64,000 nt of DNA. It comes from Kocuria sp. cx-455 (lineage in GTDB: Bacteria; Actinomycetota; Actinomycetes; Actinomycetales; Micrococcaceae). The DNA lies in assembly GCF_014698015.1 (NCBI RefSeq), contig NZ_JACXBS010000005.1, positions 186,001-250,000 of the forward strand, written 5' to 3'. Made by a program: the position numbers and the translations under genes. The notes under the pieces are model-generated. The model ran no database searches and had not been told where the DNA came from. It saw only the letters and a program-made list of their open reading frames with translations. Below, one piece after another: positions 1 to 64,000 of the stretch. Every line of letters starts with the position of its first letter. Positions within the stretch are counted from its first letter, which is position 1.

Positions 1-1147
1 GCAGATCCAGCGCCAAACCGGTGAGATAAATGGCCACCAACGATGCGATGAACCCGCCCACGTTGGCCAGGCCGGTGGCGGTGCCGCCACGGCGGGGAGG
101 GTTGAAGCTGCGCACGATGTCGAAGGCGAGCATGGATGCCGGATAGGACAGCGCGAGCATGCCCACCGCGATGAACACCACGGCGGTGGGGGCCTCACCT
201 GGCCACAACAACATGAGTGCCCAGCCAACGTAGATCACCGCGCAAAAGGTCAGGACGAGCGCCGAGCGGCGCCGGGCGAAGACCGCGCTGAGCTTGCCCA
301 CGCCCAGGCTGACCACCACATTGATCACCACGAAGGCCGTCATGACCGAAGACGCCTGTGTGGCGTCCATGCCCTGCGCGTTCTGCAGGTAGGGGTAGGC
401 CCACATCAGCGCAAAGGTGTTGCCCACGAACTGCACCGCGAAGTGAACCCAGAACCCCAATTGTGTGCCCGGTTCCCGCAGTGATTCCCTAATAATGGCG
501 CCCACGGTTGCGAAAGAAATGGAGTCGTTGAGGACATTGACCCCCGGAGGCGCGCTCCGAAGCAGAGCCGCGGAGAGCACGCCGGACAGCAACGCCAGTG
601 AGGCCAGGGCGATGAACGCCGGTACCCACCCGGCCGCATGAAGTAGTGCCGCGAAGGGAATGACGGAGAACAACTGCCCCAAGTTGCCGGTCATGCCGAC
701 CACCTGGGACAGCATGGGCACGCGCATGGCGGAGAACCACGCGGGTAGCAGACGCATGACGCACACGAAGGTGGCGGCATCACCGGCACCCACGAGAACC
801 CGCCCGATCACACCGGCGGTGACCGATTCCGCCGCGGCGAGTTGCAGCTGCCCAAGCACCATGAGCAAAGCACCAGCGCTGATCAGGACGCGCGGGCCGA
901 AACGATCCACCAGAACACCCACGGGAACCTGGAGTGCCGCGTAGACCAGCACCTGCATCATGGAGAACATGGACAGACCCGCCGCCACGGTCTGGAAACG
1001 GTCCGCCGCTTCCACGGATGCCACACCGAAGCTGGTGCGCTGGGCCACCGCGGAGAAGTAGGCGAAAATCCCCACCGCAAAAACAATCCACGCCGCTCGC
1101 GAGTCCTTCCCCTGATCACGAGGTGAAGACACGGGAGGGTGTGGCAT
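1..1147 (-). CDS. MFS transporter, C-terminus cut by window edge
   Basis: The reverse strand stays open from an ATG at 1147 to the first base of the window, giving 382 codons without a stop. The translation is very hydrophobic with about ten recognisable membrane segments, and residues after the second helix read VPVGVLVDRFGPRVL, the loop 2-3 signature of major facilitator superfamily carriers (G-x-x-x-D-R-x-G-x-R). The C-terminal helices lie outside the window. By family it is a secondary transporter in the cytoplasmic membrane, probably proton-driven; the substrate cannot be told. It lies about 60 bases downstream of the PAC2-family gene on the same strand, separated by a GC-rich hairpin, so co-transcription is uncertain. 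Confidence 0.85.
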   Translation of the reverse strand, partial: MPHPPVSSPRDQGKDSRAAWIVFAVGIFAYFSAVAQRTSFGVASVEAADRFQTVAAGLSMFSMMQVLVYAALQVPVGVLVDRFGPRVLISAGALLMVLGQLQLAAAESVTAGVIGRVLVGAGDAATFVCVMRLLPAWFSAMRVPMLSQVVGMTGNLGQLFSVIPFAALLHAAGWVPAFIALASLALLSGVLSAALLRSAPPGVNVLNDSISFATVGAIIRESLREPGTQLGFWVHFAVQFVGNTFALMWAYPYLQNAQGMDATQASSVMTAFVVINVVVSLGVGKLSAVFARRRSALVLTFCAVIYVGWALMLLWPGEAPTAVVFIAVGMLALSYPASMLAFDIVRSFNPPRRGGTATGLANVGGFIASLVAIYLTGLALDL

Positions 1148-1176
1148 GTTCGAAGTCCTTGGATCGCGGTGGAGAT

Positions 1177-1203
1177 CGCGGCCCCACTACTGCGGGGGCC
1201 GCG
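1177..1203 (-). terminator. GC-rich hairpin after the PAC2 gene
   Basis: CGCGGCCCC pairs with GGGGCCGCG around a 9-base loop just past the stop codon of the PAC2-family gene. There is no T-run on either strand, so it is only a possible terminator or transcript-end stabiliser. Confidence 0.35.
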
Positions 1204-1206
1204 AGA

Positions 1207-2127
1207 TCAATTGTCCTGCTCGTCCTGAGATGCGAGGAAAGCCTCCGCTGCGGCTCCGAGTTCGTCGGCGTCGGGCAGATCGTCGTGGTCAGGACCAGCC
1301 AGAATGGACCGATGCGCGGACGCATCGACCACGTCATCGTATCGCCGTTCCATGTTTTCAATGACGGACTGGATCTCCGGGGACCCGCTGGCTTGTTCGT
1401 TGATCTGCTGAATCACCCCGCGGGATGCTTCGCGCAGCTCGTCGGTCGGCAGGGTGCGGCCCGTGACCGCGCTCAAGTGTTCCAGGGCGGCCACGGCGGC
1501 CTGCGGTAAATACGACTCCGCGAGGTACTGCGGTACGTGCACCGATAAGCCCACGTGATCAATGCCGCCGTCCTGCAACCGCAATTCCAGCAGGTGCGAG
1601 ACGGAGGCGCTGATTTCGAAGGTCGGCTTGTTGCCACCCGTACTCGGCAGCAGGTCCGCGCGCGGACCGTGTGCGGTGACCAGCATGGGCCGGGTGTGGG
1701 GAACGGGCATGGGAATACCGCTCACCAAGGCCACCAGGCTCACATCCAGGCGCTGCGCCAGACCCACCACGGCCTGGCTGAAGCGTTCCCACTGCGTGTC
1801 GGGCTCGGGCCCGGTGAGCAGCAGGAAGTGGCGACCCAGGCCGTCCGTGACCACGCGCAGGGTCAGTTCCGGGGCGTCCCACTCCTCGAAGTGGTCTTGC
1901 ACGAATTTCACGTGCGGGCGGCGGGATCGGTAGTCGTAGAGCTGGTCCAGGTCGAACTGGGCCAGGGTCTCACTGGGCATGGAATCCACGACCACGGCTT
2001 CGATTTGACCGGCTAGGTGGCCCGCCTCCACGTATCCGGACAGCGCCACGATCATGGGCAATCCACGCAGTCGCCCGTCCCCCAGCAATGCGGGGTCACT
2101 CCGGTACAGCGCCGTTGGATCCAGCAC
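1207..2127 (-). CDS. PAC2 (proteasome assembly chaperone-like) family protein
   Basis: A 306-residue soluble protein starting at GTG 2127 with AGGAGG five bases upstream. It matches the actinobacterial PAC2/DUF75 family in its N-terminal form (LPMIVALSGYVEAGHLAGQI) and in the ending rich in acidic and Gln/Glu residues. PAC2 proteins resemble eukaryotic proteasome assembly chaperones; in actinobacteria their role is not settled, and no proteasome or pupylation gene is visible nearby. An ATG two bases upstream is out of frame, so GTG is the start. The assignment is by overall family resemblance rather than a catalytic motif. Confidence 0.8.
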   Translation of the reverse strand: MLDPTALYRSDPALLGDGRLRGLPMIVALSGYVEAGHLAGQIEAVVVDSMPSETLAQFDLDQLYDYRSRRPHVKFVQDHFEEWDAPELTLRVVTDGLGRHFLLLTGPEPDTQWERFSQAVVGLAQRLDVSLVALVSGIPMPVPHTRPMLVTAHGPRADLLPSTGGNKPTFEISASVSHLLELRLQDGGIDHVGLSVHVPQYLAESYLPQAAVAALEHLSAVTGRTLPTDELREASRGVIQQINEQASGSPEIQSVIENMERRYDDVVDASAHRSILAGPDHDDLPDADELGAAAEAFLASQDEQDN

Positions 2128-2334
2128 ATTGACCTCCTGCAGAAAAATGGTGGGGCGATTCCGGCAGAGGAATCGCCGCGTATGACATCACTGGTTTCAA
2201 CGCCTGTGTGACCCGCCGGTATTCCCGCAGGGCACTGCAAAACTAGCCGTCCGGATAAGATCGGTGGCGGTCCCCACGCAGTGGTCCTCCTCGCGTGGGC
2301 TTATATCAGTGTTTCCGAACGAAAGGACACCACC

Positions 2335-3876
2335 GTGACCACCGTGCAGGACATTGTGAACACCAGCGATGTGAGTGTGGCCGTCAGTGCCAAGTCGCCG
2401 GCAGCCATCACTGCGGACGCCCTCATCGTGGGCGTGCAGTCACCGGGTACCTCCGTGGTTCTCGGCCCCTCCGTAAGCTCCAAACTAAGCCGCGCGCTCT
2501 CCGAACTCGCCGAACTCGCCGGTGCCTCCGGTTCCGAGGATTCCGTCACCGTGGTCCCGGCCCCTTCCAACGTGTCGGCACGACTGGTCGCCTTCACGGG
2601 CCTGGGGAAGACCCCCACCTCCAACGACGCCGCCGCTCACGCGGAATCTCTGCGCCGGGCCGCCGGCGCCGCCGTTCGCCATTTGGCGGGCAAGGCGACA
2701 AGCGCGGTCGTCGCCCTCCCCGCCACGTCCGTGACCGACGTTCAGGCGGTCGCGGAAGGTTTGGGCATGGGCGCTTTCAGCTACACGGCGCAGAAGGTTC
2801 ATACCCTGGGCAACCAATCGGCACCCGTCGACTCGGCCACGGTGTGCGTGGCCAAGGACCTGGCCAAGCGATCCCAGACAGCCGTGGAGCGTGCCGCGCA
2901 CGTGGTCAAGGCCGTACGCACCGCTCGCAATCTGGTTGATCTGTCCCCGGACACCGCCACTCCGGAATTCGTGGCTGATTACGCGGTTGCCGCCGCCAAG
3001 GGTGGCAAGGTCAAGGTCACCGTGCTGGCCGAGAAGGAACTCGTCCGAGGCAATTTCGGCGGGCTGCTCGGTGTCGGCCAGGGGTCGGTGAACGGCCCCC
3101 GCCTGGTCAAGATCGAATGGGCCCCCGCCAAGGCTAAGCGCCACGTATCGTTCGTCGGTAAGGGCATCACCTTCGATTCGGGCGGGCTGTCGCTGAAGCC
3201 TCCCGCCTCAATGATGACGATGAAGTCAGACATGGCCGGCGCCGCAGCCGTGCTCGCCACCGTGACTGCCGCGGCCGAGTTGAAGCTGCCCGTGGCCGTG
3301 ACCGGCTGGCTGTGCTTGGCGGAGAACCTGCCCTCCGGCACCGCGACCCGCCCCGGTGACGTGCTCACCATGCACTCCGGTCACACCGTGGAAGTGCTCA
3401 ACACCGATGCCGAGGGGCGCTTGGTGCTGGCCGATGGCCTGTGGGCCGCGGGACAGGAGGATCCGGACCTGTTGGTGGACATCGCAACGCTCACGGGGGC
3501 CCAAATGGTGGCACTCGGCAACCGCACCGCCGCCGTCATGGGCGATGAGGCTGCTCGCGACATGGTGAGCGAAGCCGCTTCCGCTGTTGGCGAAGCTGCC
3601 TGGGCCATGCCGCTGCCCGAGCACCTGCGAGCATCCTTGAACTCCAACGTGGCCGACATCAAGAACATGGGCGACAAGTTCGGAGGCATGTTGGTCGCGG
3701 GATTGTTCCTGCGCGAGTTCGTGCCGGAAGTCAAGGGAAGCCGTGTCCCGTGGGCCCACGTGGACATTGCGGGTCCGTCGTTCAATGAGGGCTCCCCCTG
3801 GGGCTACACCCCCAAGGAAGGAACCGGCTTCGGAGTTCGCACCCTGTTGAGCGTGGCCGAGAACTACGCCTCGTAG
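2335..3876 (+). CDS. pepA: Leucyl aminopeptidase (M17 family)
   Basis: A cytosolic metalloexopeptidase that removes N-terminal residues from peptides using two metal ions. The M17 signature NTDAEGRL is at about residues 356-363, preceded by KGITFDSGGLSLKP, which carries metal-ligand and catalytic residues. The variable N-terminal macrodomain-like part occupies roughly residues 1-170. The frame is open from 2281, but GTG 2335 is preferred because AAAGGA lies seven bases upstream and the longer N-terminus looks non-coding. At 513 residues it is family length. The gene stands alone between the divergent PAC2 gene and lpdA. Confidence 0.95.
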   Translation: MTTVQDIVNTSDVSVAVSAKSPAAITADALIVGVQSPGTSVVLGPSVSSKLSRALSELAELAGASGSEDSVTVVPAPSNVSARLVAFTGLGKTPTSNDAAAHAESLRRAAGAAVRHLAGKATSAVVALPATSVTDVQAVAEGLGMGAFSYTAQKVHTLGNQSAPVDSATVCVAKDLAKRSQTAVERAAHVVKAVRTARNLVDLSPDTATPEFVADYAVAAAKGGKVKVTVLAEKELVRGNFGGLLGVGQGSVNGPRLVKIEWAPAKAKRHVSFVGKGITFDSGGLSLKPPASMMTMKSDMAGAAAVLATVTAAAELKLPVAVTGWLCLAENLPSGTATRPGDVLTMHSGHTVEVLNTDAEGRLVLADGLWAAGQEDPDLLVDIATLTGAQMVALGNRTAAVMGDEAARDMVSEAASAVGEAAWAMPLPEHLRASLNSNVADIKNMGDKFGGMLVAGLFLREFVPEVKGSRVPWAHVDIAGPSFNEGSPWGYTPKEGTGFGVRTLLSVAENYAS

Positions 3877-4056
3877 AGGCATGATCTCGTCCCTCACGCG
3901 CGCCACGCACCGGGGTCTCCGGAGGCGGCAATACCTGGTGAGACCCTGGGCGTGGCGATAAGGTGGGGACAAACATCTCAGTGTCTGAACGGACCGCAGA
4001 TCGGTACGGTCAGACCACTAGCAACGTCAATACACTCGAACCCCGAGGGAGCCAAC

Positions 4057-5424
4057 GTGGCCGACAACCAATACGACATTCTCGTCCTGGGCGGTGGATC
4101 CGCCGGATACGCAGCAGCATTGCGCGCAGTTCAGCTGGGTTACTCCGTGGCACTGTTCGAAAAGGAGAAGCTGGGCGGCACGTGTCTGCACTGGGGTTGC
4201 ATCCCCACCAAGGCGTACCTGCATTCCGCCGAATTGGCCGAGGGTACTCGGGAGTCGGAGAAGTACGGCATCAAGGCAACCTTGGAATCCATCGACATGG
4301 GTGCGGTGCGCGACTACAAGAACAAGATCGTGCAGGGCAAGTTCAAGGGCCTCACCGGCCTCATGAAAATGCGCAAGATCGAGGTCATTGCCGGCGAAGG
4401 CAAACTCACCGGAACCAACACCATTGAAGCCAACGGCACCACCTACACCGGCGAGCACATCATCCTGGCCTCCGGTTCATACGCCAAGACCCTGGGCATC
4501 GAGATCGGCGGTCGTGTAATGACCTCGACCGAGGCCCTCGAGATCGACTTCGTGCCCAAGTCCGCCATTGTGTTGGGCGGCGGCGTGATCGGGTGCGAGT
4601 TCGCGTCCATGTGGCGTTCCTTCGGTGTGGACGTGACCGTGATCGAGGGGCTGCCCCATCTGGTCGCCAACGAAGACCCCGCCATCATCAAGGTCGCCGA
4701 GCGCGAATTCAAGAAGCGCGGCATCAAGTACAACCTGGGCACGTTCTTCGACAAGGTCGAACAGAACGACGACGGCGCCAAGGTCACGCTCGCGGACGGC
4801 AAGGAATTCGAAGCGGACATTGTTCTGGTGGCGGTCGGTCGCGGCCCCAACACCGAGAACATGGGCTATGAGGATCAGGGCATCCCCATGGATCGCGGCT
4901 TCGTGACCCCCAACGAGCGTTTGCACACCGGCGTCGGCAACATCTACGCCATCGGCGACATTGTTCCCGGCGTTCAACTGGCGCACCGAGGGTACCAGCA
5001 GGGTCGCTTCGTGGCCGAGGAGATCGCCGGTCTGAACCCGGTGATCGTGGAGGACATCAACATTCCCAAGGTCACCTTCACCGAACCCGAAATCGCCTCC
5101 GTGGGCTACTCCCAGCCCAAGGCCGAGGAAAAGTTCGGTAAGGACAACGTGGAGACTTTCGAGTACAACCTGGCCGGCAACGGCAAGAGCTCCATCCTCG
5201 GCACGGGCGGCATCATCAAGCTCGTGCGCGAGAAGGATGGCCCCATTGTCGGATTCCACGCAATTGGCACACGCATCAGTGAGCAGATCGGTGAAGGTCA
5301 GCTCATGGTCAACTGGGAGGCTTACCCGGAGGACGTCGCCGCGTTCATCCACGCCCACCCCACCCAAAACGAGGCCATCGGTGAAGCTGCCATGGCATTG
5401 GCCGGAGCCCCGCTGCACGGTTGA
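4057..5424 (+). CDS. lpdA: Dihydrolipoyl dehydrogenase (E3)
   Basis: A flavoprotein that reoxidises dihydrolipoyl groups of 2-oxoacid dehydrogenase complexes with NAD+. The Rossmann motif GGGSAG is near the N-terminus, the redox disulfide GGTCLHWGC uses Cys43 and Cys48, and the catalytic HPTQNE lies at residues 434-439. The reading frame is open upstream to 3952, but GTG 4057 follows GAGGGA by six bases and gives the usual 455-residue enzyme. It is followed 115 bases later by sucB, whose lipoyl domains it serves; lipB and lipA, which install lipoate, lie a few kb on. Confidence 0.96.
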   Translation: MADNQYDILVLGGGSAGYAAALRAVQLGYSVALFEKEKLGGTCLHWGCIPTKAYLHSAELAEGTRESEKYGIKATLESIDMGAVRDYKNKIVQGKFKGLTGLMKMRKIEVIAGEGKLTGTNTIEANGTTYTGEHIILASGSYAKTLGIEIGGRVMTSTEALEIDFVPKSAIVLGGGVIGCEFASMWRSFGVDVTVIEGLPHLVANEDPAIIKVAEREFKKRGIKYNLGTFFDKVEQNDDGAKVTLADGKEFEADIVLVAVGRGPNTENMGYEDQGIPMDRGFVTPNERLHTGVGNIYAIGDIVPGVQLAHRGYQQGRFVAEEIAGLNPVIVEDINIPKVTFTEPEIASVGYSQPKAEEKFGKDNVETFEYNLAGNGKSSILGTGGIIKLVREKDGPIVGFHAIGTRISEQIGEGQLMVNWEAYPEDVAAFIHAHPTQNEAIGEAAMALAGAPLHG

Positions 5425-5539
5425 TGTCGAGTCGATGCCCGCCACCCGGTGGACATCGACGGCCGGCCCACCACAGGGGCGCTCACCCGCCCCGACAACT
5501 TGAGAGCATTTCTACGTTTAGAGAGGGACGGACAAGGCA

Positions 5540-7789
5540 ATGTCTGAAACCGTTAACCTGCCCGCACTGGGCGAATCAGTCACCGAGGGCACCGTTACTC
5601 GTTGGCTCAAGGAAGTTGGCGACGAGGTAGCCGTTGACGAGCCCTTAGTGGAAGTTTCCACTGACAAGGTCGACACCGAGGTGCCCTCCCCCGTCGCGGG
5701 TGTCATTGAGAAAATTCTGGTTGACGAGGACGAGGACGTCGAGGTGGGCGCGCCGCTGGTCGTCATCGGTGACGGCTCCGGTTCCGGCGACTCGGGTTCC
5801 GACGACTCCTCCGGCGAGCAGGTCGAGGACGCCGCGACCGAGGCCGATTCCGGTGAGAACACCGAAGATGCCGCCGAGGACAAGGAAGAGCCCCAGGCAG
5901 CTCCGAAGGCCGACACCAAGAAGTCCTCGGGCAACTCCGTGGAGGTCACCCTGCCCGCGCTGGGTGAATCGGTCACCGAGGGCACCGTGACTCGCTGGCT
6001 CAAGGAGGTCGGCGAGCAGATCGAGGTCGATGAGCCCCTGCTGGAGGTCTCCACCGACAAGGTCGACACCGAGGTGCCCTCCCCCGTGGCCGGCACCCTG
6101 CTGGAGATCAAGGTCCAGGAAGACGAGGACGCCGAGGTCGGCCAGGTCCTGGCCATCGTCGGCGACGAATCCGACGCTTCCTCCGGCGACTCGGGTTCCG
6201 ACGACTCCTCCGGCGAGCAGGTCGAGGACGCCGCGACCGAGGCCGATTCCGGTGAGAACACCGAGGAATCCGCCGAGGACAAGGCACCCGCCAAGAAGGA
6301 AGAGCCGCAGGCAGCTCCGAAGGCCGACACCAAGAAGTCCTCGGGTAACTCCGTGGAGGTCACCCTCCCCGCGCTGGGTGAATCGGTCACCGAGGGCACC
6401 GTGACCCGCTGGCTCAAGGAGGTCGGCGAGCAGATTGAGGTCGACGAGCCTCTGCTGGAGGTCTCCACCGACAAGGTCGACACCGAGGTGCCCTCCCCCG
6501 TGGCCGGCACCCTGCTGGAGATCAAGGTCCAGGAAGACGAGGACGCCGAGGTCGGCCAGGTCCTGGCCATCGTCGGCGACGAATCCGACGCTTCCTCCGA
6601 GGACTCCGGTTCCGATGACTCCTCGGCGAGCTCCTCCGAGGGAGCGACCGGCGAGCAGATCGAGGACGCCGCGACCGAGGCCGATTCCGGTGAGAACACC
6701 GAGGAATCCGCCGAGGACAAGGCACCCGCCAAGAAGGAAGAGCCCCAGGCAGCTCCGAGCACGGACGAGTCCACGTCCGCACCCGCGAAGGAGGATTCCT
6801 CCACCGAGAAGCCCAAGTCGACCTCGGGACCCTCCGAGGCCGCGGGCTACGTGACCCCGTTGGTGCGCAAGCTGGCCCGCGAGAAGAACGTGGACCTGTC
6901 CACACTGACGGGTACCGGGGTGGGTGGCCGGATCCGTAAGCAGGATGTGCTGGCCGCCGCCGAAGAGTCCTCCAAGGCGTCCGAGTCCAAGGACCAGTCG
7001 GTGGAAATGGCACCCGCCGTGGCCGGTGGCACCGAGCAGAAGTCTGCGGCTCCGGCCGCGGACGCCAAGCGTGGTACCACCGAGAAGGCTCCCCGCATTC
7101 GCATGACCATTGCCAAGCGCATGCGCGAGTCGCTGGACGTGTCCGCTCAGCTGACCCAGGTCACCGAGGTGGACATGACCCGCGTGGCTCAGCTGCGGTC
7201 CAAGGCCAAGGATCAGTTCCAGAAGCGCGAAGGCGCCAAGCTGACCTTCTTGCCGTTCTTCGCCAAGGCCGTGGCCGAGGCCCTCCAGGCCCACCCGGTA
7301 CTCAACGCCACGTTCAAGGAGTCCGAGAAGGAGATCGTGTACAACGGCTCCGAGGACATCGCGATCGCCGTTGACACCCCGCGTGGTCTGCTGGTTCCGG
7401 TCATCAAGAACGCCGGAGACCTGAACCTGGGTGGCCTGTCCAAGCAGATCGCGGAGCTGGGCACCGCAGCCAAGGACGGTTCCATTTCCCCGGATCAGCT
7501 GACCGGTGGCACGTTCACGATCACGAACATCGGCTCCTTCGGCGCCCTGTTCGATACGCCCATCATCAACCAGCCGCAGGTTGGCATCCTGGGTACGGGC
7601 ACCATTGTGAAGCGCCCCATGGTCGTTTCCGACGCCGATGGCAACGACACCATTGCCATCCGTCACATGTGCTACCTGTCGCTGACCTATGATCACCGAC
7701 TCGTCGACGGCGCGGACGCCGGTCGCTTCCTCTCCACCCTGAAGAAGCGTTTGGAAGAGGGCCACTTCGAGTCCGAGGTTGGCCTGTAA
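5540..7789 (+). CDS. sucB: 2-oxoacid dehydrogenase E2, succinyltransferase type, three lipoyl domains
   Basis: The 749-residue core acyltransferase of a 2-oxoglutarate (or related) dehydrogenase complex. Three lipoyl domains sit at about residues 1-78, 132-209 and 270-347, each with the STDKVDTE modification site (Lys43, Lys174, Lys312). Acidic Ser/Glu/Ala-rich linkers join them. A peripheral subunit-binding domain covers about 437-472 (VTPLVRKLAREKNVDL) and the catalytic domain the last 235 residues, ending in DHRLVDG (His719). Domains 2 and 3 and their linkers are nearly identical in DNA. In actinobacteria such E2 genes beside lpdA may serve pyruvate as well as 2-oxoglutarate dehydrogenase; I cannot separate these here. 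A terminator follows. Confidence 0.93.
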   Translation: MSETVNLPALGESVTEGTVTRWLKEVGDEVAVDEPLVEVSTDKVDTEVPSPVAGVIEKILVDEDEDVEVGAPLVVIGDGSGSGDSGSDDSSGEQVEDAATEADSGENTEDAAEDKEEPQAAPKADTKKSSGNSVEVTLPALGESVTEGTVTRWLKEVGEQIEVDEPLLEVSTDKVDTEVPSPVAGTLLEIKVQEDEDAEVGQVLAIVGDESDASSGDSGSDDSSGEQVEDAATEADSGENTEESAEDKAPAKKEEPQAAPKADTKKSSGNSVEVTLPALGESVTEGTVTRWLKEVGEQIEVDEPLLEVSTDKVDTEVPSPVAGTLLEIKVQEDEDAEVGQVLAIVGDESDASSEDSGSDDSSASSSEGATGEQIEDAATEADSGENTEESAEDKAPAKKEEPQAAPSTDESTSAPAKEDSSTEKPKSTSGPSEAAGYVTPLVRKLAREKNVDLSTLTGTGVGGRIRKQDVLAAAEESSKASESKDQSVEMAPAVAGGTEQKSAAPAADAKRGTTEKAPRIRMTIAKRMRESLDVSAQLTQVTEVDMTRVAQLRSKAKDQFQKREGAKLTFLPFFAKAVAEALQAHPVLNATFKESEKEIVYNGSEDIAIAVDTPRGLLVPVIKNAGDLNLGGLSKQIAELGTAAKDGSISPDQLTGGTFTITNIGSFGALFDTPIINQPQVGILGTGTIVKRPMVVSDADGNDTIAIRHMCYLSLTYDHRLVDGADAGRFLSTLKKRLEEGHFESEVGL
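5788..6597 (+). repeat. Near-identical tandem lipoyl-domain/linker repeats inside sucB
   Basis: The block from about 5932 to 6180 recurs at about 6346 to 6594 with only some five base differences, all synonymous. The linker segment beginning GGCGACTCGGGTTCCGACGA at about 6185 also matches 5788-5867. The repeats keep frame and encode lipoyl domains 2 and 3 plus linkers, with a period of 414 bases between the modified lysine codons. This points to recent duplication or ongoing gene conversion. Confidence 0.9.
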
Positions 7790-7836
7790 GCGCCTCAGAC
7801 TGACCCGCAGCGGTCAACCGAACGGTTGATTTCCTG

Positions 7837-7883
7837 CCGCCGGGATGTGTTCTGGATCACTCAGAGCGCATCCCGGCGGTTTT
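7837..7883 (+). terminator. Rho-independent terminator after sucB
   Basis: CCGCCGGGATG (7837-7847) pairs perfectly with CATCCCGGCGG (7869-7879), followed by TTTT. It lies between the sucB stop and the next gene, separating the two transcripts. Confidence 0.8.
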
Positions 7884-7911
7884 GCGTACGGGGCTCGGAT
7901 AGGGTCGAAGT

Positions 7912-8262
7912 ATGGACTTCCTCTTCAGCCTCATGTTGTTTTTGCACTTCCTCGGACTGGCCGTAATCATTGGCACCTGGATCTACACAATGAAGCGCCC
8001 CACCGTCACCGCGGGGCAGTTCTGGTCCGCAATTGTCATGCTCGTGAGCGGTTTGGTCTTGGTGGCCCTGCGCGAAATGCAAGCGGGTTTCGAGGTCAAT
8101 CACCTGAAGATCGCGGTCAAGTTGATCATTTTGTTGATCGTGGCCGTGGCCGCGTTCATCGGGATGCGCAAGACCACGCGCGGCGAACCCGTCTCGACCG
8201 GTCTCGCCCACTCCGTGGGTGGTATGGCAGTGTTCAACGCAGCCGTCGCCGTCTTCTGGTGA
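7912..8262 (+). CDS. Small conserved membrane protein, four helices
   Basis: A 116-residue protein starting at ATG 7912 with about four membrane-spanning stretches (residues roughly 3-25, 38-55, 67-85 and 100-116) and short charged loops. It resembles a conserved actinobacterial membrane protein family of unknown function. No catalytic or ligand-binding motif is visible. It has its own transcription unit between the sucB terminator and a strong terminator at 8282, and it converges on the pseudokinase gene. Confidence 0.75.
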   Translation: MDFLFSLMLFLHFLGLAVIIGTWIYTMKRPTVTAGQFWSAIVMLVSGLVLVALREMQAGFEVNHLKIAVKLIILLIVAVAAFIGMRKTTRGEPVSTGLAHSVGGMAVFNAAVAVFW

Positions 8263-8281
8263 TCCCCGAGCTCTGAAACCT

Positions 8282-8328
8282 CATGAAAAGACCCCGCTGC
8301 GCACCAAGCGCTGCGGGGTCTTTTCATG
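8282..8328. terminator. Bidirectional terminator between convergent genes
   Basis: CATGAAAAGACCCCGC pairs perfectly with GCGGGGTCTTTTCATG around a 15-base loop. The T-run exists in both directions (A-run on the 5' arm), so it can end both the small membrane protein gene and the pseudokinase gene coming from the other strand. Confidence 0.85.
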
Positions 8329-8376
8329 GGGTCCTACGCGTCGAGGAGGAGACGGTTCCGGAAGGCACGGCGTCAT

Positions 8377-10140
8377 TCAGCGGCCCTGCCGCGCGACCGG
8401 TGTCACGTCCACGATGCGCCATCCCTTGTCCGTGCGGGTCACGGTGAGATGCGCGGTTTGCCGCACGGTGGCGTTCTCGCGCGCCACGTGTGCCCCCTCC
8501 GGAATTTCCCCGTGCCAACCACGGGTCAGGATCTCCGCGTAGAAAGTGTGGGTTCCGCCGGCAGGCGCGTTCTCGTCCGGGTTCCCGCGCTCCCCGGGCG
8601 CGCTCAGGACTTCGATGCGCGCCACCTCCATGCTCAGCCCGGACAGGGCCGTATAACCACTGGAGCCCACGTCCTGTTCCGCGGCGCGCGCAATGGTGGC
8701 CTGGTCACTTTTCTGCAAGTTCGACCCGCGCACGTACACCGCCTCCAGGGCCTCTTGGTCCCCCGCGGCCAGGGCTTCTGCCCGGGCGACGACAAGATCT
8801 CGCGCGGCGCGCTCGGCCGCCCGGGTCGTGTTCTGCCCGGATTCGGGCGTCGTTGCCGACGGCGCCGCAGTCTCGGCCTCGGGAGCAGTCTCCACCGGCG
8901 ATGTACCCGGTGTACGGATACCCGATTCTTCGGACCCTGCCACGTGTTCCTCGACCGCAACGGGCGAGCCGTCGCCTCTATTGACGAGTGGGATCGCGAA
9001 CCAGACGCAGGCGACAAGCCCGGCCGCCGCGCAGGCGATAATCAACGGGTGTCGCCGTGACCGGCCATGGTGCGCCGCAACAACGGCCGATCCGCGACGC
9101 AGCCTCGGAAGTATGGTGCGCCCCAGCTTCACTTCCGTGCCGTCGGCCCGAATGATGTCCGGCAATTGCGCACGAGCGGATGCGGGCGGCGCCTTGACCG
9201 CGGGGATTGCCGCGATCCCAGTGGCGAACTCCCGGGCGGTGGGGCGTGTGCCCGGATCGTCACCCAGGGCTGCTTCCAGCATCAGCACCAGGCCCCTGGG
9301 GGCAGCCGGGCAGACAAGTGTCAGCGGTACTCGGTGGGAATCCGGGCCCGGTGACCTTCCGGTGAGCGCGAGCCATGCCAGTGTGGCCAGCGCCTTGATG
9401 TCGTCGGCGGATGACCGGGCAATGTCCCGATCGTGTACTTCCGGCCTGTCGTCCTGCCCCCAGGACGCCGCCGTTACAGAATCCGCTGTTCCGTTCGGCT
9501 CGGTCGCCCCGGATGTGTTCGGTAACCCGTACCCGTCGATGCGCACTTGCCGATCCGGCCCGAGAAGGATGCGGTGCGGGCTCAATGTCCCGTGCACCCA
9601 ATCGTGGTCGTGCAACGTGGCCAACCCCTTGGCCGCAGCCGCGAGGATCGGGGAGAGCTCAGCCGGGGAAACCCGGCCGTCCGCAACGAGCCTGCGCGCC
9701 AGGGAGGTTCCCTCCGTATGATCGGCAACCAGTGCCTGCGCGGTCTCGCCATGGCCGATGGTGCCACGGACGGCTACGAGGTGCGGATCCGCCAGCCCCG
9801 CCCAGTGTTCGGCCACCCGAGCCATGGCCCGCTGCTGTGCGTCGCGTTCTTGTGCCGACGTCCCCGTGGCGAACGTAACCGTGAATTTCTCCCGGCTCTG
9901 CCCCTCCTTGGCCAGCCAGCTTCGAGTTCCACGACCGGACCCCAGGCGGCCCGCCAGCTCCAATCCCTCGCTCTGCGCAGCCGCGTGATCCCGCGCGTCC
10001 CCGGCGCTCTCGACTGTGCGGCCGGGTTCCCCCGTGCCGCCCTGGGGAACCAAGGGTGACGGTACGAGCCGTTCTCGCCGCGGCTGCTGCGCCGCCAGGA
10101 CACGCTGTTGGGCACGTGTTCGCTTCTCCGGTGCACTCAT
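8377..10140 (-). CDS. Membrane-anchored Ser/Thr kinase-like protein, probable pseudokinase
   Basis: A 587-residue protein. About residues 55-330 resemble a PknB-type kinase fold: LGSGRGTRSW stands where the glycine-rich loop belongs. The catalytic loop reads WVHGTLSPHRILL, so the HRD aspartate is missing, and DFG is replaced by DGYG. It therefore probably cannot phosphorylate. One transmembrane helix (PLIIACAAAGLVACVWFAIPLV) leads to an Ala/Thr/Glu-rich spacer and an extracytoplasmic domain of about 130 residues. The start at ATG 10140 is chosen over 10164. It is divergent from lipB across 75 bases. The outer domain may sense a ligand and the inner one act as a scaffold; that is inference. 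Confidence 0.8.
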   Translation of the reverse strand: MSAPEKRTRAQQRVLAAQQPRRERLVPSPLVPQGGTGEPGRTVESAGDARDHAAAQSEGLELAGRLGSGRGTRSWLAKEGQSREKFTVTFATGTSAQERDAQQRAMARVAEHWAGLADPHLVAVRGTIGHGETAQALVADHTEGTSLARRLVADGRVSPAELSPILAAAAKGLATLHDHDWVHGTLSPHRILLGPDRQVRIDGYGLPNTSGATEPNGTADSVTAASWGQDDRPEVHDRDIARSSADDIKALATLAWLALTGRSPGPDSHRVPLTLVCPAAPRGLVLMLEAALGDDPGTRPTAREFATGIAAIPAVKAPPASARAQLPDIIRADGTEVKLGRTILPRLRRGSAVVAAHHGRSRRHPLIIACAAAGLVACVWFAIPLVNRGDGSPVAVEEHVAGSEESGIRTPGTSPVETAPEAETAAPSATTPESGQNTTRAAERAARDLVVARAEALAAGDQEALEAVYVRGSNLQKSDQATIARAAEQDVGSSGYTALSGLSMEVARIEVLSAPGERGNPDENAPAGGTHTFYAEILTRGWHGEIPEGAHVARENATVRQTAHLTVTRTDKGWRIVDVTPVARQGR

Positions 10141-10215
10141 GTGCCCACTGTGCACCGAAAGCATCCCCTCCCGCTCCCGTTATCCACAGGCCCTCTCAGG
10201 GGATAAACTGATGGA

Positions 10216-10917
10216 ATGGCTTTGCACTTCGAGCGCGTCGGTTTCGACCCGGACTTCGTGGACTACCGTTCCGGCCTGCAACTGCAACAAGAAGTTCATG
10301 ACCAGATCGTGACCGGTGAGCGCGGAAACACCGTGCTGTTGCTCGAGCACAACCCCGTCTACACCGCCGGCCGTCGCACCGAGAAACACGAATACCCATG
10401 GGACGGCACGGAAGTGGTTCCGATTGGCCGCGGCGGAAAACTCACCTATCACGGCCCCGGAATGCTCGTGGGGTACCCCATCATGCGCCTGCCCATCCCC
10501 TTGGACGTGGTCAAGGTGGTGCGCGTCCTGGAGGAGATCATCATTGCCGTGGTTAAGGATTTCGGTGTGGCGGCCACCACTGTGGAGGGCAGATCCGGGG
10601 CGTGGGTGCTATCCGACGAGCGCGGCCCGGACCGCAAGATCTCGGCGATCGGTATGCAGGTCTCCAAACGAGTCACGATGCACGGATTCGCCCTGAACTG
10701 TTCCAATGATCTGCGCCCGTTCGGCAAGATCATCCCGTGCGGCATCACGGATGCCGGTGTGACCTCCATCAGTCAGGAGACGGGGAATCAGATCGACCCC
10801 GTTGATGTTGTGGAACGCATGGAGCAGGAGCTGGCGGCCCGGGAATCGGACTTGTGCCTGCCATTCGAACCCGACTCACCCGCAACACCCCTGACCCTGG
10901 ACTCTCTGGTCTCCTAA
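10216..10917 (+). CDS. lipB: Lipoyl(octanoyl) transferase
   Basis: Moves the octanoyl group from acyl carrier protein to the lipoyl domains of E2 and GcvH proteins, the first step of lipoate assembly. The family signature [18 protein letters not shown] is present; the catalytic lysine is at about Lys141 (KISAIGMQV) and the acyl-thioester cysteine at Cys175 (IIPCGI). Its 233 residues match family length. It is followed 69 bases later by lipA on the same strand, making a lipoate operon, close to its substrate gene sucB. Confidence 0.96.
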
Positions 10918-10986
10918 GGTGGAGATCAGAGACCTGCCTGCGCCACGAAGTCAGGCACAACCGAGCGCCACAAGCGAGGAGTACGT

Positions 10987-11994
10987 ATGACCATCGCGCC
11001 CGAAGGCCGCAAGCTGCTGCGCGTTGAACAGCGCAACGCATCTGTTCCGATCGAGAAGAAGCCCAACTGGCTCAAGAACACCGCGAAGATGGGTCCGCAG
11101 TTCCAAGAACTCAAGACCATGGCCCGCGGTCGTGGCCTGCACACGGTGTGCGAGGAAGCCGGTTGTCCCAACATCTACGAGTGCTGGGAGGACCGCGAAG
11201 CAACGTTCCTCATCGGCGGCGACACTTGCACGCGCCGTTGCGATTTCTGCGACATCGCCACCGGTAAGCCCGGCATGTTGGATGTCTCCGAGCCCCGCAA
11301 GGTGGCCGAGTCCGTCCGCGACCTGAACCTGCGCTACGCAACGGTGACCTCCGTGGCCCGTGACGATCTCCTGGACGGCGGCGCGTGGCTCAACGCCGAG
11401 ACCATTCGCGCGATCCACGAGCTCAACCCCTCCACCGGTGTTGAGATCCTCATCCCCGACTTCAAGGGCCAGCCCGACGCCGTTCAGCAGGTCATCGACG
11501 CCCAGCCCGAGGTCTTCGCGCACAACCTGGAGACCGTGCCCCGGATCTTCAAGCAGATCCGTCCCGCGTTCTCCTACGAGCGTTCCCTGGAGGTCCTTAC
11601 GCAGGGCAAGGAGAACGGGATGATCGTGAAGTCCAACCTGATCCTGGGCATGGGCGAGACGAACGACGAAGTCTACGAGGCCCTGTGCGATCTGCACGAC
11701 GCCGGCTGCGACATCATCACCCTCACCCAGTACCTGCGCCCGGGCCCCACCTTCCACCCCATCGACCGATGGGTCACTCCGCAGCAGTTCGTGGAGCTGT
11801 CCCAGCAGGCCGAAGAGATCGGCTTCTTGGGTGTGATGGCCGGCCCCATGGTCCGTTCGTCGTACCGCGCCGGTAAATTGTGGGCCCGCGCCATGAAGAA
11901 GATGGGTCGCGAGATCCCCGAGCACCTCTCCCACATCGACGATTCGGGTTCCGCCAGCCAGGAAGCGTCCTCCCTGGTAGCCCGACTGAGCTAG
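10987..11994 (+). CDS. lipA: Lipoyl synthase (radical SAM)
   Basis: Inserts two sulfur atoms into octanoyl groups on lipoyl domains. Both iron-sulfur clusters are recognisable: the auxiliary cluster motif has Cys55, Cys60 and Cys66 ([12 protein letters not shown]), and the radical SAM motif CTRRCDFC gives Cys81, Cys85 and Cys88. The 335-residue length is typical. It follows lipB and is followed by a 30-base palindrome. Confidence 0.97.
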
Positions 11995-12011
11995 ACCTTT
12001 CTTATCGGTAT

Positions 12012-12041
12012 GACGACGCCGCCCGGCCGGGCGGCGTCGTC
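12012..12041 (+). terminator. Perfect 30-base palindrome after lipA
   Basis: GACGACGCCGCCCGG is followed directly by its reverse complement. In RNA this forms a strong hairpin with a GGCC tip, just after the lipA stop. The T-run is weak (ATTCTGT), so termination may be partial, allowing read-through into the DUF4191 gene. Confidence 0.6.
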
Positions 12042-12135
12042 ATTCTGTGTCCTGCGCGGCCGGTCAGCGCCTCCTACGAGCGCACCAACGGTTAGAATGG
12101 CCGCAATCTCCTATCAGCAATCGCGAGGAACAAAC

Positions 12136-12885
12136 GTGTCACCTAGCACCTCATCCACTGCCCGCGCGGCCGAGCGCGAACGTAAGCGCGAGGACAAGCG
12201 CAAGCGGAAAGCGGCGAAGGGCCCGGGCATCTTTGCTCAGATGAAGCAAGTCTTCCAGATGACCAAGGAGCGGGAGCCGAACATCCTGCTCTGGATGATC
12301 CTGCTGGGTCTTGGGGTGCTGCTGGTGTTCCTGCTCATCGGCGTGCTGCTGGGCAACTGGCTCACGTGGTTGCTCATCGGCATTCCGTTCGGCGTTCTCG
12401 CCGCGGTGATCCTGTTGTCGAGACGAGCCGAACGAGCCGCCTTCGCGCGCATCGAAGGCCAGCCCGGCGCGGCCGGCGCGGCCCTGTCGACCCTGAAACG
12501 CGGTTGGATCATCGAGGAAGAACCGGCCGCGATGGATCCCAAGTCCAAGGATCTGCTGTTCCGCCTGGTTGGGCGCCCCGGCGTGGTGTTCGTGACCGAG
12601 GGTCCGGTCAATCGCGTGGACAAGTTGGTCAAGAAGGAACGCCGCCGCATCGGCCCCGTGATCCAGAACGTCCCGATTCACGTGATCAAGTCCGGCAACG
12701 GCGAGAACCAGGTACCGCTGAGCAAACTGGCCAAGCACGTGAGGAAGCTCGACAAGACCCTGACCAAGCAGGAAGTCCACGTGGTGTACAAGCGGCTGAA
12801 CACCCTGCAGAACCGCTTGCCCATTCCCAAGGGTGTTGATCCCATGAGGGCCCGCCCGGACCGCAAGGCCATGCGCGGGCGCTGA
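12136..12885 (+). CDS. DUF4191 membrane protein
   Basis: A 249-residue actinobacterial protein of the DUF4191 family, often found next to lipA. The N-terminus is strongly basic (RERKREDKRKRKAAKG), then two adjacent membrane helices (about residues 52-75 and 79-99) form a hairpin, and the remaining 150 residues are cytosolic and basic, with VIKSGNGENQVPL. The long upstream open frame is rejected because GTG 12136 has GAGGA six bases before it. Function is unknown; proximity to the lipoate genes is conserved but no role in lipoylation is shown. Confidence 0.82.
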   Translation: MSPSTSSTARAAERERKREDKRKRKAAKGPGIFAQMKQVFQMTKEREPNILLWMILLGLGVLLVFLLIGVLLGNWLTWLLIGIPFGVLAAVILLSRRAERAAFARIEGQPGAAGAALSTLKRGWIIEEEPAAMDPKSKDLLFRLVGRPGVVFVTEGPVNRVDKLVKKERRRIGPVIQNVPIHVIKSGNGENQVPLSKLAKHVRKLDKTLTKQEVHVVYKRLNTLQNRLPIPKGVDPMRARPDRKAMRGR

Positions 12886-12903
12886 TCCTTCAGCGTGTGG
12901 TGA

Positions 12904-13350
12904 TCAGCGGACCCTCACCAGAATGGTTCCCACGGCCCGATCATGGAGTCCGCGCTGGTCCTGGTCGTAAACGACCGCGGGGATCACCAGGCACAGCAAT
13001 ACTGAGCGAATGGCCGCTTTGCCGAAACCGGCAGGGCGGCCATTCATTGTTTGTACCTGCAGTCCCATGAGCCAGTGGCCGATGGTGCGGCCGAAGGCTC
13101 CCACCATCAGCACGTTGAGCGCGAACAGCACCGCGAGATTCATGAGCCCGTTCTGGTTCCACTGGGCCAAGAACATATTGGCAAGCACCATGGCCAGGAG
13201 CCAGTCGATGCACAGCCCGAAGAACCGGGGAACGAATCGCGCCACGGAGGCCGGGCCGGTTATGGGCCGCCCCAGTCGCTCCCCCGGATACTGATGAGTG
13301 CGTGAGGGGCCGCCCTCGAGCCAAGAACCCAGATCCTGCCGTGAAATCAT
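12904..13350 (-). CDS. RDD family membrane protein
   Basis: A 148-residue protein with about three membrane segments and the RDD features: RFFGLCIDWLLAMVLAN in helix one (the R...D pair), GRTIGHWLMGLQV in the middle, and DQRGLHDRAVGTILV at the C-terminus. RDD proteins are poorly understood; some act in ion exchange. The gene converges on the DUF4191 gene and is divergent from glnA across a 261-base promoter region. Confidence 0.85.
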   Translation of the reverse strand: MISRQDLGSWLEGGPSRTHQYPGERLGRPITGPASVARFVPRFFGLCIDWLLAMVLANMFLAQWNQNGLMNLAVLFALNVLMVGAFGRTIGHWLMGLQVQTMNGRPAGFGKAAIRSVLLCLVIPAVVYDQDQRGLHDRAVGTILVRVR

Positions 13351-13409
13351 GCACTCAGCCTATCCGCCCTTCAGGTCTTCCTCGGTCATGGCCAGTAAAC
13401 TGATGAGGT

Positions 13410-13423
13410 ACCGACCGGTCGGT
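13410..13423. promoter_or_regulatory. 14-base perfect palindrome in the RDD/glnA intergenic region
   Basis: ACCGACCGGTCGGT is a perfect dyad 60 bases upstream of the RDD start and 200 upstream of glnA. It has the shape of a dimer-binding operator (TetR-like size). No regulator gene adjoins it, so the binder is unknown. Confidence 0.35.
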
Positions 13424-13472
13424 GTTGTCCAAGACATCAGGACAGCTGTGTTCCAGCATTTCCGAGGCATGC

Positions 13473-13510
13473 GTTACACGGCCGAAACATTGATGTCACG
13501 GACGGGCAAC
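13473..13510 (+). promoter_or_regulatory. GlnR-type operator upstream of glnA
   Basis: Four half-sites occur at an exact 11-base period: GTTAC (13473), GAAAC (13484), GTCAC (13495) and GCAAC (13506). This fits the actinobacterial GlnR consensus GTnAC-n6-GAAAC repeated twice. A TAGGAT -10-like hexamer follows at 13521 with no good -35, as expected for a GlnR-activated promoter. It implies nitrogen-limited control of glnA by a GlnR encoded elsewhere. Confidence 0.8.
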
Positions 13511-13520
13511 GCCAGGTTCT

Positions 13521-13526
13521 TAGGAT
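13521..13526 (+). promoter_or_regulatory. Probable -10 element of glnA
   Basis: TAGGAT lies 11 bases after the last GlnR half-site and about 85 bases before the glnA start codon. The position matches a promoter whose -35 region is occupied by the activator. Confidence 0.5.
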
Positions 13527-13611
13527 GGACATCAGAACCGAGCGCGGTGGTCACTTGCCGAAAGTGGCACTGTCGCTGATCGGGACGCCCATACAGAAGG
13601 AGAACAGGTCC

Positions 13612-15036
13612 ATGTTCCAGTCAGCCGAGGAAGTCCTCGCCTACATCAAGGATGAGGAAGTCGTCTTCGTCGACCTCCGATTCACCGACATGCCGGGCGT
13701 GCAGCAGCACTTCAATCTGCCCGCCAAGTCGGTGGACAACGATTTCTTCACCGACGGACAGTTGTTCGACGGTTCCTCCATCCGAGGCTTCCAGGGAATT
13801 GCTGAATCGGACATGCAGCTGATTCCGGACCCCACCTCAGCCTTTGTGGACCCCTACCGCGTGGAGAAGACCCTGGTGGTCACCTGCTCCATCGTGAACC
13901 CGCGCACCGGTGAGCCTTACCACCGCGACCCCCGCGGCGTGGCCGAACGTGCCGAGGCCTACCTGAACTCCACCGGCATTGCGGATACCGCAAATTTCGC
14001 TTCAGAGGCCGAGTTCTTCGTTTTCGACGACGCTCGCTTCCAGGTTTCTCCGGAGAGCACCTTCTACAAGATCGATTCTGAAGAGGCTCCGTGGAATTCC
14101 GGCCGCAAGGAAGAGGGCGGCAACCTGGCCAACAAGACCCACACCAAGGGCGGTTATTTCCCGGTGTCCCCCGTGGACAAGCAAGCCGACCTGCGTGACG
14201 CCATGTGCGTTGCCCTGGATGACGTCGGTTTGTTCGTAGAGCGTTCCCACCACGAGGTGGGCGCCGCCGGCCAGGCCGAGATCAACTACCGTTTCTCCAC
14301 CCTGACCGCCGCCGCGGATGATCTGCTGAAGTTCAAGTACGTCATCAAGAACACCGCGGAGATGTTCGGCAAGACCGTCACGTTCATGCCCAAACCGGTC
14401 TACAACGACAACGGCTCCGGTATGCACTGCCACCAGTCTCTGTGGAAGGGCGGCGAGCCCCTGTTCTACGACGAAAAGGGTTATGCGGGTCTGTCCGACG
14501 TGGCGCGCTGGTACATCGGCGGTCTGCTGGAGCACTCCTCCGCAGTGCTGGCGTTCACCAACCCCACGGTCAACTCCTACCGTCGCCTGGTCAAGGGCTA
14601 CGAGGCGCCGGTCAACATGGTGTACTCGCAGGGCAACCGCTCCGCCGGCATCCGGATCCCCATCACCGGGACCAACCCCAAGGCCAAGCGCCTTGAGTTC
14701 CGAGCACCGGACCCCTCCTGCAACCCCTACCTGGCGTTCGCCGCTCAGCTGATGGCCGGCCTGGACGGTATCCGCAACCGTATCGAGCCCGCGGATCCGA
14801 TCGACAAGGATCTCTACGAGCTTCCCCCGGAGGAGGCCAAGGACATCAAGAAGGCCCCGGGTACCCTCGAGGAAGCCTTGCAGGCGCTGGAGGAGGACCA
14901 CGAGTTCCTGCTCGCCGGCGACGTGTTCACCGAGGATCTCATTGAGACCTGGATCGAGTACAAGCGTGAGAACGAGCTCAAGCCGCTCGCGCTGGTACCC
15001 CACCCGCTGGAGTTCGAGCTCTACTACGGTGTGTGA
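13612..15036 (+). CDS. glnA: Glutamine synthetase, type I
   Basis: Makes glutamine from glutamate, ammonia and ATP as a dodecamer; the main ammonium-assimilating enzyme. The frame is open from 13525, but ATG 13612 has AAGGAGA eight bases upstream and gives the canonical [17 protein letters not shown] start. Visible landmarks are the N-terminal DLRFTDMPG, the glutamate-binding and ATP-site stretch [17 protein letters not shown], and Tyr402 in DLYELPPEE, the adenylylation site of the type I-beta form, so GlnE control is likely. Length is 474 residues. Transcription is probably governed by the GlnR box upstream; a terminator follows. Confidence 0.97.
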
Positions 15037-15061
15037 TTTGCTGTCCCGCCAGTGAACGTGC

Positions 15062-15093
15062 GGGCCTCGATCAACGTGAGTTGATCGGGGCCC
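15062..15093 (+). terminator. Terminator after glnA
   Basis: GGGCCTCGATCAAC pairs with GTTGATCGGGGCCC around a 4-base loop (one G-U pair), followed by a short T-containing stretch. It sits between convergent glnA and the mannosyltransferase gene. Confidence 0.75.
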
Positions 15094-15106
15094 TTGTGCG
15101 AACCGG

Positions 15107-16711
15107 CTAAATGATCGTGGTGCTCATGTCCGCGCGGTAACGGGGGCGGAACAGCCGTCTGGTCGCCGGATCGAAGAACCAGAGGTACACCCCGAAGGTG
15201 AGCGAGGCGATCGCCGAAATCACACGCGCGGCAAGCAAGCTCAGGTCGAGATAAGGAAACACGTCGAGTTGATCGGCCACGGCGTAAACCGTGAAGAACG
15301 CCGTGAGGAAGAAGAGCACATCGATCTGCCAGTCACTGCGGATGCCCGTGATCGCGAACAGCGGGATCAACCACACCACGTACCAGGCCTGGATCATGGG
15401 GGCCAACAGCACGAGCGCGGCGAAGGCCCACGCGAGCCGGCGGAAGATTTTGGCGTCCCTGCCCACGAACATCAGCACCAGCACGATCAGCGCGGACACG
15501 ACCGTGCCCATGGTGTGCACCACATCCATCCAGACCCGGCCGTTGGGGGTGAGGGAATCCCCCACGATCATGGCCAGGAACCCGATCAAGCCAATGGGCG
15601 CATACCAAATGAACACGCTGCCGGGGGTGGTCATCGCCGCGACCCATCCGAAGCCGAATCCGTTGATCAATCCCATGATTCCCAGTAGCGCCAACGAATA
15701 CGCGAGGGTGAGGAACCAGATCAGGAATCGACGCGGCCACGAGGCACCGCGGCCGGCCCACAGCAGCCCGATGAAGGGCAGGAACACCAACGTAATGGGT
15801 TTGATACCGATGGACAGCGTCACCAGGGTGGCACCGATCAGACCGCCCTTCCAATTGCGCTGGATTGCCGCTGCGTAAATCCCGAACAGGGCGAGGGCCA
15901 CCATGATCGCGTCGTTGTGCACGGCCGCTATGAAATTGGTCAGGAACAGCGGGTTGGCCACCGATAGCCAGAGGGCCCGGGCGGGGTTGACGCCGTGCAG
16001 CCGCGCCAGCCGCGGAATCACCCACATGCACGCGATCACGGAGACCACGCACATCGCTCGGAACAGCAAAACGGAAGCGTCGGGACTGGAGTTGGTGATC
16101 AGCACCACCAGCTGTTCAAGCCACAGGAACACGGGCCCGTAGGGGGGCGGGGATTCCGCCCACAGTTGGTCGGCTCCCAGCTGGAAGAAGTTTTCGATCG
16201 TGGAGACGCCGTGCTCGTAGGGATTGAGACCACTCTGCATCACCCGGCCCTGTCCGATGTAGGAGTACACATCGCGACTGAACAGCGGCACGGTGAAGAG
16301 CATGGGCGCGGACCACGCCGTGATGGCGGCCAGCACCCACCTGCCCGTTCCCGGACCCCATTTGTTGAGCTTCTGACCGAGCCTCAGCCATTCGCGGACC
16401 AGGATCATGCTGCCGATGGCCAGCAACAGGATGGACAACACCACGCCGCCGGTCTCGTAACGCATCCAGATGATGAGCGGGTTCTGACGCAAGGGGGAAA
16501 TACTCGCAAGCCACCCCACCCCCAGCGAACCCACCAGCACCATGATCGAACCAATGGTTCCCATGATCACGGTGCGCAGCGGTGACTGCGAGGCGTAGGC
16601 CGACCCTTGCCGGGTGGCCAGCACGGTGCCCGGGTGCGGGGCGGAATCGGCGTGGCCGGCAGCCTTGGGGTTGCTCTGCACCGCGTTGCCTCCGAATTTC
16701 CCGTCGCCCAA
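15107..16711 (-). CDS. Polyprenol-phosphomannose-dependent mannosyltransferase, MptA/MptB-like
   Basis: A 534-residue integral membrane protein with about a dozen helices. The first periplasmic loop carries FSRDVYSYIGQGRVM, with the Asp expected of GT-C catalysis, then NPYEHG and ESPPPYGPVFLW, as in the MptA/MptB family that adds alpha-1,6-linked mannose to lipomannan. Micrococcaceae make lipomannan, so a cell-surface glycolipid role fits. The start appears to be TTG 16711 with GAGG five bases upstream; the Gln/Ala-rich first 45 residues are cytosolic. It is divergent from orn. Exact donor and linkage are inferred from family. Confidence 0.82.
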   Translation of the reverse strand: MGDGKFGGNAVQSNPKAAGHADSAPHPGTVLATRQGSAYASQSPLRTVIMGTIGSIMVLVGSLGVGWLASISPLRQNPLIIWMRYETGGVVLSILLLAIGSMILVREWLRLGQKLNKWGPGTGRWVLAAITAWSAPMLFTVPLFSRDVYSYIGQGRVMQSGLNPYEHGVSTIENFFQLGADQLWAESPPPYGPVFLWLEQLVVLITNSSPDASVLLFRAMCVVSVIACMWVIPRLARLHGVNPARALWLSVANPLFLTNFIAAVHNDAIMVALALFGIYAAAIQRNWKGGLIGATLVTLSIGIKPITLVFLPFIGLLWAGRGASWPRRFLIWFLTLAYSLALLGIMGLINGFGFGWVAAMTTPGSVFIWYAPIGLIGFLAMIVGDSLTPNGRVWMDVVHTMGTVVSALIVLVLMFVGRDAKIFRRLAWAFAALVLLAPMIQAWYVVWLIPLFAITGIRSDWQIDVLFFLTAFFTVYAVADQLDVFPYLDLSLLAARVISAIASLTFGVYLWFFDPATRRLFRPRYRADMSTTII

Positions 16712-16842
16712 TAATTCCTCTCACCCTACGACGCCGCCGCTCAGGCAAACCCACGAATGGTCCCGCAACGGCGTCGGCCTGAATCCTATCGCGATGCGCG
16801 AGGAGCACGCGCCGGAAGCCCCGGCGCGGTAAGTTAGAGGAC

Positions 16843-17469
16843 GTGTCTATTTCTAATCAGAGAATCGTGTGGATCGACTGCGAGATGACAGGGCTGTCCC
16901 TGTCCGACGACGCCTTGATCGAGGTGGCAGCGCTCGTGACGGACGATGACCTGAATGTCCTGGGCAACGGAGTGGACGTTGTCATTAAACCCTCCGATGC
17001 CGCGCTGGAGCAGATGAATGATTTCGTGCGGAACATGCACGTGACGTCCGGACTGTTGCCCGAGCTGCCCCGGGGTCTGGGGATGGAAGAGGCCGAGGCC
17101 CAGGTCCTCGAGTACATCAAGGAATGGGTTCCCGAGCCCCGCAAGGCCCCCCTGGGCGGTAATTCCGTGGGAACGGACAAGACCTTCCTGACACGCGACA
17201 TGCCCAACCTGGTGGACCACCTGCATTATCGCGTGATCGATGTGTCCACCATTAAAGAGCTCGCGCGCCGCTGGTTCCCCCGCGCCTACTTCCAGGCACC
17301 GGAAAAGACCGGCAACCACCGAGCCCTGGGCGACATCGAAGATTCCATTGACGAACTGCGATACTACCGGCGGATCCTGTTCGCCGCAGAGCCCGGCCCC
17401 AGCTCCGACGACGCCCGCAAGGTCGCGGCGTTGATCAACGCTTCCCGCACGCGATCCGGAAACTCCTGA
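16843..17469 (+). CDS. orn: Oligoribonuclease
   Basis: A DEDDh 3'-5' exoribonuclease that turns over di- to pentaribonucleotides, including pGpG. The motifs are VWIDCEMTGLS (Asp12, Glu14), GTDKTFL (Asp) and NHRALGDIEDS (His and Asp). The protein is 208 residues. GTG 16843 is preceded by GAGGAC at very short spacing, so translation initiation may be weak or leaderless. tRNA-His follows 105 bases later. Confidence 0.96.
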   Translation: MSISNQRIVWIDCEMTGLSLSDDALIEVAALVTDDDLNVLGNGVDVVIKPSDAALEQMNDFVRNMHVTSGLLPELPRGLGMEEAEAQVLEYIKEWVPEPRKAPLGGNSVGTDKTFLTRDMPNLVDHLHYRVIDVSTIKELARRWFPRAYFQAPEKTGNHRALGDIEDSIDELRYYRRILFAAEPGPSSDDARKVAALINASRTRSGNS

Positions 17470-17573
17470 CCCCCCTCCGCGGCACCGCGTGCCCGATGCG
17501 GAGTTAACGCAAACTTTGCGCTATAGTTGTCGTCGTTGCCCGCGCAGGTGTTCCACCTCGTCACGGGTTACAT

Positions 17574-17647
17574 GGTGGGCGTAGCTCAGTTGGCAGAGCG
17601 CCTGGTTGTGGTCCAGGAGGTCGCGGGTTCAACCCCCGTCGTTCACC
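17574..17647 (+). tRNA. tRNA-His (GTG)
   Basis: A cloverleaf with acceptor arms GTGGGCG and CGTTCAC, the D-arm AGCTCAGTTGGCAGAGC, anticodon stem-loop CCTGGTTGTGGTCCAGG with anticodon GTG, and T-arm CGGGTTCAACCCCCG. The extra G at 17574 opposite C at 17647 is the G-1:C73 pair specific to tRNA-His. CCA is not encoded. Confidence 0.96.
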
Positions 17648-17657
17648 CCGAATCAAC

Positions 17658-17709
17658 GAGGCCCCCGTGCTTGATCAGTCATCTGATCCGGCAGGGGGCC
17701 TCATTTTTT
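17658..17709 (+). terminator. Terminator after tRNA-His
   Basis: GAGGCCCCC pairs with GGGGGCCTC (17694-17702), followed by ATTTTTT. It contains an inner CTTGATCAGTCATCTGATCCG loop region. Confidence 0.88.
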
Positions 17710-17860
17710 GTGCGCAGTGTTCAGACAACGCCGCAGAACTGCTCGCGCCCCGGACGACGCCCCGCGGTATGTCACCTCCGGCATGATGAAGGGCGGCCAC
17801 TACGGAGTGACTGTTCGCCATCCAGCCCGTACCGGCCGCCCCCGGGGGAACCAACTTCGA

Positions 17861-19051
17861 TTACGGCTTGAGCACCACCTTGATGCAGCCGTCACTCTTC
17901 TCCTGGAACATCTTGTAGGCCTCGGGCGCATCCTCCAGGGACACGTGGTGGGTCGCAAAAGTTTCCAGGCCCAGGGTGTCATCGGGTTCGGAGGCAATGG
18001 CCAGCAGGTCATCGGTCCAATGCTTCACGTGGCACTGGCCCATGCGCATGGTGATGCCCTTGTCGAACATGGTCATCATGGGCATGGGGTCCGCCATGCC
18101 TCCATACACGCCCGACAACGACACGGTGCCGCCCCGTCGCACCGCATTGATCGCGGTGTGCAGAACTTCGAGCCGGTCGATACCGACATTCTCAATTGCC
18201 GCACGACCCAGCGGCTTGGGCAGTCTGGCGACACCGGCAACGATCTTCTCCGAGATCGGGTTACCGTGCGCTTCCATCCCCACGGCATCGACGACGCCGT
18301 CCGGTCCCCTGCCGTCCGTCATCTCCTGCAGCGTGGCGGCAACGTCCTTGACGGTGCGCCGATCCACTGTTTCCACACCCCATGACTTGGCCAGTTCGAG
18401 GCGCTCATCCACGAGATCCACGCCAATGATGCGATCAACGCCCATCTGCTTGGCGGAGCGAACGGCCATTTGCCCCACCGGCCCCAGGCCCATGACGGCC
18501 AGGGTGTCACCCGGGCCGACATTAGCCCATTTCACGCCCTGCCACGCGGTGGGGAGGATGTCGCTGAGGTAGAGGAAACGCTCGTCGGAGTGGGTTTCGG
18601 GAAGTTTGACCGGCCCGAAATCGGCGTGCGGTACGCGCACCATCTCGGCCTGACCACCCGGAACGGAACCGTAGAGTGACGAGAACCCGAACAGCATGGA
18701 GCCCATGTTCTTGGACTTCACCTGAGTGGTCTCACACTGCGCATACAGCCCGCGATCGCACATCCAGCAGGAACCGCAGCCAATGGTGAAGGGAACCACC
18801 ACTCGATCTCCCGGCTTGAGGTTGGTGACCTGCTCCCCCACCTCCTCCACGATGCCCATGAACTCGTGACCGAGTACGTCACCGGGTGACATGTACGGAC
18901 CCAACACTCCGTAGAGATGCAGGTCCGAGCCGCAAATTGCCGTGGACGTGACCCGCACAATCGCATCCTTGGGATGCTCGATGACGGGATCAGGTACTGA
19001 TTCAACTCGGACGTCGCCGAGTCCTTGCCATGTGAGTGCACGCATAACCAT
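17861..19051 (-). CDS. Zinc-dependent alcohol dehydrogenase
   Basis: A 396-residue medium-chain dehydrogenase/reductase. Catalytic zinc ligands are Cys40 (AICGSDLH) and the GHE motif of VLGHEFMG; the structural zinc site is CGSCWMCDRGLYAQC. The nucleotide-binding Rossmann motif is GLGPVGQMA. It resembles the formaldehyde-dehydrogenase/threonine-dehydrogenase-like branch found in actinobacteria, whose substrate is usually unassigned. The start is ATG 19051; the ribosome site is weak. It is divergent from a broken SDR gene and no pathway partner is evident. Confidence 0.88.
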   Translation of the reverse strand: MVMRALTWQGLGDVRVESVPDPVIEHPKDAIVRVTSTAICGSDLHLYGVLGPYMSPGDVLGHEFMGIVEEVGEQVTNLKPGDRVVVPFTIGCGSCWMCDRGLYAQCETTQVKSKNMGSMLFGFSSLYGSVPGGQAEMVRVPHADFGPVKLPETHSDERFLYLSDILPTAWQGVKWANVGPGDTLAVMGLGPVGQMAVRSAKQMGVDRIIGVDLVDERLELAKSWGVETVDRRTVKDVAATLQEMTDGRGPDGVVDAVGMEAHGNPISEKIVAGVARLPKPLGRAAIENVGIDRLEVLHTAINAVRRGGTVSLSGVYGGMADPMPMMTMFDKGITMRMGQCHVKHWTDDLLAIASEPDDTLGLETFATHHVSLEDAPEAYKMFQEKSDGCIKVVLKP

Positions 19052-19156
19052 CAGTTAACTGATGAAAGGACCGCATTGCAATCACCGCGCGGTAATTCAC
19101 GGCGATTCTCGGGAAATCGTCCGGTCGACCCGGCCACCCTCCCGTAAACTGGACGG

Positions 19157-20094
19157 ATGGTAAGCACGCTGAAGATTGCACTGGTACCCGGCGGGTCACG
19201 GGGGCTTGGCCTCCTGGTCAGCCGCGAACTCCTGAATCGGGGCTACGCCGTAGCCATTGCCGCTCGTGATCACGATGAGCTCACCCGCGCGAAGGAGCGG
19301 CTGTCATCCCACGGAACCGTCAAGGACTACGTCTGCGACGTTCGCGATGCGGACGCCGTGAAGCGCCTGGTCCATCAGGTGGAACAGGATCTGGGTCCCG
19401 TGGAGGTCCTCATCACCGTTGCCGGCATTATTCAGACCGGCCCGCTCGAAGCGGTCACCGAGGAACACTTCAAAGACGCCATTGACACCATGACGTACGG
19501 CCCTATTCACTGTGCGTTGTCGGTATTGCCCGGCATGCGGCAGCGACGCTCCGGTCACATCGGGCCGTCGCCTCAGTGGGTGGGCTGGTCTCTCCTCCCC
19601 ATCTCCTCCCCTACGCCACCGCCAAGTTCGGCGCAGTGGGTTTCAGCGAGGGACTTGCTGTGGCCCTGTCCGGTTCCGGAGTCACCGCCACCACCATTGC
19701 TCCCGGCCTCATGCGCACCGGTTCCCATGAGAGGGCCTTCTTCACGGGTCAGTCGGCCAAGGAGTACGCGTGGTTCGCTCCGGCGGCGTCCTTGCCCGTA
19801 CTTTCCATGAACGCGGACCGCGCGGCCCGGATCATCGTGGACGGCGTGTTGGCGGGCAAACCCACCGTGCTGGTCGGCTGGTTGCCCAAGGTCGCCCAGC
19901 GGGTCCACGGCCTTGCGCCCGGCCTGACCACCCGCGCCATGGGATTGGCCAACCGACTACTTCCCGGGGCACGCCCGGATCAGTCCGGGCTCCGCGAGGG
20001 CAGGGAGGCCGCCTCGGCTCTGAATTCCAAGGTCGTGAAGGTGCTCACCGTCCTGGGATCCAAGGCCGCACGCAAGAACAACGAACGCGGATGA
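19157..20094 (+). pseudogene. Short-chain dehydrogenase/reductase, frameshifted
   Basis: The first 135 codons give a classical SDR N-terminus (GGSRGLG cofactor motif, CDVRD, TVAGII), ending at RSGHI. From 19567 the match continues in another frame with VASVGGLVSPPHLLPYATAK, holding the catalytic Ser and YxxxK, to the stop at 20094. One base is missing between 19559 and 19567 (ATCGGGCCGTC against an expected ATCGTGACCGTC-like sequence). Restored, the product would be about 312 residues. Either the gene is inactive or the base is a sequencing error; the rest shows no decay, which favours a recent event or error. Confidence 0.82.
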
Positions 20095-20115
20095 TGCCCG
20101 CATCCAAGCGTTGAA

Positions 20116-20154
20116 GAACCCGGTGCCTTCCGGATTCGACGAGGCACCGGGTTC
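20116..20154. terminator. Bidirectional terminator, SDR versus SMR operon
   Basis: GAACCCGGTGCCT pairs perfectly with AGGCACCGGGTTC over 13 base pairs. It lies between the convergent ends of the SDR gene and the SMR operon. Confidence 0.75.
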
Positions 20155-20163
20155 ACGGATGGG

Positions 20164-20535
20164 TCAGCCAGTTTCCGGGGGGCCAATCCCATCTGCGGTA
20201 TCAAGGGCCTTACCAGGTTGACTGGGGACCAGTTTGAGGCCGACCACCGCCGCGATAATGCCCGAGATGAAAATGATCTTCCCGACCGAGACGCTTTCTG
20301 TTCCGGTGGCCATGGCGTAGATCACCGTGAGGGCTGCCCCTACGCCGGTCCACACTGCGTAGGCGGTACCAATGGGAATATGCTTGGCGGCCCAGCCGAG
20401 TCCCGCCATGCTCATGGCGAGTCCGGCGAAGAACACGAGGGTGGGGGTGAGCTCACTCAAACCGCTGGATTCACCGAGGGCGGTTGCCCAGACGGCCTCG
20501 AACACGGCGCTGATCAAAAGCACGATCCATGGCAT
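20164..20535 (-). CDS. SMR-family exporter subunit, second of a pair (probable guanidinium exporter)
   Basis: A 123-residue, four-helix small multidrug resistance protein. The essential membrane glutamate is in helix one (AVFEAVWATALG), and GTAYAVWTGVGAALTV is the helix-three signature. It begins directly after the stop of its partner (TGA then ATG), so the two are translated together, as in heterodimeric SMR pairs. The extra C-terminal tail after KLVPSQ is unusual. The guanidine-III riboswitch upstream of the operon points to guanidinium export (Gdx/SugE-like function). Confidence 0.88.
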   Translation of the reverse strand: MPWIVLLISAVFEAVWATALGESSGLSELTPTLVFFAGLAMSMAGLGWAAKHIPIGTAYAVWTGVGAALTVIYAMATGTESVSVGKIIFISGIIAAVVGLKLVPSQPGKALDTADGIGPPETG

Positions 20536-20850
20536 TCAGCTCACCACCTTCAGGCCGATCACGGAGCTGACGAGTAGCACGAGCAAGAGCACCCGCACGA
20601 AGGTGGGACGCTCATAGCCCCTCACGAAGCCCCACAGCACGGTGAGCGTTGCGCCAATCCCCACCCACACCGCGTAGGCGGTGCCGGTGGGAAGTGAGGT
20701 CATGGCCCACGCGAGACCGGTCATGCTCAGGGTGAGACTCACCAGGAAAATGAGGGTGGGAATTTTACGTTTGAATCCGTGCGACGCTCCCAGAGCCGCC
20801 GCCCAGACGGCCTCGAGCGTGCCGGACAGAATAAGTATGAACCACGCCAT
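20536..20850 (-). CDS. SMR-family exporter subunit, first of a pair (probable guanidinium exporter)
   Basis: A 104-residue, four-helix SMR protein with the conserved glutamate in GTLEAVWAAALG and helix-three motif GTAYAVWVGIG. I choose ATG 20850 because AGAAAG lies nine bases upstream; the in-frame ATG at 20859 would leave no space for a ribosome site. The riboswitch core ends about 16 bases before this start, so guanidine probably controls ribosome access. Works with the adjacent SMR subunit in the cytoplasmic membrane. Confidence 0.88.
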   Translation of the reverse strand: MAWFILILSGTLEAVWAAALGASHGFKRKIPTLIFLVSLTLSMTGLAWAMTSLPTGTAYAVWVGIGATLTVLWGFVRGYERPTFVRVLLLVLLVSSVIGLKVVS

Positions 20851-20865
20851 GACGTGCATCTTTCT

Positions 20866-20907
20866 GAGTCAGTCTTGTCGTGGTGCGGGTACTGCTCCCT
20901 CGTCCGC
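20866..20907 (-). promoter_or_regulatory. Guanidine-III (ykkC-III) riboswitch
   Basis: On the minus strand the sequence has, in order, GCGGACGAGG, GAGCAGT, ACCCGC and GACAAGACTGACTC. These match the class III guanidine aptamer elements GGACGAGG, ACCCG and GACAAGAC in the right order and spacing. GAGCAGT can pair with ACTGACTC to form the pseudoknot, and GCGG with CCGC to form the short stem. The 3' strand is followed closely by the ribosome site of the first SMR gene, consistent with translational control: guanidine binding would free the site. Confidence 0.88.
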
Positions 20908-20926
20908 GAGCCCCGAAGGCGGGCTC
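20908..20926 (-). other. Hairpin immediately 5' of the riboswitch
   Basis: GAGCCC and GGGCTC pair over six bases around a 7-base loop, directly upstream of the aptamer on the minus strand. It may shield the 5' end or be part of an extended leader; no known riboswitch element corresponds to it. Confidence 0.45.
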
Positions 20927-20991
20927 CGCTGCTCAAAGTAGCAAACGAGGACAGCATTTTCGACCCGTCCTCACCGTCACCTGGGTCACCG

Positions 20992-21684
20992 TCACCCCTT
21001 TGCCCGTGAATCCCTCCGGCGCACCAGGACGACTCGATACAGCACCCCCGCGGCCACCACGACGATTGACCCGACTATGGACCCGATCGGCAGCGTTACC
21101 ACGAGCACCAGGCACAGCAGCGCGCCCAGCGCGGCAGCAGCCGCTCCGATGCGGACGACGACGCCCGTCCACTCCCAGCCTCCGGCCGCGGCGACGTCCG
21201 CGAGCAGCGTCGTCGTAGCGGCAAGACGACCGGCGCCCAGGGTCGAGAGAGCGGCCACCGCGATGACCCCGTAGACCGCGAGAGCACCGAACAGTGCAAT
21301 CAGAATTGCTCGCGGAATGGTGCGGGACAGGGAGCGCACTTCCTCTCCCATGGTCGCGCTCCGGGCGTAGCCGGCAAAGGCGAAGAAAAAGAGGCCCGCG
21401 GACTGGAGGATCCCGCAGAACCCGGCGGGGGCGACGGTGCCGGTCAAACGGGACGCATCTGCCCGGCCGGAGGCCGGGTACCGCACAGCGAGTTGCGCGG
21501 ATGACGTGGCATTGCAGTAGGCGACCACCGCGGCAATGGCCAGACCGATCAGCAGTCCCGGCCCGGCCGCCGTCGCTGCGGGCGCGAAGGCTGCGAAACC
21601 CCCCGCCCCGATCATGGAGCCGAGGCCGATGGCCACGGCATCCCCGAGGCCCAGCTTGCGCTGCAGATCACCGGTGGTGGTCAT
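20992..21684 (-). CDS. APC-family amino acid permease with two internal deletions
   Basis: The 230-residue translation starts like a full APC permease (KLGLGDAVAIGLGSMIGAGGF, first two helices to RYPASG). It then jumps to TVAPAGFCGILQSAGLFFF and GYARSATMGEEVRSLSRTIPRA, normally about 200 residues on. A second jump after GALLC leads to LVLVVTLPIGSIVGSI, the last helices. Family members are about 430 residues, so some 200 are missing in two in-frame blocks. Start at ATG 21684 (MTTTGDLQ) is preferred over 21783. The frame is intact, but transport function is very unlikely. It lies upstream of, and on the same strand as, the SMR operon. Confidence 0.72.
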   Translation of the reverse strand: MTTTGDLQRKLGLGDAVAIGLGSMIGAGGFAAFAPAATAAGPGLLIGLAIAAVVAYCNATSSAQLAVRYPASGRADASRLTGTVAPAGFCGILQSAGLFFFAFAGYARSATMGEEVRSLSRTIPRAILIALFGALAVYGVIAVAALSTLGAGRLAATTTLLADVAAAGGWEWTGVVVRIGAAAAALGALLCLVLVVTLPIGSIVGSIVVVAAGVLYRVVLVRRRDSRAKG

Positions 21685-21792
21685 CGGTCGGGTCACTCCA
21701 GACGTGAAAAGGCGATCACGGCCGCCCAGGAAAGGTGACCGTGATCGCACGATATGACCCGAAAGTGACCGCCGGATGAACACCGGCCCGGA

Positions 21793-22698
21793 TCAGAACA
21801 CCGGCTTACCTCCGGTGACACCGATAACGGTGCCGGACACGTAGGAGGCCTCCGCCGGGCTGGCGAGGAACACGAAGGCACCGGCCATCTCGGAGGGCTG
21901 ACCCGCGCGCCCCAGGGCGGTGTCGCCGCCGAAAGCGGGCATCGACTCGCCGGCCTTGGTGGCGGGCTGCAACGGGGTCCAGATCGGACCGGGCGCCACC
22001 GCATTGACACGGATACCCTTCTCACCGACCTCACTGGCCAGGTTGACCGTGAAGTTGTTGATCGCTGCCTTGGTGGAGGCGTAATCGATCAAGTTCTCGG
22101 ACGGGTCGTAGGCCTGAATCGAGCTCACGTTGATGATGCTCGAACCGTCCTTCAAATACTTCAGCGCCTGCTGGGACACCCAGAACAGGGCGTACAGGTT
22201 GGTCTTGAAGACACGGTCCATTTCCTCGGTCTTCAGACCCTGCAGACCGCCGTCGCGGCGGGCCCACTGGAATCCGGCGTTGTTGACCAGAACGTCCAAA
22301 CCACCCAGCTGAGATGCGGCATCATCCACGACACCGCGAGCGGCCTGTTCGTCCCGGAGATCTGCGGGGAGAAGCACAGCCTGACGACCGGCCTTCTCGA
22401 TCCACTGCTTGGTGTCCTCGGCGTCGGACTGTTCCTCCGCCAGATAATTGATGGCCACGTCCGCGCCCTCACGCGCGAAGGCAATGGCCACGGCGCGGCC
22501 GATGCCCGAATCTCCACCGGTGACCAAGGCCTTCAGGCCTTCGAGGCGGCCTCGCCCGACCCAGCTCTGCTCACCGTGGTCCGGAACGGGATTCATGTCC
22601 GTGGTCAGCCCCGGAGGGGCCTGTTCCTGAGTGGGGAACCCGCCCTCCTCTCCGGCGAGTTCACGAGCGGCTTTGTCTGCGGCAAATTGATCAGTCAT
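21793..22698 (-). CDS. SDR-family oxidoreductase, stress-protein type
   Basis: A 301-residue short-chain dehydrogenase with an N-terminal extension of about 50 residues, like YhdF/YhxC and general stress protein 39. Motifs are TGGDSGIG (cofactor), NNAG, INVSSIQAYDPS (catalytic Ser) and YASTK (Tyr and Lys); the protein ends GVTGGKPVF. ATG 22698 is the start; upstream codons are non-conserved. It lies 40 bases downstream of the LuxR response regulator on the same strand, so both may share a transcript. Substrate unknown. Confidence 0.9.
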   Translation of the reverse strand: MTDQFAADKAARELAGEEGGFPTQEQAPPGLTTDMNPVPDHGEQSWVGRGRLEGLKALVTGGDSGIGRAVAIAFAREGADVAINYLAEEQSDAEDTKQWIEKAGRQAVLLPADLRDEQAARGVVDDAASQLGGLDVLVNNAGFQWARRDGGLQGLKTEEMDRVFKTNLYALFWVSQQALKYLKDGSSIINVSSIQAYDPSENLIDYASTKAAINNFTVNLASEVGEKGIRVNAVAPGPIWTPLQPATKAGESMPAFGGDTALGRAGQPSEMAGAFVFLASPAEASYVSGTVIGVTGGKPVF

Positions 22699-22738
22699 AT
22701 GACTAGTCTGCCGCGTCCACCGGAGTGGTTCTACCACC

Positions 22739-23389
22739 TCAGGGGGTGCATTCCGTTGTGGTGGCTTTGGGCTGCATCCCGTTCTGCACGCCCCACAGCA
22801 CCGCTTGACTGCGCCGCTCCACACCCATTTTTCGGTACGCGGAACGGATGTAGGACTTGACGGAGTTGATGCTCAGGTAGCACGTGCGGGCGATCTCATC
22901 GTTGGTCGCACCCTGAGTGATCAGGGCGACAACTTCCGCTTCGCGCGGGGACAACCCGGCGCCGCGGCCGGGCCAATCCGCAATTTCAATATTTTCCGGC
23001 ACCGGTTTCGGCTCGACCACGCGTTCGCCCTCGTGGATCCGGATCAGCGCATCGGCGAGTTCACGGGCGCCGAGTTCCTTGGACAGGTAGCCGTCGATAC
23101 CGAGGTCGAGTGCTTGCTGCACCTGCGCTTCGGACACGTGCCACGTGTAGACGACCAGTTTCCGGTTGCGTTCATCGTCGAGAAGCCGCACCACGTCGTG
23201 CTCACCGCGGCCATGAGCGGCAAAGGCATCATAGAGCACCAGGTCCACGACATGACTAGGATTCTCCCCCGATGCCCGTTCCACGACCTTGAGTCGGTCA
23301 ACGTTCTCGAGCATCCGTGCGATGCCTTGCGTCACCACCGGGTAGTCATTGACAAGGGCTAACGAAATCGGAGCATGCAGTTCGGTCAC
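22739..23389 (-). CDS. LuxR/NarL-family response regulator, orphan
   Basis: A 216-residue two-domain regulator. The receiver domain (about 8-125) has the likely phosphoacceptor Asp54 (LVLYDAF), the conserved Thr in VVYTWH and Lys in YLSKE; the first acidic pair is reduced to Asn14-Asp15. The LuxR-type helix-turn-helix covers about 147-200 (LSPREAEVVALITQGATNDEI). No histidine kinase gene is near. It begins (GTG 23389) 34 bases after the last glycosyltransferase gene, suggesting co-transcription with that cassette; whether it controls it is unknown. Confidence 0.88.
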   Translation of the reverse strand: MTELHAPISLALVNDYPVVTQGIARMLENVDRLKVVERASGENPSHVVDLVLYDAFAAHGRGEHDVVRLLDDERNRKLVVYTWHVSEAQVQQALDLGIDGYLSKELGARELADALIRIHEGERVVEPKPVPENIEIADWPGRGAGLSPREAEVVALITQGATNDEIARTCYLSINSVKSYIRSAYRKMGVERRSQAVLWGVQNGMQPKATTTECTP

Positions 23390-23423
23390 ACCGTTGACTT
23401 TAGTGGCAGCTGATCCCTAAGTG

Positions 23424-24257
23424 CTATCGAGGGCGGGCCGAGGCGCGCCACTGCCCTCCCTCTCGCGTCAGGTGCCCGGACCCGAGCATGTGCTGCAACC
23501 AGCCTTCCATGGGGTCGAACCCCCATTTGCCGCGGAAGATGTTGGCATTGCGCGCTATCGATGCGGCGTGCTGCACCGGGGGCGTGACGGTGGGGTGGTA
23601 CTGATGGTAGGCGCAGGCCAGCCCGCTCCACCACATGCTCCCTCCGGCCGCGGCGAGCCGCTGCCCGAAATCCGTGTCCTCTCCCCCGTAGCCCACGTAG
23701 GACTCGTCGAACCCGCCAACTCGGTTCCAGGTCCCGACCGTGGCGGCAATGTTGAGGGACCACAGCATGTGGGGATCCGCCTCCGCCAGGGCTGAACCCT
23801 GAGGTATCACTCGCGCATCGTGATCTCGACCGAGCTCGGCCACTCGCTGGGGGGTGTAGTCGTGCTCGCCCATGCCCTCGGGCAGGTATTTGACACGGCC
23901 ACTGATCACGGCCGTTTCGGATCGGGTCTTGAGCAGCGCTCGTTCGTAATCGCCGATCAGATGTTGATCGGGCAGACAATCCACGTCCAGCAGGACCACG
24001 GCATCGGCGCCCAGCTCGCCGGCTGCGGCCACCCCGGCGTTTCGCGCCGCGGCCAGCGGTAGTTCCCGGGTGGGTTCCATACTGATGACGACGCCGCGCC
24101 CGTTCCCGTTCCCGGCCACCAGATCCGCGATCTCGGGGTCACCCATGCTGACCACCACGTGGACGTGCGGCTGCGGGTCCATTGCGGACACCCAAGCGAG
24201 CTGTCTCCGTAGGTGCGCGTGGCGGCCGCTGACAATGGTGATCAAAGCGATCCGCAC
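23424..24257 (-). CDS. Family 2 glycosyltransferase, galactosyltransferase-related
   Basis: A 277-residue GT-A fold enzyme. VVLLDVDCLPD carries the DxD metal/nucleotide-sugar motif, and WNRVGGFDESYVGYGGEDTDFGQRL is the C-terminal acceptor-site signature (galactosyltransferase-related, with the ED catalytic base). No membrane helix, so it acts in the cytosol or at the inner membrane face. It is the fourth gene of a cassette and overlaps the preceding gene by 16 bases. Donor and acceptor are unknown. Confidence 0.86.
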   Translation of the reverse strand: MRIALITIVSGRHAHLRRQLAWVSAMDPQPHVHVVVSMGDPEIADLVAGNGNGRGVVISMEPTRELPLAAARNAGVAAAGELGADAVVLLDVDCLPDQHLIGDYERALLKTRSETAVISGRVKYLPEGMGEHDYTPQRVAELGRDHDARVIPQGSALAEADPHMLWSLNIAATVGTWNRVGGFDESYVGYGGEDTDFGQRLAAAGGSMWWSGLACAYHQYHPTVTPPVQHAASIARNANIFRGKWGFDPMEGWLQHMLGSGHLTREGGQWRASARPR

Positions 24258-25258
24258 GTCATCACCTCACTGTCGAGACGCGCAATGGCCTGCGCGGCGC
24301 GGCGTGCACCGTCTCCGTGGCGCCACCGGGACCATCCGGAGTTGCCGCGGGCCAGCGCAGTGCGCAACAGCGTGGGCCACTGCGCCGCCTCCGGCCAATC
24401 TTCGAGAGCGGTGCACACTTCCGCGTTCTTAAGTGCTCGGACGGTCGCGTGTTGTTCGTCGAAGGGCCGGGGCTGAGCAATCACCACCGCGGGCCGGGCC
24501 GCCGCAGACAGTTCGGCCACCGCGTTGTTACCACCGTGGGTCACCACCACGTCCGCGTCCCGCAACTCAGCCCACAGATCGGGCGAGGGGTTTCCGGGTG
24601 CGCGAACGGTCCACTCCCATTCGGGGCTCGCCAGCCGGGCTCGGTCAATGTCCTGTTCCGTCACCTCGGTGCCTCCCCCGCCCCAGACAACCAGAACCTT
24701 GCGGGGCGAACTCGGCCCGGCGGCGTCGGCGGCACGCCCCGCCGACGTGGTCGCGAGGTGGTCGAAACGCGAGATGGCTCCGGTGAACACTGTTTTGTCG
24801 GTCCACGCGTGTGGCCAGTACTCCTCCGCCGTTTCCGCGGTCCACGGCGCGACGATGAGGGAGGCGGTGTCGTAAGCGTCACGGTGCGTGCGATCCGTGC
24901 GGTTCCCCCGCATGGCCATGACCACGGTACGAACCCCCAGGAGCCGAGCCAGAAGTGTCACCTCCGCGGAGGTGTCCGTGACCATGACGGACACATCCGA
25001 CCCCAGCCGCTCGGCCATCAGGCGCATGCGTTCGCGGTACCCCGCGTGATCGAGGGGCGCCCAGTGCAGCACACCGTTGGCCGTAGGATCCACCGGTGAC
25101 CGGGGAACATCCATGGGCAACACGCACCAGTCACCGGGCCAACCCTGCGGCGCCTCCAATGAACTGAACCCCGCCACGGGCACGCTCAGCTCCCGCGCAA
25201 TGCCCAGCGCTCGGGTGCGATGACCCAGCCCCTGATGATGGATGTAGTAGCCGATCAC
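24242..25258 (-). CDS. GT-B glycosyltransferase, MurG/UGT-like
   Basis: A 338-residue protein with N-terminal GYYIHHQGLGHRTRALGIA, the glycine-rich acceptor loop of MurG-like transferases, and C-terminal ADVVVTHGGNNAVAELSAAARPAVVI, the nucleotide-sugar site of family 28/1 enzymes. VLVVWGGGGTEVT opens the donor domain. It starts at GTG 25258 with a GTGA overlap onto the upstream gene. Third of four glycosyltransferases; substrate unknown. Confidence 0.84.
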   Translation of the reverse strand: MIGYYIHHQGLGHRTRALGIARELSVPVAGFSSLEAPQGWPGDWCVLPMDVPRSPVDPTANGVLHWAPLDHAGYRERMRLMAERLGSDVSVMVTDTSAEVTLLARLLGVRTVVMAMRGNRTDRTHRDAYDTASLIVAPWTAETAEEYWPHAWTDKTVFTGAISRFDHLATTSAGRAADAAGPSSPRKVLVVWGGGGTEVTEQDIDRARLASPEWEWTVRAPGNPSPDLWAELRDADVVVTHGGNNAVAELSAAARPAVVIAQPRPFDEQHATVRALKNAEVCTALEDWPEAAQWPTLLRTALARGNSGWSRWRHGDGARRAAQAIARLDSEVMTCGSL

Positions 25259-26316
25259 TGCCCGACCAGCTCCCGGTAGTAGTCCACGTACCGATCAACG
25301 GTGGCGTCCAGTGAACAGTGGGCGCGTGCATGCTCACGCACCGCGCAACGATCCAGGGTGAGCACTCCGTCCAAGGCGCGCGCGGCGGTGGCGACCGTGC
25401 GTTCGTCGGTGGCCTCGGGAAGAATCGACAACCCGCCCGGGGGACGCACCACTTCCGCCAAACCACCGCGCGCAATTGCCAGTACCGGGGTACCGCACGC
25501 CATGCTCTCCGCGGCGACCAGACCGTAGGGTTCCTCCCATTGCGGCGTCACCAGGCACGCGGCACTGTGGGAGACCAGCTGATGCAGCTCATCGGGTTCC
25601 AAGTGACCCGCGTAGGTGATGTCCTCCGACAGCAACGGCTTCAAGTGGGTTTCGAAGTACTCGTGGCTGGACAGGGGCCCGGCGATGCGCAGTTTCCGTC
25701 CCGCTTCACGGGCAATCCGCGCGGCGATGTGGGGAGCCTTTTCGGGCACGATCCTGCCGGACCACACCAGCGAGTCCCCTCCGGGGCCCAGCGACCAACG
25801 ATCAAGGTCCACGCCGTTCGGAATCACCCGCGCATCCGTCACATCGCGCCACATGTGCGCGATCGACGAGCTCACGGCCGCGGTCCGTACCGAGGGACTC
25901 AGTCGCAGCGCCGGCTCCATCCACGGTGTATTGGGCGTGTGCAACGTGGTCAGGAGGGGCTGCTTGAGTGAGTGGGCCATGGCGATCGGCAGGTAGTGCA
26001 GGGAATTGTTGTGCACCACATCGATGTCATCACGCTCAGCCAAGGCCGTCATGACCTGCAGATAGGAAATGGTCTCGCGCACTTGGCCCTCCGGCGGCAT
26101 CGAGACGTCGCCGCGCGCCTGCTCACTGAGGGAGACCGGTTTGACGGCCAGTTCCTCGGCCCCCAGTTCCGGATCACTTCCGGGCGCGGCGAAAACCACC
26201 ACGTCGATCCCGCGTTCCCGAAGCCCCTTGGCCAGGTACCAGGTGAACGATTCAAGGCCACCCGCGAAGGGAACCGCAATGGGGAAGCGGTCATGGGCCA
26301 ACAAAGCAATTTTCAC
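25255..26316 (-). CDS. Family 4 glycosyltransferase
   Basis: A 353-residue retaining GT-B enzyme. VPFAGGLESFTWYLAKGL is the N-terminal acceptor side; VIPNGVDLDRW and LVWSGRIVPEKAPH open the donor domain; EEPYGLVAAESMACGTPVLA holds the E-x7-E motif. The frame extends to 26412, but GTG 26316 follows GGAGG by six bases and overlaps the upstream stop (GTGA). Second gene of the cassette. Donor sugar not predictable. Confidence 0.87.
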   Translation of the reverse strand: MKIALLAHDRFPIAVPFAGGLESFTWYLAKGLRERGIDVVVFAAPGSDPELGAEELAVKPVSLSEQARGDVSMPPEGQVRETISYLQVMTALAERDDIDVVHNNSLHYLPIAMAHSLKQPLLTTLHTPNTPWMEPALRLSPSVRTAAVSSSIAHMWRDVTDARVIPNGVDLDRWSLGPGGDSLVWSGRIVPEKAPHIAARIAREAGRKLRIAGPLSSHEYFETHLKPLLSEDITYAGHLEPDELHQLVSHSAACLVTPQWEEPYGLVAAESMACGTPVLAIARGGLAEVVRPPGGLSILPEATDERTVATAARALDGVLTLDRCAVREHARAHCSLDATVDRYVDYYRELVGQ

Positions 26317-27374
26317 GATGACCTCCCCGCCGTTGCCGCGTGATAGATCCGCGAGTGTTCTCGCGCGATGTCCTGCCGTTGTCGAGTACGTTCCGAGCGC
26401 GTAGTTCGCCACGGCGGTAAGGAGGCTAACCCGTCGAGTGCGGCCGCAATCTGCTCTGCGTCCGGTTGCCCGTGGTCATCCCAATCAAATTTCAGTACCC
26501 CCGGATGCTGCTGGTGATAAAACCCTACCGACGGGGCCAGCACGCGCGTGCCCAGATCGTAGCAAGCTTCGAGCCACCCGGAATGAGTACCGAACCGGTA
26601 CGCGAGGACGGACAGATCCACGCCCATGAGGTAATCCCACAGCTGGTCGTCCGTGTAGAAATCGTGGACGTGGATGCGCACGTCCTCCCGATCACGCGCG
26701 TGGTCCAGAAGGTCGCACACTTCGTGGTTGTGGTGTGGCATTCCTGGGGTGAGCACGTCCGGGTGGACATCGATGAGCAGATGCATGTCACGGTCACGGA
26801 TCTCGGCCAGCAGGGTCCGCAGGACGGGCAGCGGATTCATGTTGGTGCGCATACTCTTCAGGTGCAATCCGACCGTAACGGTCGTGTGCCGCGGACGCGG
26901 GCGGTCCAGTATCTCCAGCGGCACCACGTGCGGATGCGGAACCACGGTGGCGTCGCGGCCCCAGCGGCGCTTGATCTGCTGCGCCGCCCCCGTCGTGAGC
27001 GTGATGAGTTGATCCGCCGCGGGGATCAAGACATTCAGTGCGGCGTCCTGGATCGAAGGATCCGTCTGATGCGGGTTGCGCAGGTCATGAACCGTGTAGA
27101 CAAGCGGCTTGCCGTTGGCGTGGAGGGCGGCAACGATGCGTTGGAGTTCCGCCGGCGGCACGGCGTCGAAGCCGAAATGCAAATGAAAAACGTCGAATTC
27201 GTGGGCGTGGTCATTGACCCACTCCACATTCAACATGACCAGGGGCCACCAGGGCGCGCCGGGAACCGATCGTTCCGGGGTTGGATCGGGCAGGCGGTAC
27301 ACAGTGCCAGGGTTTTCTGGGTCCGTCAGGTGTTGGATATACACGTGGCCGTGCGGTGCTGACGCGACCCTCAC
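26313..27374 (-). CDS. GT-B glycosyltransferase (family 4-like), cassette leader
   Basis: A 353-residue protein with FDVFHLHFGFDAVP and LVYTVHDLRNPHQ in the N-terminal half and VGLHLKSMRTNMNPLPVL, YLMGVDLSVLAYRFGTHSGWLEACYDLGTRVLAPSVG in the donor half, a divergent form of the GT4 C-terminal motif with GTHSGWLEA in place of the usual E-x7-E. It starts at GTG 27374 and is divergent from def across about 210 bases that must hold its promoter. First of four overlapping glycosyltransferase genes. Confidence 0.8.
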   Translation of the reverse strand: MRVASAPHGHVYIQHLTDPENPGTVYRLPDPTPERSVPGAPWWPLVMLNVEWVNDHAHEFDVFHLHFGFDAVPPAELQRIVAALHANGKPLVYTVHDLRNPHQTDPSIQDAALNVLIPAADQLITLTTGAAQQIKRRWGRDATVVPHPHVVPLEILDRPRPRHTTVTVGLHLKSMRTNMNPLPVLRTLLAEIRDRDMHLLIDVHPDVLTPGMPHHNHEVCDLLDHARDREDVRIHVHDFYTDDQLWDYLMGVDLSVLAYRFGTHSGWLEACYDLGTRVLAPSVGFYHQQHPGVLKFDWDDHGQPDAEQIAAALDGLASLPPWRTTRSERTRQRQDIAREHSRIYHAATAGRSS

Positions 27375-27588
27375 TCGGGCATGCCCCCTTCAATTCAGTA
27401 CATTCGGTGTTGTGATCCATCGGTCAGTTCATCCCGCACCGTGAATCTGGCGCCACACCCCTCAGGGGGAGGATATGCAGCAGGCTTAATATTAGCGGTG
27501 CCCACGACGCACCCGCGACATCACGTGTCACGCGCTATATTGGCCTGCGGATCATCAGCCCCGACAGCACCGTGTGAGGAACCACAAC

Positions 27589-28158
27589 ATGTCCATTCGC
27601 CCCATCGTCATTGCCGGGAACCCGGTGCTGCACCGTCCCGCAGCGAAGGTCTCCGAATTCAACGACGAGCTGCGCGCGCTGATTACGGACATGTACGAGA
27701 CCATGGACGAGGCCCACGGGGTGGGGCTCGCGGCACCTCAGATCGGGGTGGGGTTGCGCATCTTCACCTACGCTTTCGACAACGATGACGACGTCGCTGC
27801 GCGCGGTGTGATCGTCAACCCGGTACTGACCGCGGGCAAGATTTCCCAAGTGGCCCCGGATCCGGATGAGGAATCCGAGGGCTGCCTCTCGGTTCCCGGC
27901 TACTCGTGGCCGCTCAAGCGTGCCGAGTGGATCCGCATAGCGGGTCAGGACGAGAACGGCGACCCCCTCGCCTTCGAAGCCAATGGCTGGTTCGCCCGGG
28001 TCATGCAGCACGAGTACGACCATCTGGACGGCAAGCTCTACGTGGACCGGCTCAACACCAAGTGGGGCAAGAAGGCCAAGAAGGCCATCAAGCAGGAACA
28101 GTGGTCCGACGACTCGACCTGGCTGCCGGGCGAGGACGAAGACCCGTTCGGACACTGA
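27589..28158 (+). CDS. def: Peptide deformylase
   Basis: Removes the formyl group from nascent N-terminal methionine. Motif 1 GVGLAAPQIGV, motif 2 EGCLSVPG (metal-ligand Cys) and motif 3 QHEYDHLDG (metal-ligand His pair and catalytic Glu) are all intact. ATG 27589 has GAGGA eight bases upstream. At 189 residues it is slightly long, with a Lys-rich then acidic C-terminal tail (WGKKAKKAIKQEQW to GEDEDPFGH). A TATATT -10-like hexamer lies at 27536. Confidence 0.96.
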   Translation: MSIRPIVIAGNPVLHRPAAKVSEFNDELRALITDMYETMDEAHGVGLAAPQIGVGLRIFTYAFDNDDDVAARGVIVNPVLTAGKISQVAPDPDEESEGCLSVPGYSWPLKRAEWIRIAGQDENGDPLAFEANGWFARVMQHEYDHLDGKLYVDRLNTKWGKKAKKAIKQEQWSDDSTWLPGEDEDPFGH

Positions 28159-28272
28159 CATCCGACCAGCACGGTGCCGGCCGGTCAGTCACCCATGGCC
28201 CGTTTGGCGCGGGCCCGCGCACCGTTGCGGACGCGGGCGGGCGCAGTGTCGAGTGAGCGCGTCCCGTGGGCT

Positions 28273-29055
28273 TCACCGGGTGGGCGGGTCCAGGACGACG
28301 GTGAGTGTTCCGGCTTTGCGCGCCGTGGGCTCGGTGAGCTCGACCGTCCAGCGCTGAGCGAGGGCGTCACGGACGTCCTCGACGGTCTCGAGATTTCCGT
28401 GCGCGGCCACATGTTCACACAAGAACCGCGCCACCAGACCCCGGGTGTGTTTTGCGTTGTGGGAGACCACTGAGCGCTTCCCGGCCTCGTTGAGCTGTTC
28501 GACTCGCACGGCGACGGTTCGAATGGCCGGCGCCTTCCACGCGGCGGCGTATGCGGCCGAACGGCAATCCACCACCACCCGGCCGGCTGCCGCCTGATCC
28601 AACACCGGGAATAAGCGGGGTTTCCACCACGTGGTGAGCTTTCCGTGCCGGGGCAGATCCGTTCCCATTGACAATCGGTAGGCGGGAATGCGATCGCCGG
28701 GCCGCACGGCGCCCCACAGGGCGGAGATCACCACGAGTGAACGATCCGCCACCGCGCGGGCCGCGTCGGAGAGCGAGGCCGCGTCCAGGGCGTCGTACAG
28801 CACTCCGGAGTAGACGGACAGCGCCGGGCCGGACGGCGCAGTGAGAAGCTCACGGTTGCGAGCGACGTCCTCCGCCAAGGACTGCCCCACACCCAGCACC
28901 GCGAGCGCGTTCTCCTGGGCGCTCACGTGCGCCAGTGTGGCGACCAAATGCTCCCGGTCCTCGGTCAGTTCCGGGAAGCTGAGTGCGCCTCGGGTAACCG
29001 GGGCACCGGAGACGGGAGCGGTCTTGGACTCGGACGGGGGCAGCAGAATCAGCAC
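28273..29055 (-). CDS. yaaA: YaaA family peroxide-stress protein
   Basis: A 260-residue DUF328/YaaA protein, recognised by the start LILLPPSESKTAP, the middle SALWGAVRPGDRIPAYRLSM and the end SHNAKHTRGLVARFL. In E. coli YaaA limits free iron during peroxide stress; the actinobacterial form is presumed similar. The start is GTG 29055, and the gene lies just downstream of the RNase P RNA on the same strand. Confidence 0.9.
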   Translation of the reverse strand: MLILLPPSESKTAPVSGAPVTRGALSFPELTEDREHLVATLAHVSAQENALAVLGVGQSLAEDVARNRELLTAPSGPALSVYSGVLYDALDAASLSDAARAVADRSLVVISALWGAVRPGDRIPAYRLSMGTDLPRHGKLTTWWKPRLFPVLDQAAAGRVVVDCRSAAYAAAWKAPAIRTVAVRVEQLNEAGKRSVVSHNAKHTRGLVARFLCEHVAAHGNLETVEDVRDALAQRWTVELTEPTARKAGTLTVVLDPPTR

Positions 29056-29067
29056 CCCAGAAGTCTA

Positions 29068-29448
29068 GGGGACAGGCGGGCCTATGAGCCGGGTTCTGTG
29101 CCGCGGCCGGTTACCCGAACCGCGGTGGTGACCATCCATCTAGGCCGCGCGTTGCCGCACGGCTCAAGCAGCCTACCCGGGCACTCGGACGAGCAGCCCT
29201 CGAACGCACCCTGCATGGCCTTGCTCCGGATGGGGTTTACCGAGCCGCGCCGGTCACCCGGCACGCTGGTGGTCTCTTACACCACCTTTTCACCCTGACC
29301 CGCGCGAGGCGGGCGGTTTATTTTCTGTGGCACTTTCCTGCGGGTTTCCCCGAGTGGGCGTTACCCACCATCCAGCTCTGTGGAGCCCGGACTTTCCTCG
29401 AGACGCGCCTTGCGGTGCGCCGCGCGGTCACCCGGCCCGCCTGTCCAG
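29068..29448 (-). ncRNA. rnpB: RNase P RNA, bacterial type A
   Basis: On the minus strand GGACAGGCGGGC at the 5' end pairs with GCCCGCCTGTCC at the 3' end as helix P1. Between them are GAGGAAAGTCCGGGCTCC (CR-I), CAGGGTGAAAAGGTG, GTAAGAGACCACCAGCG, GGTAAACCCC and, near the end, AGATGGATGGTCACC and CACAGAACCCGGCTCATAG (CR-V and the CCA-interacting loop region). About 380 bases; exact ends are approximate. It processes tRNA 5' ends with RnpA protein. Confidence 0.95.
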
Positions 29449-29482
29449 CGTCGATCCTACCGCGCCGAACGCCGCGGTCTTC

Positions 29483-30211
29483 TCAGCGGACCAGAAGTGC
29501 GGAGCATTCGATGCACGTGGGCATGGTTCCGGCGGGAGCATTGCGGATCGACTGCGCGTCCCCCGGGCTCATGTGCGTGCCGCACGCCCCGCACGTTTCG
29601 CGCTCGAAACGGGCGACGGCGATCCGCCCGCCCCCGCGGGCGTTGCGCAATGAGTCGTAGCGCGCGACGAGGCTCTCGTGGCCCACCGCGCTCACCCGTT
29701 CGGGTCGTTGCGCCGTGAGCTCCCCGTGGCGTTCCTTCAACTCGGCCAACGCCTGATCCCGCTCGGTCACGGCATCTCGGGCCTGGGCGTCTGCCGCGCG
29801 CAACAGTGGAAGTTTCTGTTCTCGGTCCGCCGCCACCGCTTCGGCGTGCTCCATGGCCTGGTACTGGGCGTCCTCCGCTTCGCCACGCTGCGTGGTGAGC
29901 GTATCGATCTCGTGTTGGATCCCCATGAGATCTTTGGCCGTACCACCGTGGTTGAGCCGCTCGGTGTCCCGGTCGATCTTGGCCTGAATCTCCCGCACCG
30001 TGGTTTCCGCGGCGTCGACGGCGTTCGCGGCCTCCCTGCCCCGGGCATCCAGCTGCTTGGCCGCCTCGATGGCCTGGGTGCGGCGGGCCAACAGTGCTCT
30101 CACGTGCTCGGATTCCCGCAGGGACTTGGCTTTGACCATGATGGCGTGAAGTTCGGAGTCCACGGCTTGGAGGTCCAGGAGCGCGGTCAAGGCGGCCTGC
30201 TGTTCGGTCAT
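29483..30211 (-). CDS. Coiled-coil protein with C4 zinc ribbon
   Basis: A 242-residue protein: residues about 20-180 are a long charged coiled coil (AIEAAKQLDARGREAANAVDAAE onward, in part), followed by a zinc ribbon with CGACGTHMSP and CIEC. This CT398-like family is common in actinobacteria and is usually next to the NIF3-like gene; function is not known. ATG 30211 is in an ATGA overlap with the upstream gene, which fixes the start. Confidence 0.88.
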   Translation of the reverse strand: MTEQQAALTALLDLQAVDSELHAIMVKAKSLRESEHVRALLARRTQAIEAAKQLDARGREAANAVDAAETTVREIQAKIDRDTERLNHGGTAKDLMGIQHEIDTLTTQRGEAEDAQYQAMEHAEAVAADREQKLPLLRAADAQARDAVTERDQALAELKERHGELTAQRPERVSAVGHESLVARYDSLRNARGGGRIAVARFERETCGACGTHMSPGDAQSIRNAPAGTMPTCIECSALLVR

Positions 30212-31131
30212 AAGCTCTCTCCCGTGATGTGGTGCGGCGTTGGATCGGAGTTGGGTGACGCCACCCGGAAATCCCACGGGTCGGTGCGCACATCACTCAC
30301 GGATATCTCAACGTCGAATCCCCGGGCCGCCAGCGCTCGCTGCAGGTCCTCGGCGCCCCACGGAAGCCACAGGGCCTCGCTTGCGGCGTGCGCGGCGTCG
30401 ATCAGCGCAGGAGTGCCATCGCCCCCGGGCCCCAGGGCGTGCTCGCGTGCTTCGGAGGCGGGGTGGTGGCGCAGGTCCGCGGTGATGTACACGTCCGCAC
30501 CCGTGGCGCGGACCCGGTCGAACAATGAATCGCCGGCACCACCGCACACGGCAACGGTGGTGATCATCCGATCCGGGTCCCCCGCGATGCGCAGTCCCTG
30601 CGCGGTGCCGGGCAGGTTCGTGGTCAGTCGTTGGGCCAGTTCTCGCAGGCTCACGCTGCGGGGCAGGGCGCCCACGCGCCCCAGCCCCGCGTTCGGATAG
30701 GTGTCGTCAGGAACGAGCGGAACGGCGTCGTCGGGATTGACACCGGTGGCCGCAATCAAGGCGTCGGACACGCCCCGTCGAGCGGAGTCCGCGTTGGTGT
30801 GGCACGCGAGCAGGGCGCAGCGGTTCTCGATCAAGTCGTGAATCACTTGTCCCTTGAACCCGTCCGCCGCCACGGAGGTGGCACCCCGCAAGAGCAGCGG
30901 GTGGTGGGTGATCACCAGATCGGCCTGTCGTTGCAGCGCCTCGGCTATGACCGGGGCCACCGGATCCACCGCGACAAGGACGCGTCGCACCGGCTGATCA
31001 GGACGACCGGTGATCAACCCCGAGGCGTCCCAGTCCTCCTGGAGCCGGAACGGCCACAGGGAATCCGCGGCATCCACCACCTGTGCGAGTGTGGGCGTCG
31101 ATCGGTGCTGTGCCTGGGCCTCGGACGTCAT
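30208..31131 (-). CDS. NIF3-like dinuclear metal-centre protein
   Basis: A 307-residue member of the NIF3/DUF34 family (sometimes named GTP cyclohydrolase 1 type 2). Metal-site motifs are LVITHHPLLLRG near the middle of the first half, ACHTNAD, and the C-terminal GAEDLQRALAARG area; YITADLRHHPA contributes a late His pair. It forms an operon with the zinc-ribbon gene. The biochemical role is unsettled. Confidence 0.9.
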   Translation of the reverse strand: MTSEAQAQHRSTPTLAQVVDAADSLWPFRLQEDWDASGLITGRPDQPVRRVLVAVDPVAPVIAEALQRQADLVITHHPLLLRGATSVAADGFKGQVIHDLIENRCALLACHTNADSARRGVSDALIAATGVNPDDAVPLVPDDTYPNAGLGRVGALPRSVSLRELAQRLTTNLPGTAQGLRIAGDPDRMITTVAVCGGAGDSLFDRVRATGADVYITADLRHHPASEAREHALGPGGDGTPALIDAAHAASEALWLPWGAEDLQRALAARGFDVEISVSDVRTDPWDFRVASPNSDPTPHHITGESL

Positions 31132-31201
31132 GTGACCATCCTAGGAGGGCAGAGCGCAGACGGCTCGGGAATTGTGCGGCGATTTGCGTGTTATACGGAC
31201 T

Positions 31202-31741
31202 ATGAGTTCTTCCTCGACAGAAACCTTTGTGCTCGCCGGCGGTTGCTTCTGGTGCTTGGACGCGGTCTATCGCCGCGTTCGCGGCGTGCAAAACGTCCGC
31301 AGCGTGTACACCGGTGGTCAGACGGAACACCCTGATTACGAATCGGTGTGCTCGGGCACCACGGGCCACGCGGAAGCCGTGGTGGTCACATTCGACCCCG
31401 AGGTGGTTCCCGCGGAGGTGATCCTGGATCTGTTCTTCACCGGCCACGATCCCACCACGTTGAACCGGCAGGGCTACGACGTGGGCACGCAGTACCGCTC
31501 CGCCATGTTTCCCGCCAACGAGCAACAGCGGACACTCTTCGAGCAGGCGATCACCAAGGCGCAGCCGCTGTTCCAGGACCCGATCGTCACGACCATCGAA
31601 GAGCTTCAGCCGCTGTGGGAGGCCGAAGATTTCCACCAGGATTTTTACGGGAACCAACCATTCAACGGCTATTGCCAGGTGATCATCAACCCCAAGTTGG
31701 CCAAGGTCCGCAAAGATTACGCTGTGTGGCTAACCCACTGA
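31202..31741 (+). CDS. msrA: Peptide methionine sulfoxide reductase A
   Basis: Repairs S-methionine sulfoxide in proteins. The catalytic cysteine is Cys15 in GGCFWC; YTGGQTEHPDYESVCSG and the DPTTLNRQGYDVGTQYRS block are typical. ATG 31202 is chosen over the longer frame from 31172; there is no good ribosome site and TTATAC lies at 31191-31196, so the mRNA may be leaderless. Length 179 residues. Divergent from the NIF3 operon. Confidence 0.95.
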   Translation: MSSSSTETFVLAGGCFWCLDAVYRRVRGVQNVRSVYTGGQTEHPDYESVCSGTTGHAEAVVVTFDPEVVPAEVILDLFFTGHDPTTLNRQGYDVGTQYRSAMFPANEQQRTLFEQAITKAQPLFQDPIVTTIEELQPLWEAEDFHQDFYGNQPFNGYCQVIINPKLAKVRKDYAVWLTH

Positions 31742-31814
31742 GCTGCCACCGGCACCGGCGCTAGGCTGAAAAATAGTTTTGTTCCGACACGAATCCACGA
31801 CAGGAGAAACATCC

Positions 31815-32750
31815 ATGGGCAAGATTTATGACAACATCACGGACATCGTGGGCGGCACTCCCCTGGTCCGCTTGAACAACTTGGACAAGGACCTTCCCGG
31901 CAACGTTGCCGTCAAGCTCGAGTTCTACAACCCGGCCAACTCGGTCAAGGACCGGATCGGCAAGGCCATCATCGACGCCGCAGAGGCCTCCGGTGAGCTC
32001 AAGCCCGGCGGCACCGTGGTGGAGGGCACCTCCGGTAATACCGGTATCGCCCTGGCCATGGTGGGTGCGGCCCGCGGTTACAAGGTCATCCTGACCATGC
32101 CCGAGACCATGTCCACCGAGCGTCGTGTGATGCTGCGGGCCTTCGGCGCGGAAATCGTTCTCACCCCGGGCGCGGATGGCATGCGTGGTGCGGTGGACAA
32201 GGCCCAGGAAATCGTGGACACCACCGAGAACGCCGTGCTGGCCCGTCAGTTCGCCAACCCCGCCAACGTGGATGTCCACTACAACACCACCGGCCCGGAG
32301 ATCTGGGAAGACACCAACGGTGAAATCGACGTCTTCGTGGCCGGAATCGGCACCGGGGGCACCATTTCCGGTGCCGGCAAGTACCTGCGCGAGCAGAAGC
32401 AGGACATCCGCATGGTTGTCGTGGAACCCTCGGATTCCCCGCTGCTGACCGAGGGCAAGGCCGGTCCCCACAAGATCCAGGGGCTCGGAGCGAACTTCAT
32501 TCCCGAGATCCTCGATCGCGAGATCTACGACGACGTGTACGACGTCACCGTGGAAGATTCCGTGACCACCGCCCGTGAATTGGGATCGCGAGAGGGTATC
32601 TTGGGCGGCATCTCTTCCGGGGCCATCGTGTGGGCCGCGCTCCAGGAAGCCGCAAAGGAAGAGAACCGCGACAAGCTGATCGTGGCGATCGTGTGCGACT
32701 TCGGCGAGCGCTACATCTCCACCATCCTCTACGAAGACATCCGCGGCTGA
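31815..32750 (+). CDS. cysK: Cysteine synthase A (O-acetylserine sulfhydrylase)
   Basis: Makes cysteine from O-acetylserine and sulfide with pyridoxal phosphate. The PLP lysine is Lys45 in NSVKDRIG; EGTSGNTGIALA binds the substrate, and GIGTGGTISG binds the PLP phosphate. ATG 31815 has AGGAG nine bases upstream; 311 residues. It precedes cysE, the producer of its substrate, by 240 bases. Confidence 0.96.
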   Translation: MGKIYDNITDIVGGTPLVRLNNLDKDLPGNVAVKLEFYNPANSVKDRIGKAIIDAAEASGELKPGGTVVEGTSGNTGIALAMVGAARGYKVILTMPETMSTERRVMLRAFGAEIVLTPGADGMRGAVDKAQEIVDTTENAVLARQFANPANVDVHYNTTGPEIWEDTNGEIDVFVAGIGTGGTISGAGKYLREQKQDIRMVVVEPSDSPLLTEGKAGPHKIQGLGANFIPEILDREIYDDVYDVTVEDSVTTARELGSREGILGGISSGAIVWAALQEAAKEENRDKLIVAIVCDFGERYISTILYEDIRG

Positions 32751-32778
32751 TTCGCCCTCGCAGCGAATGAGTTGACAG

Positions 32779-32822
32779 CACACGCGCGGCGAGCGGCCCA
32801 TGGGGCGCCGCCGCGCGCGTGA
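32779..32822 (+). terminator. Imperfect GC-rich hairpin between cysK and cysE
   Basis: CACGCGCGGCG can pair with CGCCGCGCGCGTG with a small bulge, followed by a weak ATTTAAA. It may partially terminate the cysK transcript, so cysE may have its own promoter in the 240-base gap; otherwise I see nothing in that gap. Confidence 0.45.
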
Positions 32823-32989
32823 TTTAAAGCCCATTGCTGCCCGGACCCGTGGCTTCACGAGGAGGCACTGGGCGCGGGACTAGCATGAAGGTTCGATAGC
32901 GTTGGCACAGACGGCACCACCGGTGTCGGCCGACATCCCGAGATCATTGGGCCCCCGGACACGGGGCGGAGCAGAAGAGGTACTGACAC

Positions 32990-33574
32990 GTGAGCTTTTG
33001 GCGCAGACTCAAGGAGGACCTCCAAACCGCCCGCGTCCATGATCCAGCCGCTCGCTCCAACATCGAGATTGCGCTGAATTATTCGGGCCTTCACGCCATT
33101 TGGGCGCACCGGCTCTCACACAAGCTGTGGCAGGACCCCAATAAACGCCTATTGGCCCGCACGGTGTCCCAGGCTGCCCGGTGGGCCACCGGAGTGGAAA
33201 TCCACCCCGGCGCCACCATTGGTCGGCGTTTTTTCATTGATCACGGGATGGGTGTGGTGATCGGGGAAACCGCTGAAATCGGCGAAGACGTCATGATTTA
33301 TCACGGCGTGACCCTGGGCGGCCGTTCCCTGGAACCGGTCAAGCGTCACCCCACCGTGGGCGACCGTGTCACCATCGGCGCCGGCGCCAAGATCCTTGGC
33401 CCACTGGTGATCGGATCGGATTCCGCCGTGGGCGCCAATGCCGTGGTCGTCAAGGACGTCCCGGAGGACTCCATTGTGACGGGTATTCCCGGCAAGATCC
33501 GGCAGCGCACGCCCGAGAAGCAGGAGCCCTTGGTGGACCCGGCCACCTACATCGATCCCGCCATGTGGATCTGA
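32990..33574 (+). CDS. cysE: Serine O-acetyltransferase
   Basis: Acetylates serine to O-acetylserine for CysK. The 194-residue short form has a helical N-terminus and a left-handed beta-helix of hexapeptide repeats (about 60-165) with the active-site [15 protein letters not shown] and YHGVTLGG. It starts at GTG 32990. The C-terminus ends in Ile, as CysE tails that dock in the CysK active site do, so a cysteine synthase complex is plausible. Confidence 0.95.
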
Positions 33575-33595
33575 TGCGGTGAGACTTTTCTGAGA

Positions 33596-33649
33596 ATCAC
33601 GACGCCGCGGGCCGCCTTTCGCACGAAAGGCGGCCCGCGGCGTCGTGAT
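33596..33649. terminator. Very strong bidirectional terminator, cysE versus gnd
   Basis: A perfect 26-base-pair stem with only a 2-base centre: the arm beginning ATCACGACGCCGCGGG is matched exactly by the arm ending CCCGCGGCGTCGTGAT. It separates convergent cysE and gnd. In RNA the tip would open to a TTCGCACGAA loop. Confidence 0.82.
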
Positions 33650-33668
33650 CGGCTCTATTGCCCACGAA

Positions 33669-35126
33669 TCAGGAGACGACCTCCGAGCGGTCGCCGCTCC
33701 ACAGGATGTGGAACGAGCTGTCCGGATCATCCACACGCTTGTAGGTGTGCGCGCCGAAGTAGTCGCGCAGGCCCTGGGTCAGGGCGGCATTCAACCGGGG
33801 GCGCCGCAGGGCGTCGTAGTAGGCCAGCGCCGAGGAGAACACCGGGGCCGGAATGCCGCGTTCCACGGCGCGGGCCACCACCCGGCGCCATGCGGGCAAC
33901 GCATCCTCCATGGCCGAGACGAACTCGGGGGCGAACAGCAGGTTCAGCGGATCCTTGTCCCCCGCGTAGGCCTCCATGATCACGTTGAGCAGCTCTGCTC
34001 GAATGATGCAGCCCTCGCGCCACAGGCTCGCAATGGTGGCCAGGTTGAGATCCCATCCGTATTCACGGCCGGCCATGGTGAGCATGTCCAGGCCCTGGGC
34101 GTAGGAGACCAACTTGGACGCGTAGAGCGCCTTACGGACGTCGTCCACGAACTCCGGGTCCTTGACCACGTCTTCGGTGGTGTCGCCAATGCCCGCGGGC
34201 AGGATGTCCTGGGCCTCACTGCGCATGTGCGGCTCGGACGAGGACAGCGCCCGAGCGAACACGGACTCGGCAATGGCCGTGACGGGTGACCCCAACTCGA
34301 GGGCTTCCTGAACGGTCCAACGCCCGGTGCCCTTCTGGCCGGCGGCGTCGGCGACGATATCGATGAACGGCTTGCCGGTCTTGGAATCCACCTGACGCAG
34401 AACGTGGGCGGTGATCTCGATCAGGTAGGACGACAGCTCGGTTTTGTTCCACTCGTCGAACACATCGGCCTGGTCGGCCGGTTCCAGGCCGGCGACCGAA
34501 CGCAGCAGCTCGTGCGCTTCGCCGATCACCTGCATGTCCGCGTACTCGATGCCGTTGTGGACCATTTTCACAAAGTGTCCGGCACCGTCCGTGTCGATCC
34601 ACGCGCAACAGGGCTTACCGTCGCTGGCCTTGGCGGAGATGTCCTCGAGCAAGGGGCCCAGGCTCTTGTAGGACTCCTCAGAACCGCCCGGCATGATGGA
34701 CGGCCCGTTCAGGGCACCCTCCTCGCCGCCGGACACGCCGATTCCCACAAAGTGCAGACCCTGCTCCGCGCATTCCCGCTCGCGGCGGCGCGTGTCCTGG
34801 AAGTACGAGTTACCCCCGTCAATGATGATGTCGTCCTTGTCGAGCAACGGAGTGAGTTGTTCGATCACGGAGTCCACGGGAGCCCCCGCCTTGACCATGA
34901 TCAGGATGCGCCGAGGCTTCTCCAAGGAGTCCACGAGTTCCTGCATGGTCTCGGTGCGAATGAAATCGCCTTCCGAACCGTGCTCCGCGAGCAGCGCATC
35001 GGTTTTACCCACCGAGCGGTTGTGAAGAGCCACGGTGTAGCCGTGACGAGCGAAGTTGCGGGCGAGGTTCGCGCCCATCACCGCGAGGCCGGTGACACCA
35101 ATTTGAGCTTTCTTTTCTGCAGCCAT
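33669..35126 (-). CDS. gnd: 6-phosphogluconate dehydrogenase, decarboxylating
   Basis: Oxidative pentose phosphate pathway enzyme giving ribulose 5-phosphate, CO2 and NADPH. The Rossmann motif GVTGLAVMGANLARN is at the N-terminus, GVSGGEEGALNGPSIMPGG is the substrate signature, and GAGHFVKMVHNGIEY carries the catalytic lysine. At 485 residues it is the long form (GndA, usually NADP-dependent). Start ATG 35126. It stands alone next to a non-coding gap. Confidence 0.96.
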   Translation of the reverse strand: MAAEKKAQIGVTGLAVMGANLARNFARHGYTVALHNRSVGKTDALLAEHGSEGDFIRTETMQELVDSLEKPRRILIMVKAGAPVDSVIEQLTPLLDKDDIIIDGGNSYFQDTRRRERECAEQGLHFVGIGVSGGEEGALNGPSIMPGGSEESYKSLGPLLEDISAKASDGKPCCAWIDTDGAGHFVKMVHNGIEYADMQVIGEAHELLRSVAGLEPADQADVFDEWNKTELSSYLIEITAHVLRQVDSKTGKPFIDIVADAAGQKGTGRWTVQEALELGSPVTAIAESVFARALSSSEPHMRSEAQDILPAGIGDTTEDVVKDPEFVDDVRKALYASKLVSYAQGLDMLTMAGREYGWDLNLATIASLWREGCIIRAELLNVIMEAYAGDKDPLNLLFAPEFVSAMEDALPAWRRVVARAVERGIPAPVFSSALAYYDALRRPRLNAALTQGLRDYFGAHTYKRVDDPDSSFHILWSGDRSEVVS

Positions 35127-35200
35127 GGCACCAGCCTACGCACCGAGGCGGTGCCTGAACGGGAATTGCCCTTTGTTCCCACGCTCACAGTTGGGCATGA

Positions 35201-35233
35201 GAAAAGCCCCGGACCAGCTTGGCCGGAGCTTCA
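35201..35233 (-). terminator. Terminator downstream of the tRNA/tmRNA 3'-like fragment
   Basis: On the minus strand AAGCTCCGG pairs with CCGGGGCTT around the CCAAGCTGGT region, followed by TTCTC. It directly follows the CCA of the RNA fragment and precedes gnd, as expected for the end of a stable RNA gene. Confidence 0.7.
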
Positions 35234-35234
35234 A

Positions 35235-35262
35235 TGGTGGAGACCGACGGAATCGAACCGCC
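35235..35262 (-). other. 3'-end fragment of a tRNA-Ala or tmRNA, possible attachment-site scar
   Basis: On the minus strand the T-arm GGCGG-TTCGATT-CCGTC is followed by an acceptor 3' strand GGTCTCC, A and CCA. The U at position 70 is that of a G3-U70 pair, typical of alanine-accepting RNAs. I could not fold a convincing D-arm, anticodon arm or 5' acceptor strand from the 90 bases upstream, nor find a tmRNA 5' end. A lone RNA 3' end with its terminator is what integration and loss of a genomic island leave behind, but no integrase is present. Confidence 0.6.
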
Positions 35263-35554
35263 GTATCTGTCACGCCCGAAAGCGATCTAGCGCACCAGCG
35301 TCCCCTGGTTCGAAAGCACTGTCGCGTGCGTTCGTATTTTCCACGTTAACCCATGCTTGCCATCAGATGCCAATCTCTGCACTGTCGAATAGCTCACAAC
35401 GCCGTGAAGCAGCACACGAGAGGCGGATATATACGTGATCAACTACACACACCGAACGATCGGTCGCAATTGCCAGGAACTACCTAGGTGCAGGTAAGCT
35501 GTAGCCCAATCGGGTGCTGGCAGCTGGCCCAGTTATGCCCACCCGATTGTAAAG
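35263..35554. other. Non-coding, relatively AT-rich gap before tRNA-Val
   Basis: Between the RNA fragment and tRNA-Val no convincing gene is seen on either strand. The stretch is clearly less GC-rich than its surroundings (GGATATATACG, TCAACTACACACACC) and contains the inverted repeat CAATCGGGTG (35507) / CACCCGATTG (35540). It may be foreign DNA or a promoter region for the tRNA. Confidence 0.6.
35507..35549. repeat. Inverted repeat beside tRNA-Val
   Basis: CAATCGGGTG and CACCCGATTG are perfect 10-base arms separated by 23 bases, ending five bases before the tRNA. No T-run follows, so a protein-binding or recombination site is as likely as a terminator. Confidence 0.45.
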
Positions 35555-35630
35555 GGGCCTTTAGCTCAGCTGGTAGAGCGCTACGTTTACACCGTAGATG
35601 TCATCGGTTCGATCCCGGTAGGGCCCACCA
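35555..35630 (+). tRNA. tRNA-Val (TAC)
   Basis: Acceptor GGGCCTT pairs with AGGGCCC (one G-U), D-arm AGCTCAGCTGGTAGAGC, anticodon stem-loop CTACG-TTTACAC-CGTAG with anticodon TAC, T-arm ATCGG-TTCGATC-CCGGT, discriminator A and an encoded CCA. Confidence 0.96.
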
Positions 35631-35674
35631 CATGGTGGACATGGCCACCAGAGACCTGTCGGCACGGTCTCACC

Positions 35675-35708
35675 GCGGTCTCCCCTCGAGGGAGGCCGCT
35701 TTTTTCAC
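35675..35708 (+). terminator. Terminator after tRNA-Val
   Basis: GCGGTCTCCC pairs with GGGAGGCCGC around a CTCGA loop, followed by TTTTTT. Confidence 0.85.
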
Positions 35709-35763
35709 GGGAAGCTGGCCTCACAAGAGCTCCTCTCGTCGACCATGGGAGGGACGGACGGCC

Positions 35764-36441
35764 ATGGAAGGGTATCGCCTCGGAGAGCGAGCGCTGGCGT
35801 GGTATCTCTCCTCGATCACGGGGTTCATTGATGCTCTGGGGTTCCTCTATCTGGGCGGGTTCTTCCTGTCCTTCATGTCGGGCAACACCACCCGAATGAC
35901 CGCCGCGGTCGTAGGGGGCAACTGGGATGTTGCGTGGCGAGCCGCCGGGGTCATGGCCTTGTTCCTCACGGGTGTGATGATCGGCTCCCTCATCAGTCGT
36001 GTGGCCCATCGTCGCCTTCCGCCCACCCGACCCAGGGAAGCCGTCCTCCTGTTCGTGTGTTTCACCGTCTCCGTAGCCTCGGTCTGGGTGGCCCTGGGAC
36101 ATGGTCTGCTCGCCGTGCTCAGTTTGTCGTTCACCGTGGGCGCCATGAACAGCATTTTCGAACGGGACGGTGAGGTGTCCATTTCGCTCACGTACATGAC
36201 CGGCACCCTGGTCAAGATGTCCCAGCGGTTCGTGGGCGCGTTCTTCGGGGGCAGTCACCGCGCATGGTTGCGGTACTTCATCCTGTGGCTCTCGCTGGTC
36301 ATCGGGGCCCTCCTCGGAGGTCTGTGCTACGTCACCATCGGGATCAAGTCGGTATGGGTGGTGTCCGTCCTGGTGCTGCTGGGTACCGCGACGGCTTTGA
36401 TCAACAGGCAACGACGACGCCGCCTGGGCCTGCCCGTCTAG
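35764..36441 (+). CDS. YoaK/DUF1275 family membrane protein
   Basis: A 225-residue membrane protein with about six helices. The family hallmarks are SSITGFIDALGFLYLGGFFLS, FMSGNTTRM and, in the second half, SLTYMTGTLVKMSQ. DUF1275 proteins are common but uncharacterised. The frame is open further upstream through the tRNA, but ATG 35764 with GGAGGGA before it gives the conserved N-terminus. Confidence 0.88.
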   Translation: MEGYRLGERALAWYLSSITGFIDALGFLYLGGFFLSFMSGNTTRMTAAVVGGNWDVAWRAAGVMALFLTGVMIGSLISRVAHRRLPPTRPREAVLLFVCFTVSVASVWVALGHGLLAVLSLSFTVGAMNSIFERDGEVSISLTYMTGTLVKMSQRFVGAFFGGSHRAWLRYFILWLSLVIGALLGGLCYVTIGIKSVWVVSVLVLLGTATALINRQRRRRLGLPV

Positions 36442-36569
36442 CCATCCCCGGTACCTGCGGCCCCTTGCCGACCGCGGGCACCCGATTGTTCCCTGTGCTC
36501 ACGAGTGCACTAGCGTGAGCCGAGGCACCCTGTGGTAGCTACTTCCCTGCGGAAAGGCGTGAGATTCTC

Positions 36570-37235
36570 ATGCGGCTCATTCTCGTTCGACACGGCCAGA
36601 CCAGTTCCAATGTGGGTCACCATTTGGATACCGCGGTTCCCGGAGCCGACCTCACGGATCTCGGGCGGGAACAGGCCGCAGCGCTCGTGGACACCCTGGG
36701 GCGTGAATCCGTCCGGAAGATATTCGTGTCTGATCTCGTGAGGACTCAGCAAACCGCCGCTCCCCTGGCCCGACACTTCGGGCTGGAGCCAGCCGTGCGT
36801 GCGGGTCTCCGAGAGATCTCCGCGGGTGAGTTGGAAATGGCCAACGACGACGAATCGATTCAAACCTATGTCCGCACCGCCGTGGGGTGGTCCGCTGGTA
36901 ACTGGAACGTTCGAGTCCCGGGCTCGGAAGAAAATGGTCACGACGTGATTCGGCGCTTTGACGCGGTTGTCTCGGAAGCCTCCGACCACGCAGCGGCCGG
37001 TGAGGTCGCCATTCTTGTGTCGCACGGCGCCATCATTCGCGCCTGGACCGCGGCCCGGTGCGACAACGTGGACGTGGATTTCGTGGCGCACAATGCGCTT
37101 TCCAATACCGGTGCCGTGGTGATCGAGAGCGCCGGCGACCGCTGGGTGGTGACCCACTGGCAGGAGCAGGCCCTGGGCGGCGCACCGTTCGAGGACCCCG
37201 CAACCGACGGCGCGGCAGCGGATCCCGTTCGCTGA
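36570..37235 (+). CDS. Histidine phosphatase family protein
   Basis: A 221-residue phosphoglycerate-mutase-like phosphatase. The phosphorylated histidine is in LVRHGQTSSN near the N-terminus; Arg and Glu follow (SDLVRTQQTA, LREISAGELE), and the second catalytic His is in LVSHGAII. The substrate is unknown; these enzymes in actinobacteria hydrolyse various sugar or nucleotide phosphates. Start ATG 36570 with GGAAAGG upstream. Confidence 0.9.
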   Translation: MRLILVRHGQTSSNVGHHLDTAVPGADLTDLGREQAAALVDTLGRESVRKIFVSDLVRTQQTAAPLARHFGLEPAVRAGLREISAGELEMANDDESIQTYVRTAVGWSAGNWNVRVPGSEENGHDVIRRFDAVVSEASDHAAAGEVAILVSHGAIIRAWTAARCDNVDVDFVAHNALSNTGAVVIESAGDRWVVTHWQEQALGGAPFEDPATDGAAADPVR

Positions 37236-37258
37236 TGTCCCGGACCGGGGACGCCCGC

Positions 37259-37831
37259 CTACAAGTGTGTGTCGTCGATCCAGCGATTGAACTTCATGCG
37301 CAGCGCTCGATCCAGTCCAGCAAGGATGCCACCGATCTGCAGCGTGGTGTTCAACCAGGTGGGCAGTTGAAAGGTTGGCACAGAGATGTCAAAGATCCTG
37401 CCCAGGACATTCAAGATTTCCGGAACCTGTGTGAGCAGCGCCAACGTCAGGACGATCCACGAGCACAGGGAAATGATCCTGTCCGGCCCGGGGTAATCGG
37501 CTGCAAACCGCGCGCGCCGGTCCTCACCCGTGCCCGGGCTCGGACGAAACGACTCCGAGGTTCCAGCGCTGGCGTGGACGAGCCGGACGTACTGCATTCC
37601 GTAGAGCGACAACGCGGCTTCCACCGTGGCGTGGCTGTCCACGGGGAGTTTGGCCGGAGACGTGCCTGCGGCCAGGAAATCACCGTCCCGATACAGCCGA
37701 ATCCGCTCGGAGAAGTCGAAGAAGTCCACATCTGCTACCAGAAGTGCGCCCCGATACTCCAGCTCGAAGGTCGAACGCCAGAGCCAGTCCCACTTCTTGT
37801 ACGGCGGAAGATGTTCCGGGTCCTTGGCCAC
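37259..37831 (-). CDS. Uncharacterised membrane protein
   Basis: A 190-residue protein I do not recognise beyond a resemblance to unnamed actinobacterial proteins. The first 120 residues are soluble and rich in aromatic and acidic residues (WDWLWRSTFELEYRGALLVADVD in part), including HATVEAALSLYGMQYVRL. Two hydrophobic stretches follow (RIISLCSWIVLTLALLTQVPEIL and, weaker, WLNTTLQIGGILAGL), and it ends MKFNRWIDDTHL. The start is GTG 37831 with AAAGGGA upstream. It converges on the histidine phosphatase gene and lies downstream of nrdR on the same strand. Confidence 0.75.
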   Translation of the reverse strand: MAKDPEHLPPYKKWDWLWRSTFELEYRGALLVADVDFFDFSERIRLYRDGDFLAAGTSPAKLPVDSHATVEAALSLYGMQYVRLVHASAGTSESFRPSPGTGEDRRARFAADYPGPDRIISLCSWIVLTLALLTQVPEILNVLGRIFDISVPTFQLPTWLNTTLQIGGILAGLDRALRMKFNRWIDDTHL

Positions 37832-37891
37832 ACTGGTTCCCTTTCGCGCGGGTGACTTCTGCTGCCCAGAGTATGTGACGATGCACGCCGG

Positions 37892-38545
37892 CTACAGCAA
37901 CCGCGGCTGCGTGGCCGTTTCCTGCTGCTTCCTCGCCGCGCGTTTGCGCCGCGGCTTGGGCTCATTCTCCCCCGCCTCGTTCTCGGACGCCGCCGCCCCG
38001 GTGACCTGCGCGGGTTTCCGGACCGTGCGGCGTCGTGCGGCGGGAGCGGTGTTGCGCCGAGAAGTATCCGGGACCAGAGTCTGCTGACCGGCCAACTCCG
38101 CCTGCTGATCCCGCAGCACGTCAATGGCGCGTTCGAAGTCTTCGAGGCCTTCGAACGCCTGATACACGGACGCGAACCGGAGGTAGGCCACAACATCCAG
38201 TCGCCGCAGCGGGGTGAGAATCGCAAGGCCCACATCGTGCGCGTCGATCTCGGCGGAGCCCGAGGCGCGCACCGACTCTTCGACCTCTTGGGCGAGCATC
38301 GCCAGGTCGTCCTCGCTCACGGGACGGCCCTGGCACGCCTTGCGCACGCCGTTGACAATGTTTTGGCGGTTGAACGGCTCGGTGACACCCGAGCGCTTGA
38401 TCACCGAGATCGACGTGGTTTCCAGCGTGGAGAAGCGGCGCCCGCACTCCGTGCATTGGCGGCGTCGGCGGATCGCCGTGCCGTCGTCGGTGGTGCGGGA
38501 ATCCACCACCTTGGAGTCATTGTGTCGACAGAACGGGCAGTGCAC
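37892..38545 (-). CDS. nrdR: Transcriptional repressor NrdR
   Basis: Represses ribonucleotide reductase genes in response to (d)ATP. The zinc ribbon is [15 protein letters not shown] and [12 protein letters not shown], followed by an ATP-cone (about 49-139, [19 protein letters not shown]). Family members are about 150-180 residues; this one (217) has a basic Ala/Arg/Lys-rich tail from about residue 160. No NrdR box or nrd gene is in the window. The GTG start at 38545 lies four bases after the hisD stop, so the two are probably co-transcribed. Confidence 0.94.
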
Positions 38546-38548
38546 GGA

Positions 38549-39928
38549 TCAGCCCTTCCGGCCGGATGTTTCGGAGCGGATGGTCACGGCGCGCCCGTGC
38601 GCCGGCAGGTCCTCGCTCGTGGCCAACGCCACGATGTCGTCCTCGAGCTCCGCCAACGCGTCCTGGTTGTACTCGATGACCTGCACGGCTTTCATGAACG
38701 ACGCCGCCTGCAGACCCGAATTGAAAACCGCGGTGCCGCCCGTGGGCAGCACGTGATTGGAGCCGGCCGCGTAATCGCCCAGCGGCACGGGACTGTAGGG
38801 GCCAATGAAGATCGCCCCGGCGTTGCGCACACGAGCGGCCACCTCACGGGCGCTCTCCGTGTGGATCTCGAGGTGCTCCGCGGCGTACGCGTCGGCCACC
38901 TCGATGCAGTGGTCCAGGTTGTCCGTCAGCACCACACCGGACTGGGGCCCGCGCAGGGCCATCCCAATGCGTTCGTGGTGCTTGGCGTCCGCCACCTGAG
39001 TGGCGAGCTCGGTCTCGACCGCACGGGCCAACGAGGCCGAATCGGTGATCAACACCGAACCCGCATCCGGATCGTGTTCGGCCTGGGAAATCAGGTCGGC
39101 CGCGACGAAACGCGGGTCCGCGGTGGCGTCGGCAATGATGGCGATCTCGGTGGTGCCGGCCTCGGCATCCACACCCACCATGGAGCGCAACTGACGTTTG
39201 GCCATCGCCACGAAGATGTTGCCGGGACCGGTCACGGTATTCACCGGCTCCAGGACGTCCTGACCGTCGGTCAGCCCGTACGCCAACGCCGCCAACGATT
39301 GCGCGCCGCCAATGGCCCAGACCTCGTCCACCTCGAGCAAACCGGCAGCGGCCAGGATCACGGGATGGGGAAGCCCACCGAAGTCCTTTTGCGGCGGGGT
39401 GCACAACACCACGGACTCCACGCCCGCCGCCTGAGCGGGCACGACGTTCATGATCACCGACGATGGGTACACGGCCAGCCCGCCAGGAATATACAGGCCC
39501 GCGCGCTTGACCGGGGTCCAGCGGTGATTCAGCACGGCGCCCGGGGCGATCTCCACCTCGACGTCCGCCGGGCGCTGGGCCTTGGCAAATCGCCGAGTGC
39601 GCTCGATGGCCGTTTCCAGACCCTTGCGCACCGCAGGGTCCAGCTCGTCCACGGCCTTGCGGATCTCTGCCGGGTCCACCTTGATCCGGCCCTGCGCCAC
39701 GCGGTCGAACTTCTGGGCGTACTCGCGAACGGCCGCCGCGCCGTTGGACCGAACGTTCTCAATGATTGACCGCACACTGGCTTCCGCCTCGGCCACGGAC
39801 GACGCCGTCTGCCTCGGTACCGCATGACGCAGCTCGTTCCAGCTCAGGTGCTGTCCGCGCAGGTCGATGACCCGCAGGAAGCCGGAGGGAGTGGTTGCGC
39901 TTGCCGAATCGAAGGTTTGTTCAGTCAC
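38549..39928 (-). CDS. hisD: Histidinol dehydrogenase
   Basis: Last step of histidine biosynthesis, oxidising histidinol to histidine with two NAD+. Family stretches are GGLAVYPSSVIMNVVPA, the WAIGGAQSLAALAYG block, GPGNIFVAMAKR, and AAEHLEIH with the catalytic Glu-His; GSNHVLPTGGTA binds zinc. 459 residues, start GTG 39928. No other his gene is in the window; hisD sits alone between dnaE and nrdR, an arrangement seen in related actinobacteria. Confidence 0.96.
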   Translation of the reverse strand: MTEQTFDSASATTPSGFLRVIDLRGQHLSWNELRHAVPRQTASSVAEAEASVRSIIENVRSNGAAAVREYAQKFDRVAQGRIKVDPAEIRKAVDELDPAVRKGLETAIERTRRFAKAQRPADVEVEIAPGAVLNHRWTPVKRAGLYIPGGLAVYPSSVIMNVVPAQAAGVESVVLCTPPQKDFGGLPHPVILAAAGLLEVDEVWAIGGAQSLAALAYGLTDGQDVLEPVNTVTGPGNIFVAMAKRQLRSMVGVDAEAGTTEIAIIADATADPRFVAADLISQAEHDPDAGSVLITDSASLARAVETELATQVADAKHHERIGMALRGPQSGVVLTDNLDHCIEVADAYAAEHLEIHTESAREVAARVRNAGAIFIGPYSPVPLGDYAAGSNHVLPTGGTAVFNSGLQAASFMKAVQVIEYNQDALAELEDDIVALATSEDLPAHGRAVTIRSETSGRKG

Positions 39929-40005
39929 CCTGCCATTCTACTAGCGCACCGTGGATGGCCCGGCACCCAGGAACCCGGACGGTCGGTCGCGATCAGCAAA
40001 CCCGA

Positions 40006-43560
<3,555 letters not shown>

Positions 43561-43700
43561 CGAACCAGTCTAGGACGGGACTGCGACAACCTCACGTTCC
43601 GGCGAGCGCGAGCTACGCCTCATCCGGGCCCACCCACCGACCACATCCGCCACGTGCCCCACGCCGCTCGTTCCCGAGGTTGCCGACGCTTGGGGCACGT

Positions 43701-44678
43701 TCACAGTTGCGGGCCGCCTTCTCGCAAGGTTTCCACCGCGAAGGCGAGATCCGCCGGGTAGGCGCTTTCGTACTCGACGTACTTGCTCGTCTCGGGGTGG
43801 GCGAAGCCGAGCTTCTTGGCGTGCAACCACTGCCGGGTCAGGCCGAGGCCCGCGGACAATGCCGGGTCCGCCCCGTAGGTCAGGTCCCCGGCGCACGCGT
43901 GCTTGAGCGCCGAGAAATGTACCCGAATCTGGTGGGTGCGCCCGGTTTCCAGGTGCACCTCCACGAGGGAGGCCCGACCGAAGGCCTCCAGCACCTCGTA
44001 GTGGGTGATTGAATCACGGCCGTCCTCGAGCACGGCGAAGCGCCACTCGTGTCCGGGGTGACGACCAATGGGCGCGTCGATCGTGCCCTTGAGCGGATCC
44101 GGAATCCCCTGCACCACCGTGTGGTACACCTTGGTGACCGTGCGCTCCTTGAAGGCGCGTTTGAGCACCGTATAAGCATGCTCGTTGCGGGCCACCACCA
44201 TGAGTCCCGATGTGCCCACGTCCAGGCGGTGCACGATGCCCTGCCGCTCGGGGGCACCCGAGGTCGAAATGGACACACCGGCCCCGGCCAGCGCCCCGAC
44301 CACGGTGGGTCCCTTCCACCCGGGCGACGGGTGGGCCGCGACTCCCGCCGGCTTGTCGACCACCACGTACCCCGGAGTCACGTGCACCAATTGCAGGTCG
44401 GCCACGTGCTGCGGGGCGATCCGAGTCGGATCCTCCGGCACGGGGACTTCCACCGCGTACGTCTCGGACGTCTCCACCCGGTGGGACTTGGCAACGGGCC
44501 TGCCCTTGAACAGCACGCGGTCCTCGGCGCACAACTGGGCCGCCGCGGAACGGGACAAACCGGTCCAGGCGGCCACAGCGGCGTCGGCGCGCGCGCCGTC
44601 GAGTTCGTCGGACACGGTGAAGCGCTCCGGAACGTACTCGGGGTCCGAGCCGGTGGGGCGGGTGCGGGAGTCAGTCAT
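43701..44678 (-). CDS. RluA-family pseudouridine synthase (RluD-like)
   Basis: A 325-residue enzyme that converts uridine to pseudouridine, by family in 23S rRNA. An S4 RNA-binding domain occupies about 15-75 (DGARADAAVAAWTGLSRSAAAQ in part), and the catalytic aspartate is in HRLDVGTSGLMV; VDKPAGVAAHPS precedes it. It overlaps lspA by eight bases, a very conserved pairing across bacteria. Start ATG 44678. Confidence 0.93.
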   Translation of the reverse strand: MTDSRTRPTGSDPEYVPERFTVSDELDGARADAAVAAWTGLSRSAAAQLCAEDRVLFKGRPVAKSHRVETSETYAVEVPVPEDPTRIAPQHVADLQLVHVTPGYVVVDKPAGVAAHPSPGWKGPTVVGALAGAGVSISTSGAPERQGIVHRLDVGTSGLMVVARNEHAYTVLKRAFKERTVTKVYHTVVQGIPDPLKGTIDAPIGRHPGHEWRFAVLEDGRDSITHYEVLEAFGRASLVEVHLETGRTHQIRVHFSALKHACAGDLTYGADPALSAGLGLTRQWLHAKKLGFAHPETSKYVEYESAYPADLAFAVETLREGGPQL

Positions 44679-45273
44679 GGTCGGGAGCCGGCCTTCCGGT
44701 CTGCGATTCGCTGGAGTCCTGGTCAGCGGTGCCTGCCGGGCGGGGATTGGCGGGTCGTGTCATGTCTCGGTCACCGAGGATCAGGACCATGATCACGGCA
44801 ATTCCGACCACGACCCCGCAGTCCGCCAGGTTGAAAATCGCGAAGTTCGGTACCGCGATGAAATCGACCACGTGGCCCTGCCCCAAGCCGGGCTCACGCA
44901 GCAGTCGGTCCGTGAGGTTACCGCAGGCGCCGCCGAGCACCAGTCCCAACCCCACGGCCCAGACCGGATGCCGGACCTTGCGCAGCGTGGCGGCAATGAA
45001 CACGACCACGGCGGCCATGACGACCGTGAAGACCCAGGTGAAGTCCGAGCCCAGGGAGAACGCGGCGCCGCTGTTGCGGATGTGCTGCCACCACAACAGC
45101 CCCGGGATCACGGGAAACTGTTGGCCCACGGGTAGTTCCGCGACGACCCACAGTTTGGTGAGTTGATCAGCGGCGTAAATGAGCGCGGCAACCACCAGGG
45201 ACAGAATGAGGCAGCGGCGGCCCCGCCCCGAAGGAGTGGGAGCCGCCGCTGCCTCGCGAGCTTGATGCGACAC
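44671..45273 (-). CDS. lspA: Lipoprotein signal peptidase
   Basis: Cleaves signal peptides of prolipoproteins in the membrane. Four helices; the catalytic aspartates lie in GNLTDRLL and FNLADCGV. The NSGAAFSLGSDF motif is typical. The cytosolic ends are both extended (basic N-terminus of about 20 residues and a polar C-terminal tail of about 35), giving 200 residues. It is followed by overlapping rluD-like gene and preceded by divIVA. Confidence 0.94.
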   Translation of the reverse strand: MSHQAREAAAAPTPSGRGRRCLILSLVVAALIYAADQLTKLWVVAELPVGQQFPVIPGLLWWQHIRNSGAAFSLGSDFTWVFTVVMAAVVVFIAATLRKVRHPVWAVGLGLVLGGACGNLTDRLLREPGLGQGHVVDFIAVPNFAIFNLADCGVVVGIAVIMVLILGDRDMTRPANPRPAGTADQDSSESQTGRPAPDHD

Positions 45274-45279
45274 CGAGTG

Positions 45280-45966
45280 TTACTTGGCTGCGGTGCGGTT
45301 CGATGCGTTACCGGCCGGCGCGTTACTGGGCGCCAGGGAGCCGGTTGAATCGATGTCACGCAGCTGTCCGTTGATGAAGTCCTTGAGGTTGCTGCGGTAA
45401 TCGCGCTCGAAGGTGCGCAGGTCGTTGACGGACGCTTCCAGGCGGGACTTTTCCTTCTCCAAGGAGGAAAGGGTCTCTTCCTTGGTGCGTTTGCCGTCCG
45501 ACACGAGCTTGTCGGCCTGGGTGCGGCCCTCGGAGATCAGGCGTTCGCGCTCGGAACGGCCCTGTGCCACGTACTCATCGTGGAGTTTCTGGGCCATGGC
45601 GAGCACACCCGCCGCGGACTCGGCCGACTCGGTGCCGGGCTGGGTCGCCTCCGCGACGGCCGGCTCGGTCGGAGCTGCGGCCGGGACCGGGGCGGCCGTT
45701 TCACTGACCTCCGTGGTCTCGGACACGTCCACCGGCTTCTCCGGCGCGACCGGCGCCGATGCCGCAGAATCGTCCCGCGGCTCGGCGGCCACCTGGCCAC
45801 CGCCGATCTCGACCTGCTTGCGCAGGTCTTCGTTCTCCTCGTTCAAACGGCGCAATTCCGCCACGATCTCGTCCAGGAAATCATCGACCTCGTCCTGGTC
45901 GTATCCCTCACGGAACTTGGTGGGCTGGAACCGCTTATTGATGACGTCTTCTGGTGTCAAAGTCAT
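45280..45966 (-). CDS. divIVA: DivIVA/Wag31 polar scaffold protein
   Basis: A cytoskeletal coiled-coil protein that marks curved membrane at poles and septa and directs wall growth in actinobacteria. The N-terminal lipid-binding domain reads MTLTPEDVINKRFQPTKFRE with YDQDEVDDFLDEIV; a coiled coil follows. An Ala/Pro/Glu-rich linker (about 65-120) leads to a second coiled coil (about 122-200). 228 residues; shorter than mycobacterial Wag31. Confidence 0.95.
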   Translation of the reverse strand: MTLTPEDVINKRFQPTKFREGYDQDEVDDFLDEIVAELRRLNEENEDLRKQVEIGGGQVAAEPRDDSAASAPVAPEKPVDVSETTEVSETAAPVPAAAPTEPAVAEATQPGTESAESAAGVLAMAQKLHDEYVAQGRSERERLISEGRTQADKLVSDGKRTKEETLSSLEKEKSRLEASVNDLRTFERDYRSNLKDFINGQLRDIDSTGSLAPSNAPAGNASNRTAAK

Positions 45967-46087
45967 GTGAGTGTTTTACTCCTACTTCTGATCAAGCCGC
46001 GAATGCCAGGCCTCGGTCGAGATATTTTATGTCAAAGATACAGCCACGGCGTCAGTGGCGCGCGGTGGGCGGGGGTGTCACGGACGC

Positions 46088-46384
46088 TTATGCCCGCAGC
46101 AACATTCCCCACAGGATCGACTGGATGATGCTGATCGCGAAGACCAGGATCAGGAAACCCAGGTCCAGGGCCACGCCGCCGAGCCGCAACGGCGGGACCA
46201 CCCGTCGCAGGAGATTCATGGGGGGATCCGTCACGGAGTAGATGGCCGACGCCGCTACCAGCACGATTCCCTGTGGTCGCCAGCTCCGCGCGAACATCTG
46301 CACCCAGTCCAGCACCAGCCGGCCCAGCAGCGCCACATAGACGAGATGGACCAACAAGTACAGAACGGACAGGATCAGGCTCAT
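46088..46384 (-). CDS. YggT family membrane protein
   Basis: A 98-residue protein with two main hydrophobic segments ([20 protein letters not shown] and [19 protein letters not shown]) separated by [22 protein letters not shown], the YggT hallmark. It sits between sepF and divIVA in most actinobacteria; in some it affects division or osmotic response. Its start overlaps the sepF stop (ATGA). Confidence 0.92.
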
Positions 46385-46911
46385 GATGAGCCCTCGGCCT
46401 GACCGTAGGAATTGGTCTCTTCATCGATGTCACTGGTGTGGCCCTGATCGCGGACCTCCACGTAGGACGGCGTGAGCAAGAACACCTTGGCGGTGACGCG
46501 TTCGATGGAACCGTGGAGCGCGAACACCAGCCCGGCCGCGAAATCCACGAGACGCTTGGCCTCTGCCTCTCCCATGTCCGACACGTTCATGATCACGGGG
46601 GTACCGTCACGGAACGCTTCACCAATCGACTTGGCGTCATTGTAGGAGCGGGGGTGCACGGTGGTAATGGTGCGCAATTCGCTGTCGTCCTCTCGGGAAC
46701 TGGGGGCCCTTCGAATGGGTGTCACGGGAGCTCGGTATTCCGCGGAACGCCGCGCCGCGGCGCCGTTCGCTGTCTCACCGGCCGCAGCGGTGGAACCGCT
46801 TGCCGGCGCCTGTGTGACTTCCCGGGGACGTCCGGTCGCGTCGGAGGTGTAGTCGTCGTCGGTCTCGGCAAGGCCGAGGTAGATCATGGTACGACGCAGC
46901 GCTCCGGCCAT
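46381..46911 (-). CDS. sepF: Cell division protein SepF
   Basis: Membrane anchor for FtsZ, essential in actinobacteria which lack FtsA. The amphipathic N-terminal helix is [15 protein letters not shown]; a disordered Ala/Thr-rich linker spans about 25-75; the SepF core (about 80-165) has [24 protein letters not shown] and [10 protein letters not shown]. 176 residues. Confidence 0.95.
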
Positions 46912-46975
46912 AGTCTCTCCTCAATCACTGGACGGGTGCGTGCAACACTCACCCGCAAATTTATCTCTCTTTACG

Positions 46976-47803
46976 CTACCGCACCGTTGGGCGCGGCCCG
47001 AGGACATCCGATCCGATGCGCACGTGAGTGGCTCCGGCCGCCACGGCCGCCTCAAGGTCCCCGCTCATGCCCGCAGAGATGGCGCCGGCCCCGGGGTACT
47101 GTCCCTGTAAATGCTGTGAAATGCTCCAGAGCCGCTCGAACGCATCTCGCGGTTCGCCATCCTGTGGGGCCACGGCCATCACACCGGCCAGTTCGAGCCC
47201 GTCGGTCTGGTGGATCTGCCGAGCCAGTTCGGCCACCTGTGACGGGTGCGCTCCCCCGCGCTGCGTGCCCGCCTCGGCTGACAGGTCCAGGTTGACCTGG
47301 ATACAGCATTTGAGATCGGCCGTGGCGCAGGGCCCGGCGGTGACATCACCGTCGGCTACCGCAGCACGATGATTGGCCACGGCCTTGCCCAGGGCTCCGA
47401 CCAGCGACTCACGGTCCACGGAATGCACCCAGGACGCGTAGCGCACTACTCGCTTTGCTTTGTTGGACTGCAACTGCCCGATGAAATGCCACACGGGTTC
47501 GCTCGTGCCGGGCTGCCGCCCGGCCAAGGACTCGGCGACCTCCCGCGCCTTGGGCAGCGCCTCCTGGTCCTTGTTCTCGCCGACGGCGCGCACCCCCAGG
47601 TCGCGCAGGCGCACCACGTCCTGGGCGGGGAAGAACTTGGTCACGACAATCAGTGACGGCAACTCACCGCCGTGTGCGCGATCCTCGGAACGCTGCTCGG
47701 ATGCGGCAAGGATTCGTTGCCGTACGGAAGACAGCCGCTGTGCCAGTTCGGCGGTGCGGGCCACGTTGTCCTGACCCGGCTGCTGATCGTCGGCGGAGGT
47801 CAT
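46976..47803 (-). CDS. yggS: YggS family PLP homeostasis protein
   Basis: A 275-residue pyridoxal phosphate-binding protein without known catalysis. The PLP lysine is in IVVTKFFPAQDV; WHFIGQLQSNKAKRV and AGMSGDLEAAVAAGATHVRIGS are the signatures. ATG 47803 has AAAGGA seven bases before it and overlaps the pgeF stop. An insertion of about 15 residues (ADGDVTAGPCATADLKC) is longer than usual. Confidence 0.94.
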   Translation of the reverse strand: MTSADDQQPGQDNVARTAELAQRLSSVRQRILAASEQRSEDRAHGGELPSLIVVTKFFPAQDVVRLRDLGVRAVGENKDQEALPKAREVAESLAGRQPGTSEPVWHFIGQLQSNKAKRVVRYASWVHSVDRESLVGALGKAVANHRAAVADGDVTAGPCATADLKCCIQVNLDLSAEAGTQRGGAHPSQVAELARQIHQTDGLELAGVMAVAPQDGEPRDAFERLWSISQHLQGQYPGAGAISAGMSGDLEAAVAAGATHVRIGSDVLGPRPTVR

Positions 47804-48561
47804 GGTGTTTCCTTTCCCGCGGGCTCGAATGCCGAGGGCACCCACACGACTCCCGCGTGGCGCGAAGTGGTCTTATCGCGTCGATAAGAGTACAGCTCGG
47901 TGTTCTCCAGCGTGCACCAGTCCGAGCGGGTGGAGCCGGTATCGGCAACCCGCACGCGGAGCTCTTCGAGGAGGCGGCGTGCGGCGCCCGGCAGGTCGAG
48001 CCCCGGGCTGTGCCAGGAGGTCTCGGTATCGACACCGGGTAGCACGCGCCCGGACTCCGCCCGCATGTCCTCCGGCACTTCGTAGCACCCGCCGCAAATG
48101 GCCGGGCCGATCCAGGCGGTGAGTGTGGCAGCACCACGCTCGCGCAGTGCTCCCACGGTGTTCTGCAGCACGCCGTCGAGTAGTCCGCGCCTGCCGGCGT
48201 GGGCGACCGCGAGCAGCGCAATGTCGGCTCCGGGCCGCTCGGCCACGAAGACCACCGGAAGACAGTCCGCGGTCAATACCGCAAGCGGTGTCCCGTCCTC
48301 ACTGATAGCGGCGTCCGCCACGGGATCTTCGCGCGCAGTGGCCCTCGACGCGCAGCCGTCGGATGCGACGGTTACCACGTCGGTTCCGTGGACCTGGTGC
48401 ATGTATCGCAGAGAACCGTCTGCCAGACCCAGTTCGACCTCTAGGGCTCTCCTGTGCGCTGCCACGTCCGCGGGGTCCTCCCCGGTGTGCGCCGCCAGGT
48501 TTCCCTCTGTCGCGTCAGTGAACGCCACGGCCGCGCCGACAAGTCGATCGGTGAACCACAC
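47800..48561 (-). CDS. pgeF: Peptidoglycan editing factor / laccase-domain protein
   Basis: A 253-residue DUF152 (YfiH, PgeF) protein. Metal-site motifs are HQVHGTDVV, LTADCLPVV and VAHAGRRGLLDG. In E. coli PgeF removes wrongly inserted amino acids from UDP-MurNAc precursors; older names call it polyphenol oxidase. Start GTG 48561 with GGAGG nine bases upstream; immediately downstream of ftsZ, as in most Gram-positives. Confidence 0.92.
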   Translation of the reverse strand: MWFTDRLVGAAVAFTDATEGNLAAHTGEDPADVAAHRRALEVELGLADGSLRYMHQVHGTDVVTVASDGCASRATAREDPVADAAISEDGTPLAVLTADCLPVVFVAERPGADIALLAVAHAGRRGLLDGVLQNTVGALRERGAATLTAWIGPAICGGCYEVPEDMRAESGRVLPGVDTETSWHSPGLDLPGAARRLLEELRVRVADTGSTRSDWCTLENTELYSYRRDKTTSRHAGVVWVPSAFEPAGKETP

Positions 48562-48669
48562 GAGACATCACCTCCTCCTTGCAAAACTGCGGGGTGGGTA
48601 CCGCTTGGCGGCACCCACCCCGTGATTCAGTCGTTCGGATGTCTACCCGTCAGGTAGCACCCGCTCACC

Positions 48670-49917
48670 TCACTTCAGGAAATCCGGGAAGTCCAGGGAG
48701 TCCTTCCGCGACGAGCTGGACGAGGAATTGCCGGAATCACCCTCGGCGGGCAGATCCACGTCGAAACCGGCGTCATCCGGGATGTCATCTTCCTGGGACT
48801 GCCGAGCACCGAAGGACTGCGAGGTGTTGGTGCCGTAGGAGGAGCCGCCGCGCTGCGGGGAACGACCCACGCCCGAAGGCCGTGAGGCATTGCCGCCGAA
48901 GGCCGCACGAGTATTGGCCGCCTGGCGATCCGCGGGGGATGAGTTGTTGGCGTTGGTTTCCTGGGACACGGAGTCGAAACCAGCGGCAATGACGGTCACG
49001 CGTGCCTGGTCACCCAGGGCGTCGTCGATCACGGCACCGAAAATGATGTTGGCCTCGGGGTGAGCCACTTCCTGCACCAGACGCGCGGCCTCGTTGATCT
49101 CGAACAAACCGAGATCGGAACCGCCCTGGATGGACAGCAACACACCGTGCGCGCCGTCGATGGACGCTTCCAGCAGCGGCGATGCGATGGCGAGCTCGGC
49201 GGCCTTGACCGCGCGGTCCTCGCCCTGCGCGGACCCGATTCCCATGAGGGCGGATCCCGCCCCCTGCATAACCGACTTCACGTCCGCGAAGTCAAGGTTG
49301 ATCAGGCCCGGGGTGGTGATCAGGTCGGTAATGCCGGAGACACCGGACAGCAGGACCTGATCGGCGGACTTGAAGGCGTCCAGCATGGACACGTTGCGAT
49401 CCGAGATGGACAGCAGGCGATCGTTGGGGATCACAATGAGCGTGTCCACTTCGTCGCGCAGGGTTTCAATGCCGTTCTCGGCCTGGTTGGAACGGCGCCG
49501 ACCCTCGAAAGTGAACGGACGGGTGACCACTCCGATGGTCAAAGCACCCAGCGACCGGGCGATCCGAGCCACCACGGGTGCGCCACCGGTACCGGTGCCA
49601 CCGCCCTCACCAGCGGTCACGAAAACCATGTCGGCACCCTTGAGTACTTCCTGGATTTCCTCTTCGTGATCCTCGGCCGCCTGGCGTCCGACATCGGGGT
49701 TGGCGCCCGCGCCGAGGCCGCGGGTCAATTCGCGACCCACATCGAGCTTGACGTCGGCGTCCGACATCAACAACGCCTGAGCATCGGTGTTGATGGCGAT
49801 GAACTCAACGCCGCGCAGACCTTCCTCGATCATGCGGTTGACAGCGTTGACACCGCCGCCGCCGATGCCGACCACCTTGATGACGGCCAAGTAGTTCTGG
49901 GGGGTTGAGGAGTCCAT
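48670..49917 (-). CDS. ftsZ: Cell division GTPase FtsZ
   Basis: Tubulin-like GTPase that forms the division ring. Motifs: [13 protein letters not shown], the G-box [13 protein letters not shown], and [11 protein letters not shown] with the synergy-loop aspartate. After a Gly/Ser-rich linker (about 320-400) it ends [10 protein letters not shown], the C-terminal peptide that binds SepF. ATG 49917 is preferred; an in-frame GTG six bases upstream is possible. 415 residues. A 255-base leader precedes it. Confidence 0.97.
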
Positions 49918-50172
49918 ATGCACCTAACTCACGTGGGGCTTGCCGACTTCCGACGTGTGAATCCAATACAATCAAGTTTTACTTGAAACTTGAGCGATTC
50001 ATACACACGGGAGAATATCGAATTTCATGTCGCCCTAAGAGTACCAATCACCCGGAGGATCTCCCTATCACGATCGCAAGTGTTTCCTGACAAGTCATCG
50101 TTTCCACTAATCACAAGGGGATTCGGCACATTCAAGCTAAGCCTGAGACTGAGATATCCGGCCGGGCCGAGC
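49918..50172 (-). promoter_or_regulatory. ftsQ-ftsZ intergenic region with inverted repeat
   Basis: This 255-base gap is much richer in A and T than its surroundings and holds no gene. TCAAGTTT (49972) and AAACTTGA (49986) form an 8-base inverted repeat with a 6-base centre about 55 bases before the ftsZ start. It is the likely site of separate ftsZ promoters and a regulator site. Confidence 0.55.
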
Positions 50173-51198
50173 TCACTTGACGGTCGGGTGCAAAGGCGCC
50201 GAGACGTCGTATTCACTACCGTCTGCCGTGTCCGCATCGTTCACGAGCGCCGCGAGCACCTGCGCCTTCAGCTCACTGTTCGAAGAATCCCCCCAGATGG
50301 CCTTCCGGCCGTCCGCGAAGGTCAGTTCGACCGCTGATTCCGACGGAGCGGCGGCCGTGTCGAGCTGGCTTAGAACGCTGGCGGGCAGCGAGGCGAGCAC
50401 GTTGGAGATCGCGGAAAATTTGTCGGTGCTCAGCACGTCCCTGCCACCCTCGATCATGGGGACGTCTGGCCGGTCCTGCTGCCCGTAGGTCGACAACTGC
50501 TTACCCTGGGAATCGACGAGGATCAGCTCCTGTCCCTCCTGCACGGTGGCCACCCCCACGCGTTCGTGCAGCTCCACCGTGATGGTGTGGGGAGGTTTCA
50601 GGATCACATTCACCGACTTCACCTGGGGTACGTTACCCACGGCCTCGCGGACCTCTTCCTTGGAGATCCTGGTCAGCGGAACACCCTCGAACCGTTGCAG
50701 GGCGTCCTCGACGTTCTGGGGGTCGGTCAGGCGCGCGCCTTCCACGTCGATGGCGCGAGTGGCGAACAACGGTGAGAAAAAGACGAGACCCACGAACAGC
50801 GCCATCGCCAGCAATGCACCGAGCAGGGCGAGCCACCGGTTGCGGCGGATTCGGCGATGGGAACTGCGCGGAAATGTCACCACGGTGTCCGGGTCATCAT
50901 CGGTGGCCTCCACCTCGGTCGCCGCCGGTTGCGCCTTGGGCGACCTGCGGCGCTGGCGCCATGACGAGAATCGGCTCCCCGGAACCGGGGTCTCCTCCAA
51001 CTGCCCGGTGTCCACGCGGGACACCTTGGACTCGTCGTTGACGCGCACCCGCACTGGTTCCTGGTCGGAGGACTCGCCCGGATCGTGGTGGGGCGAGCCG
51101 TCGAATGCGGCATCCTCGCCCGCTCGTGAATCCGAATACTCCTCGGAATCCGGTTCCCGGCCCAGACGCGGTTGGTGGGGTGGAGTGGGCCTGGTCAT
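50173..51198 (-). CDS. ftsQ: Cell division protein FtsQ
   Basis: Bitopic divisome protein linking FtsB/FtsL-like partners to the septal synthase. A long acidic cytosolic N-terminus (about 1-115, longer than in most bacteria) precedes one helix (LALLGALLAMALFVGLVFF), a POTRA domain starting ATRAIDVEGARLTDPQ, and the FtsQ beta domain. 341 residues; starts in a TGATG overlap with murC. Confidence 0.93.
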   Translation of the reverse strand: MTRPTPPHQPRLGREPDSEEYSDSRAGEDAAFDGSPHHDPGESSDQEPVRVRVNDESKVSRVDTGQLEETPVPGSRFSSWRQRRRSPKAQPAATEVEATDDDPDTVVTFPRSSHRRIRRNRWLALLGALLAMALFVGLVFFSPLFATRAIDVEGARLTDPQNVEDALQRFEGVPLTRISKEEVREAVGNVPQVKSVNVILKPPHTITVELHERVGVATVQEGQELILVDSQGKQLSTYGQQDRPDVPMIEGGRDVLSTDKFSAISNVLASLPASVLSQLDTAAAPSESAVELTFADGRKAIWGDSSNSELKAQVLAALVNDADTADGSEYDVSAPLHPTVK

Positions 51199-52607
51199 CA
51201 GTTCAGCGCCAATCCGTTCACGATCTTGGGACCCAGTGCCGTTACGTCACCGGCCCCGATCGTCAGGATCAGGTCACCCGCCCCCGCCGATTGCAGGACA
51301 GCACCGATGGCCTCTTCTGCCTCCGGCGTGGACGCCACACGACCGGATGCGGCCAGTTCCGCAATACTGCGCCCGGTCACACCCGGAATGGGTGCCTCAC
51401 GCGCCCCGAAGACATCCAGGACGTACGCGCGGTCAGCGAGTTCCAACGCCGCCGCGAACTCGGCAGCGAATTCACGAGTGCGCGAATACAGGTGTGGTTG
51501 AAAGATAGCGTGCACCTTGTGCTTCCCGGCCACTTCGCGGGCCGCCGTCAAGGCGGCCTGGACCTCGGTCGGGTGATGGGCGTAGTCGTCGAACACGCGG
51601 ACCCCGCGGGCAGTACCTTTCAGGTCGAAGCGGCGGGCCGAGCCGTGGAAACGGCCGAGACCCTCGACGAGGGCTTCCGGCTGGGCACCCGCGGCCAAGC
51701 CCGCCGTGAAGGCTGCCGCGGCGTCGGCAATGTTGTGGGCTCCGGGCACCAGCAGGTCCAGATCGAGGGAACGGGTGTCCTCCCCGGCCAGCGCGAACGT
51801 CAGGGTGCAATGCGAGCCCACGCCCCGCGCCTGCACATTGGAGATGTGCACATCCGCGGCCGGGTCCGTCCCGTAGCTCAACACGGCCTCGCCGGTCCGA
51901 CGGCGCCGCTCGGCCAGGTTACGCGAGCCCTCGTCGTCCAGGCACACCACCAGGGTGCCGCCCGGCCGGATGGTCTCTGCGAAACGGTCGAAGGAAGCGA
52001 AGAATTCTGCGGCTGAACCGTAGTGATCCAGGTGATCCGGTTCCACGTTGGTGACCACGGCGATCTCGGGGAGGTAGGCGAGGAACGAGCCGTCGGACTC
52101 GTCCGCCTCGGCCACGAACCACGCGCCGTCGGCGAATCCCGCGTTGGCGCCCAGGTCGGCGACGAACGCGCCGATGGCCCAGGACGGTTCGAGACCCGCC
52201 GCACGGAAGGCCACCGTGGCCATGGAACTCGTGGTGGTTTTCCCGTGCGTTCCGGCAACGGCCACGACACGTCTGCCGTGCATCGCGGACGCCAGTGCCT
52301 GCGACCGGTGGACCACGCGCAGACCCTGCTCACGTGCGGCCGCCAGCTCCGGGTTGGCGGGTTTGATGGCGGTGGAGACCACCACGGTCCCCGCACCGGC
52401 CACGTTCTGGGCGCTCTGACCCACGAATACCGTGGCTCCGAGTGCTTCCAGTTCACGCAGCCCCTGGGAGTCCTTCGCGTCCGAACCGCTCACGGGTACC
52501 CCGCGGGCCAGCAACAGCCGGGCCACGGCGGACATACCGGCTCCACCCATGCCAATGAAGTGGACACGCCCCAAGGCGTGTGGGTCGAGCTGGACCTGGG
52601 GGTTCAC
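51198..52607 (-). CDS. murC: UDP-N-acetylmuramate--L-alanine ligase
   Basis: Adds L-Ala to UDP-MurNAc. The Rossmann-like HFIGMGGAGMSAVA is at the N-terminus, the ATP loop VAGTHGKTTTSSM in the centre, and FDDYAHHPTEV in the C-terminal domain. 469 residues. GTG 52607 follows GGAGGA by seven bases. Confidence 0.96.
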   Translation of the reverse strand: MNPQVQLDPHALGRVHFIGMGGAGMSAVARLLLARGVPVSGSDAKDSQGLRELEALGATVFVGQSAQNVAGAGTVVVSTAIKPANPELAAAREQGLRVVHRSQALASAMHGRRVVAVAGTHGKTTTSSMATVAFRAAGLEPSWAIGAFVADLGANAGFADGAWFVAEADESDGSFLAYLPEIAVVTNVEPDHLDHYGSAAEFFASFDRFAETIRPGGTLVVCLDDEGSRNLAERRRRTGEAVLSYGTDPAADVHISNVQARGVGSHCTLTFALAGEDTRSLDLDLLVPGAHNIADAAAAFTAGLAAGAQPEALVEGLGRFHGSARRFDLKGTARGVRVFDDYAHHPTEVQAALTAAREVAGKHKVHAIFQPHLYSRTREFAAEFAAALELADRAYVLDVFGAREAPIPGVTGRSIAELAASGRVASTPEAEEAIGAVLQSAGAGDLILTIGAGDVTALGPKIVNGLALN

Positions 52608-52651
52608 GGTGGTTTCCTCCGAACGGGAATGGTGAATGATCGGTGACTACC

Positions 52652-53776
52652 TTAACGCCGCGGTGCGTGTTCCAGTACCAGCTGCGCCATGGTTTGGGCC
52701 GCGTCGCGAATTCCGTGGGCAGCGGCCGCTTGGGCCATTGTGCTCAGCCGGGGGGCGTCGGTGACGAGGGCGGCCACCGTCTCACGGTAGTAGTGCGGGG
52801 TGAACTCGGAATCCTTCACGAGTTCCGCACCCCCGGCGGCCACCAAGGACCGCGCATTGAGCGCTTGCTCCCCGTTGCCGATGGGCAACGGCACGAAGAT
52901 CGCCGGTAGCCCCACGGCCGCGACTTCACACACGGTGGCGGCGCCGGCGCGGGCCACGAGCAGGTCCGCTGCGGCGTAGACCTTTTCCATTCCGTCCACG
53001 TACTGCGTTTGGACATACCCCGGTGCCCGCAGCAACTGTCCGTCATGGGTGCGGACCTCCTTGGACCGGCCGGTGACGTGCAACAACTGGTAGCCACCGT
53101 CTGCCACCTCACGCGCGATATTCGCGACCGTGCGGTTCATGGATTGAGCGCCCGAGGACCCCCCGGTCACCACCACGGTGGGCAGCTGCGGGTGGAGTCC
53201 GAGTTCTTCGCGTGCTCGGGACCGTAGAGCGGCGCGGTCGAGATCGACGATTTCCTGACGCATGGGCATGCCCACGGCCACCGCACCCTTGAGCGGAGTC
53301 GCGGGAAAGGCGGTGGCCACCACGGACGCGAACCGGGCACCCACGCGGTTGGCAAGGCCTGGCCGGGCGTTCGCCTCGTGAATGATCACGGGAATACGAC
53401 GCCGCGCGGCCGCCAGGTACACGGGTGTGCAGACGTAGCCCCCCACGCCCACCACGACGTCCGCGCGTTGGGAGTCGAGTATGCGTCCGGCCTGCTGGAC
53501 CGCGCGGTTCAGCCGCCCGGGTAGGCGCATCAGGTCTGCGGACGGACGGCGCGGCAGGGGGACGCGGTCGATCAGTTCCAGGGGAACCCCCGCGGCCGGC
53601 ACCAGTCGGGTTTCCATTCCCGACGCCGTACCCACCGCGCACACCGATGCCGCCGGCGCTGCCTCTCGAATCGCCTGGGCGATGGCCAGCAGCGGGCTGA
53701 CGTGCCCCGCTGTTCCGCCACCGGCGAGCACCACGTGCACGGCCCCGCGGTCATTGTTCAGCAGATCACTGGTCAT
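52652..53776 (-). CDS. murG: Lipid II synthase MurG
   Basis: GT28 transferase that adds GlcNAc to lipid I at the inner membrane face. [15 protein letters not shown] is the acceptor loop, [11 protein letters not shown] opens the donor domain, and [24 protein letters not shown] binds UDP-GlcNAc. 374 residues; the start overlaps ftsW by 11 bases. Confidence 0.96.
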
Positions 53777-55196
53777 GGTGTGCCTTTCCCTCCTGCGACG
53801 TCATCCGCCGCAACCAATCCGGTCCCCGGCGTCGCGGCTTGTGGTCGTCGGCGGCTTCGTGCGCCTCCTGACGGTCCAGGATCGCGGCGTTCATGCCCAC
53901 CTCGACCGATCGGGGAACCCGGGCGAAGGACATCACCACGCCCACCGCCATCAGGCTGATCAGCAATGCCGAACCACCGTAGCTGATGAACGGCAACGGA
54001 ATGCCGATGACGGGAAGCAGCCCCGTGACCATGCCGAGGTTCACGAACGCCTGGCCCACGAGCCACGTGGCCACACACGCGGTGGTGATCTTCACGAAGA
54101 TGCTGCGGGTCCGCAGGATGATGCGCGCCATGGCGATCACGATGATCGCGAAGAACAACAAAATGATGGCGGTTCCGAGCAGCCCCAGTTCTTCACCGAT
54201 GATCGAGAAAATGTAGTCGTTGTGCGCCTCGGGGACATAGTTGTACTTGAGTCTGGACTGTCCCAGGCCCACACCCCACCAGCCACCGGTGGCCAGCGCG
54301 TTGAGGCCCTGTTGGGCTTGCCAACACGCGTCGGTGGCGCCGCATTCGCCGAACAACCAGCCCGTGATGCGATCAATTCGGTGCGGGGCGGTAATGATTG
54401 CTCCCACACCCAGCACGGCACCGAGCACGGCCGCGCCGGCGAAGATTTTGAGAGGGGCCCCCGCGAAGAACAACGCAGCGGCGTAAATCAGGACGAACAC
54501 GATCGCGGTGCCCATGTCCCCGCCGGCGGCCACCAGGCCGGTGGGTACCAGGAATCCGAAGGCGGAGGGCAACAGGGCCTTTTTCCAGTCCCGGATCTCG
54601 TCGCCCTGTTTGGCGAACTGCGCTGCAAGCCACACGCACAGGGCCAACTTGGCTGCCTCGGAGGGTTGCAGGGTCATGCCGCCCAGATTCAGCCAGTTGC
54701 GGTTACCGTTGACTTCCTGGCCGATGGGTGTGAACACCAAGAGCAGCAGGACCACGCCCAGTCCCCACAGGCCCCAGGAGAACTTGCGGTAGATCCAGGC
54801 CGGCACGAAGGACAGGCCGATCATGGCAATGAGACCCGCTACGCCGAACATGGCCTGGCGCTGGAACAGGAAATAGGCGGAGCTGTTCTCGGCAATCGCT
54901 TCAACGGCGGACGCGGAGAGCACCATCATCATGCCGATCGCGGTGAGCATGAGCACCGCCCCGGCCAGCGCCCAGTAGGAGTGGTACAGCGGACCGTCGA
55001 CCAGCTGGTGCCACAGGTTACGCAGTTTGGTGGTCAGGGGACGGTCTCCCCCGTTGCCGGCCCGCTCCACACCCGGGTCGTCCTCCCGCATGCCGGGCCG
55101 CGCGTCGCGAGTCCCGCGCGCAGGAGTAGCCACTGGGCGCTCGACCACGGCGGCGTTACGCGGGGTGTCTGAACCCCGGCCAGGAAGTTTCGCCAT
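53766..55196 (-). CDS. ftsW: SEDS glycosyltransferase FtsW
   Basis: Septal peptidoglycan polymerase partnered with FtsI. Ten helices; [16 protein letters not shown] carries the catalytic Asp region, and [15 protein letters not shown] is the SEDS signature. The basic cytosolic N-terminus is about 75 residues, and the C-terminal tail about 55, ending HHDQ. An outer loop has a cysteine pair, [12 protein letters not shown]. 476 residues; TGATG overlap with murD. Confidence 0.95.
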
Positions 55197-56734
55197 CAGA
55201 GTCCCAATTCCTCGCGCACACTGTTCATGAAGGCGTCACCGCGGTCCGCGTAATCCCGGAACTGGTCCATGGATGCTGCGGCGGGAGCCATGAGCACGGT
55301 GTCATTCGGTGCCGCGAGCGCGCGCGCTTGCTGCACGGCCGCGCGCATGACGGAGTGGCCGTCCTGCGGGTCCACGGCGGAATCAACGGCACCGGGGCCC
55401 GATATCGCCACCGCCGTGACTGCGGGGGCATGACGTTTCAGGGCGCTCAGAAGGGACTGGTTGTCGGTTCCAATCAGAATCACCGAGCGCAACCGGGAGG
55501 CGTGGCGTTCGACGAGTTGGTCGTAACTAACGCCCTTGGACAGGCCACCCGCGATCCAGATCACCGAGTCGAAGGCGGAGAGGGAGGCCTGGGCGGCATG
55601 CGGGTTGGTGGCCTTGGAATCGTTGACCCAGCGAACGCCGTCGGACTCGGCAACCAGTTGGATGCGGTGGTTCCCGGGTTGGAACGCGAGCAGACCGTCC
55701 CGGACCGCTTCCGGGGCGACCCCGGCGGCGCGGGCCAGTGCGGCCGCGGCCAGGGCGTTGGCCACCACGTGTCGGGTGGGAAGCGCGCCGGTATCGGCCA
55801 CGTTGCCCAGTTCGGCGGCGGTGTTGGTGCGATCCGCCACGAAGGCCCGGTCCACCAGCAGATCCTCCACGACTCCCACCATGGACAGCCCCGGGGAGCC
55901 GGTCGTGAAACCAATGGCGCGGCAGCCTTCTTGGACGTCCGCCGCTTCCACGAGTGCCTCGGAGCCCTCTTGTTCCGCGTTGTACACGCACGCTGTTTTG
56001 GTGTTCTCGTACACTCTGGACTTGTCGGCCACGTAGTTCTCGTACCCCTCGTGCCAGTCCACGTGATCCTGGGCCAGGTTGAGCACCACGGAGGCCAGGG
56101 GGGCCAGTGAATGGGCCCAGTGCAGTTGGAAACTGGACAGTTCCACGGCCAGCACGTCGTACTCGACCGGATCACGTAATGCGTCCAAGATGGGGGTGCC
56201 CACGTTCCCCACGGCAATGGCTTTGAGCCCCGCGGCCTGCAGCATGGAGGCGGTCATTCCCACGGTGGTGGTTTTGCCATTGGTTCCCGTGATGCACACC
56301 CACTCGGCGGTTTTGCGGCCCGCGCGTTCACGCACGCGCCAGGCCAGTTCCACGTCCCCCCAAATCTGGACGCCTTCATCCCGTGCAGCCGCCAACAGGG
56401 GATGCGTGGGTGGGAAACCGGGCGAGGTGACCACCAGGTCCGGGCGATCACCGGCCACGTCAGGAACGTAGGTCATGGCCTCCTGGCCGAGGTTGACGTC
56501 CAGGGCACCCACGATGCGCAGGGTGTCCGCACGTTGTCTGTTACGCGAGGTGTCATTACCGTCCAGGACGACCACGCGGGCACCGAGCTCAATGAGGGTG
56601 TCCGCGGCGGCAAAACCGGACACGCCGATCCCGGCCACGACCACGCGCAGTCCGCGCCAGTCCGCATCCCAGCTGGTCAGTTCGGCCAACCGGGGGTTGT
56701 CCACCATCGGGTTCTCATTGCCGGCGTGAATCAT
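55196..56734 (-). CDS. murD: UDP-N-acetylmuramoylalanine--D-glutamate ligase
   Basis: Adds D-Glu to UDP-MurNAc-L-Ala. VVVAGIGVSGFAAADTL at the N-terminus, ITGTNGKTTTVGM as ATP loop, and VRWVNDSKATNPHAA in the C-terminal domain. 512 residues, slightly long. The start is set by the ATGA overlap with mraY. Confidence 0.96.
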   Translation of the reverse strand: MIHAGNENPMVDNPRLAELTSWDADWRGLRVVVAGIGVSGFAAADTLIELGARVVVLDGNDTSRNRQRADTLRIVGALDVNLGQEAMTYVPDVAGDRPDLVVTSPGFPPTHPLLAAARDEGVQIWGDVELAWRVRERAGRKTAEWVCITGTNGKTTTVGMTASMLQAAGLKAIAVGNVGTPILDALRDPVEYDVLAVELSSFQLHWAHSLAPLASVVLNLAQDHVDWHEGYENYVADKSRVYENTKTACVYNAEQEGSEALVEAADVQEGCRAIGFTTGSPGLSMVGVVEDLLVDRAFVADRTNTAAELGNVADTGALPTRHVVANALAAAALARAAGVAPEAVRDGLLAFQPGNHRIQLVAESDGVRWVNDSKATNPHAAQASLSAFDSVIWIAGGLSKGVSYDQLVERHASRLRSVILIGTDNQSLLSALKRHAPAVTAVAISGPGAVDSAVDPQDGHSVMRAAVQQARALAAPNDTVLMAPAAASMDQFRDYADRGDAFMNSVREELGL

Positions 56735-57864
56735 CGCAGTGCCTCAGCTCCGGGGAAAGCCCCTCCGTTGTGCATCAACCAGTCACCGTAGAACACGCCC
56801 AGCGCCGCGGCGACGAACAGCCCGGCAATGATCCAGAATCGCACCACGATGGTGACCTCTTGCCAGCCCTTGAGCTCAAAGTGGTGCTGTAGCGGGGCCA
56901 TCTTGAAAATGCGCTTGCCGCCCGAGAGTTTGAAGTACCCCACCTGCATGATGACGGACAACGTGATGATCACGAAGAGGCCGGCGATCACAATCAGGAG
57001 CAGCTCGGTGCGGGAGAGCACCGCGAATGCTGCCAGCGCACCGCCGAGCCCCAGTGAACCGGTATCGCCCATGAAGATCTTGGCCGGTGAGGTGTTCCAC
57101 CACAAGAAGCCGATCAGGGCTCCCACCAGGGCCGCCGCCACGATGGCCAGGTCCATGGGGTCACGCACCTCGTAACAGGCCGCATGATGCACGTTCTCGC
57201 ACAGGTGCCCCGTCTGCCACAGGGCGATCAGCATGTACCCGCTGAACACCAGGATGGACGCGCCCGTGGCCAGGCCGTCCAGGCCGTCCGTGAGATTCAC
57301 GGCATTGGTGGTGCCGGTCGCGATCAGGTTGACCCAGATGATGAAGAGGATGGCACCGATGATCGGACCAGCGAAGGCCAGATCGACATTGGTGTCTCGG
57401 GTCCAGGAAATTGCGGTGGATGCGGGGGTGTTACCGGCCTCGTCCGGGAAGAACAACACCAGTACGGCGAAGGCCACGCCAATGGTGCCCTGCAGAATCA
57501 TTTTGCCGACCGCCGTGAGTCCCAAGTTCTGCTTCCGGGCGATCTTCTTGTAATCGTCCAAGAAACCCACTGCGCCCATGCCGAGCATCAGCCCCAGGGC
57601 CAAGAGCCCGGACAAACTGATACCGCCGTTCTCGGGCCACGCCAGAACGCTGACCAGATGGGTCACCGCGTAGGCCGCCACCACGGACAACAGGATGGCC
57701 ACACCGCCCATGGTGGGGGTGCCCCGCTTGGTCTGGTGGCTCGTGGGGCCGTCATCGCGAATGTACTGGCCGTATCCGCGGCGGGCCAGCATCTTGATCA
57801 GTGCGGGGGTACCGAAAATGGAAAAGACGAGGCCCAGCCCCGAAGCCATGAGCAACTGGATCAT
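56731..57864 (-). CDS. mraY: Phospho-N-acetylmuramoyl-pentapeptide transferase
   Basis: Makes lipid I from UDP-MurNAc-pentapeptide and undecaprenyl phosphate. Ten-helix enzyme with VGFLDDYKKI (the DD motif), NAVNLTDGLDGLA and the HIII-type loop HHFELKGW. 377 residues. An extra outer loop (GHLCENVHHAACYEVRDP) holds two cysteines. Overlaps both neighbours by four bases. Confidence 0.97.
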   Translation of the reverse strand: MIQLLMASGLGLVFSIFGTPALIKMLARRGYGQYIRDDGPTSHQTKRGTPTMGGVAILLSVVAAYAVTHLVSVLAWPENGGISLSGLLALGLMLGMGAVGFLDDYKKIARKQNLGLTAVGKMILQGTIGVAFAVLVLFFPDEAGNTPASTAISWTRDTNVDLAFAGPIIGAILFIIWVNLIATGTTNAVNLTDGLDGLATGASILVFSGYMLIALWQTGHLCENVHHAACYEVRDPMDLAIVAAALVGALIGFLWWNTSPAKIFMGDTGSLGLGGALAAFAVLSRTELLLIVIAGLFVIITLSVIMQVGYFKLSGGKRIFKMAPLQHHFELKGWQEVTIVVRFWIIAGLFVAAALGVFYGDWLMHNGGAFPGAEALR

Positions 57865-59372
57865 GCTGGCTCGTCTCCTTTGCCATCGTTGGTGCCGTTG
57901 GCAGTGGCCGCCCCGCCGGACGCTGCTGCCGCGACCCGGTCACCCAAGTGGTTCAGGCCCGCCGCATTGGAGGATTTGAACAACACGATGTCACCCGGCT
58001 GCAGTGCGTGCGCGAGGTAATCCTCGGCGTCCTGGGCGGTGGCCACCCATTGGGCTTCGTCCCCCCACGAACCTTCCAGGGTAGCGGCGGTGAAAATGGG
58101 ACGGGCAATGTCCCCCACCGCCACAACGTGAGAGATGTTCATCCGCACCAGGAGCTGACCGAGCGCATCGTGAGCCGCGACCGACTCCTCTCCCAGCTCG
58201 TACATCCCGCCCAACACGGCCACGGTTCGACGCGGTGCGTTCTCACCGTCACCGCGTCCCATCTGAGCCAATGTCTGCAGGGCCGCGCGCATGGACTGCG
58301 GGTTGGCGTTGTAGGCGTCGTTGATCACGGTGACACCGTCCGGGCGCTCAGTGCGCTCCATCCGCCAGCGCGACCGGGCGCCCCGGCCGGTGAGGCCGGC
58401 GACAATGGCCGGTGCCGGGATACCCGCCGCGAACGCCACCGAGGCCGCGGCCAGGATGTTGGCCACGTGATGAGCGCCGATGAGCTTGGATTCGATCGTG
58501 TGCGCGGAACCGTCCGGCAGGTGCAGGGTGAACCGCGGGCAACCATCGGCGCCCACCGTCACGTTCTCGGCCCACACCCGGTCATCCTCGTGTTCGGGCG
58601 CGTGGGGCGCGGAACCCAGGCCGAAAGACACGATGTGGGCCTGGGTCCGGGTGCGCATCTGACGCACGCGGGCGTCGTCGTCGTTGAGGACGGCCGTACC
58701 CGATGCGCTGAGACCCTCGACCATTTCGCCCTTGGTGCGGGCGATGTTCTCCACGCCGCCGAATTCGCCGGCGTGGGCGGTGCCCACGCAGAGTACAGCG
58801 CCCACATCCGGGCGGACCATGTTGCACAGGTATTCGATGTTGCCCAGATGATTGGCGCCCATTTCGATCACGAAGTAGCGGGTGTCCTGCTGAGCGGTGA
58901 ACACCGTGAGGGGCACGCCCACCTCACCGTTGTAGGAATTACGGGGCGCCACGGTGGGTCCCTGTGACGCGAAAATGCCGGCCAGCAGATCCTTGGTGGT
59001 GGTCTTACCCACGGAACCCGTGACCGCAACCACGGTGACCGGGTGCGCCGCTCGGAGGCGGTCGATCACGTGACCGGCCAGCGCTCCCATGGCCTCCACC
59101 GCGTCGGGGACGATAACACCGGGGTAGGCCTCCCCCGCCACGTCCACTATCTCGCGCTCCATCACATGGAGCACGGCGCCGGCGGCTGCGGCCTGCGGCA
59201 CGAACGAGTGGCCGTCCGTGGTTTCGCCGGGCTTGGCCACGAACAGGGCGCCTGGTGTGACCTCACGGGAATCGGTGGTCACCGCGGAAATCACCACGGC
59301 CTCCGGGTCCTGGACGCCCACCAATCTGCCTCCGGTGGCCTGCGCCACCTGAGCTGCGGACAGGGGAATCAT
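57861..59372 (-). CDS. murF: UDP-MurNAc-tripeptide--D-alanyl-D-alanine ligase
   Basis: Adds D-Ala-D-Ala to the UDP-MurNAc-tripeptide. VTGSVGKTTTKDLLA is the ATP loop; YNGEVGVPLTVF, EMGANHLGNIEYLC and INDAYNANPQSMRAA follow. 503 residues. Overlaps murE and mraY by four bases each. Confidence 0.96.
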   Translation of the reverse strand: MIPLSAAQVAQATGGRLVGVQDPEAVVISAVTTDSREVTPGALFVAKPGETTDGHSFVPQAAAAGAVLHVMEREIVDVAGEAYPGVIVPDAVEAMGALAGHVIDRLRAAHPVTVVAVTGSVGKTTTKDLLAGIFASQGPTVAPRNSYNGEVGVPLTVFTAQQDTRYFVIEMGANHLGNIEYLCNMVRPDVGAVLCVGTAHAGEFGGVENIARTKGEMVEGLSASGTAVLNDDDARVRQMRTRTQAHIVSFGLGSAPHAPEHEDDRVWAENVTVGADGCPRFTLHLPDGSAHTIESKLIGAHHVANILAAASVAFAAGIPAPAIVAGLTGRGARSRWRMERTERPDGVTVINDAYNANPQSMRAALQTLAQMGRGDGENAPRRTVAVLGGMYELGEESVAAHDALGQLLVRMNISHVVAVGDIARPIFTAATLEGSWGDEAQWVATAQDAEDYLAHALQPGDIVLFKSSNAAGLNHLGDRVAAAASGGAATANGTNDGKGDEPA

Positions 59373-61027
59373 GACTGCTCCTTACGACTCGAGTGCAACG
59401 CGTCCAACGCCGCCTTGAGTTCCACGCGGTCATCCAGGGGATGAGCCACGCCGTTGAGATCTTGGAAAGTTTCGTGTCCGCGGCCGGCCAGAATGATGGA
59501 ATCCTCGGGCCGAGACATGCGCACCGCGGTGTGGATGGCCACCTCGCGCGGAGCTATCACGTGCACCTCGGCGGCTCTGGCGCCGTGCTCCTGGGCGGCG
59601 CGCGCACCCTGGGCAACCTGTTCGCGAATCGGGGCGGGATCCTCGTCATGGGGATCATCGTCCGTGACGATCACGATGTCCGCGCCCTCGGCGGCAATCC
59701 TGCCCATGATGGGCCGTTTGGTCTTGTCACGGCGCCCCGTGGCACCGAACACGATAATGGTACGGCCGCCTTCCTCGGTGGGTTCCACCGACTGCAGGGC
59801 CCGCGCCATGGCGTCCGGGTTGTGGGCGAAGTCCACGACCGACGTGGGCCGGGTTCCGATCAACTGCATTCTGCCGGGCACGTCCGTGGTCAGCGGGTCG
59901 TGCTCGTCCAGCGCCTTCTGCAGGGTGTCCAGCTCAACCCCTGAGTCCAGCACCATGAGTACGGCCAGTGCCGCATTGGCCACGTTGAAGTCGCCGGGCA
60001 GTGCCGTGGACACCGACAGTTTGCGGCCCTCGCGGTGTTGCAGGGTGAACGCGTGGCCGATACCCCGCCGGGTCAAGGAATGCAGTGTCCAGTCGGCGCC
60101 GGATCGGCCGGGGCCGGCGTGGGCGTCGTCCCCGATGTTGCCGCGCAGGGCCACAGAGGTGACGCGATCCGTTCCGAGGTTCTCGCGCGCACGACGGGCC
60201 AAAGCCTCGCCCCACGTGTCGCCCTCGGTCAGCAGGACGACGGCGCGTTCGGTGCGTTCTGCGGTGAACAGTTGGGCCTTCACCTCGAAGTACGCCTCCA
60301 TGGACCCGTGCAGGTCCAGATGATCCTGGGTGAGGTTCGTGAATCCCGCCACGTTGTACCTGACTCCGTCCACGCGGTGAAATTCCAACGCGTGGGAGGA
60401 GACCTCCATGGCCGCGGCGTCGATACCGCGCTCACGCATGAGGGACAGGAGCGAGTGCACGTGGGGCGCCTCGGGAGTGGTGAGTTTGGACGGAATGGGG
60501 GTGTCTCCGGCCAGGATCTCAATGGTCCCGATCAAGCCCGTGGTATGCCCCAGGGCCCGCAAGATGGAGTTGATGAAGTAGGTGGTGGTGGTCTTACCGT
60601 TCGTACCGGTCACGGCGAACAGTTTCTGCGCGCTGGCGTCCCCGGGGTGGGAGTTGTAGATCTCGGCCGCAACTCGACCGGTCCGAGCCCGGGGATCCGC
60701 ACTGACCAGCACCGGCAGCTCCACGCCCGCCTTCGCCACAATCTCTGCACCCGCTGCATCGGTGAGGATCGCCGCGGCACCGGACGCGGCGGCGTCGGCG
60801 GCGAACGTCGCGCCGTGAACATGTGCCCCGGGAAGAGCCGAGTACAGGTCCCCGGGCTGCGTCTCACGAGAGTTGAGGACCACTCCCGTCACCCGGCTCG
60901 CCTGTGCGCCGTGGGAGGCCACGATCTGCGCGCCCGTGAGGCGGGCCAACTGCTCAACAGTGTGCGCCACGGGACGGGACGGACGCGCGGACTGCGCATC
61001 GGGTCCCTGGTCGGCAGATTCAAGCAT
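59369..61027 (-). CDS. murE: UDP-MurNAc-dipeptide--third-residue ligase MurE, probably L-lysine type
   Basis: Adds the third stem-peptide residue. The ATP loop is VTGTNGKTTTTYF; HALEFHRVDGVRYNVAGFTNLTQDHLD (in part) is typical. Where DAP-adding enzymes have DNPR, this has DDPH (VTDDDPHDEDP), lacking the arginine that binds the DAP carboxylate, so L-lysine is the likely substrate. ATG 61027 with AAAGGA upstream is chosen over 61066. 552 residues. Confidence 0.95.
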   Translation of the reverse strand: MLESADQGPDAQSARPSRPVAHTVEQLARLTGAQIVASHGAQASRVTGVVLNSRETQPGDLYSALPGAHVHGATFAADAAASGAAAILTDAAGAEIVAKAGVELPVLVSADPRARTGRVAAEIYNSHPGDASAQKLFAVTGTNGKTTTTYFINSILRALGHTTGLIGTIEILAGDTPIPSKLTTPEAPHVHSLLSLMRERGIDAAAMEVSSHALEFHRVDGVRYNVAGFTNLTQDHLDLHGSMEAYFEVKAQLFTAERTERAVVLLTEGDTWGEALARRARENLGTDRVTSVALRGNIGDDAHAGPGRSGADWTLHSLTRRGIGHAFTLQHREGRKLSVSTALPGDFNVANAALAVLMVLDSGVELDTLQKALDEHDPLTTDVPGRMQLIGTRPTSVVDFAHNPDAMARALQSVEPTEEGGRTIIVFGATGRRDKTKRPIMGRIAAEGADIVIVTDDDPHDEDPAPIREQVAQGARAAQEHGARAAEVHVIAPREVAIHTAVRMSRPEDSIILAGRGHETFQDLNGVAHPLDDRVELKAALDALHSSRKEQS

Positions 61028-61111
61028 GGAAATCCTTTTCAATGAGCTGTTGCGAATGTTCCCCACTCGCCCGGGCCGGTACCTACCGATATATCACCTG
61101 ATCGTGCGAGT

Positions 61112-62965
61112 TTATCCGGCCGTCTCTTCCCGAGCCGGTGCCGGCCACGTTTGTTCCAGCGCGTTGGACGGTGTCACGGAGCGATCCACACTCTCCGGGA
61201 CCTCCTTGGTGATGGCCACGGGATCGCTGGTGGACGGGGGAACGTTGTAGTGGTGCAGCACCTGCTCCATGATCGTGGAGAACGTCTCGGTCACGCCAAT
61301 GGTGTGCACATCGCCTTCGGGGCGCTGCAGCGTGATCCCCACGAGGTACTGCGGATCTTCCATGGGGGCGACGCCCACGAAGGACGTGGTGTACCCGTCG
61401 TAACCGCCCTGGTCACTGGGGGCCTCGGCGGTGCCGGTCTTACCACCCACCCGGTAGCCGGGTACTGCTGCTTCTGGGGCGCCGCCCTCGGTGACCACGG
61501 TCTCCATGACGTCCAGGGTTTTCTGGGCGGCGTCCTCGGAGACCACTCGTTTGCCTTCCAGCTGTTCGGAGGTGGTCACGGTGCCATCGGCCTGTTCCGT
61601 GGATTCCACCAGCCGAGGTTCGATCAGAACGCCGTCGTTGGCGACCGCTTGGAAGATGGACGCGGTGCGCAACGGGCTCTGGGACACGCCTTGGCCGAAC
61701 AACACCGTAAACTGCTGCCGGAAATCCCACTCGTCCGCCGGTGCCAGAATTCCCGAGGTCTCACCCGGCAGTTCGATACCCGTGGACTGACCGACACCGA
61801 AATCCGCCATGTAATCATGCCGGGTCTGCTTGTCCATCTTGGCTCCCATGATCACCGTGCCGGTGTTCATGGAATCGGCAATGATGCCGGCCACGGTGCG
61901 GTTCTGCGTTCCGTGGTCGAAGGCGTCCGTGATCTTCTCGGAATCGATCTGCAGGTTCGGGGGCACTGTGATTTCGGTCTCGGGATCGGCGATTCCCTGG
62001 TCCATCACGGCGGCGGTGGTCAGGATCTTCTGGGTCGATCCCGGTTCCACGGCGTGCGTGACGGACCGGACGCCCAGATCTTCAGCATCCGCCTTTCCGG
62101 GCACATTGGGATCGACCGTGGATGAATCCGCCATGGCGAGAACCTTGCCCGTCTTGATGTCCATCACCACGGCGCTGCCCCACTCGGCTTTGAGTTCCTT
62201 AGCCCGCTCGGACACGGCCTGCTGCGCGAAATATTGGACGTCGCTGTCCACGGACAGTTGCACGTCCGCGCCGTCCTCGGCGGCTTGCAGTTCCTGTGGC
62301 GCCACGGGAATCCGAACGCCGTCCCCGGAGATCTCGTACCGGCGTTCACCGTCCACTCCGCGCAATTGTTCGTCCTGCGTCTGTTCGATACCGCCAAGGG
62401 CCTCGTTGTCCCCGCCCAGGAAGCCCACGATGGAACCACCCACCGCGCCATTGGGGTAGCTGCGTTGGAAGGTCGGCTGACCATAGACGTACGGCAGATT
62501 GAGATCCTGAATTTTTCCGTATTGCTCGGGAGTCACGCCGCGGGCCACGTAGTTGAAGGTCTTGTCCCCGTCCAGAGCGTTCTTGACCTCGGTGTCCGGC
62601 AAACTCAGGGCGTCGGCGATATCGTATACGGCCTGGGTGGGGGTTACTTGCTCGGTGGACTGATCGTCTTTGACGCGGGTGAACTCGGCCACCGCGGTCT
62701 GATCCACCGTGATGTCGTAACGCTGCAGCGTTCTGGCCAGGATTTTACCGTTCGTGTCGCGGATGTCACCGCGCACCGCCGGGATGACTTCCGTCTGGGT
62801 CCGGCTCTGCGCGGCGGCTTCCGCACGACCCGTGGGGTCCAACCCCTGCACCCAGAACAGCTTTCCCGCGACCACCAGAAGAAGCGCCAGCAGCAGGGCG
62901 ATACCCACCTGTGCGCGCGTCCATCGGGGTCTCCGGGAGGCAGTTCTGGTTGCGGGTGATGACAC
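61112..62965 (-). CDS. ftsI: Septal penicillin-binding protein (FtsI/PBP3)
   Basis: Class B transpeptidase of the divisome. One membrane helix (VGIALLLALLLVVAGKLFWV), a PBP dimerisation domain (about 55-240), and the transpeptidase with Ser310 in STQK, the SMN motif and Lys509 in GGKTGTAEA. A polar tail of about 40 residues ends the protein. 617 residues; start GTG 62965. Confidence 0.95.
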   Translation of the reverse strand: MSSPATRTASRRPRWTRAQVGIALLLALLLVVAGKLFWVQGLDPTGRAEAAAQSRTQTEVIPAVRGDIRDTNGKILARTLQRYDITVDQTAVAEFTRVKDDQSTEQVTPTQAVYDIADALSLPDTEVKNALDGDKTFNYVARGVTPEQYGKIQDLNLPYVYGQPTFQRSYPNGAVGGSIVGFLGGDNEALGGIEQTQDEQLRGVDGERRYEISGDGVRIPVAPQELQAAEDGADVQLSVDSDVQYFAQQAVSERAKELKAEWGSAVVMDIKTGKVLAMADSSTVDPNVPGKADAEDLGVRSVTHAVEPGSTQKILTTAAVMDQGIADPETEITVPPNLQIDSEKITDAFDHGTQNRTVAGIIADSMNTGTVIMGAKMDKQTRHDYMADFGVGQSTGIELPGETSGILAPADEWDFRQQFTVLFGQGVSQSPLRTASIFQAVANDGVLIEPRLVESTEQADGTVTTSEQLEGKRVVSEDAAQKTLDVMETVVTEGGAPEAAVPGYRVGGKTGTAEAPSDQGGYDGYTTSFVGVAPMEDPQYLVGITLQRPEGDVHTIGVTETFSTIMEQVLHHYNVPPSTSDPVAITKEVPESVDRSVTPSNALEQTWPAPAREETAG

Positions 62966-63054
62966 AGTGAATCCTCAATTCTTAGGGTCAGAGAAGTGGG
63001 CTACCTCCGAAGGTCCGGCCGTGTTCCGGCACCGTTGCCGGAACCGCACGAAGT

Positions 63055-63681
63055 TTACTGTCCGGGTTCACGCTGCGCAGGTGCCGGGATGGAGCCCCCG
63101 TTGAGGTTCTCCTTTTGCTCGGCCTCCTGTTGAGCCTTGCGATCGGCGGCCTTTTTGTCCGCCTCTGCTTTGGCGCGCTTTTCCGCGCGTTCCTCGGCGG
63201 CCACGCGTGCGCTCTCCGCGGCTTCGGATCCCTTCATCTCCGCCGGGGGCACCAGAATGTCCTGGGCCTCACCCTTTTCGGCCACCCCCGACGCCGCGGC
63301 AACGGCCCCGCTGCTCAGCTCAACCGTTCCGACGTCCTTGGCCTGAACCATTCCCAGATCGTTGGCGCGCGCGGCCAGGTTCTGGGGGGCGGCGTTGGCC
63401 TCGATGTCCTGGGTCAGGGCTTCGTTCTCCTGGGAAAGTGCCCGTTCCTGGATGGTGAGTTCCGTGAGGCGATACTGCCCCGAGGAGATCTGGATATTGA
63501 GGAACAAGATGCCCATGAGCGCCGCGGCCAGCGCCAGGGCGCACATCACCACGGTCGACACGCGGCTGCGGCGAACTTCACGCTGCGGCACCACCGACAA
63601 CGGGGTGCGCGGTTGCGGCGAGTGTTCTTCTCCCCCGGGGGTCGATGGGGGCGCCGGTCGTGTCATAGCCGCGCTGCTCAT
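63055..63681 (-). CDS. FtsL-like division protein with long basic/acidic tail
   Basis: A 208-residue bitopic protein in the ftsL position. A basic cytosolic N-terminus (about 1-40) precedes one helix ([20 protein letters not shown]) and a coiled coil ([20 protein letters not shown]) ending [11 protein letters not shown], as in FtsL/FtsB-type proteins. From about residue 120 there is an extra tail, Ala/Glu/Lys-rich ([20 protein letters not shown] in part), absent from shorter homologues. The start overlaps rsmH (ATGA). Confidence 0.85.
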
Positions 63682-64000
63682 CGTGTTCTCCCTGACTTCA
63701 TGGTGGTGCGTACTTTCTCGACGGCCCGCAACCGAGCGGAAGCAGCTCGGGGGTTGGTTGCGGTTTCCTCTTCGGTGGGCCTCTCAGCCCCTCGAGTCAA
63801 GACCTTGAGCGTGGGCTGGTGCTCCGGCAGCTCGACGGGAAATCCCTTGGGTGCCGAGGACCGCGCGCCACGCGCGAATTCCTGCTTCACAATTTTGTCC
63901 TCAAGCGAGTGGTAACTCATGGCGACGACACGCCCGCCAACCCTCAGAGTTTCCAACGCGGCAGGAATGGCACGAGACAGAACATCAAGTTCTTCATTGA
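63678..64000 (-). CDS. rsmH: 16S rRNA m4C1402 methyltransferase RsmH, C-terminal part
   Basis: Only the last 107 codons are in the window. They contain the family stretch [21 protein letters not shown] in part, then [18 protein letters not shown] and the C-terminal [14 protein letters not shown], all diagnostic of RsmH (MraW). The SAM-binding domain lies beyond the edge. First visible gene of the division and cell-wall cluster. Confidence 0.96.

Follow-up and report, generated by a model that had tools for sequence, protein, structure and literature searches.

Evidence for a guanidine-III riboswitch before a paired Gdx-type exporter in Kocuria sp. cx-455, with a tentative model of start-codon masking

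Guanidine-III riboswitches (RF01763) are described in PMC2864571 and PMC5696562 as a hairpin, a helix P1, an ACGA core, a P2 pseudoknot and a GACAAGAC strand, placed before SMR genes in actinobacterial hosts. Guanidine binding has been shown for the family in published work, and the control mechanism of the class is called less well established in PMC5696562. Among the SMR transporters, W16 is conserved in the Gdx subtype and replaced by Gly or Ala in Qac, which separates the two (PMC7695847). About 20% of Gdx genes are paired according to PMC9574504, which gives opposite charge bias in adjacent genes as the pattern of fixed-topology heterodimers. For the translational Guanidine-II riboswitch of P. 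aeruginosa, which has a different aptamer, PMC9561414 proposes that the ribosome site is masked when no ligand is bound, through a P0 helix formed by flanking strands.

We analyzed a stretch of 64,000 nucleotides of Kocuria sp. cx-455 DNA (the window) and found a locus on its minus strand that shares the hairpin, P1, ACGA core, P2 pseudoknot and GACAAGAC strand of the described Guanidine-III architecture, as well as its place before SMR genes in an actinobacterial host. In contrast to the usual form, the first pair of P1 is G-C rather than C-G, P2 has one bulged A, and the Shine-Dalgarno sequence lies directly at P2, whereas that of T. fusca is 16 nt away (PMC5696562). The two genes resemble the paired Gdx (SugE-type) exporters, with E13, W16, S42, Y59 and W62 in both subunits and opposite Lys/Arg bias, and nothing outside the known range of such pairs was found. 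The locus is thus a further case of a known riboswitch-exporter system and adds one more riboswitch-run Gdx pair. The features are collected in Table 1.

Table 1. Features of the locus in window coordinates.
Feature	Position	Strand	Basis or remark
Weak -35-like element TCGAAA, 17 bases upstream of the -10 element	20963-20958	-	
Extended -10 element TGC-TACTTT, likely promoter	20935..20943	-	spacing before the hairpin in relatives
Predicted transcription start (any one of the three bases), hairpin foot	20926..20928	-	-10 spacing and purine peak in relatives
5' hairpin GAGCCC/GGGCTC, 6 bp (20926-20921 / 20913-20908), 7-nt loop	20908..20926	-	within RF01763
P1, GCGG 20907-20904 with CCGC 20888-20885	20885..20907	-	4/4 pairs
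P2 pseudoknot helix, bulged A 20869	20866..20897	-	standard pairs in relatives
Candidate OFF hairpin, aptamer 3' part 20884-20866 (ACCACGACAAGACTGACTC) with 20860-20841	20841..20884	-	folding
Weak Shine-Dalgarno AGAAAG, nine bases before ATG 20850	20860..20865	-	AGAAGG at the same place in L013
SMR1, 104 aa, Gdx-type, bias +5 (predicted fixed topology)	20536..20850	-	PF00893, 72.6 bits
SMR2, 123 aa, partner subunit, bias -2	20164..20535	-	PF00893, 69.8 bits
Hairpin, 13-bp outer stem, then TTCAAC, between convergent genes	20116..20154	-	-28.2 kcal/mol, z -4.97

The aptamer and its relatives

The covariance-model check proposed in the initial annotation was run with cmscan on the window against all families, and RF01763 (Guanidine-III, ykkC-III) matched 20929..20863 on the minus strand with 45.7 bits, above the gathering score of 36 (E 2.7e-6). 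Genome-wide, this locus was the sole RF01763 match (E 3.1e-8). The order of GGACGAGG (20905-20898), ACCCG (20890-20886) and GACAAGAC (20879-20872) that had been read from the letters was retained, as was the pseudoknot, in which GAGCAGT (20897-20891) pairs with ACTG-A-CTC (20873-20866) around the bulged A. Nothing beyond the modest score speaks for a chance resemblance to the aptamer, to which we give a negligible probability: the E-value, the site directly before SMR genes and similar matches before SMR genes in four other genomes of the genus (L014, L016, L017 and L019) stand against it, and score and conservation refute it as far as the tools used go.

At E up to 0.001, 198 of 396 genomes drawn from the order had an RF01763 match, which passed the cut-off in 186; in the genus, 8 of 27 genomes had one. 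The relatives used for comparison include 80 extra loci picked from a score-ordered list, a non-random choice in which strong matches are over-represented. L022 was dropped before counting for a score below gathering, and L142 and L198 were dropped for lack of GGACGA. Removal of 9 near-duplicates reduced 128 loci to 119, and removal of 8 loci without an M-x-W protein start reduced these to 111. Two loci at which a wrong start had been taken (L016 and L141) were left out of the GTC/TCN, base -4 covariation and free-ensemble counts given below; they are still part of the aptamer-locking, zone-swap, second-SMR-frame and P1/P2 pair counts.

Among the relatives, all four P1 pairs were standard in 111/111 loci, with CCGG/CCGG as the usual form. 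The first pair was C-G in 101 loci, G-C in 9 and T-A in 1; the window has G-C, and the swap from C-G in its group (9/111) is a compensatory change. P1 of the GCGG type was common to L013, L014, L016-L019, L021, L212 and L214. In P2, the first three pairs were standard in all 111 loci, the fourth in 109 and the fifth in 106, by a count that allows no bulge, so that window-like loci fail at the fifth pair; the bulged P2 was common to L013, L014, L016 and L017. We take window position 20901 to be the pocket base G7 by alignment. PMC7736828 names C6 and G17 as pocket bases, and both are kept as well (20902 and 20892 by alignment).

With 45.7 bits the window is among the weaker matches, the best relatives being near 70, and together with the bulged P2 and altered P1 this could mean that the aptamer no longer switches or has a shifted ligand, the pair exporting other cations. 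We consider this very improbable, because the core bases are kept, the P1 change is compensatory, the altered P1 and bulged P2 are common to relatives, and the Gdx residues of the proteins are intact.

The SMR pair and its descent

The start of SMR1 is likely ATG 20850 (MAWF...), because SMR2 and many relatives begin with M-x-W; ATG 20859, taken by the ORF caller, would leave zero Shine-Dalgarno spacing. The gap of about seven bases between the P2 3' strand and AGAAAG given in the initial annotation was wrong, as AGAAAG starts at the very next base. The two genes abut, with the SMR2 ATG directly after the SMR1 TGA. SugE was the best NCBIfam model for both proteins (SMR1 97.7 bits, SMR2 82.0 bits); neither reached its cut-off of 126 bits, a threshold set for an equivalog rather than as a definition of the Gdx subtype.

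The five Gdx residues noted above were present in both SMR1 and SMR2. Among solved structures, the closest to SMR1 were 6wk5 (E 8.9e-22), which we take to be Gdx-Clo, and 8vxu (4.2e-21); EmrE followed at a great distance (8.7e-8). The earlier reading of the pair as guanidinium exporters rather than generic drug pumps is supported at the sequence level by W16, the other Gdx residues and these matches. Additionally, the Lys/Arg loop bias, calculated with loop borders set by us, was opposite in the two proteins; SMR1 had its excess in loops 1 and 3, and SMR2 showed the reverse to a modest extent. Among 16 full-length pairs, the bias ranged from +2 to +6 in SMR1 (mean +4.4) and from -4 to 0 in SMR2 (mean -2.3), and 82 of 90 single SMR genes were at +1. 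SMR2 is 19 residues longer than SMR1 and has Ala at position 10, as do 15/16 partners. Because both proteins carry the Gdx residues and their Lys/Arg bias is opposite, SMR1 and SMR2 likely form a fixed antiparallel Gdx heterodimer. With the aptamer match directly upstream, we conclude that the locus is very probably a Guanidine-III riboswitch before a paired Gdx guanidinium exporter.

The nearest named relative of SMR1 was that of Kocuria atrinae (88% identity), in a comparison from which the window's own record may have been excluded. Another SMR gene of the genome, at C2:782852-783127 on the minus strand, gave the best PF00893 match (117.4 bits), and the genome-wide RF01763 search found no guanidine-III riboswitch match at it.

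A second SMR frame lay behind the first in 20 of the 111 M-x-W loci; the frame of L141 was an artefact of the wrong start and was removed, that of L016 was a true second gene, and of the 19 remaining, 16 had both proteins at full length. The sequence examined behind SMR1 was at least 714 bases long, and a more distant partner would be missed. Paired genes were thus present at 19/110 riboswitch loci. In a tree of 110 SMR1 proteins, from which one locus with a short SMR1 had been dropped, the 19 paired proteins formed one side of a branch (SH-aLRT 93, from few columns), so that one duplication suffices. All aptamers in which P1 has G-C as its first pair (9/9, the window included) stood before paired genes, versus 10/102 of the others. 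This association may reflect shared descent, because pairing changes once on the SMR1 tree.

Both types occur within the genus. In L003-L005 the aptamer is of the CCGG type, and the at least 714 bases behind SMR1 showed no second SMR; L001, L014, L016 and L019 have the GCGG aptamer and paired genes, and L017 also has the GCGG aptamer. Replacement is possible, as is exchange between species.

Behind SMR2, the hairpin between the convergent genes is a possible bidirectional terminator, which may end the transcript. It was not listed in a terminator scan, which listed two other minus-strand sites at 20106-20082. Convergent with SMR2, overlapping plus-strand frames (19157..19810 and 19576..20094) lie in differing frames at 19157-20094; by eye these resemble one short-chain dehydrogenase, possibly a broken gene. 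Upstream of the riboswitch, at 20992-21783 on the minus strand, is a reading frame of an APC-family amino-acid permease. One model is matched by its residues 38-106 (model positions 4-74) and another by its residues 117-226 (model positions 189-298), as if the frame had an internal deletion and were truncated; it is possibly a remnant.

The 5' hairpin and the predicted transcription start

The 6-bp hairpin directly 5' of the aptamer had been regarded as an extra element. The alignment showed that its stem corresponds to RF01763 model positions 6-20 and belongs to the known architecture. In 128/128 parsed loci the best stem at this place had 4 to 9 pairs, a count biased towards finding one, as the script seeks a stem and tolerates mismatches.

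Upstream of the hairpin, the motif TGN-NANNNT, ending 10 to 5 bases ahead of the hairpin, was present in 84 of the 119 non-redundant loci of the order; in 200 shuffled sets the mean was 1.5 loci (maximum 5), and other upstream six-base stretches gave a mean of 0.7 matches. NANNNT alone was present in 114/119 loci, compared with a mean of 16.7 matches (maximum 22) at other stretches. Among about 85 loci with the element, 31 had TTGNNN at a distance of 17 or 18 bases upstream of the -10 hexamer. When the 128 loci were aligned on the hairpin base, T/G at -17/-16, A at -12, T at -8 and A/G at -1/0 were prominent, with a purine peak at the hairpin base itself (A 0.59 at -1, G 0.82 at 0). Judged by its sequence and spacing, the upstream element in the relatives is an extended -10 promoter. 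A sigma-70 scan, for which a fuller match to the consensus is needed, found no promoter in 20000..21100 of the window.

The near-fixed distance of the -10 element and the purine peak at the hairpin base lead us to infer that transcription starts at the hairpin foot. The leader from hairpin to start codon had a median length of 73 bases (111 loci) and is about 76 bases in the window. An upstream copy of the P2 strand, CTTTGAGCAG (20938-20929), is complementary to CTCAGAAAG and CTG-A-CTC and was considered as an anti-Shine-Dalgarno. It was rejected; the copy is probably untranscribed, because its place corresponds to the -10 element and spacer of 84/119 loci.

Pairing at the start codon and gene control

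We propose that the class III guanidine riboswitch switches on the two-gene guanidinium exporter, most likely at translation. With transcription predicted to begin at the hairpin foot, about 76 bases of leader would hold the hairpin, pseudoknot aptamer, Shine-Dalgarno and start codon. Such a leader would have little room for a terminator, and so short a switch would have to use the aptamer's own strands. Without guanidine, the aptamer 3' part CCACGACAAGACTG would pair with the start-codon zone CACGTCATGGCGTGG, the weak Shine-Dalgarno being held in the loop. Guanidine, the binding of which is inferred here from the family, would stabilise the pseudoknot, which uses the same strand as the OFF pairing, and the start codon would be freed. 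The conserved residues and the charge bias suggest that SMR1 and SMR2 would then insert with opposite topology and act as a Gdx heterodimer, exporting guanidinium in exchange for protons. The OFF step, in which the aptamer 3' part masks the start-codon zone, draws on folding and comparison and is tentative; we think it a little likelier to fail than to hold.

In the window, the start-zone strand of the candidate OFF hairpin (20860-20841) runs from the Shine-Dalgarno end through the start codon to codons 2-3, and most of AGAAAG lies in the loop. This hairpin was both the minimum free energy and the centroid structure of 20887..20837 (-15.0 kcal/mol, z -2.24, with 4/200 shuffles as stable), and it also appeared in the minimum free energy structure of the whole leader when the pseudoknot was left aside (z -1.50, 12/200 shuffles).

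The start zones of the relatives were compared with those of 51 SMR genes without a riboswitch. Among 60 loci fetched as controls, 18 lacked an M-x-W start and 4 had a riboswitch core, and these were excluded; 22 named loci were used as well, except L093 and L111, left out by hand, and 7 with a possible core. The controls are unmatched for descent, some of them may be second genes of pairs, and a variant riboswitch may be hidden in L134. GTC at -3 to -1 was present in 61/109 riboswitch-run genes, a TCN second codon in 61/109 and both in 39/109, against 14, 3 and 1 of the 51 controls. No riboswitch-run gene (0/109) had a second codon starting with A, serine never being AGY, whereas AGC occurred in 6/51 controls, which argues for a choice at the level of bases and not only of protein. 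GTC-ATG-TCG is complementary to the aptamer's CGACAAGAC at 8/9 places. On the SMR1 tree, GTC required a minimum of 30 changes and TCN 28, and the two traits are labile yet common.

Duplexes with the aptamer strand were more stable for riboswitch start zones (-9.73 kcal/mol) than for control zones (-8.15 kcal/mol; p 0.0022, which, like the other start-zone p-values, ignores shared descent), and shuffled zones of either set gave -8.2 kcal/mol. In the free ensemble of 105 loci, 4 more having been dropped for their distance to the start, the start codon was paired with the aptamer at 0.508 with native zones, 0.343 with control zones and 0.458 with zones from other riboswitch loci; native pairing exceeded control-zone pairing in 80/105 loci (p 4.8e-8, again ignoring shared descent). 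The P2 3' strand can also pair just before the start codon in many loci, such as GACGGCC with GGCCGTC in L138, and a strong helix of this kind was found in 44/109 loci versus 21% of shuffles. These results suggest possible masking of the start codon by the aptamer strand in its free form.

Other results ran against the OFF pairing. Upon locking of the aptamer in a simple folding model of the 111 loci, release of the Shine-Dalgarno was not seen; its accessibility rose by more than 0.1 in 19 loci and fell in 61, with P2 misplaced by the script in 7 loci, the Kocuria loci among them. Pairing of the Shine-Dalgarno zone with the aptamer was not above controls (0.351 vs 0.317, p 0.093, shared descent ignored). 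In the window alone the gain was small, at 0.62 vs 0.49 (control zones) for the start codon and 0.43 vs 0.47 for the Shine-Dalgarno zone. L013, the aptamer of which is nearly identical to that of the window, showed start-codon pairing of 0.00. No locus-specific covariation of the start-codon helix was found, a swap of start zones among riboswitch loci leaving the mean duplex energy as it was (-9.72 vs -9.71). The base after AAGAC covaried with base -4 (11/22 vs 5/62, Fisher 7.7e-5), but well-supported tree branches held only 2 independent contrasts, too few for the tree test to have power.

Kocuria coralli (L019) has a different pairing of 13 bp, GGGAGCAGTACCC with GGGTACTGCTCCT, that covers the Shine-Dalgarno. 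Its inverted repeat (L019 1530-1542 / 1569-1581) has 12 Watson-Crick pairs and one G-U, and joins the P2 strand plus GTACCC to the Shine-Dalgarno zone. This is a clear-cut candidate expression platform and is unlike that of the window.

Control could also act mainly on mRNA lifetime, the guanidine-bound pseudoknot beside the 5'-terminal hairpin blocking the entry of RNases at the 5' end and having little direct effect on the ribosome. RNA-stability control by guanidine-III is reported in work cited by PMC12186494, the original being Richards and Belasco (2021), so that translation need not be the sole output. The short, compact leader and the folding test without Shine-Dalgarno release fit this explanation as well, which we nevertheless consider unlikely: a hairpin at the very 5' end should hinder RNase E loading even without ligand, and complementarity of the start zone to the aptamer is enriched in riboswitch-run genes.

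Start-codon masking, if the model holds, would resemble the P. aeruginosa Guanidine-II switch in closing the ribosome site in the free state, and would differ in using the aptamer's own 3' strand, unlike the P0 helix there (PMC9561414). For the order as a whole, its Guanidine-III riboswitches would do without a separate expression platform, the polymerase starting at the hairpin foot and GUC-AUG-UCN having evolved as an anti-aptamer to the invariant CGACAAGAC; we offer this as a conjecture with somewhat more against it than for it. At this locus, most attention is due to the position of the promoter and to the pairing at the start codon; neither was met in the parts of the literature that were searched, and we do not claim that they are unpublished.

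Two genes otherwise annotated as drug pumps gain a likely function from this analysis, and the comparison yields a concrete and cheaply testable model of class III guanidine gene control. If the model is true, ligand binding and translation initiation would compete for one strand.
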